A DNA stretch of 64,000 nucleotides from Halorarum salinum (GTDB taxonomy: Archaea; Halobacteriota; Halobacteria; Halobacteriales; Haloferacaceae), in NCBI RefSeq assembly GCF_013402875.1, contig NZ_CP058579.1:682001-746000 (forward strand). The letters are read 5' to 3'. Position 1 is the first letter of the stretch. Every line of letters starts with the position of its first letter. The notes below the pieces were generated by a model. It did no database searches. It worked only from the letters and a program-made list of their open reading frames with translations, and was not told the DNA's origin. Both the position numbers and the translations under genes were made by a program. Positions 1-64,000 of the stretch are shown here, in pieces.

Positions 1-1
1 C

Positions 2-316
2 GCCCTGAACGCCTCCTTCGTCGGCGACGTCTCGGCCGGCGAGGAGGCCACCGTCGCGGTGACCCGGAGCGGTACCGGGGTCGAGAACGCGACGGTCAGC
101 GTGACCCAGCAGGCCGACGACGGGCTCTCGATCGTCGAGTTCGAGACGGACGCGAACGGGACCGCGACGTTCGACGTCGATGCGAACGCGACCGGGCTGA
201 GTGTGACCGTCGAAGACGGCGGCGACGAGGTCGAACTCGAACGCGAGTTCGAGGCCGATGGAACCGACGACGGGAGCGGTGACAGCGCCGCGTTGCGGGC
301 CCCGCTCCCTGGGTGA
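2..316 (+). CDS. C-terminal part of a secreted/surface Ig-like protein (5' end outside window)
   Basis: Only the last ~104 residues are visible; the frame is open from base 2 to the TGA at 314-316, so the start lies before the window. The sequence is acidic and rich in Thr, Val and Asp, has four N-glycosylation sequons (NAS, NAT, NGT, NAT), and its alternating pattern with a DANGTATF turn resembles the beta-sandwich repeats (carboxypeptidase-regulatory or Ig-like) of haloarchaeal surface proteins. No C-terminal membrane segment or sorting motif is present, so anchoring, if any, must be elsewhere. It converges on the next gene with six bases between stop codons. Function not identifiable from this fragment. 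Confidence 0.6.
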   Translation, partial: ALNASFVGDVSAGEEATVAVTRSGTGVENATVSVTQQADDGLSIVEFETDANGTATFDVDANATGLSVTVEDGGDEVELEREFEADGTDDGSGDSAALRAPLPG

Positions 317-322
317 TCCCGG

Positions 323-976
323 TCAGGACTCGGTTTCCGCGGTTCCGTCGGCTTCGGTTCCGTGAGCCGTGGGTTCGCCGGTCGAGGCTCCGTCGGTCGG
401 AGTAGCGTCGGTCGGAGTGCCGTCAGGGGTGGCCCCGTCAGCTCCGCCGGACGAGCCGCCGGAGTCGCCTCCGGACACGCTCCGGCCGGCGCCGGCGCTC
501 CCGCCGATCGCGTCGGAGGAGGCGTAGTTCACGCCGACGTACTCGCCGTCGTGCAGCAGGACGAGCGTGTAGTCGGCCGGCACGGTCAGGTTCGCCGCGA
601 AGCGCGCCTCGGCGCGGCCCGCCTCGCACGTACCGGCGTCGCCGTCCCGGACGGTCCGTACGTCGAGCATGAACGTTTCCGGCGCGATGCGGTCGAACCG
701 GGCGTCGAGGCTCACGTCGGGCCCGGCGACGGTGAGGTTCTCGCGGAGCGTGAGGTTCTGGCCGGAGCCGTTCGGGGCGCTCTCGGTCCGGTCGACGGCG
801 CCGGGTTCGGTCGGGTCGACGCAGCCGACCGCCGTCGTTTCGAAGCCGTTGAGGCCGGCGTCGGGCTGTTCCGCGAACGGGTCGTCGATCGCGACCGCCG
901 TCGTGACGCCGCCGGCGGCGGCGCCGCCGACGAACGCGAGGAGGGCGATCACGATGGCGGTGGTGCGGGAGACCAT
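323..976 (-). CDS. Secreted or membrane-anchored haloarchaeal protein of unknown function
   Basis: 217 residues. The start ATG at 976 puts a single hydrophobic helix (about residues 6-22, rich in Ile/Ala/Val/Gly) at the N-terminus, a signal peptide or anchor. The mature part has two cysteines (VGCVDP and GTCEAG) that could pair, several N-glycosylation sequons, and ends in a Gly/Ser/Thr/Asp-rich low-complexity tail of about 60 residues, typical of haloarchaeal extracellular linkers. The frame stays open upstream to about 1366, but that part reads as repeat-derived Arg/Ala-rich sequence, and a TATA-like TGATAACC about 28 bases before 976 supports the chosen start. I do not recognise the family. 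Confidence 0.7.
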   Translation of the reverse strand: MVSRTTAIVIALLAFVGGAAAGGVTTAVAIDDPFAEQPDAGLNGFETTAVGCVDPTEPGAVDRTESAPNGSGQNLTLRENLTVAGPDVSLDARFDRIAPETFMLDVRTVRDGDAGTCEAGRAEARFAANLTVPADYTLVLLHDGEYVGVNYASSDAIGGSAGAGRSVSGGDSGGSSGGADGATPDGTPTDATPTDGASTGEPTAHGTEADGTAETES

Positions 977-1411
977 GCGTTCAGTGGGTTTCGACTCCGG
1001 GTTATCAGTGTTGTCGTCGATCCTGTAGGAGTGGCTGTCCGGGTGGAGGGGAACTGCGGAGATGGTCTCGAAAGCCTCCGCGGCTGTCGGCTCGGGGACC
1101 GCAACTGCGCTCCTCGCCTCGGTCGCGCCGCTCCCTCGGCCGCGGTGCTCGTCCCTCGCGCGCGTCCGGCGGGCACTACCCGGGACCTGCGGTCCCGTGC
1201 GGTCACCCTCGCTCGCACGCTCGCTCGCGTGACCGAGGCGCGGCCGCCGCGCGCCAAGTGGCTGACTCCCCATCGACGCGAGCACTGTGGCGGGGACGCA
1301 GAACGCGGGGCTTTCGAGGAGGCCTTGTTTCACCTCGCTCCGTCTGACACGTCCTAACCGAACCAACTAGAACGGCCACGTTCATAGCCCCCGGCCCGCT
1401 ACGAGCCACCA
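977..1411. other. Intergenic stretch with repeat-derived sequence and two divergent promoters
   Basis: No gene is supported here. The left end carries the minus-strand promoter of the secreted-protein gene; the right end has a TATA-like TTCATAG at about 1381-1387 that serves rfcC (start 1412). In between lies GC-rich sequence with many short CGCTCGC-type words and the CGAAAGCCTCCGCGG motif shared with three other intergenic regions of the window. Confidence 0.6.
1069..1330. repeat. Dispersed intergenic element, copy A
   Basis: Starts with CGAAAGCCTCCGCGG (1069-1083), followed by about 240 bases of low-complexity CTCGCTCG/CGCGCG-type sequence without a coding pattern. The opening motif recurs, with at most small differences, at about 22850, 29049 and on the opposite strand at about 51421-51440, each time in a gene gap. 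The right boundary is approximate. Confidence 0.5.
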
Positions 1412-2455
1412 ATGGACGGCCCGCTGTGGACCGAGACGCACGCCCCCGACCTCGCTGACCTCCCCCAGCCGGAGGTGCGCGAGCGGCTCTCCCGGGCGGT
1501 CGACGAGCCGATGAACCTCGTCGTCCAGGGTCCGACCGGCGTCGGCAAGACCGCCGCCGTCAGGGCGCTCGCCCGCGAGACCCACGCCGACCCGGGCAAC
1601 GACCTCATCGAGATCAACGTCGCGGACTTCTTCGGCCGCACGAAGAAGGAGATCCGCACCGACCCGCGCTTCGAGCCGTTCCTCCAGGGCCGGAGCCGGA
1701 TGGCCAAGCGCGACATGATCAACCGGGTGCTGAAGGAGTCCGCGGCCAACGCGCCGATGTCCGGCGAGTACAAGACGGTCCTGCTGGACAACGCCGAGGA
1801 GATCCGCGAGGACTTCCAGCAGGCGCTCCGGCGCGTGATGGAGCAGTACCACCGCGCGACCCAGTTCGTCATCGCGACGCGCCAGCCCTCGAAGCTCATC
1901 CCGCCGATCCGGTCGCGCTGCTTCCCGGTGCCGATGCGCGTCCCGACCACCGACGAGACCATCGGCGTGCTCGCGGGCATCTGCGAGGCCGAGGACGTCG
2001 AGTACGACGAGGACGGGCTGGAGTTCGTCGCCAGCGCGGCCAACGGCGACCTCCGCCGTGCCGTGCTGGCGACCCAGGCCGCCGCGGTCGAGCACGACGA
2101 GGTGACGATGCAGGGCGCCTACGAGACGCTCGACGACGTCGGGAACGACGAGCAGGTGCTCTCGGCGCTCGAATCAGCCCGGAAGGGGGAGCTGAAGGAC
2201 GCCCGGAGCACCGTCGACGACCTGCTCTCCGATGAGGGGTTCGACGGCGGGGGGCTCCTCCGGGAGCTCTGCCGGGTCGCGCGCTCGAAGTCGGACGCCT
2301 CGCCCGAGTCGGTCGCGCGCCTCCACGCGCTCGCCGGCGAGGTCGACCTCGACCTCTCGGAGGGGCTGGACGACCGGCTCCACCTCACTCACCTGCTGGC
2401 CGCGTGGGGTGCGGGCCGCAGGACGACCGAACGGCCGGTCCGCGGGAAGGCATGA
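1412..2455 (+). CDS. rfcC: Replication factor C small-subunit paralogue (clamp-loader AAA+ ATPase)
   Basis: 347 residues. A clamp-loader ATPase that would help load the PCNA sliding clamp on primed DNA. Visible motifs: Walker A GPTGVGKT (40-47), a modified Walker B LLDNAEE (124-130, Asn where most RFC small subunits have Glu), and the SRC arginine-finger motif (168-170), then the helical collar domain. The N-terminus (ETHAPDLADL) differs from the canonical haloarchaeal small subunit (WIEKYRP type), so this is probably the second, divergent small subunit; the symbol follows haloarchaeal usage and is less certain than the family. Its TGA overlaps the ATG of asd, implying one transcript. TATA-like TTCATAG lies ~28 bases upstream, so the mRNA is probably leaderless. 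Confidence 0.85.
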   Translation: MDGPLWTETHAPDLADLPQPEVRERLSRAVDEPMNLVVQGPTGVGKTAAVRALARETHADPGNDLIEINVADFFGRTKKEIRTDPRFEPFLQGRSRMAKRDMINRVLKESAANAPMSGEYKTVLLDNAEEIREDFQQALRRVMEQYHRATQFVIATRQPSKLIPPIRSRCFPVPMRVPTTDETIGVLAGICEAEDVEYDEDGLEFVASAANGDLRRAVLATQAAAVEHDEVTMQGAYETLDDVGNDEQVLSALESARKGELKDARSTVDDLLSDEGFDGGGLLRELCRVARSKSDASPESVARLHALAGEVDLDLSEGLDDRLHLTHLLAAWGAGRRTTERPVRGKA

Positions 2456-3042
2456 GGCTCGCGACCGGCTCCCGGCGGTACGTGCTCCCGCCGCTCCTGC
2501 TCGGGGTTCCGGTGCTGCTCATCGCCACCCCCGTCGGCCTCGCGCTGCTCGCGCTGGCCGGCTTTCTCGCGTGGTTCTTCCGCGACCCCAGCCGGGAACC
2601 TGCCGGCGAGGGCGTGCTCTCGCCGGCCGACGGCCGCGTCTCGGTGCTGCGCGAGGACGGCGACCGCGTCCGCGTCGGCGTGTTCATGAGCCCGTTCGAC
2701 GTCCACGTCAACCGCGCTCCCGTGGGGGGCGAGGTGACGCGGATCGACCACCGCGGCGCCGCACACAGACCCGCGTTTTCGAAGGAGTCGGCCCGCAACG
2801 AGCGCGTCGAGTACTCCCTTGGCGACGCCGACGGCGCGCTCATCGCGGGCTGGTTCGCCCGGCGGATCACCCCCTACGTTTCCCGTGGAGAGTCGGTGGC
2901 GCGCGGCGAGCGGATCGGCCACATCGCGTTCGGCTCGCGGGCCGACGTCGTGCTGCCGCCGGAGTACGGGATGGCGGACGTGCGGGTTCGGAAGGGCGAG
3001 AAGGTGCGCGCCGGCGAGTCGATAATCGCGAGGGCGGACTGA
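2452..3042 (+). CDS. asd: Archaetidylserine (phosphatidylserine) decarboxylase, pyruvoyl-dependent
   Basis: 196 residues, the short archaeal/bacterial PSD-A type. It decarboxylates archaetidylserine to archaetidylethanolamine in membrane lipid synthesis. Two N-terminal membrane helices (about 11-42) are followed by the SPADGRV segment (57-63) and the catalytic-region PFDVHVNRAP with His85. The self-cleavage site that forms the pyruvoyl group is FGS at 160-162 (cleavage between Gly161 and Ser162). The start overlaps the rfcC stop in an ATGA arrangement, so translation is likely coupled. An in-frame codon 16 residues upstream lies inside rfcC and was not chosen. Confidence 0.93.
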   Translation: MRLATGSRRYVLPPLLLGVPVLLIATPVGLALLALAGFLAWFFRDPSREPAGEGVLSPADGRVSVLREDGDRVRVGVFMSPFDVHVNRAPVGGEVTRIDHRGAAHRPAFSKESARNERVEYSLGDADGALIAGWFARRITPYVSRGESVARGERIGHIAFGSRADVVLPPEYGMADVRVRKGEKVRAGESIIARAD

Positions 3043-3108
3043 ATCCGACGTCGCGCCGACCGGTCGCCCCCTGTAGATCCCGCTGCTTCCGCCGTACCCA
3101 CCGCGGAC

Positions 3109-4110
3109 TCACTCCCGCTCCAGAACCAGTACGTGCCGGACGAGCGATCGGTGGACGCGCCGCTCGAACGAGTCCGTCACCGACCACCCCGCGTCCTCGG
3201 CCTCGGTCCGCCACGACCGATCCGCGATCAGCACCCCGCGAGGCGCGACTCTGGCGGCCTCCGAGAGCGCGCCCGCGACCAGGTCCGCCAGTTCGTGCCG
3301 GGCGATCTTCGACTGGCGGCCGTAGGGCGCGTCGAACACGGCGCCGTCGGCCGCGTCGTCTCGAACCCCGAGTTCCGTCGCGTCGCCGCGGATCACCGCG
3401 AAGCCGTCGTCGAGGTAGTGCGCGAGGTTCCCCCTGGCGCCCCGGGCCATCTTCGCCTGGGCGTCGTTGCCGAGGACCTCGCTCCCGACGAGTCCGGCCT
3501 CGATGAGCACCCCGCCCGTCCCGCACATGGGGTCGAGGATGCGGCTCCCCGGGCCCGCTCCGGCGAGGTTGGCGTACGCCCGGGCGTCCATCGGCGCCAT
3601 GCTCCCGGGCTGGAAGAACGGCCGGTCGGTCGGCTTGCGGGTCGAGAAGTCCCGCACCGACTCGGCGACGACCCAGCCGACGAGACAGACCCCGCCGGCG
3701 AACAGCACCCGGAGGACCAGGTCCGGGTCGTCGAGGTCGACGGCGAACCCGCGGGCGACGAGCGCGGCGCCGCACTCGCGCTCGGCCTCGCCGGTGCTCG
3801 CGTCGGCGGAGTCGCGGACGACGCGGGCACGGACCGCGACGGTGGGGCGGTCCTCGCCCGCTCCGACGCCGACCCCTTCCGGGTCGAGGTCCGCCGACTC
3901 GACGAGGGCCCGGGCGGCCGCCACGTCGGCGTCGATGCGACCGAGGAGCGCGAGCGCGCGGCGGGTGTAGGCGAGGCCGCGGACCCGGGAGGGGTCGACC
4001 GCGTCCGCGACGGCGAGGCCGGGGGCGACGACCGAGACGTCGCTCGCGGCGGTCGCTGCCTCCCGGGCCGCGAAGGCGTCCTCCTCGCCGGCGAGTTCCA
4101 GCCCGTACAC
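3109..4110 (-). CDS. trmG10: tRNA (guanine(10)-N2)-methyltransferase (archaeal TrmG10/Trm11)
   Basis: 333 residues from the GTG at 4110. N-terminal THUMP-type RNA-binding region, C-terminal Rossmann methyltransferase. The SAM motif DPMCGTGG is at about 193-200 and the catalytic tetrapeptide DAPYG, a variant of the (D/N)PPY motif, at about 260-264. The enzyme dimethylates G10 of tRNA. I chose GTG at 4110 because family members begin with the equivalent of YGLELAGEEDAF at once and a TATA-like TTCATACGA (about 4133-4141) sits at leaderless distance; the frame is open to another GTG at 4176. It ends 66 bases from asd on the opposite strand. Confidence 0.88.
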   Translation of the reverse strand: MYGLELAGEEDAFAAREAATAASDVSVVAPGLAVADAVDPSRVRGLAYTRRALALLGRIDADVAAARALVESADLDPEGVGVGAGEDRPTVAVRARVVRDSADASTGEAERECGAALVARGFAVDLDDPDLVLRVLFAGGVCLVGWVVAESVRDFSTRKPTDRPFFQPGSMAPMDARAYANLAGAGPGSRILDPMCGTGGVLIEAGLVGSEVLGNDAQAKMARGARGNLAHYLDDGFAVIRGDATELGVRDDAADGAVFDAPYGRQSKIARHELADLVAGALSEAARVAPRGVLIADRSWRTEAEDAGWSVTDSFERRVHRSLVRHVLVLERE

Positions 4111-4210
4111 GGCCGGAGCGTCGGCGCGCCGTCGTATGAACCCCGCGGCTCGGCGATCGCGGGCGCGTCCCGGCACTTAAGTGATCCGACGCCCGGTTCC
4201 GGCGGCGGTA

Positions 4211-4230
4211 CTACTTTAACCCTTAAATAC
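4211..4230 (+). promoter_or_regulatory. Promoter of tbp
   Basis: AT-rich TACTTTAACC followed by CCTTAAATAC lies 18-37 bases before the tbp ATG at 4248, in otherwise very GC-rich DNA. The first TTTAA is at the expected TATA distance (about 30) for a leaderless mRNA. The same block also lies upstream of the divergent methyltransferase gene. Confidence 0.6.
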
Positions 4231-4247
4231 GACGCTTAAAGCGAGAG

Positions 4248-4808
4248 ATGGCCGACGCAAAGGAGTCGATTCACATCGAGAACGTCGTCGCGTCGACGGG
4301 AATCGGGCAGGAGCTCGACCTCCAGACCGTCGCGATGGACCTCGAGGGCGCTGATTACGACCCGGAGCAGTTCCCCGGGCTGGTGTATCGCACGCAGGAT
4401 CCAAAGAGCGCGGCGCTCATCTTCCGGTCGGGCAAGATCGTCTGTACCGGGGCGAACTCGACCGCCGCCGTCCGGGAGGCGCTCCACCTCGTGTTCGACG
4501 AGCTGCGGGCGCTCGACATCCCCATCGAGGAGGACCCGGAGATCACCGTCCAGAACATCGTCACCTCCGCGGACCTGGGCGCGTCGCTGAACCTCAACGC
4601 CATCGCCATCGGCCTCGGGCTGGAGAACATCGAGTACGAGCCCGAGCAGTTCCCCGGGCTCGTCTACCGGCTCGGCGAGCCGGACGTGGTCGCGCTGCTG
4701 TTCGGCTCCGGCAAGCTCGTCATCACGGGCGGGAAGGAGCCGAGCGACGCGGAGGCGGCCGTCGACGTCATCACGGAACGGCTGTCGGAGCTCGGCCTCC
4801 TCGGCTGA
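4248..4808 (+). CDS. tbp: TATA-box-binding protein
   Basis: 186 residues. Core archaeal transcription initiation factor that binds the TATA box and recruits TFB and RNA polymerase. The two imperfect direct repeats that form the saddle are plain: the EQFPGLVYR segment occurs twice (about residues 40 and 129), as do paired FRSGKIVCTG and FGSGKLVITG strands. The protein is acidic and of normal archaeal length. Haloarchaea often carry several TBPs; this chromosomal, single-copy-context gene is likely the housekeeping one, which is inference. Downstream genes follow closely (4 bases), so some readthrough into the membrane-protein genes is possible. Confidence 0.97.
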   Translation: MADAKESIHIENVVASTGIGQELDLQTVAMDLEGADYDPEQFPGLVYRTQDPKSAALIFRSGKIVCTGANSTAAVREALHLVFDELRALDIPIEEDPEITVQNIVTSADLGASLNLNAIAIGLGLENIEYEPEQFPGLVYRLGEPDVVALLFGSGKLVITGGKEPSDAEAAVDVITERLSELGLLG

Positions 4809-4812
4809 TCGG

Positions 4813-5223
4813 ATGCTCCCGCAGCCCTCGACGCTCCCGGTAGCTCCCGTGTTCCCGCAGCCGTCGCCGACGCCACTGCAGACCTCGCCGGGCCGGATCG
4901 TCGCCGGCTTCCTGCTCATCGCGCTCCTCTCGACGTTCATCGCCAACACCGCCGCCTACTTCGTGATGGGCGACGCCGCCGAACTCGGGCGGGCCGTGCT
5001 CCCGGGCGCAGCGATGGCTGCCGTCGGCCTCATGGCGGCCGTCCTCCCGGTCCCCGCCGTCGTCGTCCTCGCGCTCGTCGTCGACTACGCCGCCGTCTCG
5101 GTCGCCTACGGGTTGAACCGGCGGGGGACGGCGATGGTGACCGCGATGCACTACACGCTCACCGTCGTCGTCGCCGTGTTCGCCAGCTACTCGCTCGCGC
5201 TGTACCAGGACGCCCCGCTGTGA
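4813..5223 (+). CDS. Conserved haloarchaeal four-helix membrane protein
   Basis: 136 residues with a Pro-rich N-terminal segment and about four membrane helices (roughly 28-50, 62-80, 82-102, 110-130). It resembles a small haloarchaeal membrane family (DUF7473-like, from memory). No catalytic motif is visible. It starts four bases after tbp and its TGA overlaps the GTG of the next gene, so the three genes may form one transcript. Confidence 0.75.
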   Translation: MLPQPSTLPVAPVFPQPSPTPLQTSPGRIVAGFLLIALLSTFIANTAAYFVMGDAAELGRAVLPGAAMAAVGLMAAVLPVPAVVVLALVVDYAAVSVAYGLNRRGTAMVTAMHYTLTVVVAVFASYSLALYQDAPL

Positions 5224-6287
5224 CCCGGGACCGTTCGTCCGACTCGGGGGAGTCGTCCGACTCGGAACGGTCGCGGGAGCCGGAGCGCTCGCCGGACGCG
5301 GACCGGTCGGGTCCGGACCTGCCGCCCGACTCGAACCTGCCGCCGGAGCCCGACCTGTCCCCCGAGTCCCGCCGCGACGGACTCAGCCGGCTCGTCTGGA
5401 CTCACGACGAGCGCCGGCCCACGGCCCCGCTCCGCCTGGTCGCCGCGGTCGTCGCCGTCGGCGTCGCGTTCGTCGGCACGTCGCTCTCCCTCGCGTTCCT
5501 CCCGCTCGCGGGCGTCGCGTTCACCGTCGTCGCCTCGCTCGCGAATCCGGTCGTCGTCTCGCTCGCGGTGCTGCTGGTCGCGTACGCCGTGGACCGCCGC
5601 CGGCTGGCGGACCTGGGGCTGCGACGCGAGCGGGGGTGGCTCTCCGACCTCTGGTTCGGCCTCGCGCTCGGCGTCGGCCTCCAGGCGCTCGTCGCGGGCG
5701 TCGGCCTCGCGGCGGGCTGGTACCGGCTCGCCGGGACCCTCGTCGGCCCGCCGGTCGGGTTACTGACGGCGCTCGTGCTGTTCCTCGGCGTCGGGTTCTA
5801 CGAGGAACTGCTGCTCCGGGGCTACCTGCTCACGAACCTCGGCGAGTGGTTCTCCCGGCACGCCGGCCAGCGCGTCGCGGCGGGGCTCGCGCTGCTCGCC
5901 TCCAGCGGCGTGTTCGGCGCGGCCCACGTCGCGAACCCCGGCGCCACGGCCGTCTCGACGCTCGGCATCACGTTCGCGGGCGTGTTCCTCGGCCTCGGCT
6001 ACCTGCTGACGGGGCGGCTCTCGCTCCCGGTCGGCGTCCACATCTCGTGGAACTACGCGCAGGGCGCCGTGTTCGGCTTCCCGGTGAGCGGGCTGGACGT
6101 GGGGGCGAGCCTGCTCGCGCTGGAGCCCACCGGCCCCCGGGCGGTCACCGGCGGGGAGTTCGGCCCGGAAGCGGGGCTGCTCGGAGTGCTGGCGCTCTGC
6201 GTGGGGATCGGCGCGACCGTGTGGTGGGTTCGGTGGCGCGGCGGGAGCGGACTCGACGGTCGGGTGCTGACGCTCGACCGGCGGTGA
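5220..6287 (+). CDS. CPBP-family intramembrane metalloprotease (CAAX/Abi type)
   Basis: 355 residues. The first ~65 are a highly acidic Ser/Asp/Glu/Pro-rich tail; the rest is a multi-helix membrane domain. All family motifs are present: EExxxR as EELLLRGYLL (195-204), FxxxH as FGAAH (232-236) and HxxxN as HISWN (274-278), so it should be an active glutamate/zinc-type intramembrane protease. Substrate unknown; related archaeal proteins are proposed to process membrane proteins or prenylated C-termini, which is not shown here. GTG start overlaps the stop of the preceding gene. Confidence 0.88.
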   Translation: MTRDRSSDSGESSDSERSREPERSPDADRSGPDLPPDSNLPPEPDLSPESRRDGLSRLVWTHDERRPTAPLRLVAAVVAVGVAFVGTSLSLAFLPLAGVAFTVVASLANPVVVSLAVLLVAYAVDRRRLADLGLRRERGWLSDLWFGLALGVGLQALVAGVGLAAGWYRLAGTLVGPPVGLLTALVLFLGVGFYEELLLRGYLLTNLGEWFSRHAGQRVAAGLALLASSGVFGAAHVANPGATAVSTLGITFAGVFLGLGYLLTGRLSLPVGVHISWNYAQGAVFGFPVSGLDVGASLLALEPTGPRAVTGGEFGPEAGLLGVLALCVGIGATVWWVRWRGGSGLDGRVLTLDRR

Positions 6288-6361
6288 CCGACCCGTCACC
6301 GCCCGTGGTTCCGGCCCGAATCGAGGAGTATCTTTACCAGGAATCCGCGTGTTTTCCGGCC

Positions 6362-6916
6362 ATGTCCTCCCAAGAAGTGGAGCTACGGAGCACGATCGCG
6401 GGGTTCACGGCCGAGGGGAGACTGCACACGCTGAGCGTCTGGTTCATCCTCGCGCTGCGACTCATGATGGGGCTGGCGTTCCTCCAGAGCGGGGTCGACA
6501 AGGTTCTCTCGGGCGAGTTCTCCGCGAGCGGCTACCTGCAGAACGCGCCGCCGGCGAACGGCAGCCCCGTCGCCGACCTCTTCGTCGCGATGGGGAACAC
6601 CCCCTGGTTCGTTGAGTTCGTGAACGTCGCCGTGCCGTGGGGTGAGGTCCTCATCGGACTCGGCCTGATCGTGGGGGCGTTCACTCGACTGGCGGCGTTC
6701 TTCGGCGCGTTCATGATGCTCCTGTTCTACCTGGGGAACTGGGACATCGCCCACGGCTACATCAACGGCGACTTCGCGTACATGCTCGTGTTCCTCTCGG
6801 TCGCCGCGTTCGGCGCCGGGCGCATCCTCGGCCTCGACACCTACATCGAACGGTACGAGGTCGGCGGCCGCTCGCTCGTCGAGCGGTACCCCTGGGCCAG
6901 CTATCTCCTCGGGTAA
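6362..6916 (+). CDS. DoxX-family membrane protein
   Basis: 184 residues with four membrane helices (about 25-45, 83-103, 105-123, 138-156). The pattern of an N-terminal LRLMMGLAFLQSGVDKV helix followed by GEVLIGLGLIVGAFTRLAAFFGA matches DoxX/SURF4-like proteins, which are linked to quinone or thiosulfate redox chemistry in some archaea but have unknown roles in most haloarchaea. A TATA-like TATCTTTACC sits about 28 bases upstream of the ATG at 6362, so it has its own promoter. Confidence 0.82.
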   Translation: MSSQEVELRSTIAGFTAEGRLHTLSVWFILALRLMMGLAFLQSGVDKVLSGEFSASGYLQNAPPANGSPVADLFVAMGNTPWFVEFVNVAVPWGEVLIGLGLIVGAFTRLAAFFGAFMMLLFYLGNWDIAHGYINGDFAYMLVFLSVAAFGAGRILGLDTYIERYEVGGRSLVERYPWASYLLG

Positions 6917-6952
6917 GGGCCGACCCCTCTCCGCGTCCGTCCCGGCGATCGC

Positions 6953-7804
6953 CTACTCCACCAGCCGCTCGATCTCGGTGACGAGGATGTCGCTCGCGCC
7001 GACGGCCTTCAGGTCCGAGATGACGCCGAACACCTCCCGTTCGTCGACGACGGCGTGGACCGCCACGTGGTCCTCCTCGCCGTCGGCGACGTCCATCACC
7101 GTCGGCCCGCCCATGCCCGGAATCACGTCCTTCACGTCCTCCAGTCGGTCGCTCGGGGCGTTCATCATCAGGTAGCGCTTCCCGTCGGCGGCGATGACCG
7201 ACGAGAAGGCGGTCTCGACCTCCCGCACCTTCGGGTCGTCGGCGACGTCCGGGCGGGCGAACAGCCGGACCGAGGAGGCGAGCACCTCGTCGACGACCGC
7301 GAGGCGGTTCACCTGCAGCGTCGTCCCGGTCGAGGTGATGTCGACGATGGCGTCGGCCATCTCCACGTGCGGGGTGAGTTCGGTCGCGCCCGTCACCTCC
7401 ACGACGTCGGCGTCGATGTCCCGCTCCGCGAGGTAGGCTCGGGTGACCGCCGGGAACTCCGTGGCGATCGTCAGCCCCTCGACGTCGCCGGGGTCGGCGA
7501 TGTCGCCGTCCTCGGGCGCGGCGAGGACGAGCCGACAGCGACCGAAGCCCAGGTCGAGCAGGTCCGCGAGGTCGTGTCCGGACTCGCGGGCCTGGTCGAG
7601 CCCCGTGACGCCCAGGTCGGCGGCGCCGTCGGCGACGTACTCCGGGACGTCGGCGGCGCGCGCGAACAGGATGGAGACGTCCGGGTCGACGGTGTCAGCG
7701 TACAGCTGGCGGTCGGCGGTCTCCTCGACGTGGAGGCCGGCCCGTTCGAGGAGGTCCATCGTCGGCTCGTGCAGGCGCCCCTTGTTGGGCACGGCGATGC
7801 GCAT
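6953..7804 (-). CDS. hisG: ATP phosphoribosyltransferase, long form
   Basis: 283 residues. First step of histidine synthesis: ATP + PRPP to phosphoribosyl-ATP. N-terminus [11 protein letters not shown] and the PRPP-binding segment DITSTGTTL are typical, and the C-terminal ~75 residues form the ACT-like regulatory domain of the long, self-sufficient HisG that is feedback-inhibited by histidine. The frame is open far upstream, but the ATG at 7804 begins exactly at the family N-terminus. hisI is 22 kb away, so his genes are scattered here, as is usual in haloarchaea. Confidence 0.95.
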
Positions 7805-7920
7805 GGGTGGGACGAGGCGGCGGGCCGGGAACTGTCTTTCCCTCGCGACGGGCGGCGTGGACCGGCGGCCCTGGCTCGGCCGCGGTGGGGTACCGCGGTC
7901 GAGGACTGTGCGAAAACGGT

Positions 7921-7943
7921 CGACGGATTGAGGGTTCGGTGCC
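7921..7943 (+). promoter_or_regulatory. Promoter element shared with dadD, copy 1
   Basis: CGACGGATTGAGGGTTCGG plus GTGCC (23 bases) begins 37 bases before the ATG at 7958. The same 23 bases with two differences begin 37 bases before the dadD ATG at 9179. GATTGAGGG is where the TATA box of a leaderless mRNA should be. Confidence 0.55.
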
Positions 7944-7957
7944 ACACACCGTGCGGC

Positions 7958-16997: not shown

Positions 16998-18278
16998 ATG
17001 GAACCCACTCAGGAACCGTACCCCCTCGACGTGGCGGCCGTCAGGGCGGACTTCCCCATCCTCGACCGGAAGGTCGGCGGCGACGCGACCGTCCCCGGCG
17101 AGGGCGAGGGCGACACGACGCCGCTCGTCTACCTCGACAACGCGGCGACCAGCCAGACGCCCGAACAGGTCGTCGACGCCATCGCGGAGTACTACCGCTC
17201 GTACAACGCGAACGTCCACCGCGGCATCCACCAGCTGAGTCAGGAGGCCAGCGTGGCCTACGAGGAGGCGCACGACCGCGTCGCCGAGTTCGTCGGCGCC
17301 GACGGGCGCGAGGAGATCGTCTTCACGAAGAACACCACCGAGGCGGAGAACCTCGTCGCGTACGCCTGGGGGCTGAACGAACTCGGTCCCGGCGACAACG
17401 TCGTGCTCACCGAGATGGAGCACCACGCCTCGCTGGTCACCTGGCAGCAGACCGCCCGGAAGACGGGCGCGGAGGCCAGGTTCGTTCGCATCACCGACGA
17501 GGGGCGGCTGGACATGGACCACGCGCGGGAGCTGATCGACGAGGACACGAAGCTCGTGTCGGTGGCCCACAGTTCGAACACGCTCGGCACGCTCAACCCC
17601 GTCGAGGAGCTCGCGGACCTCGCGCACGACCGCGGCGCGCTAATCTTCCTCGACGGCGCCCAGTCGGTCCCCCACCGCCCGGTCGACGTGAAGGAACTCG
17701 ACTGCGACTTCCTCGCCTTCTCGGGCCACAAGATGCTCGGGCCGACGGGCATCGGCGTGCTGTACGGGAAGGAGGGGATCCTGGAGGGGATGGAGCCGTA
17801 CCTCTACGGCGGCGACATGATCCGCAAGGTCAGCTTCGAGGAGACCCAGTGGGAGGACCTGCCGTGGAAGTTCGAGGCCGGGACGCCCAACATCGCCCAG
17901 GGGATCGCGCTCCACGCCGCCATCGACTACCTCGACGACCTGGGGATGGGGAACGTCCACGAGCACGAGTCGGTGCTGACCGAGTACGCCTACGACCGAC
18001 TCGCCGAGTTCGACGACGTGGAGATCTACGGCCCGCCGGGCGACGAGCGCGGCGGCCTCGTCTCGTTCAACGTCGGCGGCGTCCACGCCCACGACCTCTC
18101 GAGCATCCTCAACGAGCACGGCGTCGCCATCCGCGCTGGCGACCACTGTACGCAGCCGCTCCACGACGTGCTCGGGACGGCCGCGTCGGCGCGTGCGAGC
18201 TTCTACGTGTACAACACGCGCGAGGAGATCGACAAGTTGGTCGAGGCCGTCGACGACGCGAGAGAACTGTTTGCGTAA
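16998..18278 (+). CDS. sufS: Cysteine desulfurase, SufS type
   Basis: 426 residues. PLP enzyme that removes sulfur from cysteine for Fe-S cluster assembly. PLP lysine Lys245 in FSGHKMLGPT, active-site Cys384 in GDHCTQPLHD, and the substrate segment NANVHRGIHQLS (70-81) identify group II desulfurases. Partner sufU (scaffold/sulfur acceptor) lies downstream at 19258, but a minus-strand gene with lower GC separates the two. Normal length. Confidence 0.95.
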   Translation: MEPTQEPYPLDVAAVRADFPILDRKVGGDATVPGEGEGDTTPLVYLDNAATSQTPEQVVDAIAEYYRSYNANVHRGIHQLSQEASVAYEEAHDRVAEFVGADGREEIVFTKNTTEAENLVAYAWGLNELGPGDNVVLTEMEHHASLVTWQQTARKTGAEARFVRITDEGRLDMDHARELIDEDTKLVSVAHSSNTLGTLNPVEELADLAHDRGALIFLDGAQSVPHRPVDVKELDCDFLAFSGHKMLGPTGIGVLYGKEGILEGMEPYLYGGDMIRKVSFEETQWEDLPWKFEAGTPNIAQGIALHAAIDYLDDLGMGNVHEHESVLTEYAYDRLAEFDDVEIYGPPGDERGGLVSFNVGGVHAHDLSSILNEHGVAIRAGDHCTQPLHDVLGTAASARASFYVYNTREEIDKLVEAVDDARELFA

Positions 18279-18357
18279 ACGGACGACCCCGAACGGGGAC
18301 TCTGCGTCGATCCCAGCGGCTTCCTTCCACGAAAAAGAGCGAACTCGGAGGACCGCT

Positions 18358-19020
18358 CTATTCCCACCGTTCCTCGGTTGCAGCGACGGGGATGTTTCGG
18401 ACGGAGAAGGTTTCCCCACTCAGCTCGACCGTCACGTCGATCGTATCCGGAAGGAACTCTTCGAGTTGAGAGAACTGAAACGGCGGGCTCTGAATCATTC
18501 CCGGTGATGAGGACTTGCTGGCATCAACGGGGTATTCAACCGCGATCCATCTAACGTGGTCCGGGAACTCTTGATCTGTTGGGGTTGCCCGAACTGCCAC
18601 ACGTAGTCTCGTTGCATCCTCCCCAAACTCCTGACTTACTTGTTGGGACACTAGTTCACGGGCCTTTTGGCTGGCCTCAGAGAGTACGGCCCTCGTGAAT
18701 GAAACCTCGTACGTGGGGCTCACCTTCTCTTTCGCCGTTTCATCACGAATCCCTTGCTTTTGTCTCGTGATTGGCTCGCCATTTTGTAGGAAAGTAGGCG
18801 GTTTTCGTTGCTGTTGCTGATCCACCTCTGAATTGAGATGTATGCCTGCGACGTGCTCCGTGAGTCCCGACTCGACGATGGCGTTTTCGACGGTTTCGGG
18901 GGCGACAGCAAACTCGTCAGCTATTTTCTCGACGGATTCTCCCCCAGTTAAAAGCTGTCCGACAGCAGCAGCGACACGCCGATCTGCGTGCAGGAGGACG
19001 AACTCATTTACTTCAGTCAT
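18358..19020 (-). CDS. Uncharacterised lower-GC protein inserted between sufS and sufU
   Basis: 220 residues, soluble. The N-terminal ~55 residues (LTGGESVEKIADEFAVAPET) read like a small helix-turn-helix similar to DUF433-type or sigma-like domains; the remaining ~165 residues contain an amphipathic stretch followed by strands (VRWIAVEYPV, IDVTVELSGETFSVRNI). No family recognised. Two 60-base samples I counted were about 60% and 43% G+C, far below the neighbours, and codon use is relaxed, so recent transfer is likely. A good TATA box (GTATATACC, about 19042-19050) lies 26 bases upstream. Oriented against sufS and sufU. Confidence 0.75.
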   Translation of the reverse strand: MTEVNEFVLLHADRRVAAAVGQLLTGGESVEKIADEFAVAPETVENAIVESGLTEHVAGIHLNSEVDQQQQRKPPTFLQNGEPITRQKQGIRDETAKEKVSPTYEVSFTRAVLSEASQKARELVSQQVSQEFGEDATRLRVAVRATPTDQEFPDHVRWIAVEYPVDASKSSSPGMIQSPPFQFSQLEEFLPDTIDVTVELSGETFSVRNIPVAATEERWE

Positions 19021-19041
19021 TTTTAGAGGTAAACGGCGGTG

Positions 19042-19050
19042 GTATATACA
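19042..19050 (-). promoter_or_regulatory. TATA box of the inserted gene
   Basis: On the minus strand this reads TGTATATACC, centred 26 bases before the ATG at 19020, the standard spacing for a leaderless archaeal transcript. Confidence 0.6.
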
Positions 19051-19094
19051 ATCTTTGGCGGTTTCTGTCTGTTATTGTTAGTCACCAATCCGCA

Positions 19095-19139
19095 CCTCGA
19101 ATTGATTTTCAATATTTTCGACTGCAATCCAATTCGAGG
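19095..19139. repeat. Inverted repeat in the AT-rich gap before sufU
   Basis: CCTCGAATTG (19095-19104) and CAATTCGAGG (19130-19139) are a perfect 10-base inverted repeat around a 25-base AT-rich spacer. The left arm runs into a smaller one, ATTGA TTT TCAAT (19101-19113). Lies between the inserted gene's promoter and sufU. Confidence 0.6.
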
Positions 19140-19257
19140 TTGAGCTCACAGAGAACAGAGGTGTCCACAAAACCACTTCTCTGTCGCTCACGAACGAACG
19201 CAACCCAAAAGGTGGGGCGGTAGGCTTTTCGGGCCGACTCGCCTAGGTCGGTCAACA

Positions 19258-19686
19258 ATGGGAATCGGCGGCGGCTCCGACATGTATCGCCAGCAGATCC
19301 TCGACCACTACAAGAACCCCCGCAACTACGGCGAGATGGACGACCCGACGTTCTCGCACGTCGGCGAGAACCCCTCCTGCGGGGACACCATCAGGGTCGA
19401 CGTCCGGCTGGCCGACGACGGCGAGACCATCGAACGCGTCGCGTTCTCGGGCGACGGCTGCGCCATCTCGCAGGCCTCGGCGTCGATGCTCTCCCAGCGC
19501 CTCCGCGGGATGACCCTGGAGGAACTGGACGAACTGGACACCGAGGACGTCACCGAGATGCTCGGCGTCGACATCTCCCCGATGCGGATCAAGTGCGCCG
19601 TGCTCGCCCGGCAGGTCGCACAGGACGGCGCGAAGCTTCACGAGGGCGACCTCGAGGACCTCGACGTGACGAAGACGGAGGACTGA
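19258..19686 (+). CDS. sufU: Fe-S cluster assembly scaffold, SufU/NifU type
   Basis: 142 residues. Three conserved cysteines in NPSCGD, SGDGCAISQAS and MRIKCAVLA, and the N-terminal MYRQQILDHYKNPRNYGEM, define the SufU/IscU family. It accepts sulfur from SufS or scaffolds nascent clusters. TATA-like TAGGCTTTTCGG about 27 bases upstream shows it now has its own promoter despite the separation from sufS. Converges with radA. Confidence 0.93.
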   Translation: MGIGGGSDMYRQQILDHYKNPRNYGEMDDPTFSHVGENPSCGDTIRVDVRLADDGETIERVAFSGDGCAISQASASMLSQRLRGMTLEELDELDTEDVTEMLGVDISPMRIKCAVLARQVAQDGAKLHEGDLEDLDVTKTED

Positions 19687-19747
19687 CGCGGTCGCCGTCC
19701 CCGCTTCGATTCCCGCTCACCGGTTTTGCGGATTCCCACGGCGAAGA

Positions 19748-19765
19748 GCCCCGCCGCTGCGGGGC
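19748..19765. terminator. GC-rich hairpin between sufU and radA
   Basis: GCCCCGC / GCGGGGC, a perfect 7-base stem with a CGCT loop, lies between two convergent stop codons (19686 and 19827), the position for a bidirectional terminator. No T-tract is attached. Confidence 0.4.
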
Positions 19766-19826
19766 GTAGTGCTCGAGGGGAAAGCCGAAACGGGGGAGCG
19801 CGTCGTCCGCGAGGTACGCTGGCCGA

Positions 19827-20858
19827 CTACTCCGGCTTGAGCCCCTCGTCCTGGACGCGCATGATCGACTCGCCGTCGGCCAGGTTCGGCGCGTCGACGA
19901 GCTTCACGATGCGCTTGTCGCCCTTCGACTTGCGGAGGTACATCCGGAACGTGGAGGTGTGCCCGAGGATGTTCCCGCCGATGGGCTGGGTCGGGTCGCC
20001 GAAGTAGGAGTCGGGGTTGGAGGCGACCTGGTTCGTCACGAGCACGACCGAGTTGTAGAGGTTGCCCACGCGCATCAGGTCGTGGAGGTGCTTGTTCAGC
20101 TTCTGCTGGCGGTCGGCCAGTTGGCCGCGGCCGACGTACTCCGCGCGGAAGTGGGCCGTGAGCGAGTCGACGCACAGCAGTCGGACCGGGAACTCGTCGT
20201 CCTCGTGCTCGCTCGCGACCTCCTTGGCCTTCTCCGCGAGGAGGATCTGGTGGTTGGAGTTGAACGCCTTCGCGACGTGGATCTTGTCGAGCACGTCCTC
20301 GAGCAGCGCCTCCATCGTCTCCTCGTCGCCGGGGCTCCCCTCGATCTCGCGCTCCTCGAGCAGCGCCTCGAGGACCTCGTCGTCGAGCCCGCGCACCATG
20401 TCGTCGATGCGCTCGGGGCGGAAGGTGTCCTCCGAGTCGATGAAGATGCAGCTCCCCTCCAGCCCGCCGTACTCCTTCGGGAGCTGGACGTTCACGGCCA
20501 TCTGGTGGGTGACCTGCGACTTGCCGGCGCCGAACTCGCCGTACACCTCGGTGATCGACTGCGTCTCGAGGCCGCCGTCGAGCATCTCGTCCACCTCGGG
20601 GATGAGCCACGAGAGCTTCCCGATCTGCTGGCGGCGTTCGAGCACCTGCGCGCCGGACTCGAAGCCGCCGACGTCGGCGGCCTTCCGCGCGCCCTGGATG
20701 ACGTCGTTGGCGGTCGAGTCGCCGATGTCGGCGGTGTTGCCCAGCTCGCTGGGGCTGGCGACCGCGATGCTCTGGTAGCTTTCGAATCCCGCTTCGACGA
20801 GTTTGTCCGCCGTCGCCGGCCCGACGCCGGGAAGGCTTTCGAGGTCGTCTTCTGCCAT
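19827..20858 (-). CDS. radA: DNA repair and recombination protein RadA
   Basis: 343 residues. Archaeal RecA/Rad51 recombinase. N-terminal helix-hairpin-helix domain ([17 protein letters not shown], 9-25), linker with the FESG polymerisation motif (66-69), Walker A GEFGAGKS (107-114) and the [12 protein letters not shown] loop region. No intein. ATG at 20858 is the family start; an in-frame codon 10 residues upstream was rejected because TATA-like TTTATGTG lies ~28 bases before 20858. Confidence 0.97.
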
Positions 20859-21091
20859 CGTGATACCGGCTTGTGCGGCTCCACACATAAACCCCCGTTA
20901 ACAGGGAAGTGGAAGTGAAAACGCGGGCAAGCGCCGGGGCTGTTCTGTCGGCGTCGCGAAGTTTCAGGGAGGAAGGGGCGCGCGTCGAGGGGGGACCCTA
21001 CTTGTGGCGGACGGGCAGTGGTGCCGGACGGAGGGTCGTACGGGACGGACGGCGAGGTGGCGGCGACCGTCGGGTTCGACGGTCGCCGGAC

Positions 21092-21703
21092 CTACCCCCA
21101 GGGATGGCCCCCGCGGCTGTCGGGCCAGAGCGGGTACCAGTACTCCTTGTCCGGTTCGAGGTCGAGTTCGCCGTCGAGCACCGACTCCAGTTTACCCTCG
21201 ATCCGCCCGTCGTGCTCGCCGTTCTTCGGGGCGAACGGGTAGTAGGCGCCCCGCCGGAACGAGTAGATCCAGTAGGCTCGGTCGCTCGAATCTCTCGTCC
21301 GCTCGAACCCGAAGACGGCCGCGAGGAGCCGCGAGCCGTAACCCCGCTCGACGAACGTGTCGGCCGCGAAGTGGATGGAGGTGACGAGGTCCTCGGGGTC
21401 GTCGTCCGCGAGCACGACCCACTGGTAGCCGTGGTCGTCCGCGTGGCGGCGGAACTCCGTGCCGGTCTCCTCGCTCCCGGCGTGGAGGATCTCCTCGACC
21501 TCCTCGACCGTCGAGGCGAAGTCGGTGGAGTCGACCGAGGAGAAGCAGAGCGCCGCCTCCCCGACCGGGGCGAAGCCGAGGTCGGCCTCCATCGTCACGT
21601 AGGCGGTGCTCATCCCGAACAGGTCGTCCGGGTCGGCCTCGCGCGTGGCGTCGCTCTCCGCGCTGATGCCCAGCGCCGCCTTCACGGAGTCGAACAGCCC
21701 CAT
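21092..21703 (-). CDS. pspAB: PspA-associated protein PspAB-like
   Basis: 203 residues, soluble. MGLFDSVKAALGI at the start, then LFGMSTAYVTMEADLGF and WIYSFRRGAYYPFAP near the end are the pattern of the family annotated PspAB, found next to HtpX proteases in actinobacteria and haloarchaea and associated with envelope stress; the name is from memory and unproven here. Its ATG overlaps the stop of rmuC (ATGA). The frame is open 69 residues upstream inside rmuC, but that part is Arg-rich shadow sequence. With htpX ~1.5 kb upstream, this restores the usual HtpX-PspAB association. Confidence 0.7.
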   Translation of the reverse strand: MGLFDSVKAALGISAESDATREADPDDLFGMSTAYVTMEADLGFAPVGEAALCFSSVDSTDFASTVEEVEEILHAGSEETGTEFRRHADDHGYQWVVLADDDPEDLVTSIHFAADTFVERGYGSRLLAAVFGFERTRDSSDRAYWIYSFRRGAYYPFAPKNGEHDGRIEGKLESVLDGELDLEPDKEYWYPLWPDSRGGHPWG

Positions 21704-22734
21704 CAGGTTCCCTCCCCGTCGGCCGCCCCCCGACCGTCGGTTCCGTCGCGTCCCTCCGTCGAGCCACGTCCGTCCGTCGCGACCCCGTCGCCGGCCGCCA
21801 GGGTCGGCTCGTCGATCCGGTCGAACTCCCCGCGGAGCCGTCGGTACTCCCGGTCGACGTCCTCGGCCTTGTTCGCCGCGTTGCGGACGTGCGTCTGCAG
21901 GACGCCCCACTCGTCCTCGACGGCGGCGAAGGCCTCCCGGAGCGAGTCGAGCTGGTCGGCGACCGCCTCGGCCTCCTCGGAGAGCCGCCGGGCCTGCACG
22001 TCGGCCTTGATGAGTTCCAGCTTGTGGCCGAACGTGAGCGGCGAGACGACCTGGACGCCCTCCCTCGTGAACTCGCGCAGCATGTCGTACTCCTCGGTGA
22101 CGAGGTGGTAGTAGACGCTCTCGGAGGGGACGAACGCGAACGCGAAGTCGGTCGTGCCCGCCGCGGGCCGGACGTAGTCGTCCGCGATCTTCGCCAGCTG
22201 CGACTCCACGTCGCCCGCGAAGGCGTCGCGGTAGCGGGCCGCCTCGGCCTCGTCGTCGGTCCCGACGGCGCGCTCGTAGTTGTCCAGCGGGAACTTCGAG
22301 TCGACGCAGACGAGCCCCGAGGAGGTGCGGATGTGGGCGTCCGGCGTCTTCCCGTCGACGACCCGCTCGCGGAGGCCGTACATCTCCGGCGGGAGGTGGT
22401 CCGAGAGCAGCACGTCGAGCTGTTCCTCGCCGAAGGCGCCGCGCTTGCGGGGGTCCCGGAGCATGCCGTCGATGTCCGAGTGGAGCTCCCGCATCCGTCC
22501 CGCGTGGTCCTCGATGCGGTCCACCTTCTCGACGAACTCGAGGTCGGTGAACGTCCGGCTGACCGCGGCGGTGAGCACGTCCGAGTCGACCTCGACGTCG
22601 GCGTCCCGGCTGCCGAGCGATCGGACCGAGAACCAGAGCCGTACGAGCAGGAGCGCGACGGCGAACAGGAGCGCCACCACGAGCGCGAGCAGCGCCGTCG
22701 TGGGCGAGAGGCCGCCGGACTGGAGCGGGAGCAT
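21703..22734 (-). CDS. rmuC: RmuC-family DNA recombination protein
   Basis: 343 residues. One N-terminal membrane helix (about 13-33), then coiled-coil and the RmuC nuclease-like core: SSGLVCVDSKFPLDNYERAV and FAFVPSESVYYHLV are the PD-(D/E)XK-like motifs of the family, followed by a long helix and a Gly/Asp-rich tail. Limits recombination at inverted repeats in E. coli; archaeal role unknown. ATG at 22734 gives the expected membrane helix. Overlaps pspAB by ATGA, so the two are coupled. Confidence 0.85.
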   Translation of the reverse strand: MLPLQSGGLSPTTALLALVVALLFAVALLLVRLWFSVRSLGSRDADVEVDSDVLTAAVSRTFTDLEFVEKVDRIEDHAGRMRELHSDIDGMLRDPRKRGAFGEEQLDVLLSDHLPPEMYGLRERVVDGKTPDAHIRTSSGLVCVDSKFPLDNYERAVGTDDEAEAARYRDAFAGDVESQLAKIADDYVRPAAGTTDFAFAFVPSESVYYHLVTEEYDMLREFTREGVQVVSPLTFGHKLELIKADVQARRLSEEAEAVADQLDSLREAFAAVEDEWGVLQTHVRNAANKAEDVDREYRRLRGEFDRIDEPTLAAGDGVATDGRGSTEGRDGTDGRGAADGEGT

Positions 22735-22848
22735 ACGCCCGGATACGGAAACTCCGCGTAAAAGGATTGGTTCGTATTCGTCCGAGAAGCCGAGGTCGGT
22801 GTTCCCGAAGTTCCGGCCATGACCTGCTCCGCCGGGATCAGCACGACC

Positions 22849-22950
22849 GCGAAAGCCCCCGCGGCTCTCGGGTCGCGGCGCCTCAAGCACCGCAGGCGAG
22901 CGACCGCAGGGAGCGAGACGAGGGTCACGCGAGAGAAGCGAGCGTGATGG
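22849..22950. repeat. Dispersed intergenic element, copy B
   Basis: Shares with copy C both GCGAAAGCCCCCG (here 22850-22862) and the core GGCGCCTCAAGCACCG (22877-22892; present in copy C on the opposite strand). Followed by AGGGAGCGAGACGAGGG-type sequence. Non-coding. Confidence 0.55.
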
Positions 22951-22952
22951 TT

Positions 22953-23049
22953 CGAGACGGCGTGGCCGTCTCGTCACTCCGCGAATCGGAGATTCGCTGA
23001 GGCCGCGAGAGCGAAGCTCTCGCCCGCTGCCGAAAATCTCCGATTTTCG
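22953..23049. repeat. Array of four perfect hairpins with three-base loops
   Basis: Hairpin 1, 22953-22973: CGAGACGGC / GCCGTCTCG, loop GTG. Hairpin 2, 22981-22997: GCGAATC / GATTCGC, loop GGA. Hairpin 3, 23005-23023: GCGAGAGC / GCTCTCGC, loop GAA. Hairpin 4, 23031-23049: CGAAAATC / GATTTTCG, loop TCC. All stems are mismatch-free and starts are spaced 24-28 bases apart. Confidence 0.75.
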
Positions 23050-23195
23050 TGCACTTCCGAGGAGCCCGCTCCGAGGTAAACCGCAGAGCGTGCCGCGGAC
23101 GGTCGAGCGCCCGGGGACTTTCGAGGCGTTCGTGGTCGTCGGAAACAGCTCATCGTGACCGAGAAGCCCTCACTCGTTTCAAAACCGAATCCGAA

Positions 23196-24062
23196 TCAGA
23201 CCGTCTCCAGTTCCCGCTCCAGGTCGCGGAGCCGCTGGACGCGGCTCTCCGTGGGCGGGTGCGTGGAGAACAGCTTCCCCACCACGCCGCTCTTCAGCGG
23301 GATGATGAAGAACGCGTTCATCTCGGAGGTCTCCCGCAGGTCGTCGTCGGGCACCTTGTCCATCCGCCCGTCGATGGTGAGAAGCGCCGAGGCGAGCGCG
23401 CCGGGCTTGCCCGTGATCGCCGCGCCGCCGCGGTCCGCGGAGTACTCGCGGTAGCGCGAGAGCGCGCGGATGAGGAAGAACGACACGATCCAGACGACCA
23501 GCGAGGCGGCGATGGCGACGAGCACGCCGCCGTTGTTGCGGTTGCGCCCGCCGCCGAAGAACGCCCCCCAGCGGACGACCATGAACGCGATCGTCGAGAG
23601 GAACGAGGCGATGGTCATCACCATCACGTCGCGGTTCTTCACGTGCGCGAGTTCGTGTGCGAGCACGCCCTCCAGTTCGTCGTCGTCGAGCGTGCGGAGC
23701 AGCCCGGTCGTCACGGCCACGGCCGCGTTCTTCTGGGACCGGCCGGTCGCGAACGCGTTCGGCACCTGCGAGTCGGCCACGGCCACCTTCGGCTTCGGCA
23801 GGTCGGCCTGCTGGCTCAGCCGGGTGATCTTGCGGTGCAGGTCGGGGTACTCCTCCTCGCTCACCTTCTTCGCGCCCATCGAGTACAGCGCGAGCCTGTC
23901 GCTGAAGAAGAACTGTGCGAGCAGGAACGGCACCATGAGGACGAGGAACCCGACGTACCTCGTCTGCGAGATGACCGCCGCGAAAACGACGTAGAGGGCG
24001 AACAGGAGGAACATCGTGAAGATCATTCGGCCGCGCAGCCCCCAGTCCGTCTTCCATTCCAT
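23196..24062 (-). CDS. htpX: Membrane zinc metalloprotease HtpX (M48)
   Basis: 288 residues. Two N-terminal membrane helices (about 13-55), zinc-binding HELAH at 136-140 followed by VKNRD, two further helices around 145-205, and the downstream Glu ligand in YREYSADRGG. Endopeptidase for misfolded membrane proteins, acting with FtsH in bacteria. First gene of the htpX - rmuC - pspAB run; the hairpin array separates it from rmuC. The M48-like gene at 7958 is a degenerate relative. Confidence 0.95.
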   Translation of the reverse strand: MEWKTDWGLRGRMIFTMFLLFALYVVFAAVISQTRYVGFLVLMVPFLLAQFFFSDRLALYSMGAKKVSEEEYPDLHRKITRLSQQADLPKPKVAVADSQVPNAFATGRSQKNAAVAVTTGLLRTLDDDELEGVLAHELAHVKNRDVMVMTIASFLSTIAFMVVRWGAFFGGGRNRNNGGVLVAIAASLVVWIVSFFLIRALSRYREYSADRGGAAITGKPGALASALLTIDGRMDKVPDDDLRETSEMNAFFIIPLKSGVVGKLFSTHPPTESRVQRLRDLERELETV

Positions 24063-24218
24063 GTCGGGTAGTAATCGCTTCGTGGCTTAAACGCTGTCGT
24101 GCGAGCGCGTGTCCTCCGAACCCCCTCCCCCGGTCACGCCGACGCCTTCGGTCACGCCGGGGGGCAACGCCCGAACGCGGGACGTGGCACTTATCTCGCG
24201 TCGGTCGTTCCTACCGGT

Positions 24219-25442
24219 GTGGTCGAGACACTCCTCCTCGTCGGGCTCGCGGTCGCGGTCTTCGTCGGTTTCAACATCGGCGGCTCCTCGACGGGCGTCG
24301 CGTTCGGCCCCGCGGTCGGCAGCGGCGTCGTCTCGAAGCTGACGGCGGCCGCGCTCATGACCGTGTTCGCCCTGCTCGGCGGCTGGACGGTCGGTCGGGA
24401 GGTCATCGAGACGATGGGCGGGGAGATCGTCCCGGCCTCCCTGTTCTCCCCCACGGTGAGCATCGCCGTGCTGTTCTTCATCGGCGTGTCGCTGCTGCTC
24501 TCGAACGTGGTCGGCGTCCCGGCCTCCACGTCGATGACGGCGGTCGGGTCCATCGCGGGCCTGGGGCTCGCGACGGGGCGGCTGAACGCCGAGGTGATGC
24601 TGGAGATCGTCGGCTGGTGGGTCGTCTCGCCGGTCGTCGCCTTCTGGCTCAGCGGCGTCATCGGCCGCTACTTCTACCCCTACCTCGTCGAGTGGTTCGC
24701 CGTGACCCGGAGCGACGGGGCGCTGCTCGCGCTCGACCGCTCCGGGACGCTCCCGCGCCCGACGCTGGGCCCGGGAACCACCCGGCGGGAGTTCCTCGGC
24801 ACCGCGCTGGTCGTCATCATCGCCTGCTACATGGCGTTCTCGGCGGGGGCCTCGAACGTCGCGAACGCGGTCGCGCCGCTGGTCGGAAACGGCTCCATAA
24901 GCGCCAGCGAGGGGGTCCTCGTCGGCGCGGCCGCCATCGGAGTGGGCGCGTTCACCATCGCCCGGCGGACGCTCGACACGATGGGGAACGACCTCACGGA
25001 GATGCCGCTTCTGGCCGCGCTGGTGGTCGCGACCGTCAGCGCCTCCGTGGTCACCTTCCTCTCGGCGCTCGGCATCCCCGCCAGCTTCGTCGTCATCGCG
25101 ACGATGAGCATCGTCGGCCTCGGCTGGGGGCGGGCGACGCGGACCTCGACCATCACCCAGACCGCCCGCGGGGAGGGGCCGCGGATGTCGGTCGGCGCGC
25201 TCGCGGCCGACGCGGAGGACGTGCCGACCGTCGGCGACCGGGACGCCGGGGCGTCCCCCGACGAGCACAACCCCCGACCGCGCCCGGCGCCCATCGGCGA
25301 CGAGGAACCCGAGGACATCCCGCGTGCGGACGACCTGTTCGAACCGACCGCGACCGCCCGGGTCATCCTCCTCCAGAACGTCGTGCCCGTCATCGCGACG
25401 GTCGCCTCCTACCTCCTGTTCGCCTACGGGGGCGTCGTCTGA
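24219..25442 (+). CDS. pit: PiT-family inorganic phosphate transporter
   Basis: 407 residues from GTG at 24219. Two inverted halves of membrane helices each carry a PiT signature: FVGFNIGGSSTGVAFGPAVG near the start and FSAGASNVANAVAPLVG after the middle. A long acidic cytoplasmic loop (about 310-370) precedes the last helix. Cation-coupled phosphate uptake is the family role. The start is set by TATA-like CACTTATCTC, centred 27 bases upstream; an upstream in-frame ATG adds Pro/Arg-rich noise. Confidence 0.88.
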   Translation: MVETLLLVGLAVAVFVGFNIGGSSTGVAFGPAVGSGVVSKLTAAALMTVFALLGGWTVGREVIETMGGEIVPASLFSPTVSIAVLFFIGVSLLLSNVVGVPASTSMTAVGSIAGLGLATGRLNAEVMLEIVGWWVVSPVVAFWLSGVIGRYFYPYLVEWFAVTRSDGALLALDRSGTLPRPTLGPGTTRREFLGTALVVIIACYMAFSAGASNVANAVAPLVGNGSISASEGVLVGAAAIGVGAFTIARRTLDTMGNDLTEMPLLAALVVATVSASVVTFLSALGIPASFVVIATMSIVGLGWGRATRTSTITQTARGEGPRMSVGALAADAEDVPTVGDRDAGASPDEHNPRPRPAPIGDEEPEDIPRADDLFEPTATARVILLQNVVPVIATVASYLLFAYGGVV

Positions 25443-25568
25443 GGCGCGTCCCTGCACCCCCGCTTCCGCCCCCGATCCCGCGTTTTGGCCGGCCTAAACC
25501 GTCGTACCCATCGAAACCGGGGCCGGAGATAGCAACATCTAATTGGCCGGCCGCCGAAGCCGGACGTG

Positions 25569-25958
25569 ATGCCCACGGTCGAATACCTCAACTACGAAGT
25601 GCTGGATGATCACGGCTGGGAGATGGACGACGACGACCTCTTCGGCGAGGCCGCCGACGCAGGCCTCGACGACGAGGATTACGGCGAACTCGAGGTCAAC
25701 GAGGGCGAGTACATCCTCGAGGCCGCGGAGGCACAGGGGTACGACTGGCCGTTCTCGTGCCGTGCGGGCGCCTGCGCCAACTGCGCGGCCATCCTGACGG
25801 AGGGCGAGATCGAGATGGACATGCAGCAGATCCTCTCGGACGAGGAGGTCGAGGAGAAGAACGTCCGGCTCACCTGCATCGGGTCGCCCGCGGCCGATGA
25901 GGTCCAGATCGTCTACAACGCGAAGCACCTGGACTACCTGCAGAACCGCGTCATCTAG
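25569..25958 (+). CDS. fer: Halophilic plant-type [2Fe-2S] ferredoxin
   Basis: 129 residues. Cluster ligands Cys64, Cys69, Cys72 ([10 protein letters not shown]) and Cys103 (LTCIGSP). The acidic ~40-residue N-terminal insertion ([20 protein letters not shown]) is the classic haloarchaeal addition that holds a hydration shell. Electron carrier for 2-oxoacid:ferredoxin oxidoreductases. The ATG at 25569 is preceded by an in-frame GTG. TATA-like ATCTAATTGG about 28 bases upstream. Single gene with its own promoter. Confidence 0.96.
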
Positions 25959-26156
25959 GCCTCGGAGACCGACTTCCGAGCCGTCCCGTCGGGGAATCGT
26001 CTGCGCGGTCGAGCGGCGCGCTCCTCCGGACCGGTTTCGACTCGCCACTCGCCTCGGAGGCTCTTCCCGACCGCTCGACCGGCATCCGGTCGACCGGGCC
26101 GTCCGCACTCCCGTCCGGCAGGTAAATCTTTCCTGAAGCGACGCGTACCGGCGGCC

Positions 26157-26351
26157 ATGAGCCTCAGGTTCGGCCTGGCCGTCCTCGGCGTCCTGGAATT
26201 GCTCGCCCCGCGCCAGGTCGTCGACTTCTGGATGGATCTGGCGGTGACCGACGACGGCGACGTCGAACTGCGGCCGTGGGTGTACACGGCCGCGCGCGTC
26301 GAGGGACTCGTCATCGTACTCTGGTACTTGACCCGGCGACCGGACGAGTAG
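26157..26351 (+). CDS. Small membrane protein of unknown function
   Basis: 64 residues with a hydrophobic start (LRFGLAVLGVLELLAP), a polar middle (DLAVTDDGDVELRP) and a hydrophobic C-terminal helix (VEGLVIVLWYL). TATA-like GTAAATCTTTCC lies about 30 bases upstream of the ATG, which supports expression. High GC3. No family recognised. Confidence 0.6.
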   Translation: MSLRFGLAVLGVLELLAPRQVVDFWMDLAVTDDGDVELRPWVYTAARVEGLVIVLWYLTRRPDE

Positions 26352-26413
26352 GTCGTCCCGGAGGGCGGCCGATCGACACGCTCAACCGTTCGTGTCGCCT
26401 TCGAACCGACCCG

Positions 26414-27067
26414 ATGATGCTGCCGACGCACGCGCTGGGCGGAATGCTGCTCGCCCTGCCGGCGGCGCTCGCCGTGCCGGAGTTCTCGGGCGTCGCCCTC
26501 GCGGCGGGTTTCCTCGGCGGCGTGCTCCCCGACCTGGACATGTACGCCGGCCACCGTCGGACGCTCCACTACCCGGTCTACTACTCGGCGCTCGCCCTGC
26601 CGGCCGCGGCCGCCGCCGGACTGTTCCCGTCCGTAGCGACGGTCGCGGTCGCGACCCTCCTCCTCGCCGCGGCGGGCCACAGCGTCGCCGACGTGTTCGG
26701 CGGCGGGCTGGAGCTTCGACCATGGGAGGGAAACTCGCGGCGCGCGGTGTACGACCACCACCGCGGCCGCTGGATCGCGCCCCGTCGCTGGATCCGCTAC
26801 GACGGGTCGCCGGCGGACCTCCTGCTCTCGGCGGCGATCGCCGCGCCCCTGTTGGTCGCGGTCGACGGCCTCGCGGTCGACGGCCCGTACCCGGCGCTCG
26901 TCGGCGGGACCCTCGCCGTCGCGGCCGCGTACGCGGCGCTCCGCCGCACGCTCCCGGCGGTCGCGGAGCGGGTCGTCTCGCTGCTCCCGGAACGGACGGC
27001 CGCGTACCTCCCGGCCCGATACCGGGCGAGCGGCGACGCCCGGGCGGCGTCGGCACCCGAACGGTGA
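26414..27067 (+). CDS. YdjM/DUF457-like membrane-bound metal-dependent hydrolase family protein
   Basis: 217 residues, four or five membrane helices. The early motifs MLPTHALGGM (His in helix 1), GGVLPDLDMYAGHRRTLHYPV and AAAGHSVADVFGGG match the LexA-regulated membrane hydrolase (YdjM, DUF457) family with its THxxxG, LPDxD and HR(x)3H pattern. Enzymatic activity has not been shown for the family. Two adjacent ATGs (26414, 26417) are possible starts. Confidence 0.75.
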   Translation: MMLPTHALGGMLLALPAALAVPEFSGVALAAGFLGGVLPDLDMYAGHRRTLHYPVYYSALALPAAAAAGLFPSVATVAVATLLLAAAGHSVADVFGGGLELRPWEGNSRRAVYDHHRGRWIAPRRWIRYDGSPADLLLSAAIAAPLLVAVDGLAVDGPYPALVGGTLAVAAAYAALRRTLPAVAERVVSLLPERTAAYLPARYRASGDARAASAPER

Positions 27068-27159
27068 CGTCCTTAGCGTGCGTGGGGGCCAGTACCCGCG
27101 AGGAACGACGCGTGAACCGAGAACCGCCGGACGCGGGTGACCCGTCGGGAGGAGACTGA

Positions 27160-27843
27160 ATGGTCGAACCGCTCGACGTCGGCGTCCTGTCGCTCCAGGT
27201 CGCCATCGCCGGGACGCTGTTGGAGGGAGTTCGCCGGCGGGACCCCGCCGCGGTCGTGAACGCGGCCGTCTCGCTGGGCGCCGCCTTCCTCCCCCTGGCG
27301 CTCGGGGTCGGCCTCTCGCTCGAGTTCGGCGAGGTCGGTCCGGTGCTCTCGCTGTGGATCGGCGTCGCCGGGTTCCTCCACTGTCTGGGGATGCTCGGCC
27401 TGTACGAGTCCGTCCCGTGGTGGGACCACGTGACCCACACGGTGTCGGCGGCGCTGGTGGCGGCGCTCGTCTACGCGGGCGTCCTCGTCGGCGCACGGCA
27501 GTCGCCCCACGTCCCCCCCGGCCCGCTCACCGTCGGCGGCGCGACGGTCCTGTCGACGCTCGCGATCGGCGTCTTCTGGGAACTCGTCGAACTGGTCGCC
27601 CGCGACGTCGGGGAGTCCCTCGACGTCGAACCCGTGCTCGTCCACTACGGGTGGCGGGACACGGCGCTCGACCTGGGGTTCGACGCCGTCGGCGCGCTCG
27701 CGGTCGTCCTCCTCGACGTCCGGTCGTTCGTCCCCCTCGCCGAGGCGTTCCCCGGCGCGACGACCGCGCTGCTCGCCTGGACCACGGGCATCGTCGTCGT
27801 CGGATCGGCCCTCATGGCGCTGGTCGCCCTGCTCGGCGGGTGA
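27160..27843 (+). CDS. YjdF/DUF2238-like membrane protein
   Basis: 227 residues, about six membrane helices. The polar motif YESVPWWDHVTHTVSA (87-102) and the later FWELVEL plus YGWRDTALDLGFDAVGAL are characteristic of the YjdF/DUF2238 group (WWD(x)3H and E(x)nD-D signature). One of the few genes here with a clear Shine-Dalgarno, GGGAGGAG about 6-10 bases before the ATG, so it is probably translated from a polycistronic mRNA with 26414. Confidence 0.7.
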   Translation: MVEPLDVGVLSLQVAIAGTLLEGVRRRDPAAVVNAAVSLGAAFLPLALGVGLSLEFGEVGPVLSLWIGVAGFLHCLGMLGLYESVPWWDHVTHTVSAALVAALVYAGVLVGARQSPHVPPGPLTVGGATVLSTLAIGVFWELVELVARDVGESLDVEPVLVHYGWRDTALDLGFDAVGALAVVLLDVRSFVPLAEAFPGATTALLAWTTGIVVVGSALMALVALLGG

Positions 27844-27896
27844 GCGCGGGGTCCCGATTCCCAACGGCTAACTCCCCGGGGGTCCCGTAGCCCGCA

Positions 27897-28967
27897 ATGA
27901 CCGTGCTCGGCGTCGCCACGCTGGCCGACCTGCTCCGCCTGCTGGTCGTACCGGCGTTCGCGTGGGCGGCCCATCGCGACGTCCGCACCCGACGGCTCCC
28001 GAACCGGCTCTGGCCCCCGCTGCTGGCGGTGGGGCTGCTCGCGCTCGCGCTCGACCTGGCCGCCAACTACCCGTTCGTGAGCTACGAGGGGCGGCTGTTT
28101 CTCGTCCGGACCGGCTTCGCGCTGCTGTTTCTCGTCCCGTTCTCGGTGCTCGCCTACCGGCTGGCCGCGTTCGGCGGCGCCGACATGAAGGCGGTCGTCG
28201 TCCTCGCGGTCGTCTTCCCGGGCACGCCCGAGTACATCGTCCCGACGGCGGTGCTCCCGGAAGCCACCTGGCTCCACGACGCCGTCTACCCGCTGTACCC
28301 CTCGACGCTCGGCGTGACAGCGATGTCCGCGCTGACGAACGGCGTGCTGCTCGGCGCGGCGTTCGTCCTCGCGCTGGGGCTCCGGAACGCGCTCGCCGGA
28401 CGCCTCTCGACGGCGATGTTCGTCGGCGAGTGGACCGACGTCACGGACCTTCCCGACCGACACGGCTCGCTGCTCGACGCCGACGGGGTGGTCCCCTCCC
28501 GCGGACTCGACCTCGACGCGCTGCGGATGTACCTCCGCTGGCGGCGGGCGACGCTCGCGGACCTCCGCGCGGACCCGGACCGCCACCGCGACCCGGCGAG
28601 CGTGACCGGGACCGGCGAGCCGACCGACGGCGGCGTCCACGTCGGCCCGCGGACGGACGGCGGGGTGTCCGTGGGGGAGGAGTCCGCCGCCGAACCGGCC
28701 GTCGACCGGGAGGCCTCGGGCGGCGTGGCCGAGCGGGAGTACGACGACCCGTGGGCGGCCGAGCGCTTCCTCGACTCCATCGAGGGGACCGCGTACGGCA
28801 CCGACCCGGAGACGCTCCGCGAGGGGCTCGAGACCGTCTCCGAGGCCGACGCCGTCTGGGTGTCTCCGGGGCTCCCGTTCGTCGTCCCGCTGTTCCTGGG
28901 GCTGGTGGTGGCGTTGGTCTACGGCGACGTGCTGACTGTGGTGCTGGCCGCTCTCGGGTTGCTGTAG
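27897..28967 (+). CDS. pibD: Archaeal prepilin/preflagellin peptidase (A24 aspartate protease)
   Basis: 356 residues. Removes class III signal peptides from pilins and archaellins. Membrane aspartates: Asp28 in AHRDVRTRRLPN and Asp96 in FGGADMKAV (the GxGD equivalent). Six to seven helices, with a long hydrophilic insertion (about 175-325) before the final C-terminal helices, as in haloarchaeal PibD. No pilin or archaellin gene lies in the window, so it probably serves genes elsewhere. Confidence 0.88.
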   Translation: MTVLGVATLADLLRLLVVPAFAWAAHRDVRTRRLPNRLWPPLLAVGLLALALDLAANYPFVSYEGRLFLVRTGFALLFLVPFSVLAYRLAAFGGADMKAVVVLAVVFPGTPEYIVPTAVLPEATWLHDAVYPLYPSTLGVTAMSALTNGVLLGAAFVLALGLRNALAGRLSTAMFVGEWTDVTDLPDRHGSLLDADGVVPSRGLDLDALRMYLRWRRATLADLRADPDRHRDPASVTGTGEPTDGGVHVGPRTDGGVSVGEESAAEPAVDREASGGVAEREYDDPWAAERFLDSIEGTAYGTDPETLREGLETVSEADAVWVSPGLPFVVPLFLGLVVALVYGDVLTVVLAALGLL

Positions 28968-29264
28968 GGTCCGGTTCGGGGTCGCTGGTTGGTCTGGTTC
29001 GCTTGTGGATCCCGTGAACGCCGACTTGCGGTTCCTGGGGACGGCCTCGAAAGCCCCCGGCTGGCTACGCTCCCGCGGCACGCTCTGCGCTCCTCGAACG
29101 CTCGCGTTGCTCACGCCCTCCGGTGCTTGAGGCGCCGGGGTTCGCGTAGCCAGCCGGCCCCTTTCAGTCCCACCCTGACCGCTCGCTCACCCGCCTCCCG
29201 CCACGGAACCGGACCACGGTCGGACGCACAAGACCTATCGGCCCGACGCGCCTCCTCTCGACCG
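28968..29264. other. 297-base gap holding repeat copy C
   Basis: No gene supported. The centre is occupied by a MITE-like inverted-repeat element (29050-29165). A short AT-richer patch AAGACCTATCGG (29230-29241) about 28 bases before the hisI ATG is the likely promoter. Confidence 0.55.
29050..29165. repeat. Dispersed intergenic element, copy C (MITE-like, terminal inverted repeats)
   Basis: CCGGCTGGCTACGC (29058-29071) and GCGTAGCCAGCCGG (29144-29157) are a perfect 14-base inverted repeat; extending outward to 29050 and 29165 gives 22-base arms with three mismatches (GAAAG versus CTTTC at the ends). The ~72-base interior contains GGTGCTTGAGGCGCC, shared in reverse complement with copy B. 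It does not encode a protein. Confidence 0.6.
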
Positions 29265-29642
29265 ATGAGTTCGACCACTGGGGACGTCAAGGTGGACTTC
29301 GGCGACGACGGGCTTGTCCCCGCCGTCGCCCAGGACGCCGACACGGGGGAGGTGCTGATGCTCGCGTACGCCGACGAGGAGGCGCTCGCCCGCACCCGCG
29401 AGACGGGCCGGGCGCACTACCGCTCCCGGTCGCGCGACGAACTGTGGGAGAAGGGCGCGACCAGCGGACACGTCCAGGAGATCGAGGAGGTCCGCGTCGA
29501 CTGCGACGCCGACGCCCTCCTCTATCTCGTCGACCAGACCGGGGGCGCCTGCCACACCGGCTACCGCTCCTGCTTCCACCGCACCGTCGACGGCGAGACG
29601 GTCGGCGAACGGGCGTTCGACCCCGAGGACGTGTACGAGTGA
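29265..29642 (+). CDS. hisI: Phosphoribosyl-AMP cyclohydrolase
   Basis: 125 residues. Third step of histidine synthesis (PR-AMP to ProFAR). Zinc cysteines Cys80 (VDCDAD), Cys96 and Cys103 (ACHTGYRSC), and the [21 protein letters not shown] segment are diagnostic. Stand-alone HisI without the HisE domain. Frame is open well upstream through repeat copy C, but the ATG at 29265 starts the family N-terminus. Four bases separate it from the next gene. Confidence 0.95.
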
Positions 29643-29646
29643 GACG

Positions 29647-30798
29647 ATGCCCGGGAGCGAGGCGGGCGACGACCCCGCGGCGGAACTCCGGACGGCGCGT
29701 CGACGGCTCGCGGACGCGGAGGCGGCCATCGCGGAGCGCGGCGAGTCCGACGTCGAACGCGTCCGCGACGCGACCGAACGGGCCGACCGGCTGTTGAACA
29801 GCTACGAGGGCTCGGCCACGGGGACGGGCGACTTCAAGGCGTACGTCGAGTTCCAGGGCGAGTTCGCCGACCTCGTCGAGGGGCTCCCCGAGGACCTGCC
29901 GGCGCGGGAGGCATTCGAGGCGGCGAACGAGGTCGTGGACCAGCGCCGGCTCTCCGAGTCCGACTTCGCGACCGCCCGCGACGCGCTCGCGCCGGCGCGT
30001 GACGTCGCCGAACTGCTCTCGGACCGCGAGGACGCCCGCGCGGCGGTCAGGTCGGCCGAGCGGGGCGCGGAGTCGCGGATCGAGGAGCTAGACGGCCGGA
30101 TCGAGGACCGCGAGCGGGTGCTCGCGCTCGGCGAGGCGTTCGAGGCGGCGGGCGGCGCCGACGGCGACGTGGAGGCCCGTGTCGCGACGCTCCGGGAGAC
30201 GGTCGGGGCGTACGACGGGGCGGTCCGGGAGGCGTTCCGGGAGTTCCGGCGCGAGGCCGGCGCGCGCGATTTCCTCGCGTTCGTCGCCAACACGGTCCAC
30301 TACCCGCTCGTGCGGTTCGAGGCGCCGCCCGACGAACTGGTCGAGTACGTGGAGGGCCACGCGGTCGGCGAGGAGCCGGTGCCGGACCTGCTCTCGTACG
30401 CGGACTACTCGAGTTCGAAGCTCGGCCACTACGTCGACGACCCCGGGACGTTCCGGGCCCGCGTTCGGGTCCACCGCACGTACCTCGACCGGCTCTCGGC
30501 CGACCCGCTGACGGTCGGCTGGCCCGCCCCGCCGGCGGGGGAGCTCCGGGCGCTCGCCCGCGAACTCGTCTCCGTGGTCGCGAAGTTCGCCGACGAGGGA
30601 GTCGTCGCGGACGCCCGGACGCTCAAGCGGGCGGCCGCGCGGGACGACTACGACCGCCTCCGCCGCGTCGCCGTCGCGGAGGCCGACCTCACCGACGAGG
30701 AGCGACGGAAGCTGGAGTCGGGTGCCATCGCCGACGAACTGGAGGCCGCCCGCGCGGAGCGCGAGCGGCTGCGCGAGGCGCTCGCCGACGCCGATTGA
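29647..30798 (+). CDS. Conserved haloarchaeal coiled-coil protein (DUF7118-like)
   Basis: 383 residues, acidic, predicted mostly helical with coiled-coil-prone heptads at both ends (RRLADAEAAIAERGES and the C-terminal ELEAARAERERLREAL). A central part (YPLVRFEAPPDELVEYVEGH, about 219-238) is less repetitive. From memory it matches a haloarchaea-only family (DUF7118); no function known. It starts four bases after hisI and may be co-transcribed. Confidence 0.75.
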   Translation: MPGSEAGDDPAAELRTARRRLADAEAAIAERGESDVERVRDATERADRLLNSYEGSATGTGDFKAYVEFQGEFADLVEGLPEDLPAREAFEAANEVVDQRRLSESDFATARDALAPARDVAELLSDREDARAAVRSAERGAESRIEELDGRIEDRERVLALGEAFEAAGGADGDVEARVATLRETVGAYDGAVREAFREFRREAGARDFLAFVANTVHYPLVRFEAPPDELVEYVEGHAVGEEPVPDLLSYADYSSSKLGHYVDDPGTFRARVRVHRTYLDRLSADPLTVGWPAPPAGELRALARELVSVVAKFADEGVVADARTLKRAAARDDYDRLRRVAVAEADLTDEERRKLESGAIADELEAARAERERLREALADAD

Positions 30799-30814
30799 GG
30801 GGTCGCCGCTCCCG

Positions 30815-31375
30815 TCAGACGGGTTTCCCGTACACCACCGTCGGATACGCCTCCCCCTCGACCTCGAAGGTGGCCTCGCCCCTGAGCGCGAACCCGCGCG
30901 ACTCGTAGAAGCCGCGGGCGGCGTCGTTGTCGCGGAAGGTTTCGAGGACGACCGCTTCCGTGTCGGCGGGCAGGCGGTCGAGCCCGTCGGCCAGGAGCCG
31001 GCTTCCGAACCCCTCGCCCTGCCTGCCCGGGTCGACGTAGAGCGCCCGGAGCCCGGCCTCGTCCGCGCCGACGAACGGCTTCGCGAGGTCGGGGGTTCGG
31101 ACGAACTGGGCGAACGCCACGACGCCCGGGTCGTGGCCGGTTCCGGAACCGGCGACTCCGGAGCCAGCGGCGTCCGGGTCGGCGGCGACGAGGAAGACCT
31201 GCCCGTCGCGCCGGGCGTCGGCGTAGCGTTCGCGGAGCGCCTCCCCCTCCGGGACCTCGAACCGGTCCAGAACGTCCCCCGGAAGGATGCCGGCGTAGGC
31301 GTCGCGCCACGCCGTGCGGTTCACCGCCATCGCGGCGCGGAACTCCTCCAGCGACTCGACCGGACGGACTTCCAT
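30815..31375 (-). CDS. GNAT-family N-acetyltransferase
   Basis: 186 residues. The acetyl-CoA pyrophosphate loop region LRALYVDPGRQGEGFGSRLL (motif A, R/QxxGxG/A as RQGEGFG) and the C-terminal NDAARGFYESRGF (motif B) identify a GNAT acetyltransferase, related to RimI-like enzymes. Substrate unknown. ATG at 31375 chosen at the family N-terminus; the open frame upstream runs over the adjacent mutase gene. Same strand as glmM with 80 bases between. Confidence 0.85.
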   Translation of the reverse strand: MEVRPVESLEEFRAAMAVNRTAWRDAYAGILPGDVLDRFEVPEGEALRERYADARRDGQVFLVAADPDAAGSGVAGSGTGHDPGVVAFAQFVRTPDLAKPFVGADEAGLRALYVDPGRQGEGFGSRLLADGLDRLPADTEAVVLETFRDNDAARGFYESRGFALRGEATFEVEGEAYPTVVYGKPV

Positions 31376-31455
31376 ACCGGGCGCTCGCGCTCGGGCGTGA
31401 AAAAGCGGGGCGTGCCGACGGACCGACCGGGGGCCGCGGGCCACTCGAACCGCGA

Positions 31456-32817
31456 TCACCGGGCGGCGTCGAGCGCCTCGCGGACGTTCTCGGCCAGCCG
31501 TTCGGCGCGGTTGCGGTCGCGCGCCTCGGCGTAGATGCGCACCTTCGGCTCGGTGCCCGACGGGCGCACGAGCACCCAGGCGTCGCCGTAGTCGAGGCGG
31601 TGGCCGTCGATGGTGGTCGGGCGGGCGTCCGCGGCGGCGGCGTACGACTCGGCCGCTTCGAGCAGCGCGTCGAGTTCGGCCTGGTCCCCGTACTCGACGT
31701 TGAGCCGGACGTTGTAGTAGCCGCCGTACGGCGAGACGACGTCGCTGACCGGCCGTCCCCGCTCGGCGAGCAGTTCGAGGAACTTCGCGCCGGTGAACGC
31801 GCCGTCGCGAACGAGCCGGTGGTCCGGGAAGAAGACGCCGCCGTTCCCCTCGCCGGCGACCGGGACGGACTCGCCCGCGGCCCACAGCTCCCGGATGCGG
31901 GTGATGATGTTCGTCGAGCCGATGGGCGTCAGTTCCAGCGTCGCGCCGGCCTCCTCGCAGACGTCCACGAGCCGCTGTGAGACGTTCACTGCCGCGACGG
32001 TCGTGTCGCCCGCCGAGAGCCCGCGGGCCGCGAGCGCCGCGAGCGAGGCGTCGCCCTCGACGTAGTCGCCGCGCTCGTCGAAGAAGATGGCGCGGTCGGC
32101 GTCGCCGTCGTGGGCGATGCCGACGTCCGCGTCGGCCGCGCGGACGAGGCGGCCGAGGTCGTCGAGGTTCCCCTCGACCGGCTCCGGGTCCCTGCCGGGG
32201 AAGTGGCCGTCCGGCTGGGCGTTGACGGTGACGACCTCGCACCCGAGTTCGCGGAAGAAGCCGGGGGAGGTGAGCGCCCCCGCGCCGTGGCCGGGGTCGA
32301 GCGCGACCGTGAGGCCGGCGGCGGCGATGGCCTCCCGGTCGACCGACGCGAGCATCTCCTCGACGTAGTCGGCGTTCGCGTCGTGGACGTGCGTCGTGTC
32401 GCCCACCTCGTCCCACGCGGCGTCCGCGAACGTCTCGGCGAGCAGCGTCTCCTCGACCCGTTCGAGCCTGTCGACCGGGAGTTCGACGCCGTCCGCGCCG
32501 ACGAGTTTCACGCCGTTGTACTCCGGGGGGTTGTGCGACGCGGTGACGAGCACGCCGGGGACCGCCGCCGCCTCGCAGTAGCGGACCGCCGCGGGCGTCG
32601 GAACGACGCCGAGGCGGTCGACGTCGACGCCCGCGCTGGCGATCCCCGTCGCCGCCGCGTCGGCGAACATCGCGCCCGTCGTGCGGGTGTCCCGTGCGAG
32701 CGCGACCCGGTCGGCGTCCCAGACGGTCGCGGCCGCCTTCGCGACCCGCAGGACGAACTCCGGGGTTAGCTCCTCGCCCGCGACGCCGCGGGTCCCGCTG
32801 GAGCCGAAGATCTTCAT
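31456..32817 (-). CDS. glmM: Phosphoglucosamine/phosphohexose mutase
   Basis: 453 residues. Alpha-D-phosphohexomutase with all four signatures: the phospho-serine loop TASHNPPEYNG (Ser94), metal loop DGDADR (237-242), sugar loop GEGNGGV, and phosphate loop RPSGTEP near the C-terminus. Haloarchaeal genomes carry several paralogues; this could be GlmM (UDP-GlcNAc synthesis) or a phosphomannomutase, and sequence alone does not settle it. ATG at 32817 gives MKIFGSSGTRG, the family start. Confidence 0.85.
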   Translation of the reverse strand: MKIFGSSGTRGVAGEELTPEFVLRVAKAAATVWDADRVALARDTRTTGAMFADAAATGIASAGVDVDRLGVVPTPAAVRYCEAAAVPGVLVTASHNPPEYNGVKLVGADGVELPVDRLERVEETLLAETFADAAWDEVGDTTHVHDANADYVEEMLASVDREAIAAAGLTVALDPGHGAGALTSPGFFRELGCEVVTVNAQPDGHFPGRDPEPVEGNLDDLGRLVRAADADVGIAHDGDADRAIFFDERGDYVEGDASLAALAARGLSAGDTTVAAVNVSQRLVDVCEEAGATLELTPIGSTNIITRIRELWAAGESVPVAGEGNGGVFFPDHRLVRDGAFTGAKFLELLAERGRPVSDVVSPYGGYYNVRLNVEYGDQAELDALLEAAESYAAAADARPTTIDGHRLDYGDAWVLVRPSGTEPKVRIYAEARDRNRAERLAENVREALDAAR

Positions 32818-32956
32818 TCGGGAGGTGGTCCGACCGGTATCGGGATAGTGGTTGCGAACCGCGGCTCGCCCGGAGCCCCGGATTCGGACCGCCGTTCCGA
32901 CGACGGGACGCTCGCCAGAGCGCCGCTTCCCCGCCGCATCCGAGGTCGTAGAAAAG

Positions 32957-32969
32957 GTTTTGTAAACAC
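32957..32969 (+). promoter_or_regulatory. TATA box upstream of the 32989 leader ORF
   Basis: GGTTTTGTAAACA is the only strong AT-rich box ahead of the 33035 gene. It is centred about 26 bases before the ATG at 32989, not before the GTG at 33035, so the mRNA should begin at or next to the small leader ORF. Confidence 0.55.
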
Positions 32970-32988
32970 GGAACAATTGCCCCGAAGT

Positions 32989-33054
32989 ATGTCGGCGAAC
33001 CGAACGGTTTCGGCCGGGTCCGAGGGGGTCACCAGTGCAACGGAACAGGCGTGA
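32989..33054 (+). CDS. Possible 21-residue leader peptide overlapping the next gene
   Basis: ATG at 32989, TGA at 33052-33054; the peptide begins MSANRTVSAGSEGV. It sits exactly at leaderless distance from the TATA box and overlaps the GTG start of the regulator gene (33035) by 20 bases in another frame. Translation of the leader would bring ribosomes past the downstream start, so coupling by reinitiation is plausible. No conservation could be checked. Confidence 0.4.
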   Translation: MSANRTVSAGSEGVTSATEQA

Positions 33055-33370
33055 CCTGCGCACGGGAGCGGCGTTGCGGCTGCTCGCGAGCCCGCGGCGA
33101 CGGGTAGTCCTGCGTCGCCTGGTCGACGAGGAGGACGGGGTCGCGTCGATCACCGAGCTCGCGGACGCGATCGTGGACGCGGAGTCCCCCCCGACGCGTC
33201 AGGAGCCGGAACGGGTCGACCGCGTCGTCGTCGACCTCCATCACGCCCAGCTCCCGAAGCTGGCCGACGAGCACGTCGTCGAGTACGACGCCCGAACCGG
33301 GAGCGTCAGCTACCGGCCGACCGAGTCCGTCGAGAAGCTGCTTCGGTTCCTCGACGAGGAACTGGAGTGA
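33035..33370 (+). CDS. Small winged-helix-like protein (DUF7344-like)
   Basis: 111 residues. The N-terminal half, LLASPRRRVVLRRLVDEEDG followed by SITELADAIVDAE, is the helix-turn-helix pattern of the haloarchaeal DUF7344 proteins (DNA-binding, ArsR/PadR-like), and the HHAQLPKLADEHVVEYDARTGSVSY stretch is the wing and dimer helix. Probably a small transcription regulator; targets unknown. GTG start. The neighbouring genes (glmM divergent, lpdA downstream) do not point to a pathway. Confidence 0.7.
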   Translation: MQRNRRDLRTGAALRLLASPRRRVVLRRLVDEEDGVASITELADAIVDAESPPTRQEPERVDRVVVDLHHAQLPKLADEHVVEYDARTGSVSYRPTESVEKLLRFLDEELE

Positions 33371-33482
33371 GTCGCCGGGTGAAGCGGGCCGTCGGCGGGG
33401 CGAGCCGGTAGCGGTCGGAGTCGTCCCCGGACGGCGTCGGCTCGCCGTCCGGGACGAGCGGTACGGTGCGTGCAATTCCTGC

Positions 33483-33493
33483 CAGTTTATCAC
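33483..33493 (+). promoter_or_regulatory. TATA box of lpdA
   Basis: CAGTTTATCAC, centred about 30 bases before the ATG at 33518. Confidence 0.55.
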
Positions 33494-33517
33494 TCCGGAG
33501 GCACAGGCGTTACCAAG

Positions 33518-34942
33518 ATGGTCGTCGGAGACATCTCGACCGGCACGGACGTTGCTGTCATCGGCGCTGGACCCGGCGGGTACGTGGCCGCGATCCGCGC
33601 CGCACAGGAGGGGCTCGACGTCACTCTCGTCGAACGGGACGCCTACGGCGGGGTCTGTCTGAACCACGGCTGCATCCCCTCGAAGGCGTTCATCCACGGC
33701 GCGGACGTCGCCCACGAGGCGGGCAACGCCGAGGAACTGGGCATCCACGCCGACCCGGCGGTCGACGTGGCCCAGATGCAGGAGTGGAAGTCGGGCGTCG
33801 TCGACCGGCTCACCGGCGGGGTCGAGAAGCTCTGCAAGGCCAACGGCGTCAACCTCGTCGAGGGCACCGCCACCTTCGCCGACGAGAACAAGCTCCGGGT
33901 CGCCCACGACGGCGAGGGGCAGGGGAGCGAGTCGATCGAGTTCGAGCACGCCATCGTCGCCACCGGCTCGCGACCCATCCGGATCCCCGGCTTCGACTTC
34001 TCCGACGACCCGGTGCTCTCCTCGCGCGACCTCCTCGCGATGGAGGCGGTCCCGGATCGGCTCGTCGTGGTCGGCGCGGGCTACATCGGGATGGAGCTCT
34101 CGACGATGCTCGCGAAACTCGGCTGCGAGGTGACCGTCGTCGAGATGCTGGAGGACGTGCTGCCCGGCTACGAGGACGACGTGAAGCGGGCCGTCCGGAA
34201 GCGCGCGGAGGAACTGGGCATCGAGTTCCACTTCGGCGAGGGCGCGAGCGGCTGGCGCGGGACGCCCAACGGCGTCGTCGTCACCACCGAGACCGAGGAC
34301 GGGATGGAGACGGAGTACGCCGGCGACGCCGTCCTCGTCGCCGTCGGACGCCAGCCCGTCACCGACACGCTCGAACTCGGCGCCGTCGGCCTCGAACCGA
34401 ACGAGGACGGCTTCATCGAGACGGACCACCAGGCCCGCACCGAGGTCGACAGCATCTTCGCCATCGGCGACGTCGCCGGCGAACCGATGCTCGCGCACAA
34501 GGCCAGCAAGGAGGGCGTCGTCGCCGCCGAGGCCGCCGCGGGCGAACCCGCCGCGCTGGACTACCAGGCCGTCCCCGCGGCCGTCTTCACCGACCCCGAG
34601 ATCGGCACGGTCGGCATGACCGAGGCCGAGGCCGAGGAGGCGGGCTTCGACCCGGCCGTCGGCCAGATGCCGTTCAACGCCTCCGGCCGCGCGCTCACGA
34701 TGGGTGACTCGGACGGGTTCGTCCGCGTCGTCGCCGACGCCGAATCCGGCTTCGTGCTCGGCGGGCAGATCGTCGGCCCCGAGGCCTCGGAGCTCGTCGC
34801 GGAGCTCGCGCTCGCCGTCGAGATGGGCGCGACGCTGGAGGACGTCGCCGCGACCATCCACACCCACCCGACGCTCGCGGAGGCCGTGAAGGAGGCCGCC
34901 GAGAACGCGATGGGGAAGGCGATCCACACGCTGAACCGATAG
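33518..34942 (+). CDS. lpdA: Dihydrolipoyl dehydrogenase
   Basis: 474 residues. FAD-dependent disulfide oxidoreductase that reoxidises dihydrolipoamide. FAD motif VIGAGPGGY (14-22), redox pair Cys47 and Cys52 (GVCLNHGCIPSK), NAD motif VVGAGYIGME, second FAD motif FAIGDVAGEPMLAH, and the C-terminal active-site ATIHTHPTLAE. No E1/E2 or glycine-cleavage gene is in the window, so its partner complex is encoded elsewhere; haloarchaea have an LpdA next to pdh genes as well as isolated copies. Confidence 0.95.
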   Translation: MVVGDISTGTDVAVIGAGPGGYVAAIRAAQEGLDVTLVERDAYGGVCLNHGCIPSKAFIHGADVAHEAGNAEELGIHADPAVDVAQMQEWKSGVVDRLTGGVEKLCKANGVNLVEGTATFADENKLRVAHDGEGQGSESIEFEHAIVATGSRPIRIPGFDFSDDPVLSSRDLLAMEAVPDRLVVVGAGYIGMELSTMLAKLGCEVTVVEMLEDVLPGYEDDVKRAVRKRAEELGIEFHFGEGASGWRGTPNGVVVTTETEDGMETEYAGDAVLVAVGRQPVTDTLELGAVGLEPNEDGFIETDHQARTEVDSIFAIGDVAGEPMLAHKASKEGVVAAEAAAGEPAALDYQAVPAAVFTDPEIGTVGMTEAEAEEAGFDPAVGQMPFNASGRALTMGDSDGFVRVVADAESGFVLGGQIVGPEASELVAELALAVEMGATLEDVAATIHTHPTLAEAVKEAAENAMGKAIHTLNR

Positions 34943-35009
34943 GCCGACGCTCCGCCCGCCGGTCGAGGGCGACGGCGGCCCGTACACGACGACCGTACTC
35001 CCCGGTCGG

Positions 35010-35064
35010 TTTTTCGAAACCCGTCGACAGGTCGACTTTCGTACCTATCAATCGGACGTTTTTT
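35010..35064 (+). terminator. T-tracts and hairpin after lpdA
   Basis: T5 at 35010-35014, then CGAAA-ccc-GTCGAC-ag-GTCGAC-TTTCG (35015-35041, a bulged hairpin), then T6 at 35059-35064. T-tracts are how archaeal transcription usually ends, and they are rare in this GC-rich window. Confidence 0.5.
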
Positions 35065-35117
35065 CGTGTTGTCACTGGCCGAAATGTATATTGGCCGCTC
35101 CGGCGTCGATGCGCGTA

Positions 35118-35288
35118 ATGGGGGAGGACCTGCAGTCCGGCGGAGAGCCCGAGTTTCTCGGCCAGTGCAGCGACTGCGGACACGTGTACACGATACAGGA
35201 ACTGGAGGACGGAGAACTGAGACCGGTCGGCACGGACGGGACGTGTACGTGCGGGAACGACGGGTTCGTGATCCATCCCGCGGAGTAG
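35118..35288 (+). CDS. Small zinc-ribbon protein
   Basis: 56 residues. Two CxxC/CxC pairs, CSDCGH near the N-terminus and CTCGND near the C-terminus, can bind one zinc. Haloarchaeal genomes encode many such one-domain zinc-finger micro-proteins, some acting in growth or biofilm regulation. The ATG at 35118 is 29 bases from the TATA box ATGTATATTGG (35084-35094); an ATG nine bases earlier is also in frame. Confidence 0.75.
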   Translation: MGEDLQSGGEPEFLGQCSDCGHVYTIQELEDGELRPVGTDGTCTCGNDGFVIHPAE

Positions 35289-35438
35289 GCCGTTCCGGGG
35301 GCCCGCCTCGGGCCGGAGCGCTCGCCGTCCGAGGGTTCACGCGGGAGCGTTCCCGTGGGACGCGACATCCGTCTCCCGGACGTTCTTCACGTCCCGTACG
35401 CATCACCGGCCAGGGGTCTCTTCGACCGGGACACGGAC

Positions 35439-35807
35439 GTGAGCGACGAGGAGCCCTCCGACGACGCCGACCGGTTCGAACCCGTGGCGGGGACCGCGCC
35501 GGCGGAGGGATCGGAGGACGACGGGGAGGCGGACGCGAACGACGAGCCGCGACTCGCCCCCGTTCGCCTCCGGGACGACGACTTCAGCGGCACCCTCAAG
35601 CGCGCGGTGGACCAGGAGGCGGGCGTCGTCCTGTACGCCTACGAGAACGGCAACGGCGGCGGGCTGGCGGCGGTCCCGCTCGCGGAGACGGAGCTCCCGA
35701 CCGGCTCCGACCGACGTCCGCGGCGGGCGTACCGCGTCCCCTTCACCGGAGCGGGAACCGCGTCGCGAACTCCCGGTACTCCCGGGTCCAGATGCCGAGT
35801 TCGGTGA
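35439..35807 (+). CDS. Hypothetical acidic protein
   Basis: 122 residues from GTG at 35439. N-terminal half is disordered and acidic; the second half (LKRAVDQEAGVVLYAYENGN) looks folded. Third codon positions are almost all G/C from about 35440 to 35720, so it is probably coding, whereas the open frame before 35439 and the last ~20 codons do not show this bias. The 3' end overlaps the convergent 2H-phosphoesterase gene by 65 bases. Family unknown. Confidence 0.45.
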   Translation: MSDEEPSDDADRFEPVAGTAPAEGSEDDGEADANDEPRLAPVRLRDDDFSGTLKRAVDQEAGVVLYAYENGNGGGLAAVPLAETELPTGSDRRPRRAYRVPFTGAGTASRTPGTPGSRCRVR

Positions 35808-36258
35808 CCGTCCAGGAGACGTCGCCGAAGTCGCGCTCGCGGAGGCGGTCCAGCGCGTCCTCGACCGCGTCGCGGTCGGTCCCGACCCCCCTCGCGAGGG
35901 TGACGTGCGGGTCGTACTCCCCGCCCTCGAGCCCCTCGACGGCGCCGAAGTCGCGCACGACGCGCTCGTGGACGTCCCGCAACCCCTCTCCCTCGACGGC
36001 GAGGTAGACGACCGGACTGTCGCCGTTCGGCGGGTTGTCGAAGGTGTCGACGCCGGTCACCCTGGCCTCGAACGGGCGCACGCCCGCGAGCGTCGGGCGC
36101 AGTTGCTCCCGGAGGCGGTCGGGCGGCTCGGCGTCGCCGAACCGTTTGACCACTATCGTCGGGCGCTTCCTGACCGTCCGGAAGGGGACCAGTTCCGGGG
36201 CGAGGTCGGCGGCGATGCGCTTTGCGACCGGCGGGACCGGGATGTTCAGGCTGTACAC
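35743..36258 (-). CDS. LigT/2'-5' RNA ligase-like 2H phosphoesterase, one catalytic His missing
   Basis: 171 residues. The second 2H motif is intact (PHVTLARG), and the overall strand order resembles YjcG/LigT proteins. The first motif, expected HxTx, reads RPTIVVKRFG: the histidine is replaced by Arg. That would remove one of the two catalytic His residues, so activity is doubtful. It differs from the intact thpR at 14807. Ten bases separate its start from the downstream end of the DUF7554-like gene on the same strand. Confidence 0.75.
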   Translation of the reverse strand: MYSLNIPVPPVAKRIAADLAPELVPFRTVRKRPTIVVKRFGDAEPPDRLREQLRPTLAGVRPFEARVTGVDTFDNPPNGDSPVVYLAVEGEGLRDVHERVVRDFGAVEGLEGGEYDPHVTLARGVGTDRDAVEDALDRLRERDFGDVSWTVTELGIWTREYREFATRFPLR

Positions 36259-36267
36259 GTCGTCGTC

Positions 36268-36441
36268 TCAGATGCGGTCTAGCAACCAGAGCACGATAAG
36301 GACCACGACGGCGAGGCCGATGATCGTCGGGAGCGCCGCGACGACGCCGACGAGGAGCCCCAGGACCTCCCCCACGATCTCCAGAACGATCCAGACGATC
36401 ACCAGCACCAGCACGATCTTCAGCAGGTCGTCCACGTCCAT
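36268..36441 (-). CDS. Small two-helix membrane protein (DUF7554-like)
   Basis: 57 residues from ATG at 36441; starts MDVDDLLKIVLVLVIVW, followed by two hydrophobic helices separated by a short loop and ending in LWLLDRI. Resembles a haloarchaeal small-membrane family (DUF7554, from memory). An in-frame GTG nine bases upstream is an alternative start. On the minus strand GTGCTTTTGACC (about 36459-36470) is the probable promoter. It lies directly upstream of, and may be co-transcribed with, the 2H phosphoesterase gene. Confidence 0.7.
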   Translation of the reverse strand: MDVDDLLKIVLVLVIVWIVLEIVGEVLGLLVGVVAALPTIIGLAVVVLIVLWLLDRI

Positions 36442-36532
36442 GCGGGCCACAATCCACCGCTGGGGTCAAAAGCACGACGGCGGGCCGGCACACACGACAA
36501 CGGTTTTGGCGGGGGCGGTCACACGTCGGGGC

Positions 36533-37714
36533 ATGCGACGAGCCTCCGCCGTCCTCGCCGCGGCCCTCGTCCTCGCGTCCGCCGTCGTACCGGCCGTCGC
36601 GCCGGCCGTCGGCGGGAGCCCCGGGGACGACGGGTTCGCCGCCCTCCTCCAGACGGGCGACGTGGAGGCCGACCGCGTCTCCCTCCGCGCGACCGTCGCG
36701 GAGGACGGCGCCGCGGAGTGGCGGATCGCCTACCGGATCCGCCTGGACGACGAGAACACGACGCGGGCGTTCGAGAGCCTCCGGGCCGACGTCGAGTCGA
36801 ACGAGAGCGCGTACGTCTCGCAGTTCGAGTCGCGGATGGCCCCGACCGTCGCGGCCGCCGAGGACGCCACCGGGCGCGAGATGGAGCTGCGGAACGCCTC
36901 CGTGACGGTCCAGCGCGACCCGTTCCAGGAGTTCGGGGTGGTCGCCTACGCGTTCACCTGGGACGGCTTCGCCGCCACGAACGGCGACCGCCTGACGGTC
37001 GGCGACGCCCTCGGGGGGCTGTTCCTCGACGAGGGGACGAGCCTCACGGTCGCCTGGCCCCGGGGGTACGAGGCCCGCGGCGTCGACCCCGCGCCCGACG
37101 ACAGGACCGACTCCTCGGTCACCTGGAAGGGCGACCGCGGCTTCGGCCCGGAACAGCCCCGCGTGACGGTCGCGCCCGCGTCGGCGTTCCCGATCCAGCC
37201 CGCGTCCGCCGCGCTCGCCGCGCTCGCCGCGCTCGCGCTCGTCGGCGGCGCGTGGGCGTACCGGAACGGGACGCGGCTACCGGACCTGCCACGCCCCGGC
37301 GGGGACGGCGCGTCGACGGTCGGCTCCCCGACCGACGGGAGGGCCGCGGACGCGGGCGGTGCGGGCGGCGCCGCCGCGGGCGCCGGCTCCGATGGAACCG
37401 ACGGGACCCCCCCGGAGGAGCTGTTGAGCCCCCGGGAGCGCGTGCTCCGCCTCGTCGAGTCGAACGGCGGCCGGATGAAGCAGGCCGGCGTCACCGAGGC
37501 GCTCGGGTGGAGCGCCGCCCGGACCAGCCAGGTCGTCGGCGACCTCCGGGACGACGGCGACCTGGAGAGCTTCCGACTCGGCCGCGAGAACGTCCTCCGG
37601 CTTCCCGGGGAGACGATGGGGGACGGGGGCGACGGGTCGGACGGCGACGACGTGAGCGGGGACCACGGCGCGGACGGGAACGACGGCGCCGGGGGGGAGG
37701 GTCGTCGCTCGTGA
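36533..37714 (+). CDS. Membrane-anchored HTH regulator with extracytoplasmic sensor domain
   Basis: 393 residues. Signal-anchor or signal peptide (about 3-24), an extracytoplasmic domain (about 30-215; WRIAYRIRLDDENT, FGVVAYAFTWDGFA), one membrane helix (about 222-242), a flexible Gly/Ala linker, then a cytoplasmic winged helix (about 300-365: LSPRERVLRLVESNGGRMKQ, ending FRLGRENVLRLP). Matches the haloarchaeal DUF7345-DUF7343 arrangement (from memory). Likely senses an envelope signal and regulates transcription. TATA-like GGTTTTGGCG ~28 bases upstream. Confidence 0.8.
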   Translation: MRRASAVLAAALVLASAVVPAVAPAVGGSPGDDGFAALLQTGDVEADRVSLRATVAEDGAAEWRIAYRIRLDDENTTRAFESLRADVESNESAYVSQFESRMAPTVAAAEDATGREMELRNASVTVQRDPFQEFGVVAYAFTWDGFAATNGDRLTVGDALGGLFLDEGTSLTVAWPRGYEARGVDPAPDDRTDSSVTWKGDRGFGPEQPRVTVAPASAFPIQPASAALAALAALALVGGAWAYRNGTRLPDLPRPGGDGASTVGSPTDGRAADAGGAGGAAAGAGSDGTDGTPPEELLSPRERVLRLVESNGGRMKQAGVTEALGWSAARTSQVVGDLRDDGDLESFRLGRENVLRLPGETMGDGGDGSDGDDVSGDHGADGNDGAGGEGRRS

Positions 37715-37774
37715 CCCCCTATCGGCGCCGGTTAACGTCGCTTAACCGGGGTGAAGGCGGCTTACGGGAGTGGA

Positions 37775-37785
37775 CGATATATGGG
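37775..37785 (+). promoter_or_regulatory. TATA box of the 37808 gene
   Basis: CGATATATGGG, centred 28 bases before the ATG at 37808; among the best TATA matches in the window. Confidence 0.6.
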
Positions 37786-37807
37786 GTGTCGGGTCGTGGG
37801 CGCTGAC

Positions 37808-38809
37808 ATGGAGCGACTGACCGCGGCGCTCGTGGCCGCGATGCTGGTGACCGCCGGTCTCCCGGCGGCCGCGGCGGTCACGGGCCAGACCGCCGGGGAG
37901 GAGGCCCGGCCGGGCGCGCAGTTCGCCGGGGCCGTCGGCGTACAGGGGGCCGAGGTCCGGGGCGAAGTGGAGGGCCGCACGCTCGACGAACGGCTCGAGG
38001 CGGCCGACTCCGACGCCTCGCGGGCGGGCGTCGTCGCCGGGGAGTCCGACCGTGCCGAGGAACGGCTCGCGGACCTCCGGGAGCGCCGCTCGACGCTCCG
38101 AGACCGGTACGAGAACGGGTCCGTCTCGGAGTCCGAGTACCGCGCCAGGCTCGCCGGCATCGCCGCCGAGTCGCGGGCGCTCGAACGGCGGCTGAACCGG
38201 ACGAGCGACGCGGCCCGGAGCCTCCCGCCCGAGGCGGCCCGGGAGCACGGCGTGAACGCCTCCGAGGTCGAGACGCTACGGGCCGACGCGGCCTCGCTGA
38301 CCGACGACGAGGCCGCCGACGCCGCGAGAGGCGTGGCCGGCGAGGGCGCCGGGAACGGCCTCGGCGTGCCGCCCGAGGATCGCGGCCGACAGGGGGACCG
38401 CGACGAATCGGGAGACCGCGGCGCGCCGGTCGACGGCGGCGACGACTCCGGGCCCGCCGGCCCCGCGGACGACCGCGGAACGGGCGGGAGCGCGGGAGAG
38501 GGGGCGCGGAACGGCACCGCCGGGGAGGGTGGCGCCGGTAGCGACGACGCCCGCGGTACGGGGAACGCGACGGTGGGTGAGGGGAACGCGACGGTGGGTG
38601 AGGGGAACGTGACCGTAGGCGAGGGGAACGCGACCGCGGGTGACGACCGGGCCGGCGACCCGGGGAACGGAACCGACGCCGGCGACCGCGGAAACGGGTC
38701 GAGCGGCGTGGGGAGCGGGAACGCCGACCCGGGACCCGACGGTGACGGCGCTGGCGGCGGGCACGGCGACGACGCGGACGACGCCGAGGCGACCGCGACC
38801 GAAGCCTGA
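37808..38809 (+). CDS. Secreted, heavily N-glycosylatable haloarchaeal protein (DUF7096-like)
   Basis: 333 residues. Signal peptide (about 4-22), a helical domain (about 65-165; ERLADLRERRSTLRDRYENG), then a disordered Gly/Asp/Asn/Thr-rich C-terminal half. That half contains four consecutive 7-residue units of the type GNATVGE with sequons NAT, NAT, NVT, NAT plus other NGT/NGS sites. From memory similar to DUF7096. Follows the membrane-anchored HTH gene but has its own TATA box; possibly a regulated target. Confidence 0.75.
   Translation: MERLTAALVAAMLVTAGLPAAAAVTGQTAGEEARPGAQFAGAVGVQGAEVRGEVEGRTLDERLEAADSDASRAGVVAGESDRAEERLADLRERRSTLRDRYENGSVSESEYRARLAGIAAESRALERRLNRTSDAARSLPPEAAREHGVNASEVETLRADAASLTDDEAADAARGVAGEGAGNGLGVPPEDRGRQGDRDESGDRGAPVDGGDDSGPAGPADDRGTGGSAGEGARNGTAGEGGAGSDDARGTGNATVGEGNATVGEGNVTVGEGNATAGDDRAGDPGNGTDAGDRGNGSSGVGSGNADPGPDGDGAGGGHGDDADDAEATATEA
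38561..38644 (+). repeat. Four tandem 21-base units encoding N-glycosylation sequons
   Basis: Units at 38561, 38582, 38603 and 38624. The first two are identical; the third and fourth have diverged mostly at third codon positions. Each encodes a GNxT(V/A)G(E/D) heptapeptide, so unit number sets the number of potential glycans. Confidence 0.75.
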
Positions 38810-38871
38810 CCCCGCCACCGAGCGGACGACCCCGCGAAATGGGTAAGTACCCGGGCACGCCACGTTATGAC

Positions 38872-40011
38872 ATGGACGAGGCCGGGCGTGCGTTCTTTCG
38901 CGAACTCGGCCGGATGAGCACCGGGGGCGCCGTCCTCGGGGTCGGCGGGTCCCGCGTCGTGTTCGCGGTGCTGGTCGGCGTTGTCGCGCTCCTCCTCTCG
39001 ACCGTCTCGACCGTCTCCGCCGTCGGGTTCCTAGCGGCCGCGCTCGTCCTGGCGACCGCCGTCTCGGCGGTCGAGATCGTGCAGGCCTACGAGCAGCGCG
39101 CGCTCACCGTGTTCGGCGGGTACCGCGGGCTGCTCGACCCGGGGCTCCACCTCGTCCCGCCGTTCGTCTCGCGGACCTATCGCTTCGACCTCCGGACGAT
39201 CACCATCGACGTGCCGAGACAGGAGGCGATCACCCGCGACAACTCGCCGGTGACCGCCGACGCGGTCGTGTACGTCCGGGTCGTCGACGCGAAACGGGCG
39301 TTCCTCCAGGTGGACGACTACCGGAACGCGACCGCGCTGCTCGCCCAGACGACGCTCCGGGCGGTGCTCGGGGACATGGAACTCGACGAGACGCTCTCCC
39401 GGCGGAACGTCATCAACACCCGCATCCGGGAGGGGCTGCAGGGCCCGACCGACGACTGGGGCGTCGAGGTGGAGATGGTCGAGGTGCGCGAGGTGCTCCC
39501 CACGCCCGTCGTCCGCGACGCGATGGAGGAGCAGACCTCCGCCGAGCGCCGCCGCCGTGCCATGATCCTCGAGGCGCAGGGGGAGCGCCGCGCGGCCGTC
39601 GAGTCCGCGGAGGGCGAGCGGGTCTCGAACGTCCTCACCGCGCAGGGCGAGAAGCAGGCGTCCGTGCTGGAGGCGCAGGGCGAGTCCATCGCGACGGTGC
39701 TGGCGGCCCGCGCCGCCGAGTCGATGGGCGAGCGCGCCATCGTGGACAAGGGGCTGGAGACGCTCGTCGAGGTCGGACGGGGCGACTCGACGGCGTTCGT
39801 GCTCCCCCAGGAGCTCACCTCGCTCGTCGGCCGCTACGGGCGGCGCCTGTCGGGGAGCGACGTGGCGGTCGGCGAGGGGCTCGCGGGCCGGGAGTTCGAC
39901 GAGGAGGAGCGCGAGATGCTGGGGCTCGACGACATCGAGACCATCGCCGCGGGCGGGAACGGCTCCGACGCCCTTCCGCTGGAGGACGGGGACGCGTCCG
40001 AGAGGGAGTGA
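38872..40011 (+). CDS. SPFH/band-7 domain membrane protein (stomatin/prohibitin-like)
   Basis: 379 residues from ATG at 38872. Two N-terminal hydrophobic segments (about 24-70), then the SPFH domain (AYEQRALTVFGGYRGLLDPG, FDLRTITIDVPRQEAITRDN, and the PTPVVRDAMEEQTSAERRRR coiled-coil entry), an Ala/Glu/Gln-rich helix with four repeats of xAQGE-type spacing (EAQGERRAAVESAEGERV), and an acidic tail. Forms membrane microdomain scaffolds and often controls proteases. An in-frame start 11 residues upstream is possible, but TATA-like GGGTAAGTACC lies 27 bases before 38872. Confidence 0.88.
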   Translation: MDEAGRAFFRELGRMSTGGAVLGVGGSRVVFAVLVGVVALLLSTVSTVSAVGFLAAALVLATAVSAVEIVQAYEQRALTVFGGYRGLLDPGLHLVPPFVSRTYRFDLRTITIDVPRQEAITRDNSPVTADAVVYVRVVDAKRAFLQVDDYRNATALLAQTTLRAVLGDMELDETLSRRNVINTRIREGLQGPTDDWGVEVEMVEVREVLPTPVVRDAMEEQTSAERRRRAMILEAQGERRAAVESAEGERVSNVLTAQGEKQASVLEAQGESIATVLAARAAESMGERAIVDKGLETLVEVGRGDSTAFVLPQELTSLVGRYGRRLSGSDVAVGEGLAGREFDEEEREMLGLDDIETIAAGGNGSDALPLEDGDASERE

Positions 40012-40073
40012 CGGTTCGGGGGTCGGGCGAACCGACGGCCGCCCCGACGCCGTTCGACCGATCGGCTGAGTCG

Positions 40074-40337
40074 CTACCCGTAGTGCCGCTTCACGTACGC
40101 CACGATGTCGTCGCTCCCGTAGAGCGACTCCTCCCGGTCCGTGTCGACGAGGAAGGGGATCTGATCCTCCCCGCCGAACTCGGTCAGCTCCCGGTGGGTC
40201 AGTTCGTTGAGCACGTCGCCGCCCTCGTCGCCCGGCAGTCGGGGGTTGTGGACGACGTACGACGCGCCGAGGTCCGTGAGCGCCTCGCGGACCTCCGTGC
40301 TGTGCGGACAGCTCTCCGCCTGGTACAGTTCGAGCAT
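40074..40337 (-). CDS. Glutaredoxin/GST N-terminal-domain protein
   Basis: 87 residues from ATG at 40337 (MLELYQAESCPHS). Thioredoxin fold with the redox site CPHS, a cis-Pro segment QIPFLVDT and the C-terminal SDDIVAYVKRHYG helix. Only one active-site Cys, so monothiol chemistry. May reduce mixed disulfides with gamma-glutamylcysteine, the haloarchaeal thiol (inference from known haloarchaeal thiol biology). An in-frame start 11 residues upstream is less family-like. Confidence 0.85.
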   Translation of the reverse strand: MLELYQAESCPHSTEVREALTDLGASYVVHNPRLPGDEGGDVLNELTHRELTEFGGEDQIPFLVDTDREESLYGSDDIVAYVKRHYG

Positions 40338-40481
40338 CCCGTTCCAGCGTTGGCGGGCCACGTCCGTCAACGTTGTCCGGGCGCCGGCACCCGGGCGGTT
40401 CCGAGCGGGGAGTGGCCCGACGCGGACGGTTCCGCTCGGTCGCGTCGCTTAAACCCCACAGCCGCCTAGCCTCGCCAACGA

Positions 40482-41600
40482 ATGAGCGACGCACGCGGCG
40501 CCGAGTTCTGCCCGCGCTGTGGCGACCCCGTCCCGGAGCGGGACGAGCCGTTGCCCGGCGAGCCACGCGACCGCGACCGGGTGCTGTGTGACGCCTGCTA
40601 CTTCGAGGACTTCGACCTCGTCGACGCCCCCGAGCGCGTCGAGATCCAGGTGTGTTCGGGCTGCGGGGCGGTCCGGCGGGGGAACCGCTGGGTCGACGTC
40701 GGCGCGCGCGACTACACCGACGTCGCCGTCGAGGAGGTCTCGGAGGCGCTCGGGGTCCACCTCTCCGCCGAGGACGTCCGCTGGGGCGTCGAACCCGAGC
40801 AGGTCGACGAGACGACGATCAGGATGCACTGCACGTTCGCGGGGGTCGTCCGCGGCGTGCCGGTCGAGGAGTCGGCGGTCGTCCCGGTGAAGATCTCGCG
40901 GGGGACCTGCGACCGCTGCGGGCGCATCGCGGGCGGTTCGTACGCCGCGACGGTGCAGGTCCGCGGGGTCGACCGCGTCCCCGACACCGCCGAGGAGCGC
41001 GAGGCGGTCGAGATCGCCGAGTCGCTGGTGGCGGGCCGCGAGGCCGACGGCGACCGGGACGCCTTCGTCACCGAGATCGTCGACCAGCCGGAGGGGACGG
41101 ACATCAAGCTCTCGACGAACAAGCTGGGCAAGACGGTCGCCACGCGGATCACCGAGCGGCTCGGGGGGAGCTACTCCGAGGCGCCGACGCTCGTCACCGA
41201 GGACGGCGACGGCAACGAGGTGTACCGGGTCACCTTCGCGGTCCGCCTGCCGAAGTTCCGTCCCGGCGACGTGGTCGACCCCGACGACGGCGACGGACCG
41301 GTGCTCGTCCGGTCCGTGCGGGGGAATTTGAAGGGGGTTCGGCTCCGGACGGGCGAGCGGTACGAGGCGTCCTTCGAGGAGGGCGAGACGCCCGACGCCG
41401 AGCCGGTCGGCGAGGCCGGGGACGCCGCGGAGACGACCGTCGTGACCGTCGAGGACGAGAACGCCGTGCAGGTGCTCGACCCCGAGACGTTCGAGGCGGT
41501 GACCGTCCCGAACCCCGAGTTCTACGACGGGGACGACACGGTCCGGGCGCTGAGGACGGACGACGGACTGTTCGTGTTGCCCACGGACGACGAGGAGTGA
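40482..41600 (+). CDS. nmd3: NMD3-family protein (large ribosomal subunit maturation)
   Basis: 372 residues. N-terminal zinc-binding region with four CxxC pairs: FCPRCGD, LCDACYFE, VCSGCGAVR and TCDRCGRI. Then the TDIKLSTNKLGKTVATRI segment and beta-rich OB/SH3-like domains (FRPGDVVDPDDGDGPVLVRS). Archaeal NMD3 lacks the eukaryotic export signals; in archaea it probably binds 50S particles. TATA-like CGCTTAAACC about 30 bases upstream. Confidence 0.92.
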   Translation: MSDARGAEFCPRCGDPVPERDEPLPGEPRDRDRVLCDACYFEDFDLVDAPERVEIQVCSGCGAVRRGNRWVDVGARDYTDVAVEEVSEALGVHLSAEDVRWGVEPEQVDETTIRMHCTFAGVVRGVPVEESAVVPVKISRGTCDRCGRIAGGSYAATVQVRGVDRVPDTAEEREAVEIAESLVAGREADGDRDAFVTEIVDQPEGTDIKLSTNKLGKTVATRITERLGGSYSEAPTLVTEDGDGNEVYRVTFAVRLPKFRPGDVVDPDDGDGPVLVRSVRGNLKGVRLRTGERYEASFEEGETPDAEPVGEAGDAAETTVVTVEDENAVQVLDPETFEAVTVPNPEFYDGDDTVRALRTDDGLFVLPTDDEE

Positions 41601-41780
41601 CCGGCACGTCCGTACCTGGCTTCGGGGAGGCGGCTCCTGGAGTCCGAGGACGCCCCGGGTGCGGGTACGCGTTCGGTATAGGCTGATGGTATAGGCGGAC
41701 GGTAACTAAGTCGGGCAGTGGTAGAGAGTCCGACACGAACTGCCGGCGACGGGTCGGAACCCGCCCGGCGCCAAACGACC

Positions 41781-42770
41781 ATGCGCGTGCTCAACCTCGC
41801 CACCAGCCAGGACGCGGAGTTCTTCCAGCTACAGGTGAGAGCGCTCGAACGGCAGGGCATCGAGGGGACGACGCTCGGGGTGCCCGGCGACCAGGAACCG
41901 ACCGACGACGGGATGACCTCCCGGTCGGTGGCCGACTACCTCCGGTTCCACACGCGGGTGCTACGGCGCTCGCTCGACGCCTACGACGTCGTCCACGCGA
42001 ACTACGGGCTGACCGCGCCCGCGGCGCTCTCACAGCCCACGCGACCGGTCGTCCTCTCGCTCTGGGGGTCGGACCTGCTGGGGGAGTTCGGCTGGCTCAG
42101 CCGCCGGTGTGCCCGGCGCGCCGACGCGGTCATCGTCATGAGCGCGGAGATGGCGGACGTTCTCGACGCCGACTGCCACGTCATTCCGCACGGCGTCGAC
42201 CTGAAGCAGTTCCGTCCGTTCCCCCGACGGACCGCGTGCGAGACGGTCGGCTGGGACCACGACGTCGGGAACGTCCTGTTCCCGTACCCCGAACAGAGCC
42301 CGGTGAAGAATTACCCCCGGGCCGAACGGGTGGTCGACGCCGTCCGCGACCGGCTCGACGGCGACGTCGAACTCAGGACGGTGTACGGCGTCCCTCACGC
42401 GCGGATGCCGGTCTACATGAACGCCGCCGACGCGCTCCTGGTGACCTCCAGGCGGGAGGGGTCGCCCAACACCGTGAAGGAGGCGATGGCCTGTAACCTG
42501 CCGGTCGTGGCGACCGACGTCGGCGACGTCCGCGAGCGGCTGGACGGCGTGACCCCATCGCACGTCCGCCGGACGGACGGGGGGCTCGTCGACGGCCTCC
42601 TCGACGTGCTGGAGCGGGGGAGTCAGTCGAACGGCCGGGCGGTCGTGCGGTCGCTCGGGCTGGAACGGATGGGACGGGATATCAGGGCGGTGTACGAGTC
42701 GGCGCTGGACGAGCGTAGTGCTCCTTCGGTCGTTCGGACCGTCGAACGGAACCCCGGGACCGAGGATTAG
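41781..42770 (+). CDS. Glycosyltransferase family 4 protein (GT-B fold)
   Basis: 329 residues from ATG at 41781. N-terminal Rossmann region (VVHANYGLTAPAAL, VVLSLWGSDLLGEFG), the His-Gly-Val-Asp loop VIPHGVDLKQF, and the donor-binding EX7E motif EGSPNTVKE in the C-terminal half define a GT4 enzyme. Likely transfers a sugar to a lipid, glycan or protein in the envelope; no sugar cluster surrounds it. Frame open to a GTG at 41718, but the intervening codons lack GC3 bias. TATA-like boxes GGTATAGGC near 41674-41693. Confidence 0.85.
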   Translation: MRVLNLATSQDAEFFQLQVRALERQGIEGTTLGVPGDQEPTDDGMTSRSVADYLRFHTRVLRRSLDAYDVVHANYGLTAPAALSQPTRPVVLSLWGSDLLGEFGWLSRRCARRADAVIVMSAEMADVLDADCHVIPHGVDLKQFRPFPRRTACETVGWDHDVGNVLFPYPEQSPVKNYPRAERVVDAVRDRLDGDVELRTVYGVPHARMPVYMNAADALLVTSRREGSPNTVKEAMACNLPVVATDVGDVRERLDGVTPSHVRRTDGGLVDGLLDVLERGSQSNGRAVVRSLGLERMGRDIRAVYESALDERSAPSVVRTVERNPGTED

Positions 42771-42817
42771 CCGGCCGACGACGGCCTGGTCCCCACGGCG
42801 ACCGCCCTCCCGGGCGC

Positions 42818-43003
42818 TCAGTCCGCGCTCGCCGGCCGGTGGCCCGCGGCGGGTACGTCAGGTTCGGACGGCCGGACGCCGAACCGCTCGCGGAGCGTCG
42901 CGAACCGCTCCTCGGTCACGCCGGCCCGCGAGGCCGCCTGCGCCGCCGTCAGGGTGCCCGCGCCGTACAGCGTCAGCGCCGTCACGACCGCGTGCCGCGT
43001 CAT
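42818..43003 (-). CDS. Small helix-turn-helix protein (DUF7317-like)
   Basis: 61 residues. VTALTLYGAGTLTAAQAASR followed by AGVTEERFATLRERFGV is a compact HTH of a haloarchaeal small-protein family (DUF7317, from memory; also antitoxin-like). A strong TATA box, TTATGTATTCC on the minus strand (about 43023-43033), sits 25-30 bases upstream of the ATG at 43003, in a notably AT-rich patch. The upstream gap to the helicase gene is 145 bases. Confidence 0.7.
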   Translation of the reverse strand: MTRHAVVTALTLYGAGTLTAAQAASRAGVTEERFATLRERFGVRPSEPDVPAAGHRPASAD

Positions 43004-43148
43004 GCCCCTCTATCCTGCAAGGGAATACATAATCCTTCGTGAGATAATATGTCATGAAGGTCGCCGGAACCGCACCGACTCCCTGGAACGTCGGTTAAAC
43101 GTCCTTCCAGCCGCTCGCCCCCTCCGGGCGCCGCTCGCGTCCCCGGAC

Positions 43149-45047
43149 TCACTCGCCCCAGACGTCCGAGAGCGGGTGGTCGGCCATCGGGTCGTCGTCG
43201 GCCTCCTCGCCCGCTGACGCCCCGCGGGTCGAGTCCGTGCCGGCGGCGCCGGTGGTGCCGACAGCGGGACGACCTCCCGAACCCGACCGGGCGCCGGACG
43301 AGCGGGAGGACGCTCCGCCGGCGGACCCCGTCCGTCCGCCCCGTCCGGACCGCCCGCCGCTCCGACCCGCCGGCCCGGGTTCGGCGTCCATGCCGGCGAG
43401 CGCGGCGGCGGGGTCGAACCCGGGCAGGTCGGGTTCGGTCATCCGGTCGACCTGCTCGCGGAACCACGGCGGGGTGTCGTGCTCCGCGCGCTCGAACAGG
43501 TCGAGCAGGCTGGAATCCGCGAGGTAGGTGGCGCCGTGGTCGTCGGGCGCGCGGACGACGCGGCCGCACGCCTGGATGACCGTCCGGAGGGCGGCGCGGT
43601 GGTACCACGCCCACTGGCCCTCCTCCAGGCGGCGGGCGACCCGCGAGTCGCCGGTGTTGAGGTACGGCGCCTTGCACAGCACCTGCCAGCGGCAGAGGTC
43701 GCCCTTCAGGTCCAGCGCCTCCTCCATCTTCACGGAGACGAACACCTCCGGGTCCGGACTGGCCTTCCACTCCTCCAGTTGCACGTCGCGGTCCTCGCGC
43801 TCGTGGGTCCGAACGCGGGCGCGCACGCCGAACTCGCCGAACTTCTCGGCCAGCCGGCCGGCGATGGCGTAGCTGTGGGCGTGGATCAGCCCCTTCTCGT
43901 CGGGGTGTTCGGCCATCAGGCGGAGGCAGAGCCGCGCGACCTTCGGCACCGTCTCGTCGCGGTGCTCGTAGGTCATCTTCCCCTGCGTCGCGTCGTACAG
44001 CGGCCGGTTCTCGACCGGGAACGTGTGCTCGACGTCGACGAGCGCGACGCGGTCGGGGGTCAGCCCCACCTGGCGGCAGAACGCGTCCTTGTTGAGGATG
44101 GTCGCCGAGAGCAGACAGAACTTGTTCCCGCGGTCCCAGACGGTGTGTCTCAGGTACTTCTCGGGGTCGAGCGGCTTGATGGCGAGTTCGCCGCCCTCGC
44201 CGTCGGGCTGGTCGACGACCCACGTCGTCGCCGAGTCGCGGTCGCGGTAGTCCTCGAGGAACCAGTTCAGCTCCGAGCGGAGCTCCTGGAGTCGGTCCCG
44301 CCGGGCGGCCTCCTCGGGGGTCAGGTCCCCCTTCGCGAGCAGGTCGTCCTTCGCGCGCTCGCAGACGCCGACGAGCTGGTCGGCGAACCTGGCGGTGCGC
44401 TCGACCGGCCCGACCTCGTGGTCGTTCACGTCGGGCACCGTGACGTCGTCCCAGACGGGCACCGTCCGCGGCTTCAGCTCGATGGTCGCGTACATCTCGG
44501 CCCACTCGGCGAGCCCGTGGGCCTCGTCGATCACGACCACGTCGCGCTTGCGGAACACCTCGGAGCCGGCGGTCTGCATGAAGTACGCCAGCGTCATCGC
44601 CGCGATGGGGCGGTTGGAGGCGATGGCGCGGTCGGAGTAGTACGGACAGCGGTGCTTCACCGAGCAGTCGTAGCCGCGCTGGCGGGCGCAGGGCGCCCGG
44701 TTCACCGGCGTCGTCTCCTCGCCGGGGAGGATGCAGGCGTAGTTCGACTTGCCGCGGATGACGTTGAGGTCCTCCAGCAGGTCGTCCTCGGCGACGTCGT
44801 CGAGCTGGGACACCTGCGGCGTCGTGTAGTAGGCGCCGGTCGCCTGCGAGGGGGTGGACTCCTCGACGGTCCGGGCCGCGCCGGCGACCGAGCGCGCGAG
44901 GAGCGACTTCCCGCTCCCGGTCGGCGCCCGGACGAGGACCACGTCGTTGCCGTCGGCGAAGGCGTCTCGGACGTCCTCGAGGGCCGCCTCCTGGGCGCCG
45001 CGGAAGGAGGGCGCGGGGAACGACGGGAGGATTCTGTCGGGGTCCAC
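43149..45047 (-). CDS. XPD/DinG-type Fe-S DNA helicase
   Basis: 632 residues from GTG at 45047. Superfamily 2 helicase: Walker A APTGSGKS (41-48), DEAH box (174-177), motif VI-like IQACGRVVRAPDD near the C-terminus. Four cysteines C105, C120, C128 and C134 between Walker A and DEAH are the [4Fe-4S] ligands typical of XPD/Rad3. 5'-3' unwinding in nucleotide excision repair is the family role. The last ~90 residues are a Gly/Ser/Arg-rich tail. Start set by the family pattern DPDRILPSFPAPSFRGAQ; the frame is open 57 residues further upstream. Confidence 0.9.
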   Translation of the reverse strand: MDPDRILPSFPAPSFRGAQEAALEDVRDAFADGNDVVLVRAPTGSGKSLLARSVAGAARTVEESTPSQATGAYYTTPQVSQLDDVAEDDLLEDLNVIRGKSNYACILPGEETTPVNRAPCARQRGYDCSVKHRCPYYSDRAIASNRPIAAMTLAYFMQTAGSEVFRKRDVVVIDEAHGLAEWAEMYATIELKPRTVPVWDDVTVPDVNDHEVGPVERTARFADQLVGVCERAKDDLLAKGDLTPEEAARRDRLQELRSELNWFLEDYRDRDSATTWVVDQPDGEGGELAIKPLDPEKYLRHTVWDRGNKFCLLSATILNKDAFCRQVGLTPDRVALVDVEHTFPVENRPLYDATQGKMTYEHRDETVPKVARLCLRLMAEHPDEKGLIHAHSYAIAGRLAEKFGEFGVRARVRTHEREDRDVQLEEWKASPDPEVFVSVKMEEALDLKGDLCRWQVLCKAPYLNTGDSRVARRLEEGQWAWYHRAALRTVIQACGRVVRAPDDHGATYLADSSLLDLFERAEHDTPPWFREQVDRMTEPDLPGFDPAAALAGMDAEPGPAGRSGGRSGRGGRTGSAGGASSRSSGARSGSGGRPAVGTTGAAGTDSTRGASAGEEADDDPMADHPLSDVWGE

Positions 45048-45220
45048 TTTCGTACCGGATACTGCGTCGGAGTCGGGGTAAGGGTGTCGGATGGGTCGCC
45101 GTCCGTGTGTTTCGCCGACCGATCGACGACGTGCTCCGGACCGGTCGACGTCGAGTTCGGGGCCGGGGGGTCGACGAGACGGTACCACCGTTTTTGCCGC
45201 CCGTGCGCCAACGACCACCG

Positions 45221-45934
45221 ATGACCACGGTGCTGCTGTGTCGGCACGGCGAGACGGCGTGGAACCGCGAGCGCCGCGTCCAGGGCTGGGCGCCGACGAG
45301 CCTCACCGACAGGGGGTGCGAGCAGTCGGGGGCGCTCGCCGACCACGTCGCGGCCGGGTACGACGTCGACCGGGTGGTCGCCTCGGACCTCGAGCGGGCC
45401 GCCGAGACGGCCCGGGTCCTCGGCCGGGCGGTCGGCGCCGATCCCGAGCTGGATCCGGCGTGGCGCGAGCGGGACTTCGGACGCCTCCAGGGGCTCTCCT
45501 ACGCCGACCTGTTCGAGGGCTACCCGGAGTACGCGCTGGGCGAGACGGGCCATGCGGCCGCCGAGGCGACGCCGGAGGGCGGCGAGAGCCTGCTGGCGAT
45601 GCGCGAGCGCGTGCTGACCGCCTGGGAGGGGTTGCTCGCCGAGGCGGCGAACGGGGTGGACGGGGTGGCGAACGGGGAGCCGAGAGCGAACGGGGCGGAG
45701 AGGACGGACCGCGCGATCGGCGCGGACCGAACGGTCGCGGTCGTCACCCACGGCGGCCCGCTGTACGCGGTCACGGGCGCGGTGAAGGGGCTGGACCTCG
45801 TGGCCGCGACGCTCGAACAGGAGCAGGGCAACTGCGCGCTGAACGAGGTTCGCGTGCGGGACGGCGACGCGACGCTGGTCGCGGAGAACGAGACCGGATT
45901 CCAGGCGGAGGCGACCGTCCAGCGGAACTACTGA
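45221..45934 (+). CDS. Histidine phosphatase (phosphoglycerate-mutase-like)
   Basis: 237 residues. Phospho-histidine motif LLCRHGETAWN (5-15), WRERDFGRLQGL, and the second His in VVTHGGPLYAV; belongs to the cofactor-dependent PGM/alpha-ribazole phosphatase branch. An Ala/Asn/Gly-rich insertion (about 148-170) interrupts the domain. Substrate unknown. TATA-like CGTTTTTGCC about 30 bases upstream; divergent from the helicase with a 173-base shared promoter region. Confidence 0.88.
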   Translation: MTTVLLCRHGETAWNRERRVQGWAPTSLTDRGCEQSGALADHVAAGYDVDRVVASDLERAAETARVLGRAVGADPELDPAWRERDFGRLQGLSYADLFEGYPEYALGETGHAAAEATPEGGESLLAMRERVLTAWEGLLAEAANGVDGVANGEPRANGAERTDRAIGADRTVAVVTHGGPLYAVTGAVKGLDLVAATLEQEQGNCALNEVRVRDGDATLVAENETGFQAEATVQRNY

Positions 45935-45998
45935 CCCGGAAGCGAGGTTTGGTTACCAGTTCCGTCCGAGCAGCCGCGGAACGCCGCGTTCAGGACCG

Positions 45999-46934
45999 CT
46001 ATCGGCCGGTCGGGTACTCCCGGGAGAGCGCGTCGGCCGGGTCGGCGTCCCCGTCGAACCCCTTCGTTTCGACTCCATCGGCGGCCGTCGGTCCCGACCG
46101 TTCGGTCCCGTTCGCGGTTCCGTCCTCGGCCGGGCTGACGCTCCCGGTCCGGTACCCCTCCAGGTCGAGCGTGACGTGGTCGAAGCCGAGGTCGAACAGG
46201 TGCTCGCGGGCGGCCCGCACGAACTCGGGGTCCAGCGCGGCCTCCAGTTCGTCCGCGCCGACCTCGATGCGGGCGAGGCCGTCGTGGTCCCGCACCCGGA
46301 ACTGGGAGAACCCCCAGGTCCGGAGCAGGCGTTCCGCCTTCTCGATGCGGGTCAGGCGCTCCTCGGTCACCTCCAGGCCGGTCGGGATGCGCGAGGAGAG
46401 GCACGCCATCGAGGGCTTGTCGGCGACGTCGAGGCCGTAGTGGGCCGCGATCTGGCGCACCTCGTCCTTGGTGATGGCGGCCTCCAGCAGCGGGGAAGCG
46501 ACGTTCAGTTCCTCGACCGCCTGCAGGCCCGGCCGGTGGCCCTCGCCCGGGTCGGAGGCGTTCGTCCCGTCGCAGACGGTGTCGATGCCGCGCTCCCGGG
46601 CGGCCTCGTACATCCGCGAGAGCCGCATCGTCCGGCAGTGGTAGCAGCGGTCGTCGCCGTTCGTCACGAAGTCCGGATCCTCGAGTTCGGAGAACTCCAC
46701 GAGCGCGTGCTCGATGCCGATGTCGTCGGCGACCCGGCGGGCGTCGGCCAGTTCCTCGGCCGGGAGCGTCTCGCTCTTCGCCGTACAGGCCACCGCGTCA
46801 TCGCCGAGTGCGTCGTGCGCGAGCGCCGCGACCACGCTGGAGTCCACCCCGCCCGAGAAGGCGACGAGGGCGCCGTCGAGCCGCGAGAGCGACTCGCGGG
46901 CGGCGGCCGCCTTCGCCGCGACGTCGTCGTCCAT
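45999..46934 (-). CDS. larE: LarE-like ATP-dependent sulfur transferase
   Basis: 311 residues. PP-loop motif SGGVDSS (27-33), then Cys97 and Cys100 (DRCYHCR) and Cys178 (SMACLSSRIPTG). The three-Cys arrangement is the one seen in LarE homologues that carry a [4Fe-4S] cluster and recycle sulfur, rather than sacrificing a Cys. Makes the thiocarboxylate groups of the nickel-pincer nucleotide. No larB, larC or racemase gene is in the window. The last ~45 residues are disordered. ATG at 46934 is 17 bases from a palindromic TATA region. Confidence 0.88.
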   Translation of the reverse strand: MDDDVAAKAAAARESLSRLDGALVAFSGGVDSSVVAALAHDALGDDAVACTAKSETLPAEELADARRVADDIGIEHALVEFSELEDPDFVTNGDDRCYHCRTMRLSRMYEAARERGIDTVCDGTNASDPGEGHRPGLQAVEELNVASPLLEAAITKDEVRQIAAHYGLDVADKPSMACLSSRIPTGLEVTEERLTRIEKAERLLRTWGFSQFRVRDHDGLARIEVGADELEAALDPEFVRAAREHLFDLGFDHVTLDLEGYRTGSVSPAEDGTANGTERSGPTAADGVETKGFDGDADPADALSREYPTGR

Positions 46935-46950
46935 GGGTGGACTGTGACCT

Positions 46951-46970
46951 CGCGGGGCAAAAGCCCCGCG
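46951..46970. promoter_or_regulatory. Palindromic TATA region of larE
   Basis: CGCGGGGC AAAA GCCCCGCG: 8-base perfect arms around A4. Read on the minus strand the TTTT lies 25-28 bases before the larE ATG, at TATA position. thpR has a smaller version, GGGC AAAA GCCC at about 15386-15397. Confidence 0.5.
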
Positions 46971-47178
46971 TTCGGGGCACTCGGGGAACCGAACGTCCGA
47001 CGGTTCACGGTCGGGACGCGATCCGACGACCGTCACGCAGCGTGAACCCGCCGGGACGCGCTCGTCGGAGAGCACCGCAAAAACACGCGATCGGTCGCCG
47101 ATTCCGTCCGAACACCGGGCCACGTTCCGCGGCCCGGAACCGGCCCTCGGATCGAGCCTCGCACGGCGGGGTACGACG

Positions 47179-47547
47179 TCACTGCACCTCGATGGAGGTG
47201 CCGCGCGTGGTGGCGCCCTCGAGGACGGGCAGGCGGACCTCGAGCACGCCGTTCCGGTAGGCGGCCTCGATCTCGTCCGGCTCGATCTCCTTGGGCATCC
47301 GGAACGTCCGATGGTACGTCTTCCGCCGGTTTCGAGCCTCGTCGTCCCGTTCGGCCGAGACGTTCAGCCGGCCCTCGAACCAGTTGACCTCGATCTCCTC
47401 GCGCTCGAAGCCCGGCAGTTCGACCGTCAGGACGAAGTCGTCGTCCTCCTCGTACAGTTCGTAGTCGCCGCCGCCGGTCCCGAAGAGCCGGTACGGCAGG
47501 TCGAGACTCCGCGTCCAGTTGCTGGTGGGGCTCGTCGGTAGCGCCAT
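47179..47547 (-). CDS. hsp20: Hsp20/alpha-crystallin small heat-shock protein
   Basis: 122 residues from ATG at 47547. Alpha-crystallin domain about residues 32-120: DDFVLTVELPGFEREEIEVN, then the signature NGVLEVRLPV. Short N-terminal arm, no IXI tail of usual form (ends TRGTSIEVQ). Oligomeric holdase chaperone. An AT-rich box (GATTTGTATGC on the minus strand, about 47579-47589) lies ~37 bases upstream of the chosen start. In-frame start 12 residues upstream is less family-like. Confidence 0.9.
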   Translation of the reverse strand: MALPTSPTSNWTRSLDLPYRLFGTGGGDYELYEEDDDFVLTVELPGFEREEIEVNWFEGRLNVSAERDDEARNRRKTYHRTFRMPKEIEPDEIEAAYRNGVLEVRLPVLEGATTRGTSIEVQ

Positions 47548-47673
47548 GCTGCACCACCCACGTGGTCGTACGGGGCGCCGCATACAAATCGTTTGTGGTA
47601 TTTTACGCCGCGTTCGAGGAATGATAGCAGTAATATCGTCTAGAACGGCCGTTACGGAAGATGGGCCGGTCAG

Positions 47674-48801
47674 TCACTCCAGCCGATCCAGCACGGCGTC
47701 GGGTTCGTACGCCAGCGAGAGCGACCGCGAGCGCCCGCGCCCGTCGACCTCGGCGTACTCCGTCTCGACGACGCCGAGCTGTTCCAGCTTCTTGATGATC
47801 TCCGAGTAGCGGGTGTAGCCCAGGTCGGTCCGCTCGTGGAACGCCTCGTACACCGCGCCCGCCTGCTCGCCGTCGTGGGTGGCGAGCACCTCCACCAGCG
47901 CGCGCTCGGACTCCGAGAGCCCGCGCAGGCTCCGGGAGAGGTGGACGTACTTCGACTTGTCGTACGCCTCCTCCACGTCCTCGGTGGAGACGGTCTTGGA
48001 TGCGCGCATCTCGGCGTTCAACCCCGCGCGGCGGAGCAGGTCGATGCCGACCCGGAGGTCGCCCGACTCGGCGGTCAGCTCCGCGACGCGGTCGAGTTCG
48101 GTCGAGGAGAGCACGCCCTCGTTGAAGCCGCGCTTCGCGCGCTCGCCGAGGATGTCGACGATCTCGCCGACGCCGTACGTCGGGAAGTACACCTCCTCCG
48201 GGCGGAACACCGACTGGACGCGGGAGTCGAGGTCCTCCATCACGTCGAGCGAGAGGTCCGAGGAGACGCAGATGACGCCGATCTTCGCGCCCGAGTGGGT
48301 CTCGTGGGCCCGCAGCAGCGAGTACAGCGTGTCGGAGGCCTCGTTCTCGTAGAACAGGTAGTTGACGTCGTCGAGCGCCACGACGAGCACCTGGTCCTCC
48401 TCGACCAGCCGGTCGGTGATCTGGCCGAACAGCTTCTTGAACGAGATGCCCGAGGAGGGCGGCTCGTAGTCGAACAGCCCCTCGAACACGCGGGAGAAGA
48501 CGGCGTAGCGGGTCGAGTCGACCTGGCAGTTCACCCGCACCGTCCGGACGTCCGTCTGGGCGCGCAGTTCGCCGAACAGCTTCTGGATCGCGGTCGTCTT
48601 CCCGGTGCCGGGCGGGCCGCGCACGACCGTGTTGAGCGGCCGGGATCCCCGCGCGGCGGGCCGGAGCGCGTACTTCAGCGACTCCAGCTGGCTCTCGCGG
48701 TGGCGGAACGTCTCCGGGACGTAGTCGATCTCGAAGACGTGCTCGTCTCTGAACACGGACTCGTCCCACGAGAGCATCCCCTCCTCGGGGTCACCGGGCA
48801 T
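47674..48801 (-). CDS. Orc1/Cdc6-family AAA+ ATPase (divergent)
   Basis: 375 residues. Walker A GPPGTGKT (62-69), Walker B VVALDDVNYL (141-150), lid helices and a C-terminal winged helix (YEAFHERTDLGYTRYSEIIKKL). Haloarchaea carry several Orc/Cdc6 paralogues; the Walker B reads LDDVN where initiators usually have (L/V)DExD, so the catalytic Glu is replaced by Asp or Val, a trait of some accessory paralogues. No origin-recognition repeats recognised around it. TATA-like GGTTAAGTAG on the minus strand ~28 bases upstream of 48801 supports the start. Confidence 0.87.
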   Translation of the reverse strand: MPGDPEEGMLSWDESVFRDEHVFEIDYVPETFRHRESQLESLKYALRPAARGSRPLNTVVRGPPGTGKTTAIQKLFGELRAQTDVRTVRVNCQVDSTRYAVFSRVFEGLFDYEPPSSGISFKKLFGQITDRLVEEDQVLVVALDDVNYLFYENEASDTLYSLLRAHETHSGAKIGVICVSSDLSLDVMEDLDSRVQSVFRPEEVYFPTYGVGEIVDILGERAKRGFNEGVLSSTELDRVAELTAESGDLRVGIDLLRRAGLNAEMRASKTVSTEDVEEAYDKSKYVHLSRSLRGLSESERALVEVLATHDGEQAGAVYEAFHERTDLGYTRYSEIIKKLEQLGVVETEYAEVDGRGRSRSLSLAYEPDAVLDRLE

Positions 48802-48958
48802 CGTGGTGAGAGGTCGGGTCCGTGACTACTTAACCGTTTTCCGGTTGCGGGGCGGAAGTGAACGCCGATGTTTCGGGGCGTCGTGTCGGGGTTCGCGGCG
48901 GTTCCAGTTTCAGTTTCAGTCGGTCCGAACGAGCCGACACCTGGCGATCGAGGCGGGG

Positions 48959-50986
48959 CTAGAACTTCTCCAGCAGCCCCTCATAGAACTCCGCCGACCC
49001 GTCGCTCCGGGCGTCCCCCGCCAGTTTCTCGACGATCAACTCGGGCGTCGAGCGCGCCAGGTGGTCCTTCCGCGGCGACCGGTTCACCACCAGTTCGCCG
49101 TCCTCCAGCCCCACCGCCTCGATGCCGTCGACGGCGACGTCGAAGTCCGCGGCGGCCCGGATCTCCCGCGCGAGGTGGGAGACGAACACCGCCGTCGCGC
49201 CCTGCCCGTCCAGCGCCTCGAGGATGCCGGCGATGATCTTCGCGGAGGCGCCCGGTTCGGTGATCGACTCCAGTTCGTCGACGAGGACGAGTCGCCCCGT
49301 CGCGCCCTCGACGAGGTCGCCGAAGTCCCGCAGGGTCGACTCGAACGCGCCGGCGTCGAGGGTTCCCTGCGATTTCGCGTAGTAGTGGAGTTCGGAGAAG
49401 CGCTGGAGGCGGACGGAGTCGGCCGGGACCGGCAGCCCCATGTGCGCGAGCGTGACGACGAGCGCGACCAGGTCGAGCGTCGAGGTCTTCCCGCCGGAGT
49501 TGACCCCCGAGAGGAGCGTCACGCCCGACACGTCGTAATCCACCGGGTCGACGTCCGTGAACTCGACGTCGAGCAGCGGCGAGCGGCCGGCCCCGACCGC
49601 GAACCCCCCGCTCGCGGAGTCGGCGTCCGCGTCGCCGTCCCCGACCGCGGGCCCGCCCACGAACTCCGGCATCGTGCAGTCGAACTCGCGGGCGAACCGC
49701 GAGACGGCGAGTTCGACGTCGAGTTCCAGCGCGTCCCGGACGAGGTCGTCCGCGTCCGCGCGTAGCGCCGCGAGGTCCGCCGCGAGGTCGGCCTTGAGCC
49801 GGGAGGCGCGGCGGTCCCGGGCCGTCTTGAGCTCCGTCCGCAGGCGGGCCAGCGGCTCCTCGTTGTGCTCGACCGGGAACGTCGGATCGGCCGCGAAGAT
49901 CCGTTCCGCGAACTCGGTCTCGCCCGAGTCGAGTCCGAGCGCGTCGACGAAGTGCTCGCGGGCCCTCGCCAGCGCCTCGTCGTACTCGTCGGCCAGCTCC
50001 CGCGAGAGCAGTTTGTCGACCCGGGCCCCCTGCTCGACCAGCGAGAGGAAGTCCTGGCCCTCGATGGTGACGTCCTGCTCGCGGATGGCGTCCCGGAGGT
50101 GGTCGTTCGCCACCGAACAGGCGGTGCTCGCCGCGGCGTCGAGGTCGTCCACCGCGTTCGAGAGCCGCGCCAGTTCGTCGTCGCCGGCGACGGTTCCGTC
50201 CCCGTCGAGCCGCGAGAGCGCGTCCCGGAGGGCGTCCGGGTCGCAGGCGGGGTCCACGTCGGCCGCCTCGTGGACCGCCGCGGCGGCCTCCAGGCGTCCC
50301 CGGTTCTCCGCGAAGAAGGAGAGCAGGCGCTCGGGCGCGACCTCCTCGACGTCGTCCTCGGGGTCGGGGACGACGCGCACGTCGCCCTCGACGTCTATGC
50401 CGGCGAACCGCTCGTCGAGCGCGATCACCGTCGAGTACGACCGGGCGAGCTCGGCGAGGTCGCGCGCGTCCTCGACGACCTCGACCGACAGTTCGGGGAA
50501 GGCGGCCTCGGCCTCGGCGAACCGCTCCGCGTCGGCGGTCGCGAGCGCCCGCTCCCGGATCCGGAGGCCACGCGGCTCCGAGAGGGGTTCGACCCCGGAG
50601 AGCGCGTCGAGCACGTCCGGGTCCGGGTCGCGCTCGACGGCCTCGGCCGCCCACTCGCGCACCTCCTCGATGCGGGACCCGACCGGCGAGGGGTAGAGCG
50701 TCCGGAGCCGCTTTCGGGCGTAGTCGGTGACCGCGCGCTCCTGGAGCAGGCCCAGCGCGTCGGCGTACACCTCGTCGGCGCGGTCCGTGGCGGTCCACCC
50801 GCCGGGGTCGTCGTGGCGCCGGCGGATGGCGCCCTGCGCGACCGCGGCCGCCCGGCCCTCGGTCAGGCCGGGCGCGCGGGCGAGCGCCGCCACGTCGCCC
50901 GCGCGGAGGGCGGCCTCCGGGTCGTCCAGGGCGGCGAGCGCGTCGGCCGTCTTCTCGCCCACCCCCGGGATCGACGTGAACTCCAT
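48959..50986 (-). CDS. MutS-related ATPase with N-terminal helix-hairpin-helix domain
   Basis: 675 residues. An HhH domain (FTSIPGVGEKTADALAAL at residues 3-20), a long helical middle typical of MutS2/MutS-like clamps, and a C-terminal ABC ATPase with Walker A LLSGVNSGGKTST, signature region, and Walker B LVLVDELESI, plus VFVSHLAREI. Lacks the mismatch-recognition domain I and no Smr nuclease domain is visible, so it is the haloarchaeal MutS5/MutS2-like type, not a classical mismatch binder. Function unproven; probably recombination or structured-DNA processing. Confidence 0.85.
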   Translation of the reverse strand: MEFTSIPGVGEKTADALAALDDPEAALRAGDVAALARAPGLTEGRAAAVAQGAIRRRHDDPGGWTATDRADEVYADALGLLQERAVTDYARKRLRTLYPSPVGSRIEEVREWAAEAVERDPDPDVLDALSGVEPLSEPRGLRIRERALATADAERFAEAEAAFPELSVEVVEDARDLAELARSYSTVIALDERFAGIDVEGDVRVVPDPEDDVEEVAPERLLSFFAENRGRLEAAAAVHEAADVDPACDPDALRDALSRLDGDGTVAGDDELARLSNAVDDLDAAASTACSVANDHLRDAIREQDVTIEGQDFLSLVEQGARVDKLLSRELADEYDEALARAREHFVDALGLDSGETEFAERIFAADPTFPVEHNEEPLARLRTELKTARDRRASRLKADLAADLAALRADADDLVRDALELDVELAVSRFAREFDCTMPEFVGGPAVGDGDADADSASGGFAVGAGRSPLLDVEFTDVDPVDYDVSGVTLLSGVNSGGKTSTLDLVALVVTLAHMGLPVPADSVRLQRFSELHYYAKSQGTLDAGAFESTLRDFGDLVEGATGRLVLVDELESITEPGASAKIIAGILEALDGQGATAVFVSHLAREIRAAADFDVAVDGIEAVGLEDGELVVNRSPRKDHLARSTPELIVEKLAGDARSDGSAEFYEGLLEKF

Positions 50987-51542
50987 TCGCTCCGGGGGTC
51001 GGCGTCGGTCGTGAAAAGCGTTCCCGAGTGTGTGCCGGGTGGTGGCGGGAGGTCCGATTCGGCGGACTACGAGCCTGCTATCGGTCGATGGCGCCGTCAG
51101 TTCGAACGGCTGGTCGAACTAGCAGACCACTACCGCTTGCCCGCTGGCGTCCACCAGCCTCCCCAGCCGATTCCCTCGCGCCCGGCGCGCCACAGGAGCG
51201 CGCCGGCTCGCTCATCTTACCTCGGAGCACGCTCCTCCTCGGAACTCACCCTCGCTGCGCTCACGTGAGCCTCGTGCGGGGCCGCCGCGCGCCACCCCTG
51301 CTGCCATCGCGACCGCCAGTTGGCCGGGGAGCGGCCGTCCCGGTGGACTACCCGCGGCGACCACGAGCGGTAGTCGGGCCCGCGTCGCTCGGCCGAACCT
51401 CCGGCGGGGGGGACAGAACGGGGCCGCGGGGGCTTTCGCGGTCGTCGCAGTCCCCGTTCCCACGGCGATATCCAGTAGAATCCACGGGAAGCATCGGCAC
51501 ACATCCGAAAGACGTAATCGGCGCACGCGAATCCCCACCTAC
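50987..51542. other. 555-base gap between the MutS-like gene and tyrS
   Basis: No gene supported: open frames here are short and lack GC3 bias. It holds repeat copy D in its middle. The tyrS promoter is the GACGTAATCGG box at about 51508-51518, 28 bases before the ATG. Confidence 0.6.
51090..51440. repeat. Dispersed intergenic element, copy D
   Basis: Ends (reading the + strand) with CCGCGGGGGCTTTCGCGG (51424-51441), the reverse complement of the CGAAAGCCCCCGCGG motif of copies A-C. The interior is a patchwork of CGCTCACG and CCTCGGAGCACGCTCCTC words, with a palindromic part, CGGAGCACGCTCCTCCTCGG. Left boundary approximate. Confidence 0.45.
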
Positions 51543-52541
51543 ATGGACGCCTACGAGCGGATCACCCGGAACGCGTCCGAGGTGATCACCGAGGAGGAGG
51601 TGCGGGCGCTGGCCGCAGAGCCCGAGGGCAGGCGGGCGTACGTCGGCTACGAGCCGTCCGGCGTCCTCCACATCGGCCACATGCTCACCGCGAACAAGCT
51701 CATCGACCTCCAGGAGGCGGGGTTCGAGATCGTCGTCCTGCTCGCGGACGTGCACGCCTACCTCAACGACAAGGGCACCTTCGAGGAGATCCGCGAGACC
51801 GCCGAGCGGATGAAGCGGCAGTTCGTCGCCTACGGGCTCGAGGAGGAGAACACCGAGTTCGTGCTCGGCTCGGAGTTCCAGCTCGACGAGGACTACGTGC
51901 TCGACCTCCACCAGATCGAGCTCTCGACCACGCTCAACCGCGCGCAGCGGGCGATGGCCGAGATCCAGGGCGGCGGGGCCGCGAAGGTGAGCCACGTCGT
52001 CTACCCGCTGATGCAGGCGCTCGACGTCGAGTACCTCGACCTCGACCTCGCCGTCGGCGGGATGGACCAGCGGAAGGTCCACGTGCTCCACCGCGAGGTC
52101 GTCCCCGACCTGGGCTACGAGGCCCGCCCGTGCCTGCACACGCCGATCATCGCCAACCTCGACGACGGCGTCGGGAAGATGTCCTCCTCGACGGGCGTCA
52201 CCATCTCGATGGAGGACTCGACCGAGGCGATCGAGGAGAAGGTCAACGCGGCCTACTGCCCGCCGACGCGCGACCCCGACCCCGACGGGGAGGGGAACGA
52301 GCGGCGGAACCCCGTCCTGGAGATCTTCCAGTACCACGTGTTCCCCCGGTTCGAGACGGTCGTCGTCGAGCGCCCCGAGCAGTACGGCGGCGACCTGGAG
52401 TACGACGAGTACGAGGCGCTCGCGGCCGACCTCGAGTCGGGTGAACTCCACCCCGCGGACGCGAAGGGCGCGCTCGCCCGGTACCTCGACGAACTCGTGG
52501 CCCCCGGCCGCGCGGTGCTCGCCGAATACGACGGGGAGTAG
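51543..52541 (+). CDS. tyrS: Tyrosyl-tRNA synthetase
   Basis: 332 residues, archaeal type. HIGH motif (43-46, VLHIGHMLTAN) and KMSSS (212-216) are intact, along with the tyrosine-pocket segment VGYEPSGVLHIGH. Charges tRNA-Tyr. Acidic surface, no archaeal-unusual extension. Single gene, ATG about 28 bases after the TATA-like box. Confidence 0.96.
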   Translation: MDAYERITRNASEVITEEEVRALAAEPEGRRAYVGYEPSGVLHIGHMLTANKLIDLQEAGFEIVVLLADVHAYLNDKGTFEEIRETAERMKRQFVAYGLEEENTEFVLGSEFQLDEDYVLDLHQIELSTTLNRAQRAMAEIQGGGAAKVSHVVYPLMQALDVEYLDLDLAVGGMDQRKVHVLHREVVPDLGYEARPCLHTPIIANLDDGVGKMSSSTGVTISMEDSTEAIEEKVNAAYCPPTRDPDPDGEGNERRNPVLEIFQYHVFPRFETVVVERPEQYGGDLEYDEYEALAADLESGELHPADAKGALARYLDELVAPGRAVLAEYDGE

Positions 52542-52724
52542 CGAGGAGAGCCCTCCCGTCGACGGGTGGCGTTCCCCGCGTCGACGGCTCCGCCCGATCG
52601 GTTTCTCGCCGCCCCGTCGGACCGTGCCGCCCGTTCACGTGCTCCTCGAAGTGAAACCCGAACTTCCATTATAACGGTCTTTTAGGTCCAAAAACAGTTA
52701 ACTGAGAGCCGCACTTATCCACGA

Positions 52725-52751
52725 ATGAGCAAAACTGATGGCTCGCGCTGA
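52725..52751 (+). other. Possible 8-codon leader ORF before the usp gene
   Basis: ATG at 52725 to TGA at 52751 (MSKTDGSR). TATA-like box CAGTTAACTG is centred about 26 bases before it; the AT-rich patch 52668-52716 also has ATTATAACGG. The usp GTG is 31 bases further on. Only a suggestion; no conservation test possible. Confidence 0.25.
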
Positions 52752-52781
52752 ACGCGCGGCCGGAACCGCTCGTGATCGACC

Positions 52782-53261
52782 GTGACCGCCACTGCCCACG
52801 CCCACTCGACCGCCGACCCCGCCGCCGAACAGTCGTTCGACCGCATCGTCGTCGCCGTCGCCGACCCGGACGACGCCGCGGCGCTCGCCGACGTCGCGAC
52901 GTCGCTCGCGGCCGCCCACGGCGCGACCGTCCACGCGCTCTCGGTCGTCGACATGGAGGCCGGGGGCGGCCACTGGGACATCGTCGTCGAGCGTCACGAG
53001 GCCGACGCCACGGCCGCCGTCGACGCCGTCGCGGAGCGGGTGGCCGAGGCCGGCCTCGACGCGGTCAGGCACGTCCGCTACGGGAGCCCCGACGAGACCA
53101 TCGCCGCCTACGCCGCCGACCACGGGGCGGACCTCATCGTGATGGGCGCCGGCGCTCGGTCGGGGCTCAGGCGGTTCGTCTCCGCCGGCAGCACCACGCC
53201 GCGCGTCCAGCGCCGCTCGTCGGTGCCGGTGCTCGCGGTGCCCGAGACGAGCGAGGAGTAG
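52782..53261 (+). CDS. Universal stress protein (UspA family)
   Basis: 159 residues. Rossmann-like Usp domain: VVAVADPDDAAAL at the first strand, DLIVMGAGARSGLRRF in the nucleotide-binding loop (G-2x-G-9x-G-type spacing) and SVPVLAV at the end. N-terminal His/Ala/Thr-rich extension of about 18 residues. GTG start. Many haloarchaeal Usp paralogues exist; role in stress is inferred from family only. Confidence 0.88.
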   Translation: MTATAHAHSTADPAAEQSFDRIVVAVADPDDAAALADVATSLAAAHGATVHALSVVDMEAGGGHWDIVVERHEADATAAVDAVAERVAEAGLDAVRHVRYGSPDETIAAYAADHGADLIVMGAGARSGLRRFVSAGSTTPRVQRRSSVPVLAVPETSEE

Positions 53262-53397
53262 GCGAAGGCGGTTCCGCAGGGTTCCCGGAGGCGGGGGGCG
53301 TGACGCCGCGGTCGGGGACCGTCAGGCGATCGGTCGGTGGAGATGCGCGGCGTGAATCGTTCTCGCAGCGGGGGACCGACGCCCTGATCGGCCGCCG

Positions 53398-55332
53398 TCA
53401 GTCCGCGACGTCCCCCTGGCTCGCCCCGCCGTCGTCGGATCCGTACCCGTGGAGGTGGATCTCCCCGGGAACGGCGAACGAACTGATCCCGGCGTAGTGG
53501 GGCATCTCGCCGGTCGCCGCCTCCAGGAGGAGCCAAACGACGACCCGCTCACCCTGGATGGGTTCGCCGTCGGCGTACTGCTGGGGGTGATAGAACGCCC
53601 GTTCGACGTCCGGGTCCATCGTACGGGTCGCCGTGCCCTCGCCCGGACCGATCTCGTTCTCCTTCGGTCGGACGACGACGATTTCGGCGTCGCCGTCCAG
53701 CACGACATCGACCGTCTCCGGCCCGTTCGGATTGGTGAACCGGACCTTCGTCCCCGGCTCACCCTTGAGGTAGAACTCCTCGGTTCTCGTCCGCCACTCG
53801 TTTCCGTCGAACACCCGCGTCTCGACGCCGTCGGTCGTGCCGGGAGTCACGTCGAACGCCGTCGCCGACGTGTAGTGTTGAACGACCATCTCGTCCCCTT
53901 CACCCCACTCGACCTCGTCCGTGTGCGCCTTGTGTTCGGTCGCGTACCCAGGCCCCTGGCGCCGCCAGATCGGCCGCATCTCGCCGTCGCCGAAGAACTC
54001 GTGGGAGATGTCGTAGTTGTACGGACCGAACTGCATTCCCGAGTGGAAGTCGACGCTCTGTCTACCCTGGGCGCCGGTGTGGTAGTGGGTCTTGAGCCGG
54101 AACCCGCCGGGATGGCTCCCCGTCTCGGGGTAGTCGATCTTCCCGAGCATCCCGGGGCCGCCGAACTCAACGCTGTGGATGTCCCAGTACAGGAGGCTCC
54201 CCGCGAAGAGCGGCTCGTCGTCGGGGAAGTACCAGTCGGAGATGCTCCGACCCTCCCGCGGCGGGAGCATGTACCCGGTGTACGTGACCGGATTGTCGAG
54301 TGCGGCGAACACCGGCTTGCCGTTGTAGTCGGCCCTGATCGTGATTCCCTGGGTCTCCGGGGGCCGCCACTCGATGCTCCACCCGTTCTGCTCGAAGGAC
54401 CGATCCGGTTCCTCGAACCGGTGGAACCCCTCGTTGGCCGTGTAGAAGGGACGGTTCTCGAAGGGAACCCCCGGGACCTGCCCCTGGACCGTCGCCTCGT
54501 CGGGCGTGATCTGGCGGGCGAGTCGCTGGACCGGGATGTCGACGAAGTCCTCGATGCGGCCGACGTGGACGAGTTCCAGTTCCTCGCCGGACACGTCGAC
54601 GAACGTCGAGACGACCGCCACGCCCTCGCCGGTGTTGACGACGAAAAGCACCGGGCTCACGTCCATGTGGGCGAGCCCGTAGGCCGATGTGATGCTCTCG
54701 CCGACCTTGAACATCGGATACCACTGGGTCCCGTCGAGGTGCCGTTGGACCTCCGGCTGCTGGGACAGGAACCGCCCCCGGTCCAGCGCCGTCTGGTCCC
54801 CGCTGTAATCCTCCTGCCAGGGGACGTCCCTCGGTTCCGTCGCCTCCAGCGCCAGGAGTTCGTTCTCCCACCGATCGACGATCCCGTAGATCGTCCGCCG
54901 GGAGACCGCGGTGACGTCGAACACGCCCCGGTCGAGGTTCCCCTCGATTCGGACGTCCTCCGGCCCCTGGATGCTGACCATGTCCAGGTGATTGGTCAGC
55001 GGTTCGTGAGCCTGGAAGCTCGCGACCCAGTTGCTCGCGACCTCGTTGACCATCGGGTCGCGCAACAGAACCTCGATCGCCTCCTTCTTCCGCGCGCTGT
55101 AGATGCGCTCGTAGTTGTGGTTCGCGAAGTCGCGCGGCGAGACGCGTCGCGCCGTGTCGATCCGTCGGCTCCCGGACTGCTGGCCGCCGCCGGCGGCACC
55201 GTTGCCGGGGCCGTCCTCCCGTGCCCCGGCGACGTCCGCTCCCGATCCGAGCACCGTCGCCACTCCGGCCGCCTGCATGAGCCCCCGGCGATACCACCCT
55301 TCGATACGCTGGTCGGACCTCTCCTCGGACAT
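53398..55332 (-). CDS. Tat-exported copper amine oxidase homologue with degenerate copper site
   Basis: 644 residues. Twin-arginine signal (YRRGLMQAAGVATVLG, Arg15-Arg16). The C-terminal two thirds match the copper amine oxidase catalytic domain by eye: the topaquinone-tyrosine motif NYD (439-441, Tyr440) in GPYNYDISHEFFGDG, and the terminal VVVWLLLEAATGEMPHYAG. But the copper-ligand HxH reads VVQHYTSATAF (483-493), with one His missing. Either it is an inactive relative or uses another metal geometry. Probable substrates: amines outside the cell, if active. GC is somewhat lower than neighbours. Confidence 0.62.
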   Translation of the reverse strand: MSEERSDQRIEGWYRRGLMQAAGVATVLGSGADVAGAREDGPGNGAAGGGQQSGSRRIDTARRVSPRDFANHNYERIYSARKKEAIEVLLRDPMVNEVASNWVASFQAHEPLTNHLDMVSIQGPEDVRIEGNLDRGVFDVTAVSRRTIYGIVDRWENELLALEATEPRDVPWQEDYSGDQTALDRGRFLSQQPEVQRHLDGTQWYPMFKVGESITSAYGLAHMDVSPVLFVVNTGEGVAVVSTFVDVSGEELELVHVGRIEDFVDIPVQRLARQITPDEATVQGQVPGVPFENRPFYTANEGFHRFEEPDRSFEQNGWSIEWRPPETQGITIRADYNGKPVFAALDNPVTYTGYMLPPREGRSISDWYFPDDEPLFAGSLLYWDIHSVEFGGPGMLGKIDYPETGSHPGGFRLKTHYHTGAQGRQSVDFHSGMQFGPYNYDISHEFFGDGEMRPIWRRQGPGYATEHKAHTDEVEWGEGDEMVVQHYTSATAFDVTPGTTDGVETRVFDGNEWRTRTEEFYLKGEPGTKVRFTNPNGPETVDVVLDGDAEIVVVRPKENEIGPGEGTATRTMDPDVERAFYHPQQYADGEPIQGERVVVWLLLEAATGEMPHYAGISSFAVPGEIHLHGYGSDDGGASQGDVAD

Positions 55333-55553
55333 GGGAGTGGGCAGTGACAGCGCGAGAATATAACGATTGTTTCGGCTAAATAGTGGACGGTTACCTGATG
55401 ACCACGTACACTGAGTCGTCGTTCATGAGCCAAGCAGCGATGGCTGGAAATGGTGTACCGTTCGTGTTCGGTCGATGGCGGCAGCGGGCGCACACGGTCG
55501 CCCCGCAACCGCGACGGTGCCGCTCCCGAACTGCCGACGGCGTCGACGCCCGC

Positions 55554-55733
55554 TCAGGCGAAGCCGAACTGTCGCAGCAGGTTCGTCGCGAGCCCCTTCA
55601 CCACGAGCCCCGTCCCCGCGATGACCAGCGCGATGCCGGCCGCGACGACGGGGTCGGCGTACGCGACGAGCGCGATGCCGCCCACGAGCAGCAGGAGGCC
55701 GACGATGCCGACCGTGCCGAGTCTGTCGAGCAT
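55554..55733 (-). CDS. Small two-helix membrane protein (DUF7470-like)
   Basis: 59 residues. [20 protein letters not shown] begins a first hydrophobic helix, and [20 protein letters not shown] is the second; the C-terminus is LLRQFGFA. Matches a haloarchaeal small membrane family (DUF7470, from memory). ATG at 55733; TATA-like CGGTTTAGGCG on the minus strand about 28 bases upstream. Shares an 89-base bidirectional promoter region with eif1A. Confidence 0.8.
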
Positions 55734-55786
55734 ACCCCTCGTCTCGTCGCCGTCGCCTAAACCGCCCCGGTCTCCCGCATCCCGGC

Positions 55787-55797
55787 GATTTTAAACC
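55787..55797 (+). promoter_or_regulatory. TATA box of eif1A
   Basis: GATTTTAAACC, centred about 31 bases before the ATG at 55823, in a GC-rich surround. Confidence 0.6.
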
Positions 55798-55822
55798 CCG
55801 CCCCGCCGAACTGTTCCCCGAC

Positions 55823-56113
55823 ATGAGCGACGACGACTCCGGCGGGCGCGAGAACCTCCGGATGCCCGACGACGACGAGGTGTTCGCCGAGGTGACGAAC
55901 ATGCTCGGCGCCAACCGCGTGGCGGTCCGGTGTGCCGACGGCACCGAGCGGACCGCCCGCATCCCCGGCCGGATGCAGAAGCGCATCTGGATCCGGGAGG
56001 GCGACATCGTGCTCGTGGAGCCGTGGGACTGGCAGGACGAGAAGGCCGACGTGACGTGGCGCTACGAGAAGGCCGAGGCCGACCAGCTCCGCGAGGAAGG
56101 TCACATTCAGTAG
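55823..56113 (+). CDS. eif1A: Translation initiation factor aIF-1A
   Basis: 96 residues. S1/OB-fold factor: [19 protein letters not shown], then [20 protein letters not shown] and the C-terminal [17 protein letters not shown] are standard archaeal IF-1A. Acts with IF2 on the 30S subunit. Leads a region with rio1, a KH protein and the thermosome, all translation or folding genes, interrupted by other genes. Confidence 0.96.
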
Positions 56114-56242
56114 GTCGCTCGGTCGATTCGGTCGCCGGCGTGTTCGATTCCCTCGAACTGTCTGTACGTCGGTTAGAGTTCCGTCTGCCATGCACAGCGG
56201 TTTTAGCCAACAACTAAGGAGGGTCGGTCAACATGCACCTTC

Positions 56243-56950
56243 ATGCGCCCCGATCGGTCTTCCCTCCAGTCGGCCTTCGGCAAGACGGTATCGGCCTTCG
56301 TACTCTCGATGGGCTGGGCAGCGGACGCCGTGAATTCGGCAGGTGGTGTGATTTGGCGATCACTTCGTCGCCTTGCGCACCTCGTCCGGACCCGGTGGGA
56401 GAGCAGTAAACGCAGAACAAGCGAGTTCCTTTCAGGCCCAGCGAAGCAGTTCGCGTCCGGTCCACTTCGCGTGTCACTCACCGGCCGTCGAACCGATGTC
56501 TCGCTCCTCGTCGTTCTGTTGGCCCCCGTGCTGGCGCTTGCAGCAACCTGGTGGGTCAGTTCGACGGTCGGGTACGAGGCCCTCGTAACGTGGGTCCGCG
56601 GAACGTGGTTCGGGACCAATCCCTCGCTGGCGGTCTTCGCCGCTGCCGGCGGATTGGTTGTACTGGGGTCCATCAGCGCGGCAGTTAATTCCGGGATTCT
56701 CCCGACGTCACTGCTCGTGAGCGCTCCGATATTCGGTGCCGCCGTTACCCGATACGGGACGACCGTCTCCTACTCCTGGGGAACTCAGGTTGTCTCACTC
56801 CCGAACGCAGTCGGGATGGCGACTCTCCTTGCCCTGAGCTTCGGACTCCCCATCGCAGTCACCGGTTTCCTTCTCGGAAGTCTCTTCCGTCGAACCGTGA
56901 CCGTCTTCCGCGGTCAGTCGGGTCCTGCCTCTCCCGTTGAGAACCCATGA
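56243..56950 (+). CDS. Hypothetical membrane protein, lower GC
   Basis: 235 residues. Polar, Arg-rich N-terminal ~70 residues, then about four membrane helices (roughly 85-107, 125-145, 155-175, 195-220). Base composition near 60% G+C and relaxed third positions, unlike the flanking eif1A and rio1, suggest insertion. TATA-like CGGTTTTAGCC about 40 bases upstream, and AAGGAGG lies 22 bases before the ATG. No family recognised. Confidence 0.55.
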   Translation: MRPDRSSLQSAFGKTVSAFVLSMGWAADAVNSAGGVIWRSLRRLAHLVRTRWESSKRRTSEFLSGPAKQFASGPLRVSLTGRRTDVSLLVVLLAPVLALAATWWVSSTVGYEALVTWVRGTWFGTNPSLAVFAAAGGLVVLGSISAAVNSGILPTSLLVSAPIFGAAVTRYGTTVSYSWGTQVVSLPNAVGMATLLALSFGLPIAVTGFLLGSLFRRTVTVFRGQSGPASPVENP

Positions 56951-57191
56951 AGAACCGGGAGAACTCTCGCAGCGTCGAGCGCGAAAACGCTTGATCGTCG
57001 AGGAGGACTTCCCCACGGACGTCGATTGGAAGATCCCAGTCCGACGCATTCGCAGACGTGTTTACCGGCCGTTTCGAGCGATTTCGGACTGAAACACGAG
57101 GCTTCGATGGAGATGCGGGTTCCACGTTCACGCTATCTCCGTCCGTCCTCCACGAACCCCAAAGACGGTATCCGCGGTTTCACTCGGCGCT

Positions 57192-57611
57192 TCACACGAC
57201 CTCCGGCAATACACCTATTACCGCCACCGCCACCGCCACCACGCCGACGACGATGGAGTAGGTGAAGTTCACGAGCGTCCCGGCCAGATACCACGTCGTG
57301 TCGCCGCTGGTCATGTCCTCCCGACGCACGATGGACTTCGCGGCGAACACCAGTCCGAGCGCGGTGTAGGCGCCGACGAACACCAGCGTCAGCACGAGCA
57401 CGTTCTCGCACTTCCCGACGACCCGGCCGGTGTCGCGCTGGCCCTCGTTGACGCCCGCCGTGAGATCGGTGCCGGTCCAGCGCCGGAGGAAGTAGTCGAC
57501 GACGCGGGTGCTCGTCGCGAGCAGGAACGCGTAGCCGAGGAGGTACGTCGTCCCCGCGACGACCGCCGCTCCGGGCCCGCCGGCGACCGGTCCCGTCTGG
57601 AGTATCGTCAC
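57192..57611 (-). CDS. DUF3307-like membrane protein (partner of SatD)
   Basis: 139 residues from GTG at 57611; three or four membrane helices. The segment GRVVGKCENVLVLTLVFVGA then LGLVFAAKSIVRREDM and TTWYLAGTLVNFTYSIVVG follows the C-terminal pattern of DUF3307 proteins, which sit next to satD in bacteria (GxxxGxxER; AAKSxxRF; GTLxSF). The N-terminal catalytic-type part of bacterial DUF3307 is not evident. Starts 26 bases after the satD stop, so it is one operon. Exact role unknown. Confidence 0.65.
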   Translation of the reverse strand: MTILQTGPVAGGPGAAVVAGTTYLLGYAFLLATSTRVVDYFLRRWTGTDLTAGVNEGQRDTGRVVGKCENVLVLTLVFVGAYTALGLVFAAKSIVRREDMTSGDTTWYLAGTLVNFTYSIVVGVVAVAVAVIGVLPEVV

Positions 57612-57637
57612 GGTCCGCTCGGCGGGAGGTGAAAAGG

Positions 57638-58291
57638 TTACTGCCCGCGCTCGTCGGCACCCGACGCGAGCGCGCGGTTCAGTCGCTCCTCCGCCCGGCG
57701 GACGCGATCGTACTGGGCCGCCCGGAGCGTCTTCGAGATGGCCTGCTTGCTCACGCCGAACTCCTCCGCGACGCGCACCTGCGTCCCCTGGACCCGGTAA
57801 GCCCTGGCGACCTCCATCTGTCGCTCGGTCCACCCCTCCCTGACGGCGAGCGCGAGGTCCCCGGCCGCCGTCGCGAGGTCGTCGACGGACGGGTCGCCCG
57901 TCTCGACGACGAAGTTCCCGTCCCCGCTCGCGAGGTCGGCGAGCAGTTCGTCCGCCCGGTGGAACGCGGGGCCGTCCATCGTGCGGACGTCGGTCGAGTC
58001 GGGGTTCACGTCCACCTCGCCGCGCACGACGGCGTAGCGCGCGACGGTCGGGTGGAGCCCCTCCTGGACGGCGCGGACGACGCCGTAGATCGTACCCCGC
58101 CCGGTCAGCGTCCCGCCGAACTCGTCGACGCCCTTCAGGGGGGTGAACGGGGCGCCGACGTCGGCCCCGTACTCGTCGTTCGCGCCCGCGAGCGCGGCCC
58201 GGAGTTCCCGTCGGAGTCGGTCCCGCTCGGGAACGTCCCGGGACCCGACGACGTCGCCCAGTACCACGTACGTCCGTTCGTCCCCCTCCAT
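57638..58291 (-). CDS. satD: SatD-like protein with C-terminal HTH
   Basis: 217 residues. GDVVGSRDV (12-20) and the acidic KGVDEFGG (53-60) match the SatD family pattern (GDIxxSR, then a DEFQ-type box), which resembles a nucleotidyl-cyclase/GGDEF-like fold. The C-terminal part (about 155-192, TERQMEVARAYRVQGTQVRV then SKQAISKTLR) is a helix-turn-helix. First gene of the satD-DUF3307 pair. TATA-like CTATTTACGG sits about 40 bases upstream, with an operator-like inverted repeat between it and the start. ATG at 58291; TTG two codons upstream in frame. Confidence 0.75.
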   Translation of the reverse strand: MEGDERTYVVLGDVVGSRDVPERDRLRRELRAALAGANDEYGADVGAPFTPLKGVDEFGGTLTGRGTIYGVVRAVQEGLHPTVARYAVVRGEVDVNPDSTDVRTMDGPAFHRADELLADLASGDGNFVVETGDPSVDDLATAAGDLALAVREGWTERQMEVARAYRVQGTQVRVAEEFGVSKQAISKTLRAAQYDRVRRAEERLNRALASGADERGQ

Positions 58292-58305
58292 CGTCAATCG
58301 ATTCG

Positions 58306-58327
58306 GGTTGTCCTTCCGGAGACAACC
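58306..58327. promoter_or_regulatory. Inverted repeat between the satD TATA box and start (putative operator)
   Basis: GGTTGTC / GACAACC, perfect 7-base arms, 8-base spacer (CTTCCGGA). It occupies the region just downstream of the minus-strand TATA box (58326-58336). The HTH of SatD makes autoregulation plausible but this is inference. Confidence 0.5.
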
Positions 58328-58368
58328 GTAAATAGGTGACTATCGTCGAACAACGACATCCGGTTTAC

Positions 58369-58378
58369 TCTACGTAGA
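58369..58378. promoter_or_regulatory. Palindrome TCTACGTAGA upstream of satD
   Basis: Perfect 10-base palindrome in the unusually AT-rich stretch 58360-58395, between satD and rio1. TTTACTCTACGTAGACAACT is the context; AACTATATTAGG follows (58380-58391). A possible second regulatory site. Confidence 0.35.
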
Positions 58379-58493
58379 CAACTATATTAGGCTGACTTCG
58401 TTGCCGGTCGCGGACGAGGCAACCCGTTCTCGTCACGGCGTCGCGGCGGGCGACCTGTGGGGCTTTTCACGCCGGGAGACGTAGCGTCGGTGA

Positions 58494-59366
58494 ATGACCG
58501 AAGAGTTCGGCTTCGTCGACCAGGAGGAGGCGGAGGCGCCGGGCGACGAGTGGGAGTCGCTCGACGTCTCCGACGACGAGGCCGACCGCATCGCCCGTCG
58601 GCAGGACGCCGACTTCGACGAGTTCCGCATCCGGGTGAAGGACACCGAGCAGTTCAAGGTCGAGGCGTCGGTGTTCGACGACGCGACGCTCGCGGCCGTC
58701 TACAAACTGGTGCAGGACGGCCACATCGGCGCCTTCGGCGGGCCGGTTTCGACGGGCAAGGAGGCGAACGTCTACGAGGCGCTCGGACACGACGGCGAGG
58801 AGCTCGCCGTGAAGGTGTACCGCATCAACGCCTCGAACTTCCACCACATGCGCGAGTACCTCCAGGGGGACCCGCGCTTCGAGGGCATCGGGTCGGACAA
58901 GAAGAAGGTCGTGCTCGCGTGGGTGCGCAAGGAGTTCGCGAACCTCCGGCGGGCGAAGGCGGCGGGCGTGCGCGTCCCCGAGCCGATCGCAGTCCAGCGG
59001 AACGTCCTCGTGATGGACCTCGTGGGGCACGCGGACGACCGCGCCCGCAGGCTCTCGGAGGTGGAGGTGGAGAACCCCGAAACGGCCTACGAGGTCGTCC
59101 GGGAGTACATGCGCCGGCTCTACTCGGCGGGGCTGGTCCACGGCGACCTCTCGGAGTACAACATGATCATCCACGAGGGGGAGCTGTTCGTCATCGACCT
59201 CGGCCAGGCGGTGACGGTCCACCACCCGAACGCCCGGGAGTTCCTCGAGCGCGACTGCGAGAACGTCGCCTCCTTCTTCTCCCGGCAGGGGCTCGACGTG
59301 ACCGGCGAGGAGCTTCACGAGTACGTCACCCGACCGGAGCCGGAGCCGTCGGCGGATCTGGAGTGA
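58494..59366 (+). CDS. rio1: Serine protein kinase Rio1
   Basis: 290 residues. Atypical RIO kinase for small-subunit ribosome maturation. ATP-loop STGKEANVY (86-94), catalytic Lys107, catalytic HGDLSEYN (216-223) and metal IDLGQ (234-238). N-terminal acidic arm of about 50 residues, as in haloarchaea. TATA-like GGCTTTTCACG about 30 bases upstream of the ATG. The usual eif1A-rio1-KH string is interrupted here by the SatD pair and other genes. Confidence 0.95.
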   Translation: MTEEFGFVDQEEAEAPGDEWESLDVSDDEADRIARRQDADFDEFRIRVKDTEQFKVEASVFDDATLAAVYKLVQDGHIGAFGGPVSTGKEANVYEALGHDGEELAVKVYRINASNFHHMREYLQGDPRFEGIGSDKKKVVLAWVRKEFANLRRAKAAGVRVPEPIAVQRNVLVMDLVGHADDRARRLSEVEVENPETAYEVVREYMRRLYSAGLVHGDLSEYNMIIHEGELFVIDLGQAVTVHHPNAREFLERDCENVASFFSRQGLDVTGEELHEYVTRPEPEPSADLE

Positions 59367-59450
59367 GCCGCGGCGGGGACCCGCGGCGCGGAACCTCCGC
59401 CGTGAGTACCCCGGCGAACGCGTGCCCCCGCATCCGGACGGCCCCGAACG

Positions 59451-60452
59451 TCACTGCTCCTGCTCGGGCGTCGTGAACGGGAGCGTCGTGGTCGTCCGCT
59501 GGGTGACGATGGCGGTCCGGACGACGAACGAGGCCAGCACGGCCAGGGGGAGAAAGCAGACCGCCACGGCGACCGGCACCACTGCCGACAGCGTCTGACG
59601 CGCTATCGACGAGATGCCCGACCCGGTGAACGAGAGCAGGAGGACGGCCGCAACCGCCTCAGCGAGGGCCCCGGTGTACAGCAGCACCCGCGAGAGGGAG
59701 GAGAGCTCCTCCTGCAGGTAGATCCCCTTGAAGTACTGCCGGGCCACGTCGACGTCCTGGAACCGGTCGACGAGCCGGTCGAGCGAGTCCATGACCGGCT
59801 GCGGGAGCTCGTCGCCGTGCCGCGACCGGATCCGCCGGATGCGGTTGATCTTTCGGGCGTAGTTCGTCGTCAGCGTCACCGAGAGCACCTCGAACGTGCC
59901 GGTCCCGGAGCGCTCCAGCAGCCCGTCGACGCGGTCCATCTGTTCGGTGACGCTCGCGACGAGGTCGTCGATCTCCTCGCGCCGCTCCGTCTCGACCGTG
60001 TCGGCGGTCACCCCGCCGAGCCGCTGGGCCTCCTGCTGGGTGTTGTCGAACAGCATCCGGAGGAACTCCAGCGGCTCCACCGGCGCGACGTGACCCGCCG
60101 CCTCCTCGACGTCGCGCCGGTAGTCGACGACGTCATCCATCTGCGATCTGAGCTCGCCGGGCTCCTGCAGTTCCCGGGAGAGCAGCAGCTGGTTGATGGA
60201 GACGACGACCGTGACGAGCGTGAGGTTCCCGCTGACGAAGCCGCCGAACAGGTAGGTGAGCCCGCCGACCTCGTCGAGCGGGATCAGGCCCGACCGCTCC
60301 AGCGACGCGACCGCGACGAGGAACAGCAGCACGCCGAGGGCGGCGATCAGGAGCCGGTTCCCGCCGAGGAGGAACCACTCCGCCCAGCCCCCCGTCGAGC
60401 GGGCGCTGGACCGGTCCTCCCGGGCGTCGGCCTCCCCGTCGGCGTCGCTCAT
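59451..60452 (-). CDS. Hypothetical haloarchaeal membrane protein
   Basis: 333 residues from ATG at 60452. Two N-terminal helices (about 30-52 and 67-88), a 180-residue helical cytoplasmic part (EQMDRVDGLLERSGTGTFEV, YARKINRIRRIRSRHGDELP), two C-terminal helices (about 255-320). The helical domain between membrane pairs suggests a sensor or scaffolding role, but I do not recognise a family. Oriented against rio1 and the KH gene. Confidence 0.65.
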   Translation of the reverse strand: MSDADGEADAREDRSSARSTGGWAEWFLLGGNRLLIAALGVLLFLVAVASLERSGLIPLDEVGGLTYLFGGFVSGNLTLVTVVVSINQLLLSRELQEPGELRSQMDDVVDYRRDVEEAAGHVAPVEPLEFLRMLFDNTQQEAQRLGGVTADTVETERREEIDDLVASVTEQMDRVDGLLERSGTGTFEVLSVTLTTNYARKINRIRRIRSRHGDELPQPVMDSLDRLVDRFQDVDVARQYFKGIYLQEELSSLSRVLLYTGALAEAVAAVLLLSFTGSGISSIARQTLSAVVPVAVAVCFLPLAVLASFVVRTAIVTQRTTTTLPFTTPEQEQ

Positions 60453-60587
60453 CCGGGTTCGGTTGGCCGCAGAGCGGCGAAAGCGCGGCGGCTGATGGCG
60501 AAAGCCGCTTAACCGGGAGCGGCACGGGAGGGGGCGGGACGGAGCGGGGGACGGGGAACGATCGGACCCGCGGAACCCGCCGAAGGA

Positions 60588-60598
60588 ACCCTTAAACA
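60588..60598 (+). promoter_or_regulatory. TATA box of the KH-domain gene
   Basis: ACCCTTAAACA, centred about 28 bases before the ATG at 60621. Confidence 0.55.
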
Positions 60599-60620
60599 CG
60601 TCCGGCGGGAACTCGGATGC

Positions 60621-61181
60621 ATGAGCACCCAACACGTCAAGGTCCCCCAGGACCGCATCGGCGCGGTCATCGGCGAGGGGGGTGAGACCATGCGCGAGAT
60701 CGAGCGACGCGCGGAGGTGCGCCTCGACATCGACTCGGAGTCCGGGTCGGTCGCGATCGACACCGTGGGCGACCCCGTGCGGGGGATGATGGCGCCGGAC
60801 ATCGTCCGCGCCATCGGCCGCGGGTTCACCCCGGAGTCGGCCCTCTCGCTGCTCGAGCACGACCTCCGGCGGTTCGACCTGATCGACCTGGCCGCGAAGA
60901 CCCGCAACAGGAACGACCTCCAGCGACAGAAGGGCCGGCTCATCGGCGAGAACGGCCGGACGCGGCAGCTGATGGAGGAGCTCTCGGGGGCCGAGGTCGT
61001 CATCAAGGGGACGACGCTGGGCGTCATCGGCCAGCCGGAGGAGGTGGAGGCGGTGCGACGCGCCGCGGGGATGATCCTCGACGGCGCCCCCCACGGGGCG
61101 GTGTACTCGTTCCTCGAGCGCAAGCACAACGAACTCCACGGCGTGCCGGACCTCTCGCCCGAGGCCGAGGGCTCGCGCTGA
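60621..61181 (+). CDS. KH-domain RNA-binding protein (Pno1/Dim2/Krr1-like)
   Basis: 186 residues. Two KH folds with GxxG loops: VIGEGGETMREIE (first) and LIGENGRTRQLMEEL (second), preceded by VKVPQDRIGAV. Archaeal Dim2/Pno1-type protein acting with Rio1 in 16S rRNA 3'-end processing. ATG at 60621. Its 3' side carries two perfect hairpins. No nuclease domain. Confidence 0.9.
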   Translation: MSTQHVKVPQDRIGAVIGEGGETMREIERRAEVRLDIDSESGSVAIDTVGDPVRGMMAPDIVRAIGRGFTPESALSLLEHDLRRFDLIDLAAKTRNRNDLQRQKGRLIGENGRTRQLMEELSGAEVVIKGTTLGVIGQPEEVEAVRRAAGMILDGAPHGAVYSFLERKHNELHGVPDLSPEAEGSR

Positions 61182-61183
61182 GA

Positions 61184-61231
61184 TCGGCCGGTTTCCGGCC
61201 GAACGGCTCCCGGGCGGCCCGCGGCCGCCCG
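61184..61231 (+). terminator. Two tandem perfect hairpins after the KH gene
   Basis: Hairpin 1, 61184-61202: TCGGCCGG / CCGGCCGA, loop TTT. Hairpin 2, 61211-61231: CGGGCGGCC / GGCCGCCCG, loop CGC. Hairpin 1 begins three bases after the stop codon; an AT-rich ATTTAAATACC (61238-61248) follows. Plausible terminator or mRNA-stabilising structure. Confidence 0.5.
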
Positions 61232-61317
61232 CGATCCATTTAAATACCTTCGTGTTAACCAATGGCATACGTGTGAATCGAGGTGTGTGAGGGAGTCTGT
61301 CAGTCCGGTGCCGACAC

Positions 61318-61332
61318 TTTTTTATAGAATTG
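61318..61332 (+). promoter_or_regulatory. Thermosome promoter
   Basis: TTTTTTATAGAATTG is centred about 28 bases before the ATG at 61352, the strongest TATA box of the window. A second AT-rich box, ATTTAAATACC (61238-61248), is ~110 bases upstream; thermosome genes of haloarchaea are heat-inducible, so these two boxes may give basal and induced starts (inference). Confidence 0.65.
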
Positions 61333-61351
61333 GGAACAATCACCGACCGTC

Positions 61352-63034
<1,683 letters not shown>

Positions 63035-63211
63035 GCGTCGGCCAGGACCACACCCCCACCGCGCCCCGTCGCACCGCTCCCCGAACGCTCGATTTCTTTC
63101 GGACCCGCCGACCGGATAGCCGCCGCGCCGTCCCGGACACGCCGAACCGGGGCGCCGCGCCGCGGGCGCCGAACTCGGCGGGCTTTTGTCGGCCCCGGAA
63201 CACCCGGTGGT

Positions 63212-64000
63212 ATGAACGGCTCCGGCCGCGCGGACGCCGCGGCGGTCGCCGGCGAGCACCGGGCCGCCCTCGACGCGCTCGCGGCCGACCTCTCCGGCGG
63301 CACCCCCCGCGACGACGGCTCCTGGCGGCCCGTCGTCGACGCCGCGCTCGTCCGGCCGGGCGACCCGGCGTACGACGACGCGCGGACGGTGTGGAACGGC
63401 GCGGTCGAGGCGTACCCCGCCGCGGTGGCGTACGCCGGCGACGAGGACGACGTCGTCCGGGTCGTCGAGATGGCCCGGGGGACGGGTCTCGGCGTCGCAG
63501 TCCGGTCGGGCGGCCACTCGGTCGCCGGCGCCTCGACCTGCGACGGCGGCCTCGTCCTCGACTGCTCCCGGCTGACGGGGGTCGAGGTGGATCCCGAGGC
63601 GGGCGCGGCGACGGTCAAACCCGGCGCGACGCTCGGCGACGTGGACGGGGCGACCCGGGCGCACGGCCTCGCCACGCCGCTCGGGGTCGTGCCCGACACC
63701 GGCGCGACGGGGCTCACGCTGGGGGGCGGCACGGGGTATCTCACCCGCGCCCACGGCCTGGCCTGCGACCGCCTGACCCGGATCGACCTCGTGACGGCCG
63801 ACGGCGAACGGGTGACCGCGAGCGACGACGCCAACCCGGACCTGTTCCGGGCGCTCCGCGGGGGCGGCGGCAACTTCGGCGTCGCCGTCGAACTGGCGTT
63901 CGACCTGGTCGACCTGGACCACGGGGTCGCGACCTGCGACGCGTGGTACCGCTTCGGCGACGACGCCCACGCGGCGGGGTTGCTCCGGGCGTACCGCGAC
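63212..64000 (+). CDS. FAD-linked oxidoreductase (berberine-bridge/PCMH type), 3' end outside window
   Basis: The first 263 residues are visible; the frame runs off the end. FAD-binding PCMH domain with VRSGGHSVAG (His102 likely carries the 8-alpha-histidyl FAD bond), LGVVPDTGATGLTLGGGTGY and LRGGGGNFGVAVEL. The second, cysteinyl FAD attachment site of bicovalent enzymes is not seen in this part. Substrate unknown (sugars, alcohols or aromatic compounds in relatives). TATA-like GGCTTTTGTC about 28 bases before the ATG. Confidence 0.85.
   Translation, partial: MNGSGRADAAAVAGEHRAALDALAADLSGGTPRDDGSWRPVVDAALVRPGDPAYDDARTVWNGAVEAYPAAVAYAGDEDDVVRVVEMARGTGLGVAVRSGGHSVAGASTCDGGLVLDCSRLTGVEVDPEAGAATVKPGATLGDVDGATRAHGLATPLGVVPDTGATGLTLGGGTGYLTRAHGLACDRLTRIDLVTADGERVTASDDANPDLFRALRGGGGNFGVAVELAFDLVDLDHGVATCDAWYRFGDDAHAAGLLRAYRD

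Follow-up and report, generated by a model that had tools for sequence, protein, structure and literature searches.

An Operator Array Over the Promoter of a satD-Membrane Protein Gene Pair in Halorarum salinum Suggests an Autoregulated Two-Gene Module

SatD proteins are named from the sat operon of Streptococcus mutans, and a satD gene followed by a gene for a small membrane protein on contig NZ_CP058579.1 of the haloarchaeon Halorarum salinum raises the question of what such a pair does in an archaeon and how it is controlled. The window analyzed here is the whole 64,000-nucleotide stretch from 682,001 to 746,000 of that contig, and coordinates are counted from its first base. An original prediction, made from the sequence alone, had proposed a self-regulated, membrane-coupled signalling or stress module made of a cyclase-like SatD, a DUF3307 protein and operator-like palindromes.

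The satD gene (58291-57638, minus strand) encodes 217 amino acids and matches the Pfam SatD family (PF16264) with 51.2 bits against a cut-off of 29, residues 10-193 aligning to profile positions 4-196 of 211, which confirms the family assignment; the predicted GDVVGSR and VDEFGG boxes are both present. Computed structure (AF2, mean pLDDT 92.3 for SatD) gives residues 7-130 a class III cyclase-like fold, while residues ~134-209 are helical with a helix-turn-helix (HTH) whose recognition helix is 182-191. The best PDB folds for the model are class III adenylyl cyclases, headed by Rv1900c (Foldseek E 1.3e-4, probability 1.00, TM 0.43/0.54) at low sequence identity, with Anabaena uridylate cyclase and Panoptes mCpol among the lower-ranked matches, and the cyclase-like fold expected of SatD is thus borne out by structure prediction. 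The HTH had been taken for an archaeal addition, but the Pfam SatD match spans it and bacterial SatD proteins carry one as well; judged from the sequences, it is a feature of the family. The protein described here therefore shares with that family both membership and the C-terminal HTH, and differs by its pairing with a short membrane protein.

The cyclase fold of SatD is found without the corresponding sequence profile or full catalytic set: no Pfam cyclase match was obtained at E<=1, and a PDB sequence search with the SatD profile returned essentially HTH matches only. Near-invariant residues of SatD are D13, S17, D56, E57, R85, D106 and H111, and R23, G107 and F110 are invariant; D13 and D56 are kept in 46 of 47 SatD proteins, the Asn position is His in 43 of the 47, and the Arg position varies between E, D, T and A. 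With catalytic positions mapped by motif and not by superposition, SatD presumably keeps the metal aspartates, lacks the transition-state Arg and has His in place of Asn. The last two features make ordinary adenylyl cyclase activity doubtful, and nucleotide binding or an unusual product would be more likely. Set beside class III adenylyl/guanylyl cyclases (Rv1900c CHD, 1ybu), SatD is alike in predicted fold, first-strand Asp and hairpin Asp-Glu, and differs in the profile match, the Arg and Asn positions and the fused HTH. Regulators of the CdaR/PucR type (Rv2242, BAD_0249), which join a GGDEF/cyclase-like domain to an HTH, resemble SatD in the degenerate cyclase-like domain and C-terminal HTH and show weak Foldseek similarity, but superpose poorly (rmsd about 14 A). 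We know of no membrane partner and no 28-bp arrays for regulators of that type.

Downstream of satD lies the gene for the partner, a 139-amino-acid membrane protein (57611-57192, minus strand) with four predicted helices (AF2 mean pLDDT 84.4). It starts 26 nt after the satD stop, and an alternative GTG start at 57641 overlaps that stop and leaves no gap. The partner carries a GxxxGKxEN...AAKSIVRxxD...YLAGTL module that is found C-terminally in DUF3307 proteins, has no Pfam match, and in an alignment with 35 homologues corresponds just to the C-terminal ~75 amino acids of full DUF3307 proteins. DUF3307 itself (PF11750) is matched by eight of 36 partner homologues, solely the full-length ones of ~250 amino acids, and was not found anywhere in the H. 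salinum genome. From its sequence, then, naming the partner DUF3307 is wrong in the strict sense, and it equals only the C-terminal membrane half of such proteins. Proteins with the full domain share the C-terminal module (GxxIGxxE...AAKSIxR...GTL) and stand in the same order beside SatD in ten haloarchaeal loci and in Fusobacterium, whereas the N-terminal DUF3307 domain is missing from the window partner and from most haloarchaeal partners. A Foldseek PDB search with the partner model gave no credible match, and neither Pfam nor the AF2 model, which consists of four helices only, revealed a nucleotide-binding domain.

The satD promoter holds an operator array (58293-58396, minus strand) of eight alternating 7-bp half-sites with the consensus GGTTGTC, strict N6/N8 spacers and a 28-bp period. 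Toward the start codon it reads GTCAGCC-TAATAT-AGTTGTC-TACGTAGA-GTAAACC-GGATGT-CGTTGTT-CGACGATA-GTCACCT-ATTTAC-GGTTGTC-TCCGGAAG-GACAACC-CGAATC-GATTGAC-G-ATG. Its best four-copy array reaches a score of 4.61 out of 7, and 1000 dinucleotide shuffles give 3.21 at most. Array scoring places dyads, all on the minus strand, at -11 (GACAACC-CGAATC-GATTGAC, 58293-58312), -39 (GTCACCT-ATTTAC-GGTTGTC, 58321-58340), -67 (GTAAACC-GGATGT-CGTTGTT, 58349-58368; degenerate, and under the threshold of the spacer-composition analysis) and -95 (GTCAGCC-TAATAT-AGTTGTC, 58377-58396), and a TATA-like TATTTA (58329-58334, minus strand) lies across the N6 spacer of the -39 dyad. Two palindromes had been predicted here as separate elements. 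Both are present, but GGTTGTC-N8-GACAACC (58306-58327, minus strand) is the array's two best half-sites facing each other across N8, and TCTACGTAGA (58369-58378) covers one 8-bp spacer and runs 2 bp into the half-site beside it, so that both are fragments of one operator array.

The 4.26 Mb genome holds a single exact GGTTGTC-N8-GACAACC; when as many as two mismatches are allowed it is not rare, with seven sites against four for a control pattern, and a wider regulon built on mismatched copies was rejected as not clearly above this control. Elsewhere in this genome, outside the window, the operator dyad recurs with one mismatch (GGTTGACGCGGTGAAGACAACC, L126). Divergent from satD and about 100 bp from the array is a RIO-type kinase-like gene (58494-59366, plus strand), which is probably outside the module because no third gene is conserved beside satD elsewhere.

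Conservation of the operator in other haloarchaea, which the original prediction called for, was looked for in 48 loci drawn from 46 Halobacteria genomes (one with two copies) and one Bathyarchaeon, and a four-half-site array scores above dinucleotide shuffles in 46 of the 48 (p<=0.05, 60 shuffles each). When the period is left free over 20-40 bp, 43 of the 48 promoters choose 28 or 29 (13 and 30 loci, respectively); of 144 control windows taken at these loci three do so, each of them at 29. Score alone places 26 of the 48 promoters above the best control window, and a six-half-site test, too strict for many loci, is passed by 24 of the 48 at p<=0.01. Inverted repeats number 175 at satD promoters where 24.6 are expected, and the autocorrelation of these promoters peaks at lag 29. 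Promoter-proximal N6 spacers, such as ATATAT, TTTTTC and ATTTAT, are 76% A+T compared with 46% overall. All nine exact ACAACC-N6-GGTTGT sites, in the four genomes having any, fall inside a satD promoter; this uniqueness holds only for that dyad class, since in GC-rich genomes the GTTCGSC variant also matches at places other than satD, and mismatched dyads occur elsewhere too. In the clade with full DUF3307 partners (L038-L049) the dyads often form two pairs, at -117/-88 and -41/-12, which are 47 bp apart and do not make one continuous array.

Half-site letters vary by clade, and computation shows that they change together with the SatD recognition helix. GGTTGTA occurs mostly with QQAVS helices, GGTTGAA/GGTTTAA with [VI]Q-VS, GGTTATA/T with Q[SA]AVS, and GSCGAAC with KSTVS helices and full DUF3307 partners. 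With N-domain distance controlled, recognition-helix and half-site distances are correlated (partial Mantel r=0.51, none of 2000 permutations as high), on a half-site table that was partly assigned by hand, the frames of the window and L011 being corrected and L035, L036 and L037 unused; the value also exceeds all 300 random 7-column sets (maximum 0.48). K or R at SatD residue 182 is accompanied by C at position 7 of the half-site; in the nearest relatives, at 62% identity, residue 182 is T and the last half-site letter is mostly A. On the tree, changes at residue 182 number at least two for K and one for R, and changes of half-site and helix cluster on few branches.

The pairing of SatD with the membrane protein, another part of the original prediction, is conserved as well: among 394 Halobacteria genomes SatD occurs in 46 (BLAST), the partner in 46 (profile) and both in 44, and in many loci the two genes overlap by 4 nt. 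No third conserved gene was found at satD loci beyond locally syntenic neighbours. Decay appears to have reached three of the four exceptions to pairing. One SatD-only locus (L034) carries D13E, S17P, D56E and E57A, and its array persists; the other (L036) keeps its active-site residues and looks intact. The partner-only loci are a frameshifted remnant (L131) and an open frame in which the KSxxR motif has been lost (L130). Such a pattern would be expected were the cyclase-like site and the membrane motif each of importance only for the other, although two cases of each kind are few. At another locus (L132, genome G256) satD and the partner stand ~1.5 kb apart in what looks like an insertion.

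Beyond Halobacteria, a phylum-wide family search recovered SatD from numerous further archaea, in most of which the partner gene lies next to it. L099, L100, L104 and a few more loci have clear arrays; no significant array was found in the 23 remaining SatD loci of L088-L113, which come mostly from fragmentary archaeal genomes and usually have the partner, so the array is not universal. Arrays with 28-bp spacing do occur at loci on Agrobacterium pAt, on a Sphingomonas plasmid and in Bathyarchaeia, all with the partner gene. The two plasmids carry satD with a short partner, the Agrobacterium array reading TTAACCC-N6-GGGGTAA-N8-TTGACCC, and Fusobacterium has satD with a full DUF3307 protein. The pAt pair (L081) sits amid genes for a DUF4365 protein, an annotated antitoxin, an NTase-HEPN protein and HipA, a stretch rich in toxin-antitoxin or defence genes. 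Near-identical modules of the DUF3307 type in different families, together with the plasmid copies, point to transfer of the module between lineages. Two other non-halobacterial archaeal loci (L116, L117) have long open frames that combine a SatD-like domain with TPR- or HEAT-like repeats at their end; no partner was found at either, and L116 has a significant upstream array.

We consider it probable, with some reserve, that these two genes form an autorepressed module, with SatD keeping in check a membrane protein that becomes costly once it escapes regulation. SatD would bind the alternating half-sites every 28-29 bp over its own promoter through the C-terminal HTH, probably as a row of dimers, which would fill successive dyads, cover the TATA region, block TBP/polymerase and repress the operon; the block is suggested by the TATA-like spacer. 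Autoregulation of satD is well supported as an inference, and "self-regulated" and "membrane-coupled", as originally proposed, stand at that strength. Repression would keep expression of the co-transcribed partner low, the state of the cyclase-like domain, through a putative nucleotide signal, would set DNA binding by SatD and/or partner activity, and an unrestrained partner would be costly, so that the module would act like a toxin-antitoxin or effector-repressor pair.

To be essential in the genomes that carry it, yet dispensable in those that do not, is typical of an antitoxin gene or of one that represses a harmful neighbour. Published Tn-seq in S. pyogenes places just one accessory gene within the highest quarter of the essentiality range, namely satD, which 178 of 249 genomes carry (PMC11323703). 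Taken with the order of the genes, their patchy distribution and the decay seen in partner-only copies, this makes the toxin-antitoxin-like reading the best one; toxicity of the partner is putative, and essentiality in S. pyogenes does not prove a cause in the partner gene. Like type II toxin-antitoxin operons, the module has two genes, often overlapping, with the presumed DNA-binding regulator first and an operator array over the promoter; it is patchy and partly plasmid-borne, and according to the literature its regulator is essential yet accessory in S. pyogenes. It differs in that the regulator has a cyclase-like domain and that the partner, whose toxicity is presumed, is a polytopic membrane protein showing none of the known toxin folds.

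The same pairing and gene overlap would also suit a non-toxic sensor-transducer, in which the membrane protein would monitor the envelope and hold back or set free SatD; the latter would be a cyclase-fold transcription factor of its own operon only, for stress homeostasis. The restriction of exact dyads to satD in four genomes fits this, as does the link of S. mutans sat genes to acid stress tolerance as cited in PMC11323703. We regard it as unlikely, since a sensor in control of nothing but its own synthesis would need an active membrane protein to have any output, and by itself this reading leaves both the "essential but accessory" behaviour and the decayed partner-only copies unexplained. 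Still less probable is that the arrays serve another transcription factor altogether, a reading we give very little weight: binding by SatD is something we infer, and such arrays could suit any cooperative repressor, but the half-sites track the SatD recognition helix beyond N-domain relatedness, the arrays travel with the module on bacterial plasmids, and within one genome (G050) two modules (L042, L063) differ in both helix and half-sites.

A pair of the Pycsar, CBASS or Panoptes kind, in which a nucleotide messenger made by SatD gates the membrane protein on phage infection, is suggested by the cyclase fold with its uridylate cyclase and mCpol matches, by the membrane partner, by the patchy occurrence (46 of 394 genomes) and by the neighbours of the pAt copy. 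To our knowledge an HTH autorepressor is not among the parts of such systems. PADLOC gave no significant match (best E 0.04) and the pair did not qualify as Pycsar/CBASS-like; the partner lacks a nucleotide-binding domain and the transition-state Arg position of SatD is unconserved; and SatD and the partner were absent from viral contigs, as were partner homologues from phages (tblastn). We judge a defence role of this kind improbable, between the two preceding alternatives in likelihood, and retain the autorepressed module as the preferred explanation.

The claim that the pair is not described in archaea holds for papers, but NCBI already annotates a "SatD family protein" in Natronosalvus, Halorientalis and Haloplanus, and the "stress" role was proposed on the streptococcal gene name alone. 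The literature searched yielded no operator, structure or archaeal study of the SatD family and nothing joining satD with a cyclase and DNA binding; a table for S. suis labels SatD as DNA-binding (PMC12005413). Both proteins are thus members of known families, and the module logic, operator array and specificity code appear undescribed in that literature. A wider view, which we put forward tentatively, is that SatD and its partner may stand for a class of addiction or defence modules that archaea and bacteria share and that is widespread but undescribed, with a cyclase-fold autorepressor on a 28-29 bp array and control of a small membrane effector through nucleotide binding or synthesis, in which case "secretion and acid tolerance" would be a misnomer. 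The rigid 28-29 bp layout from haloarchaea to alphaproteobacteria, with letters that follow the helix, offers a ready specificity code. A family named from streptococci gains a testable mechanism, and the module offers an explanation for a puzzle in the literature, namely that the lone S. pyogenes accessory gene scored as essential by transposon screens is satD.
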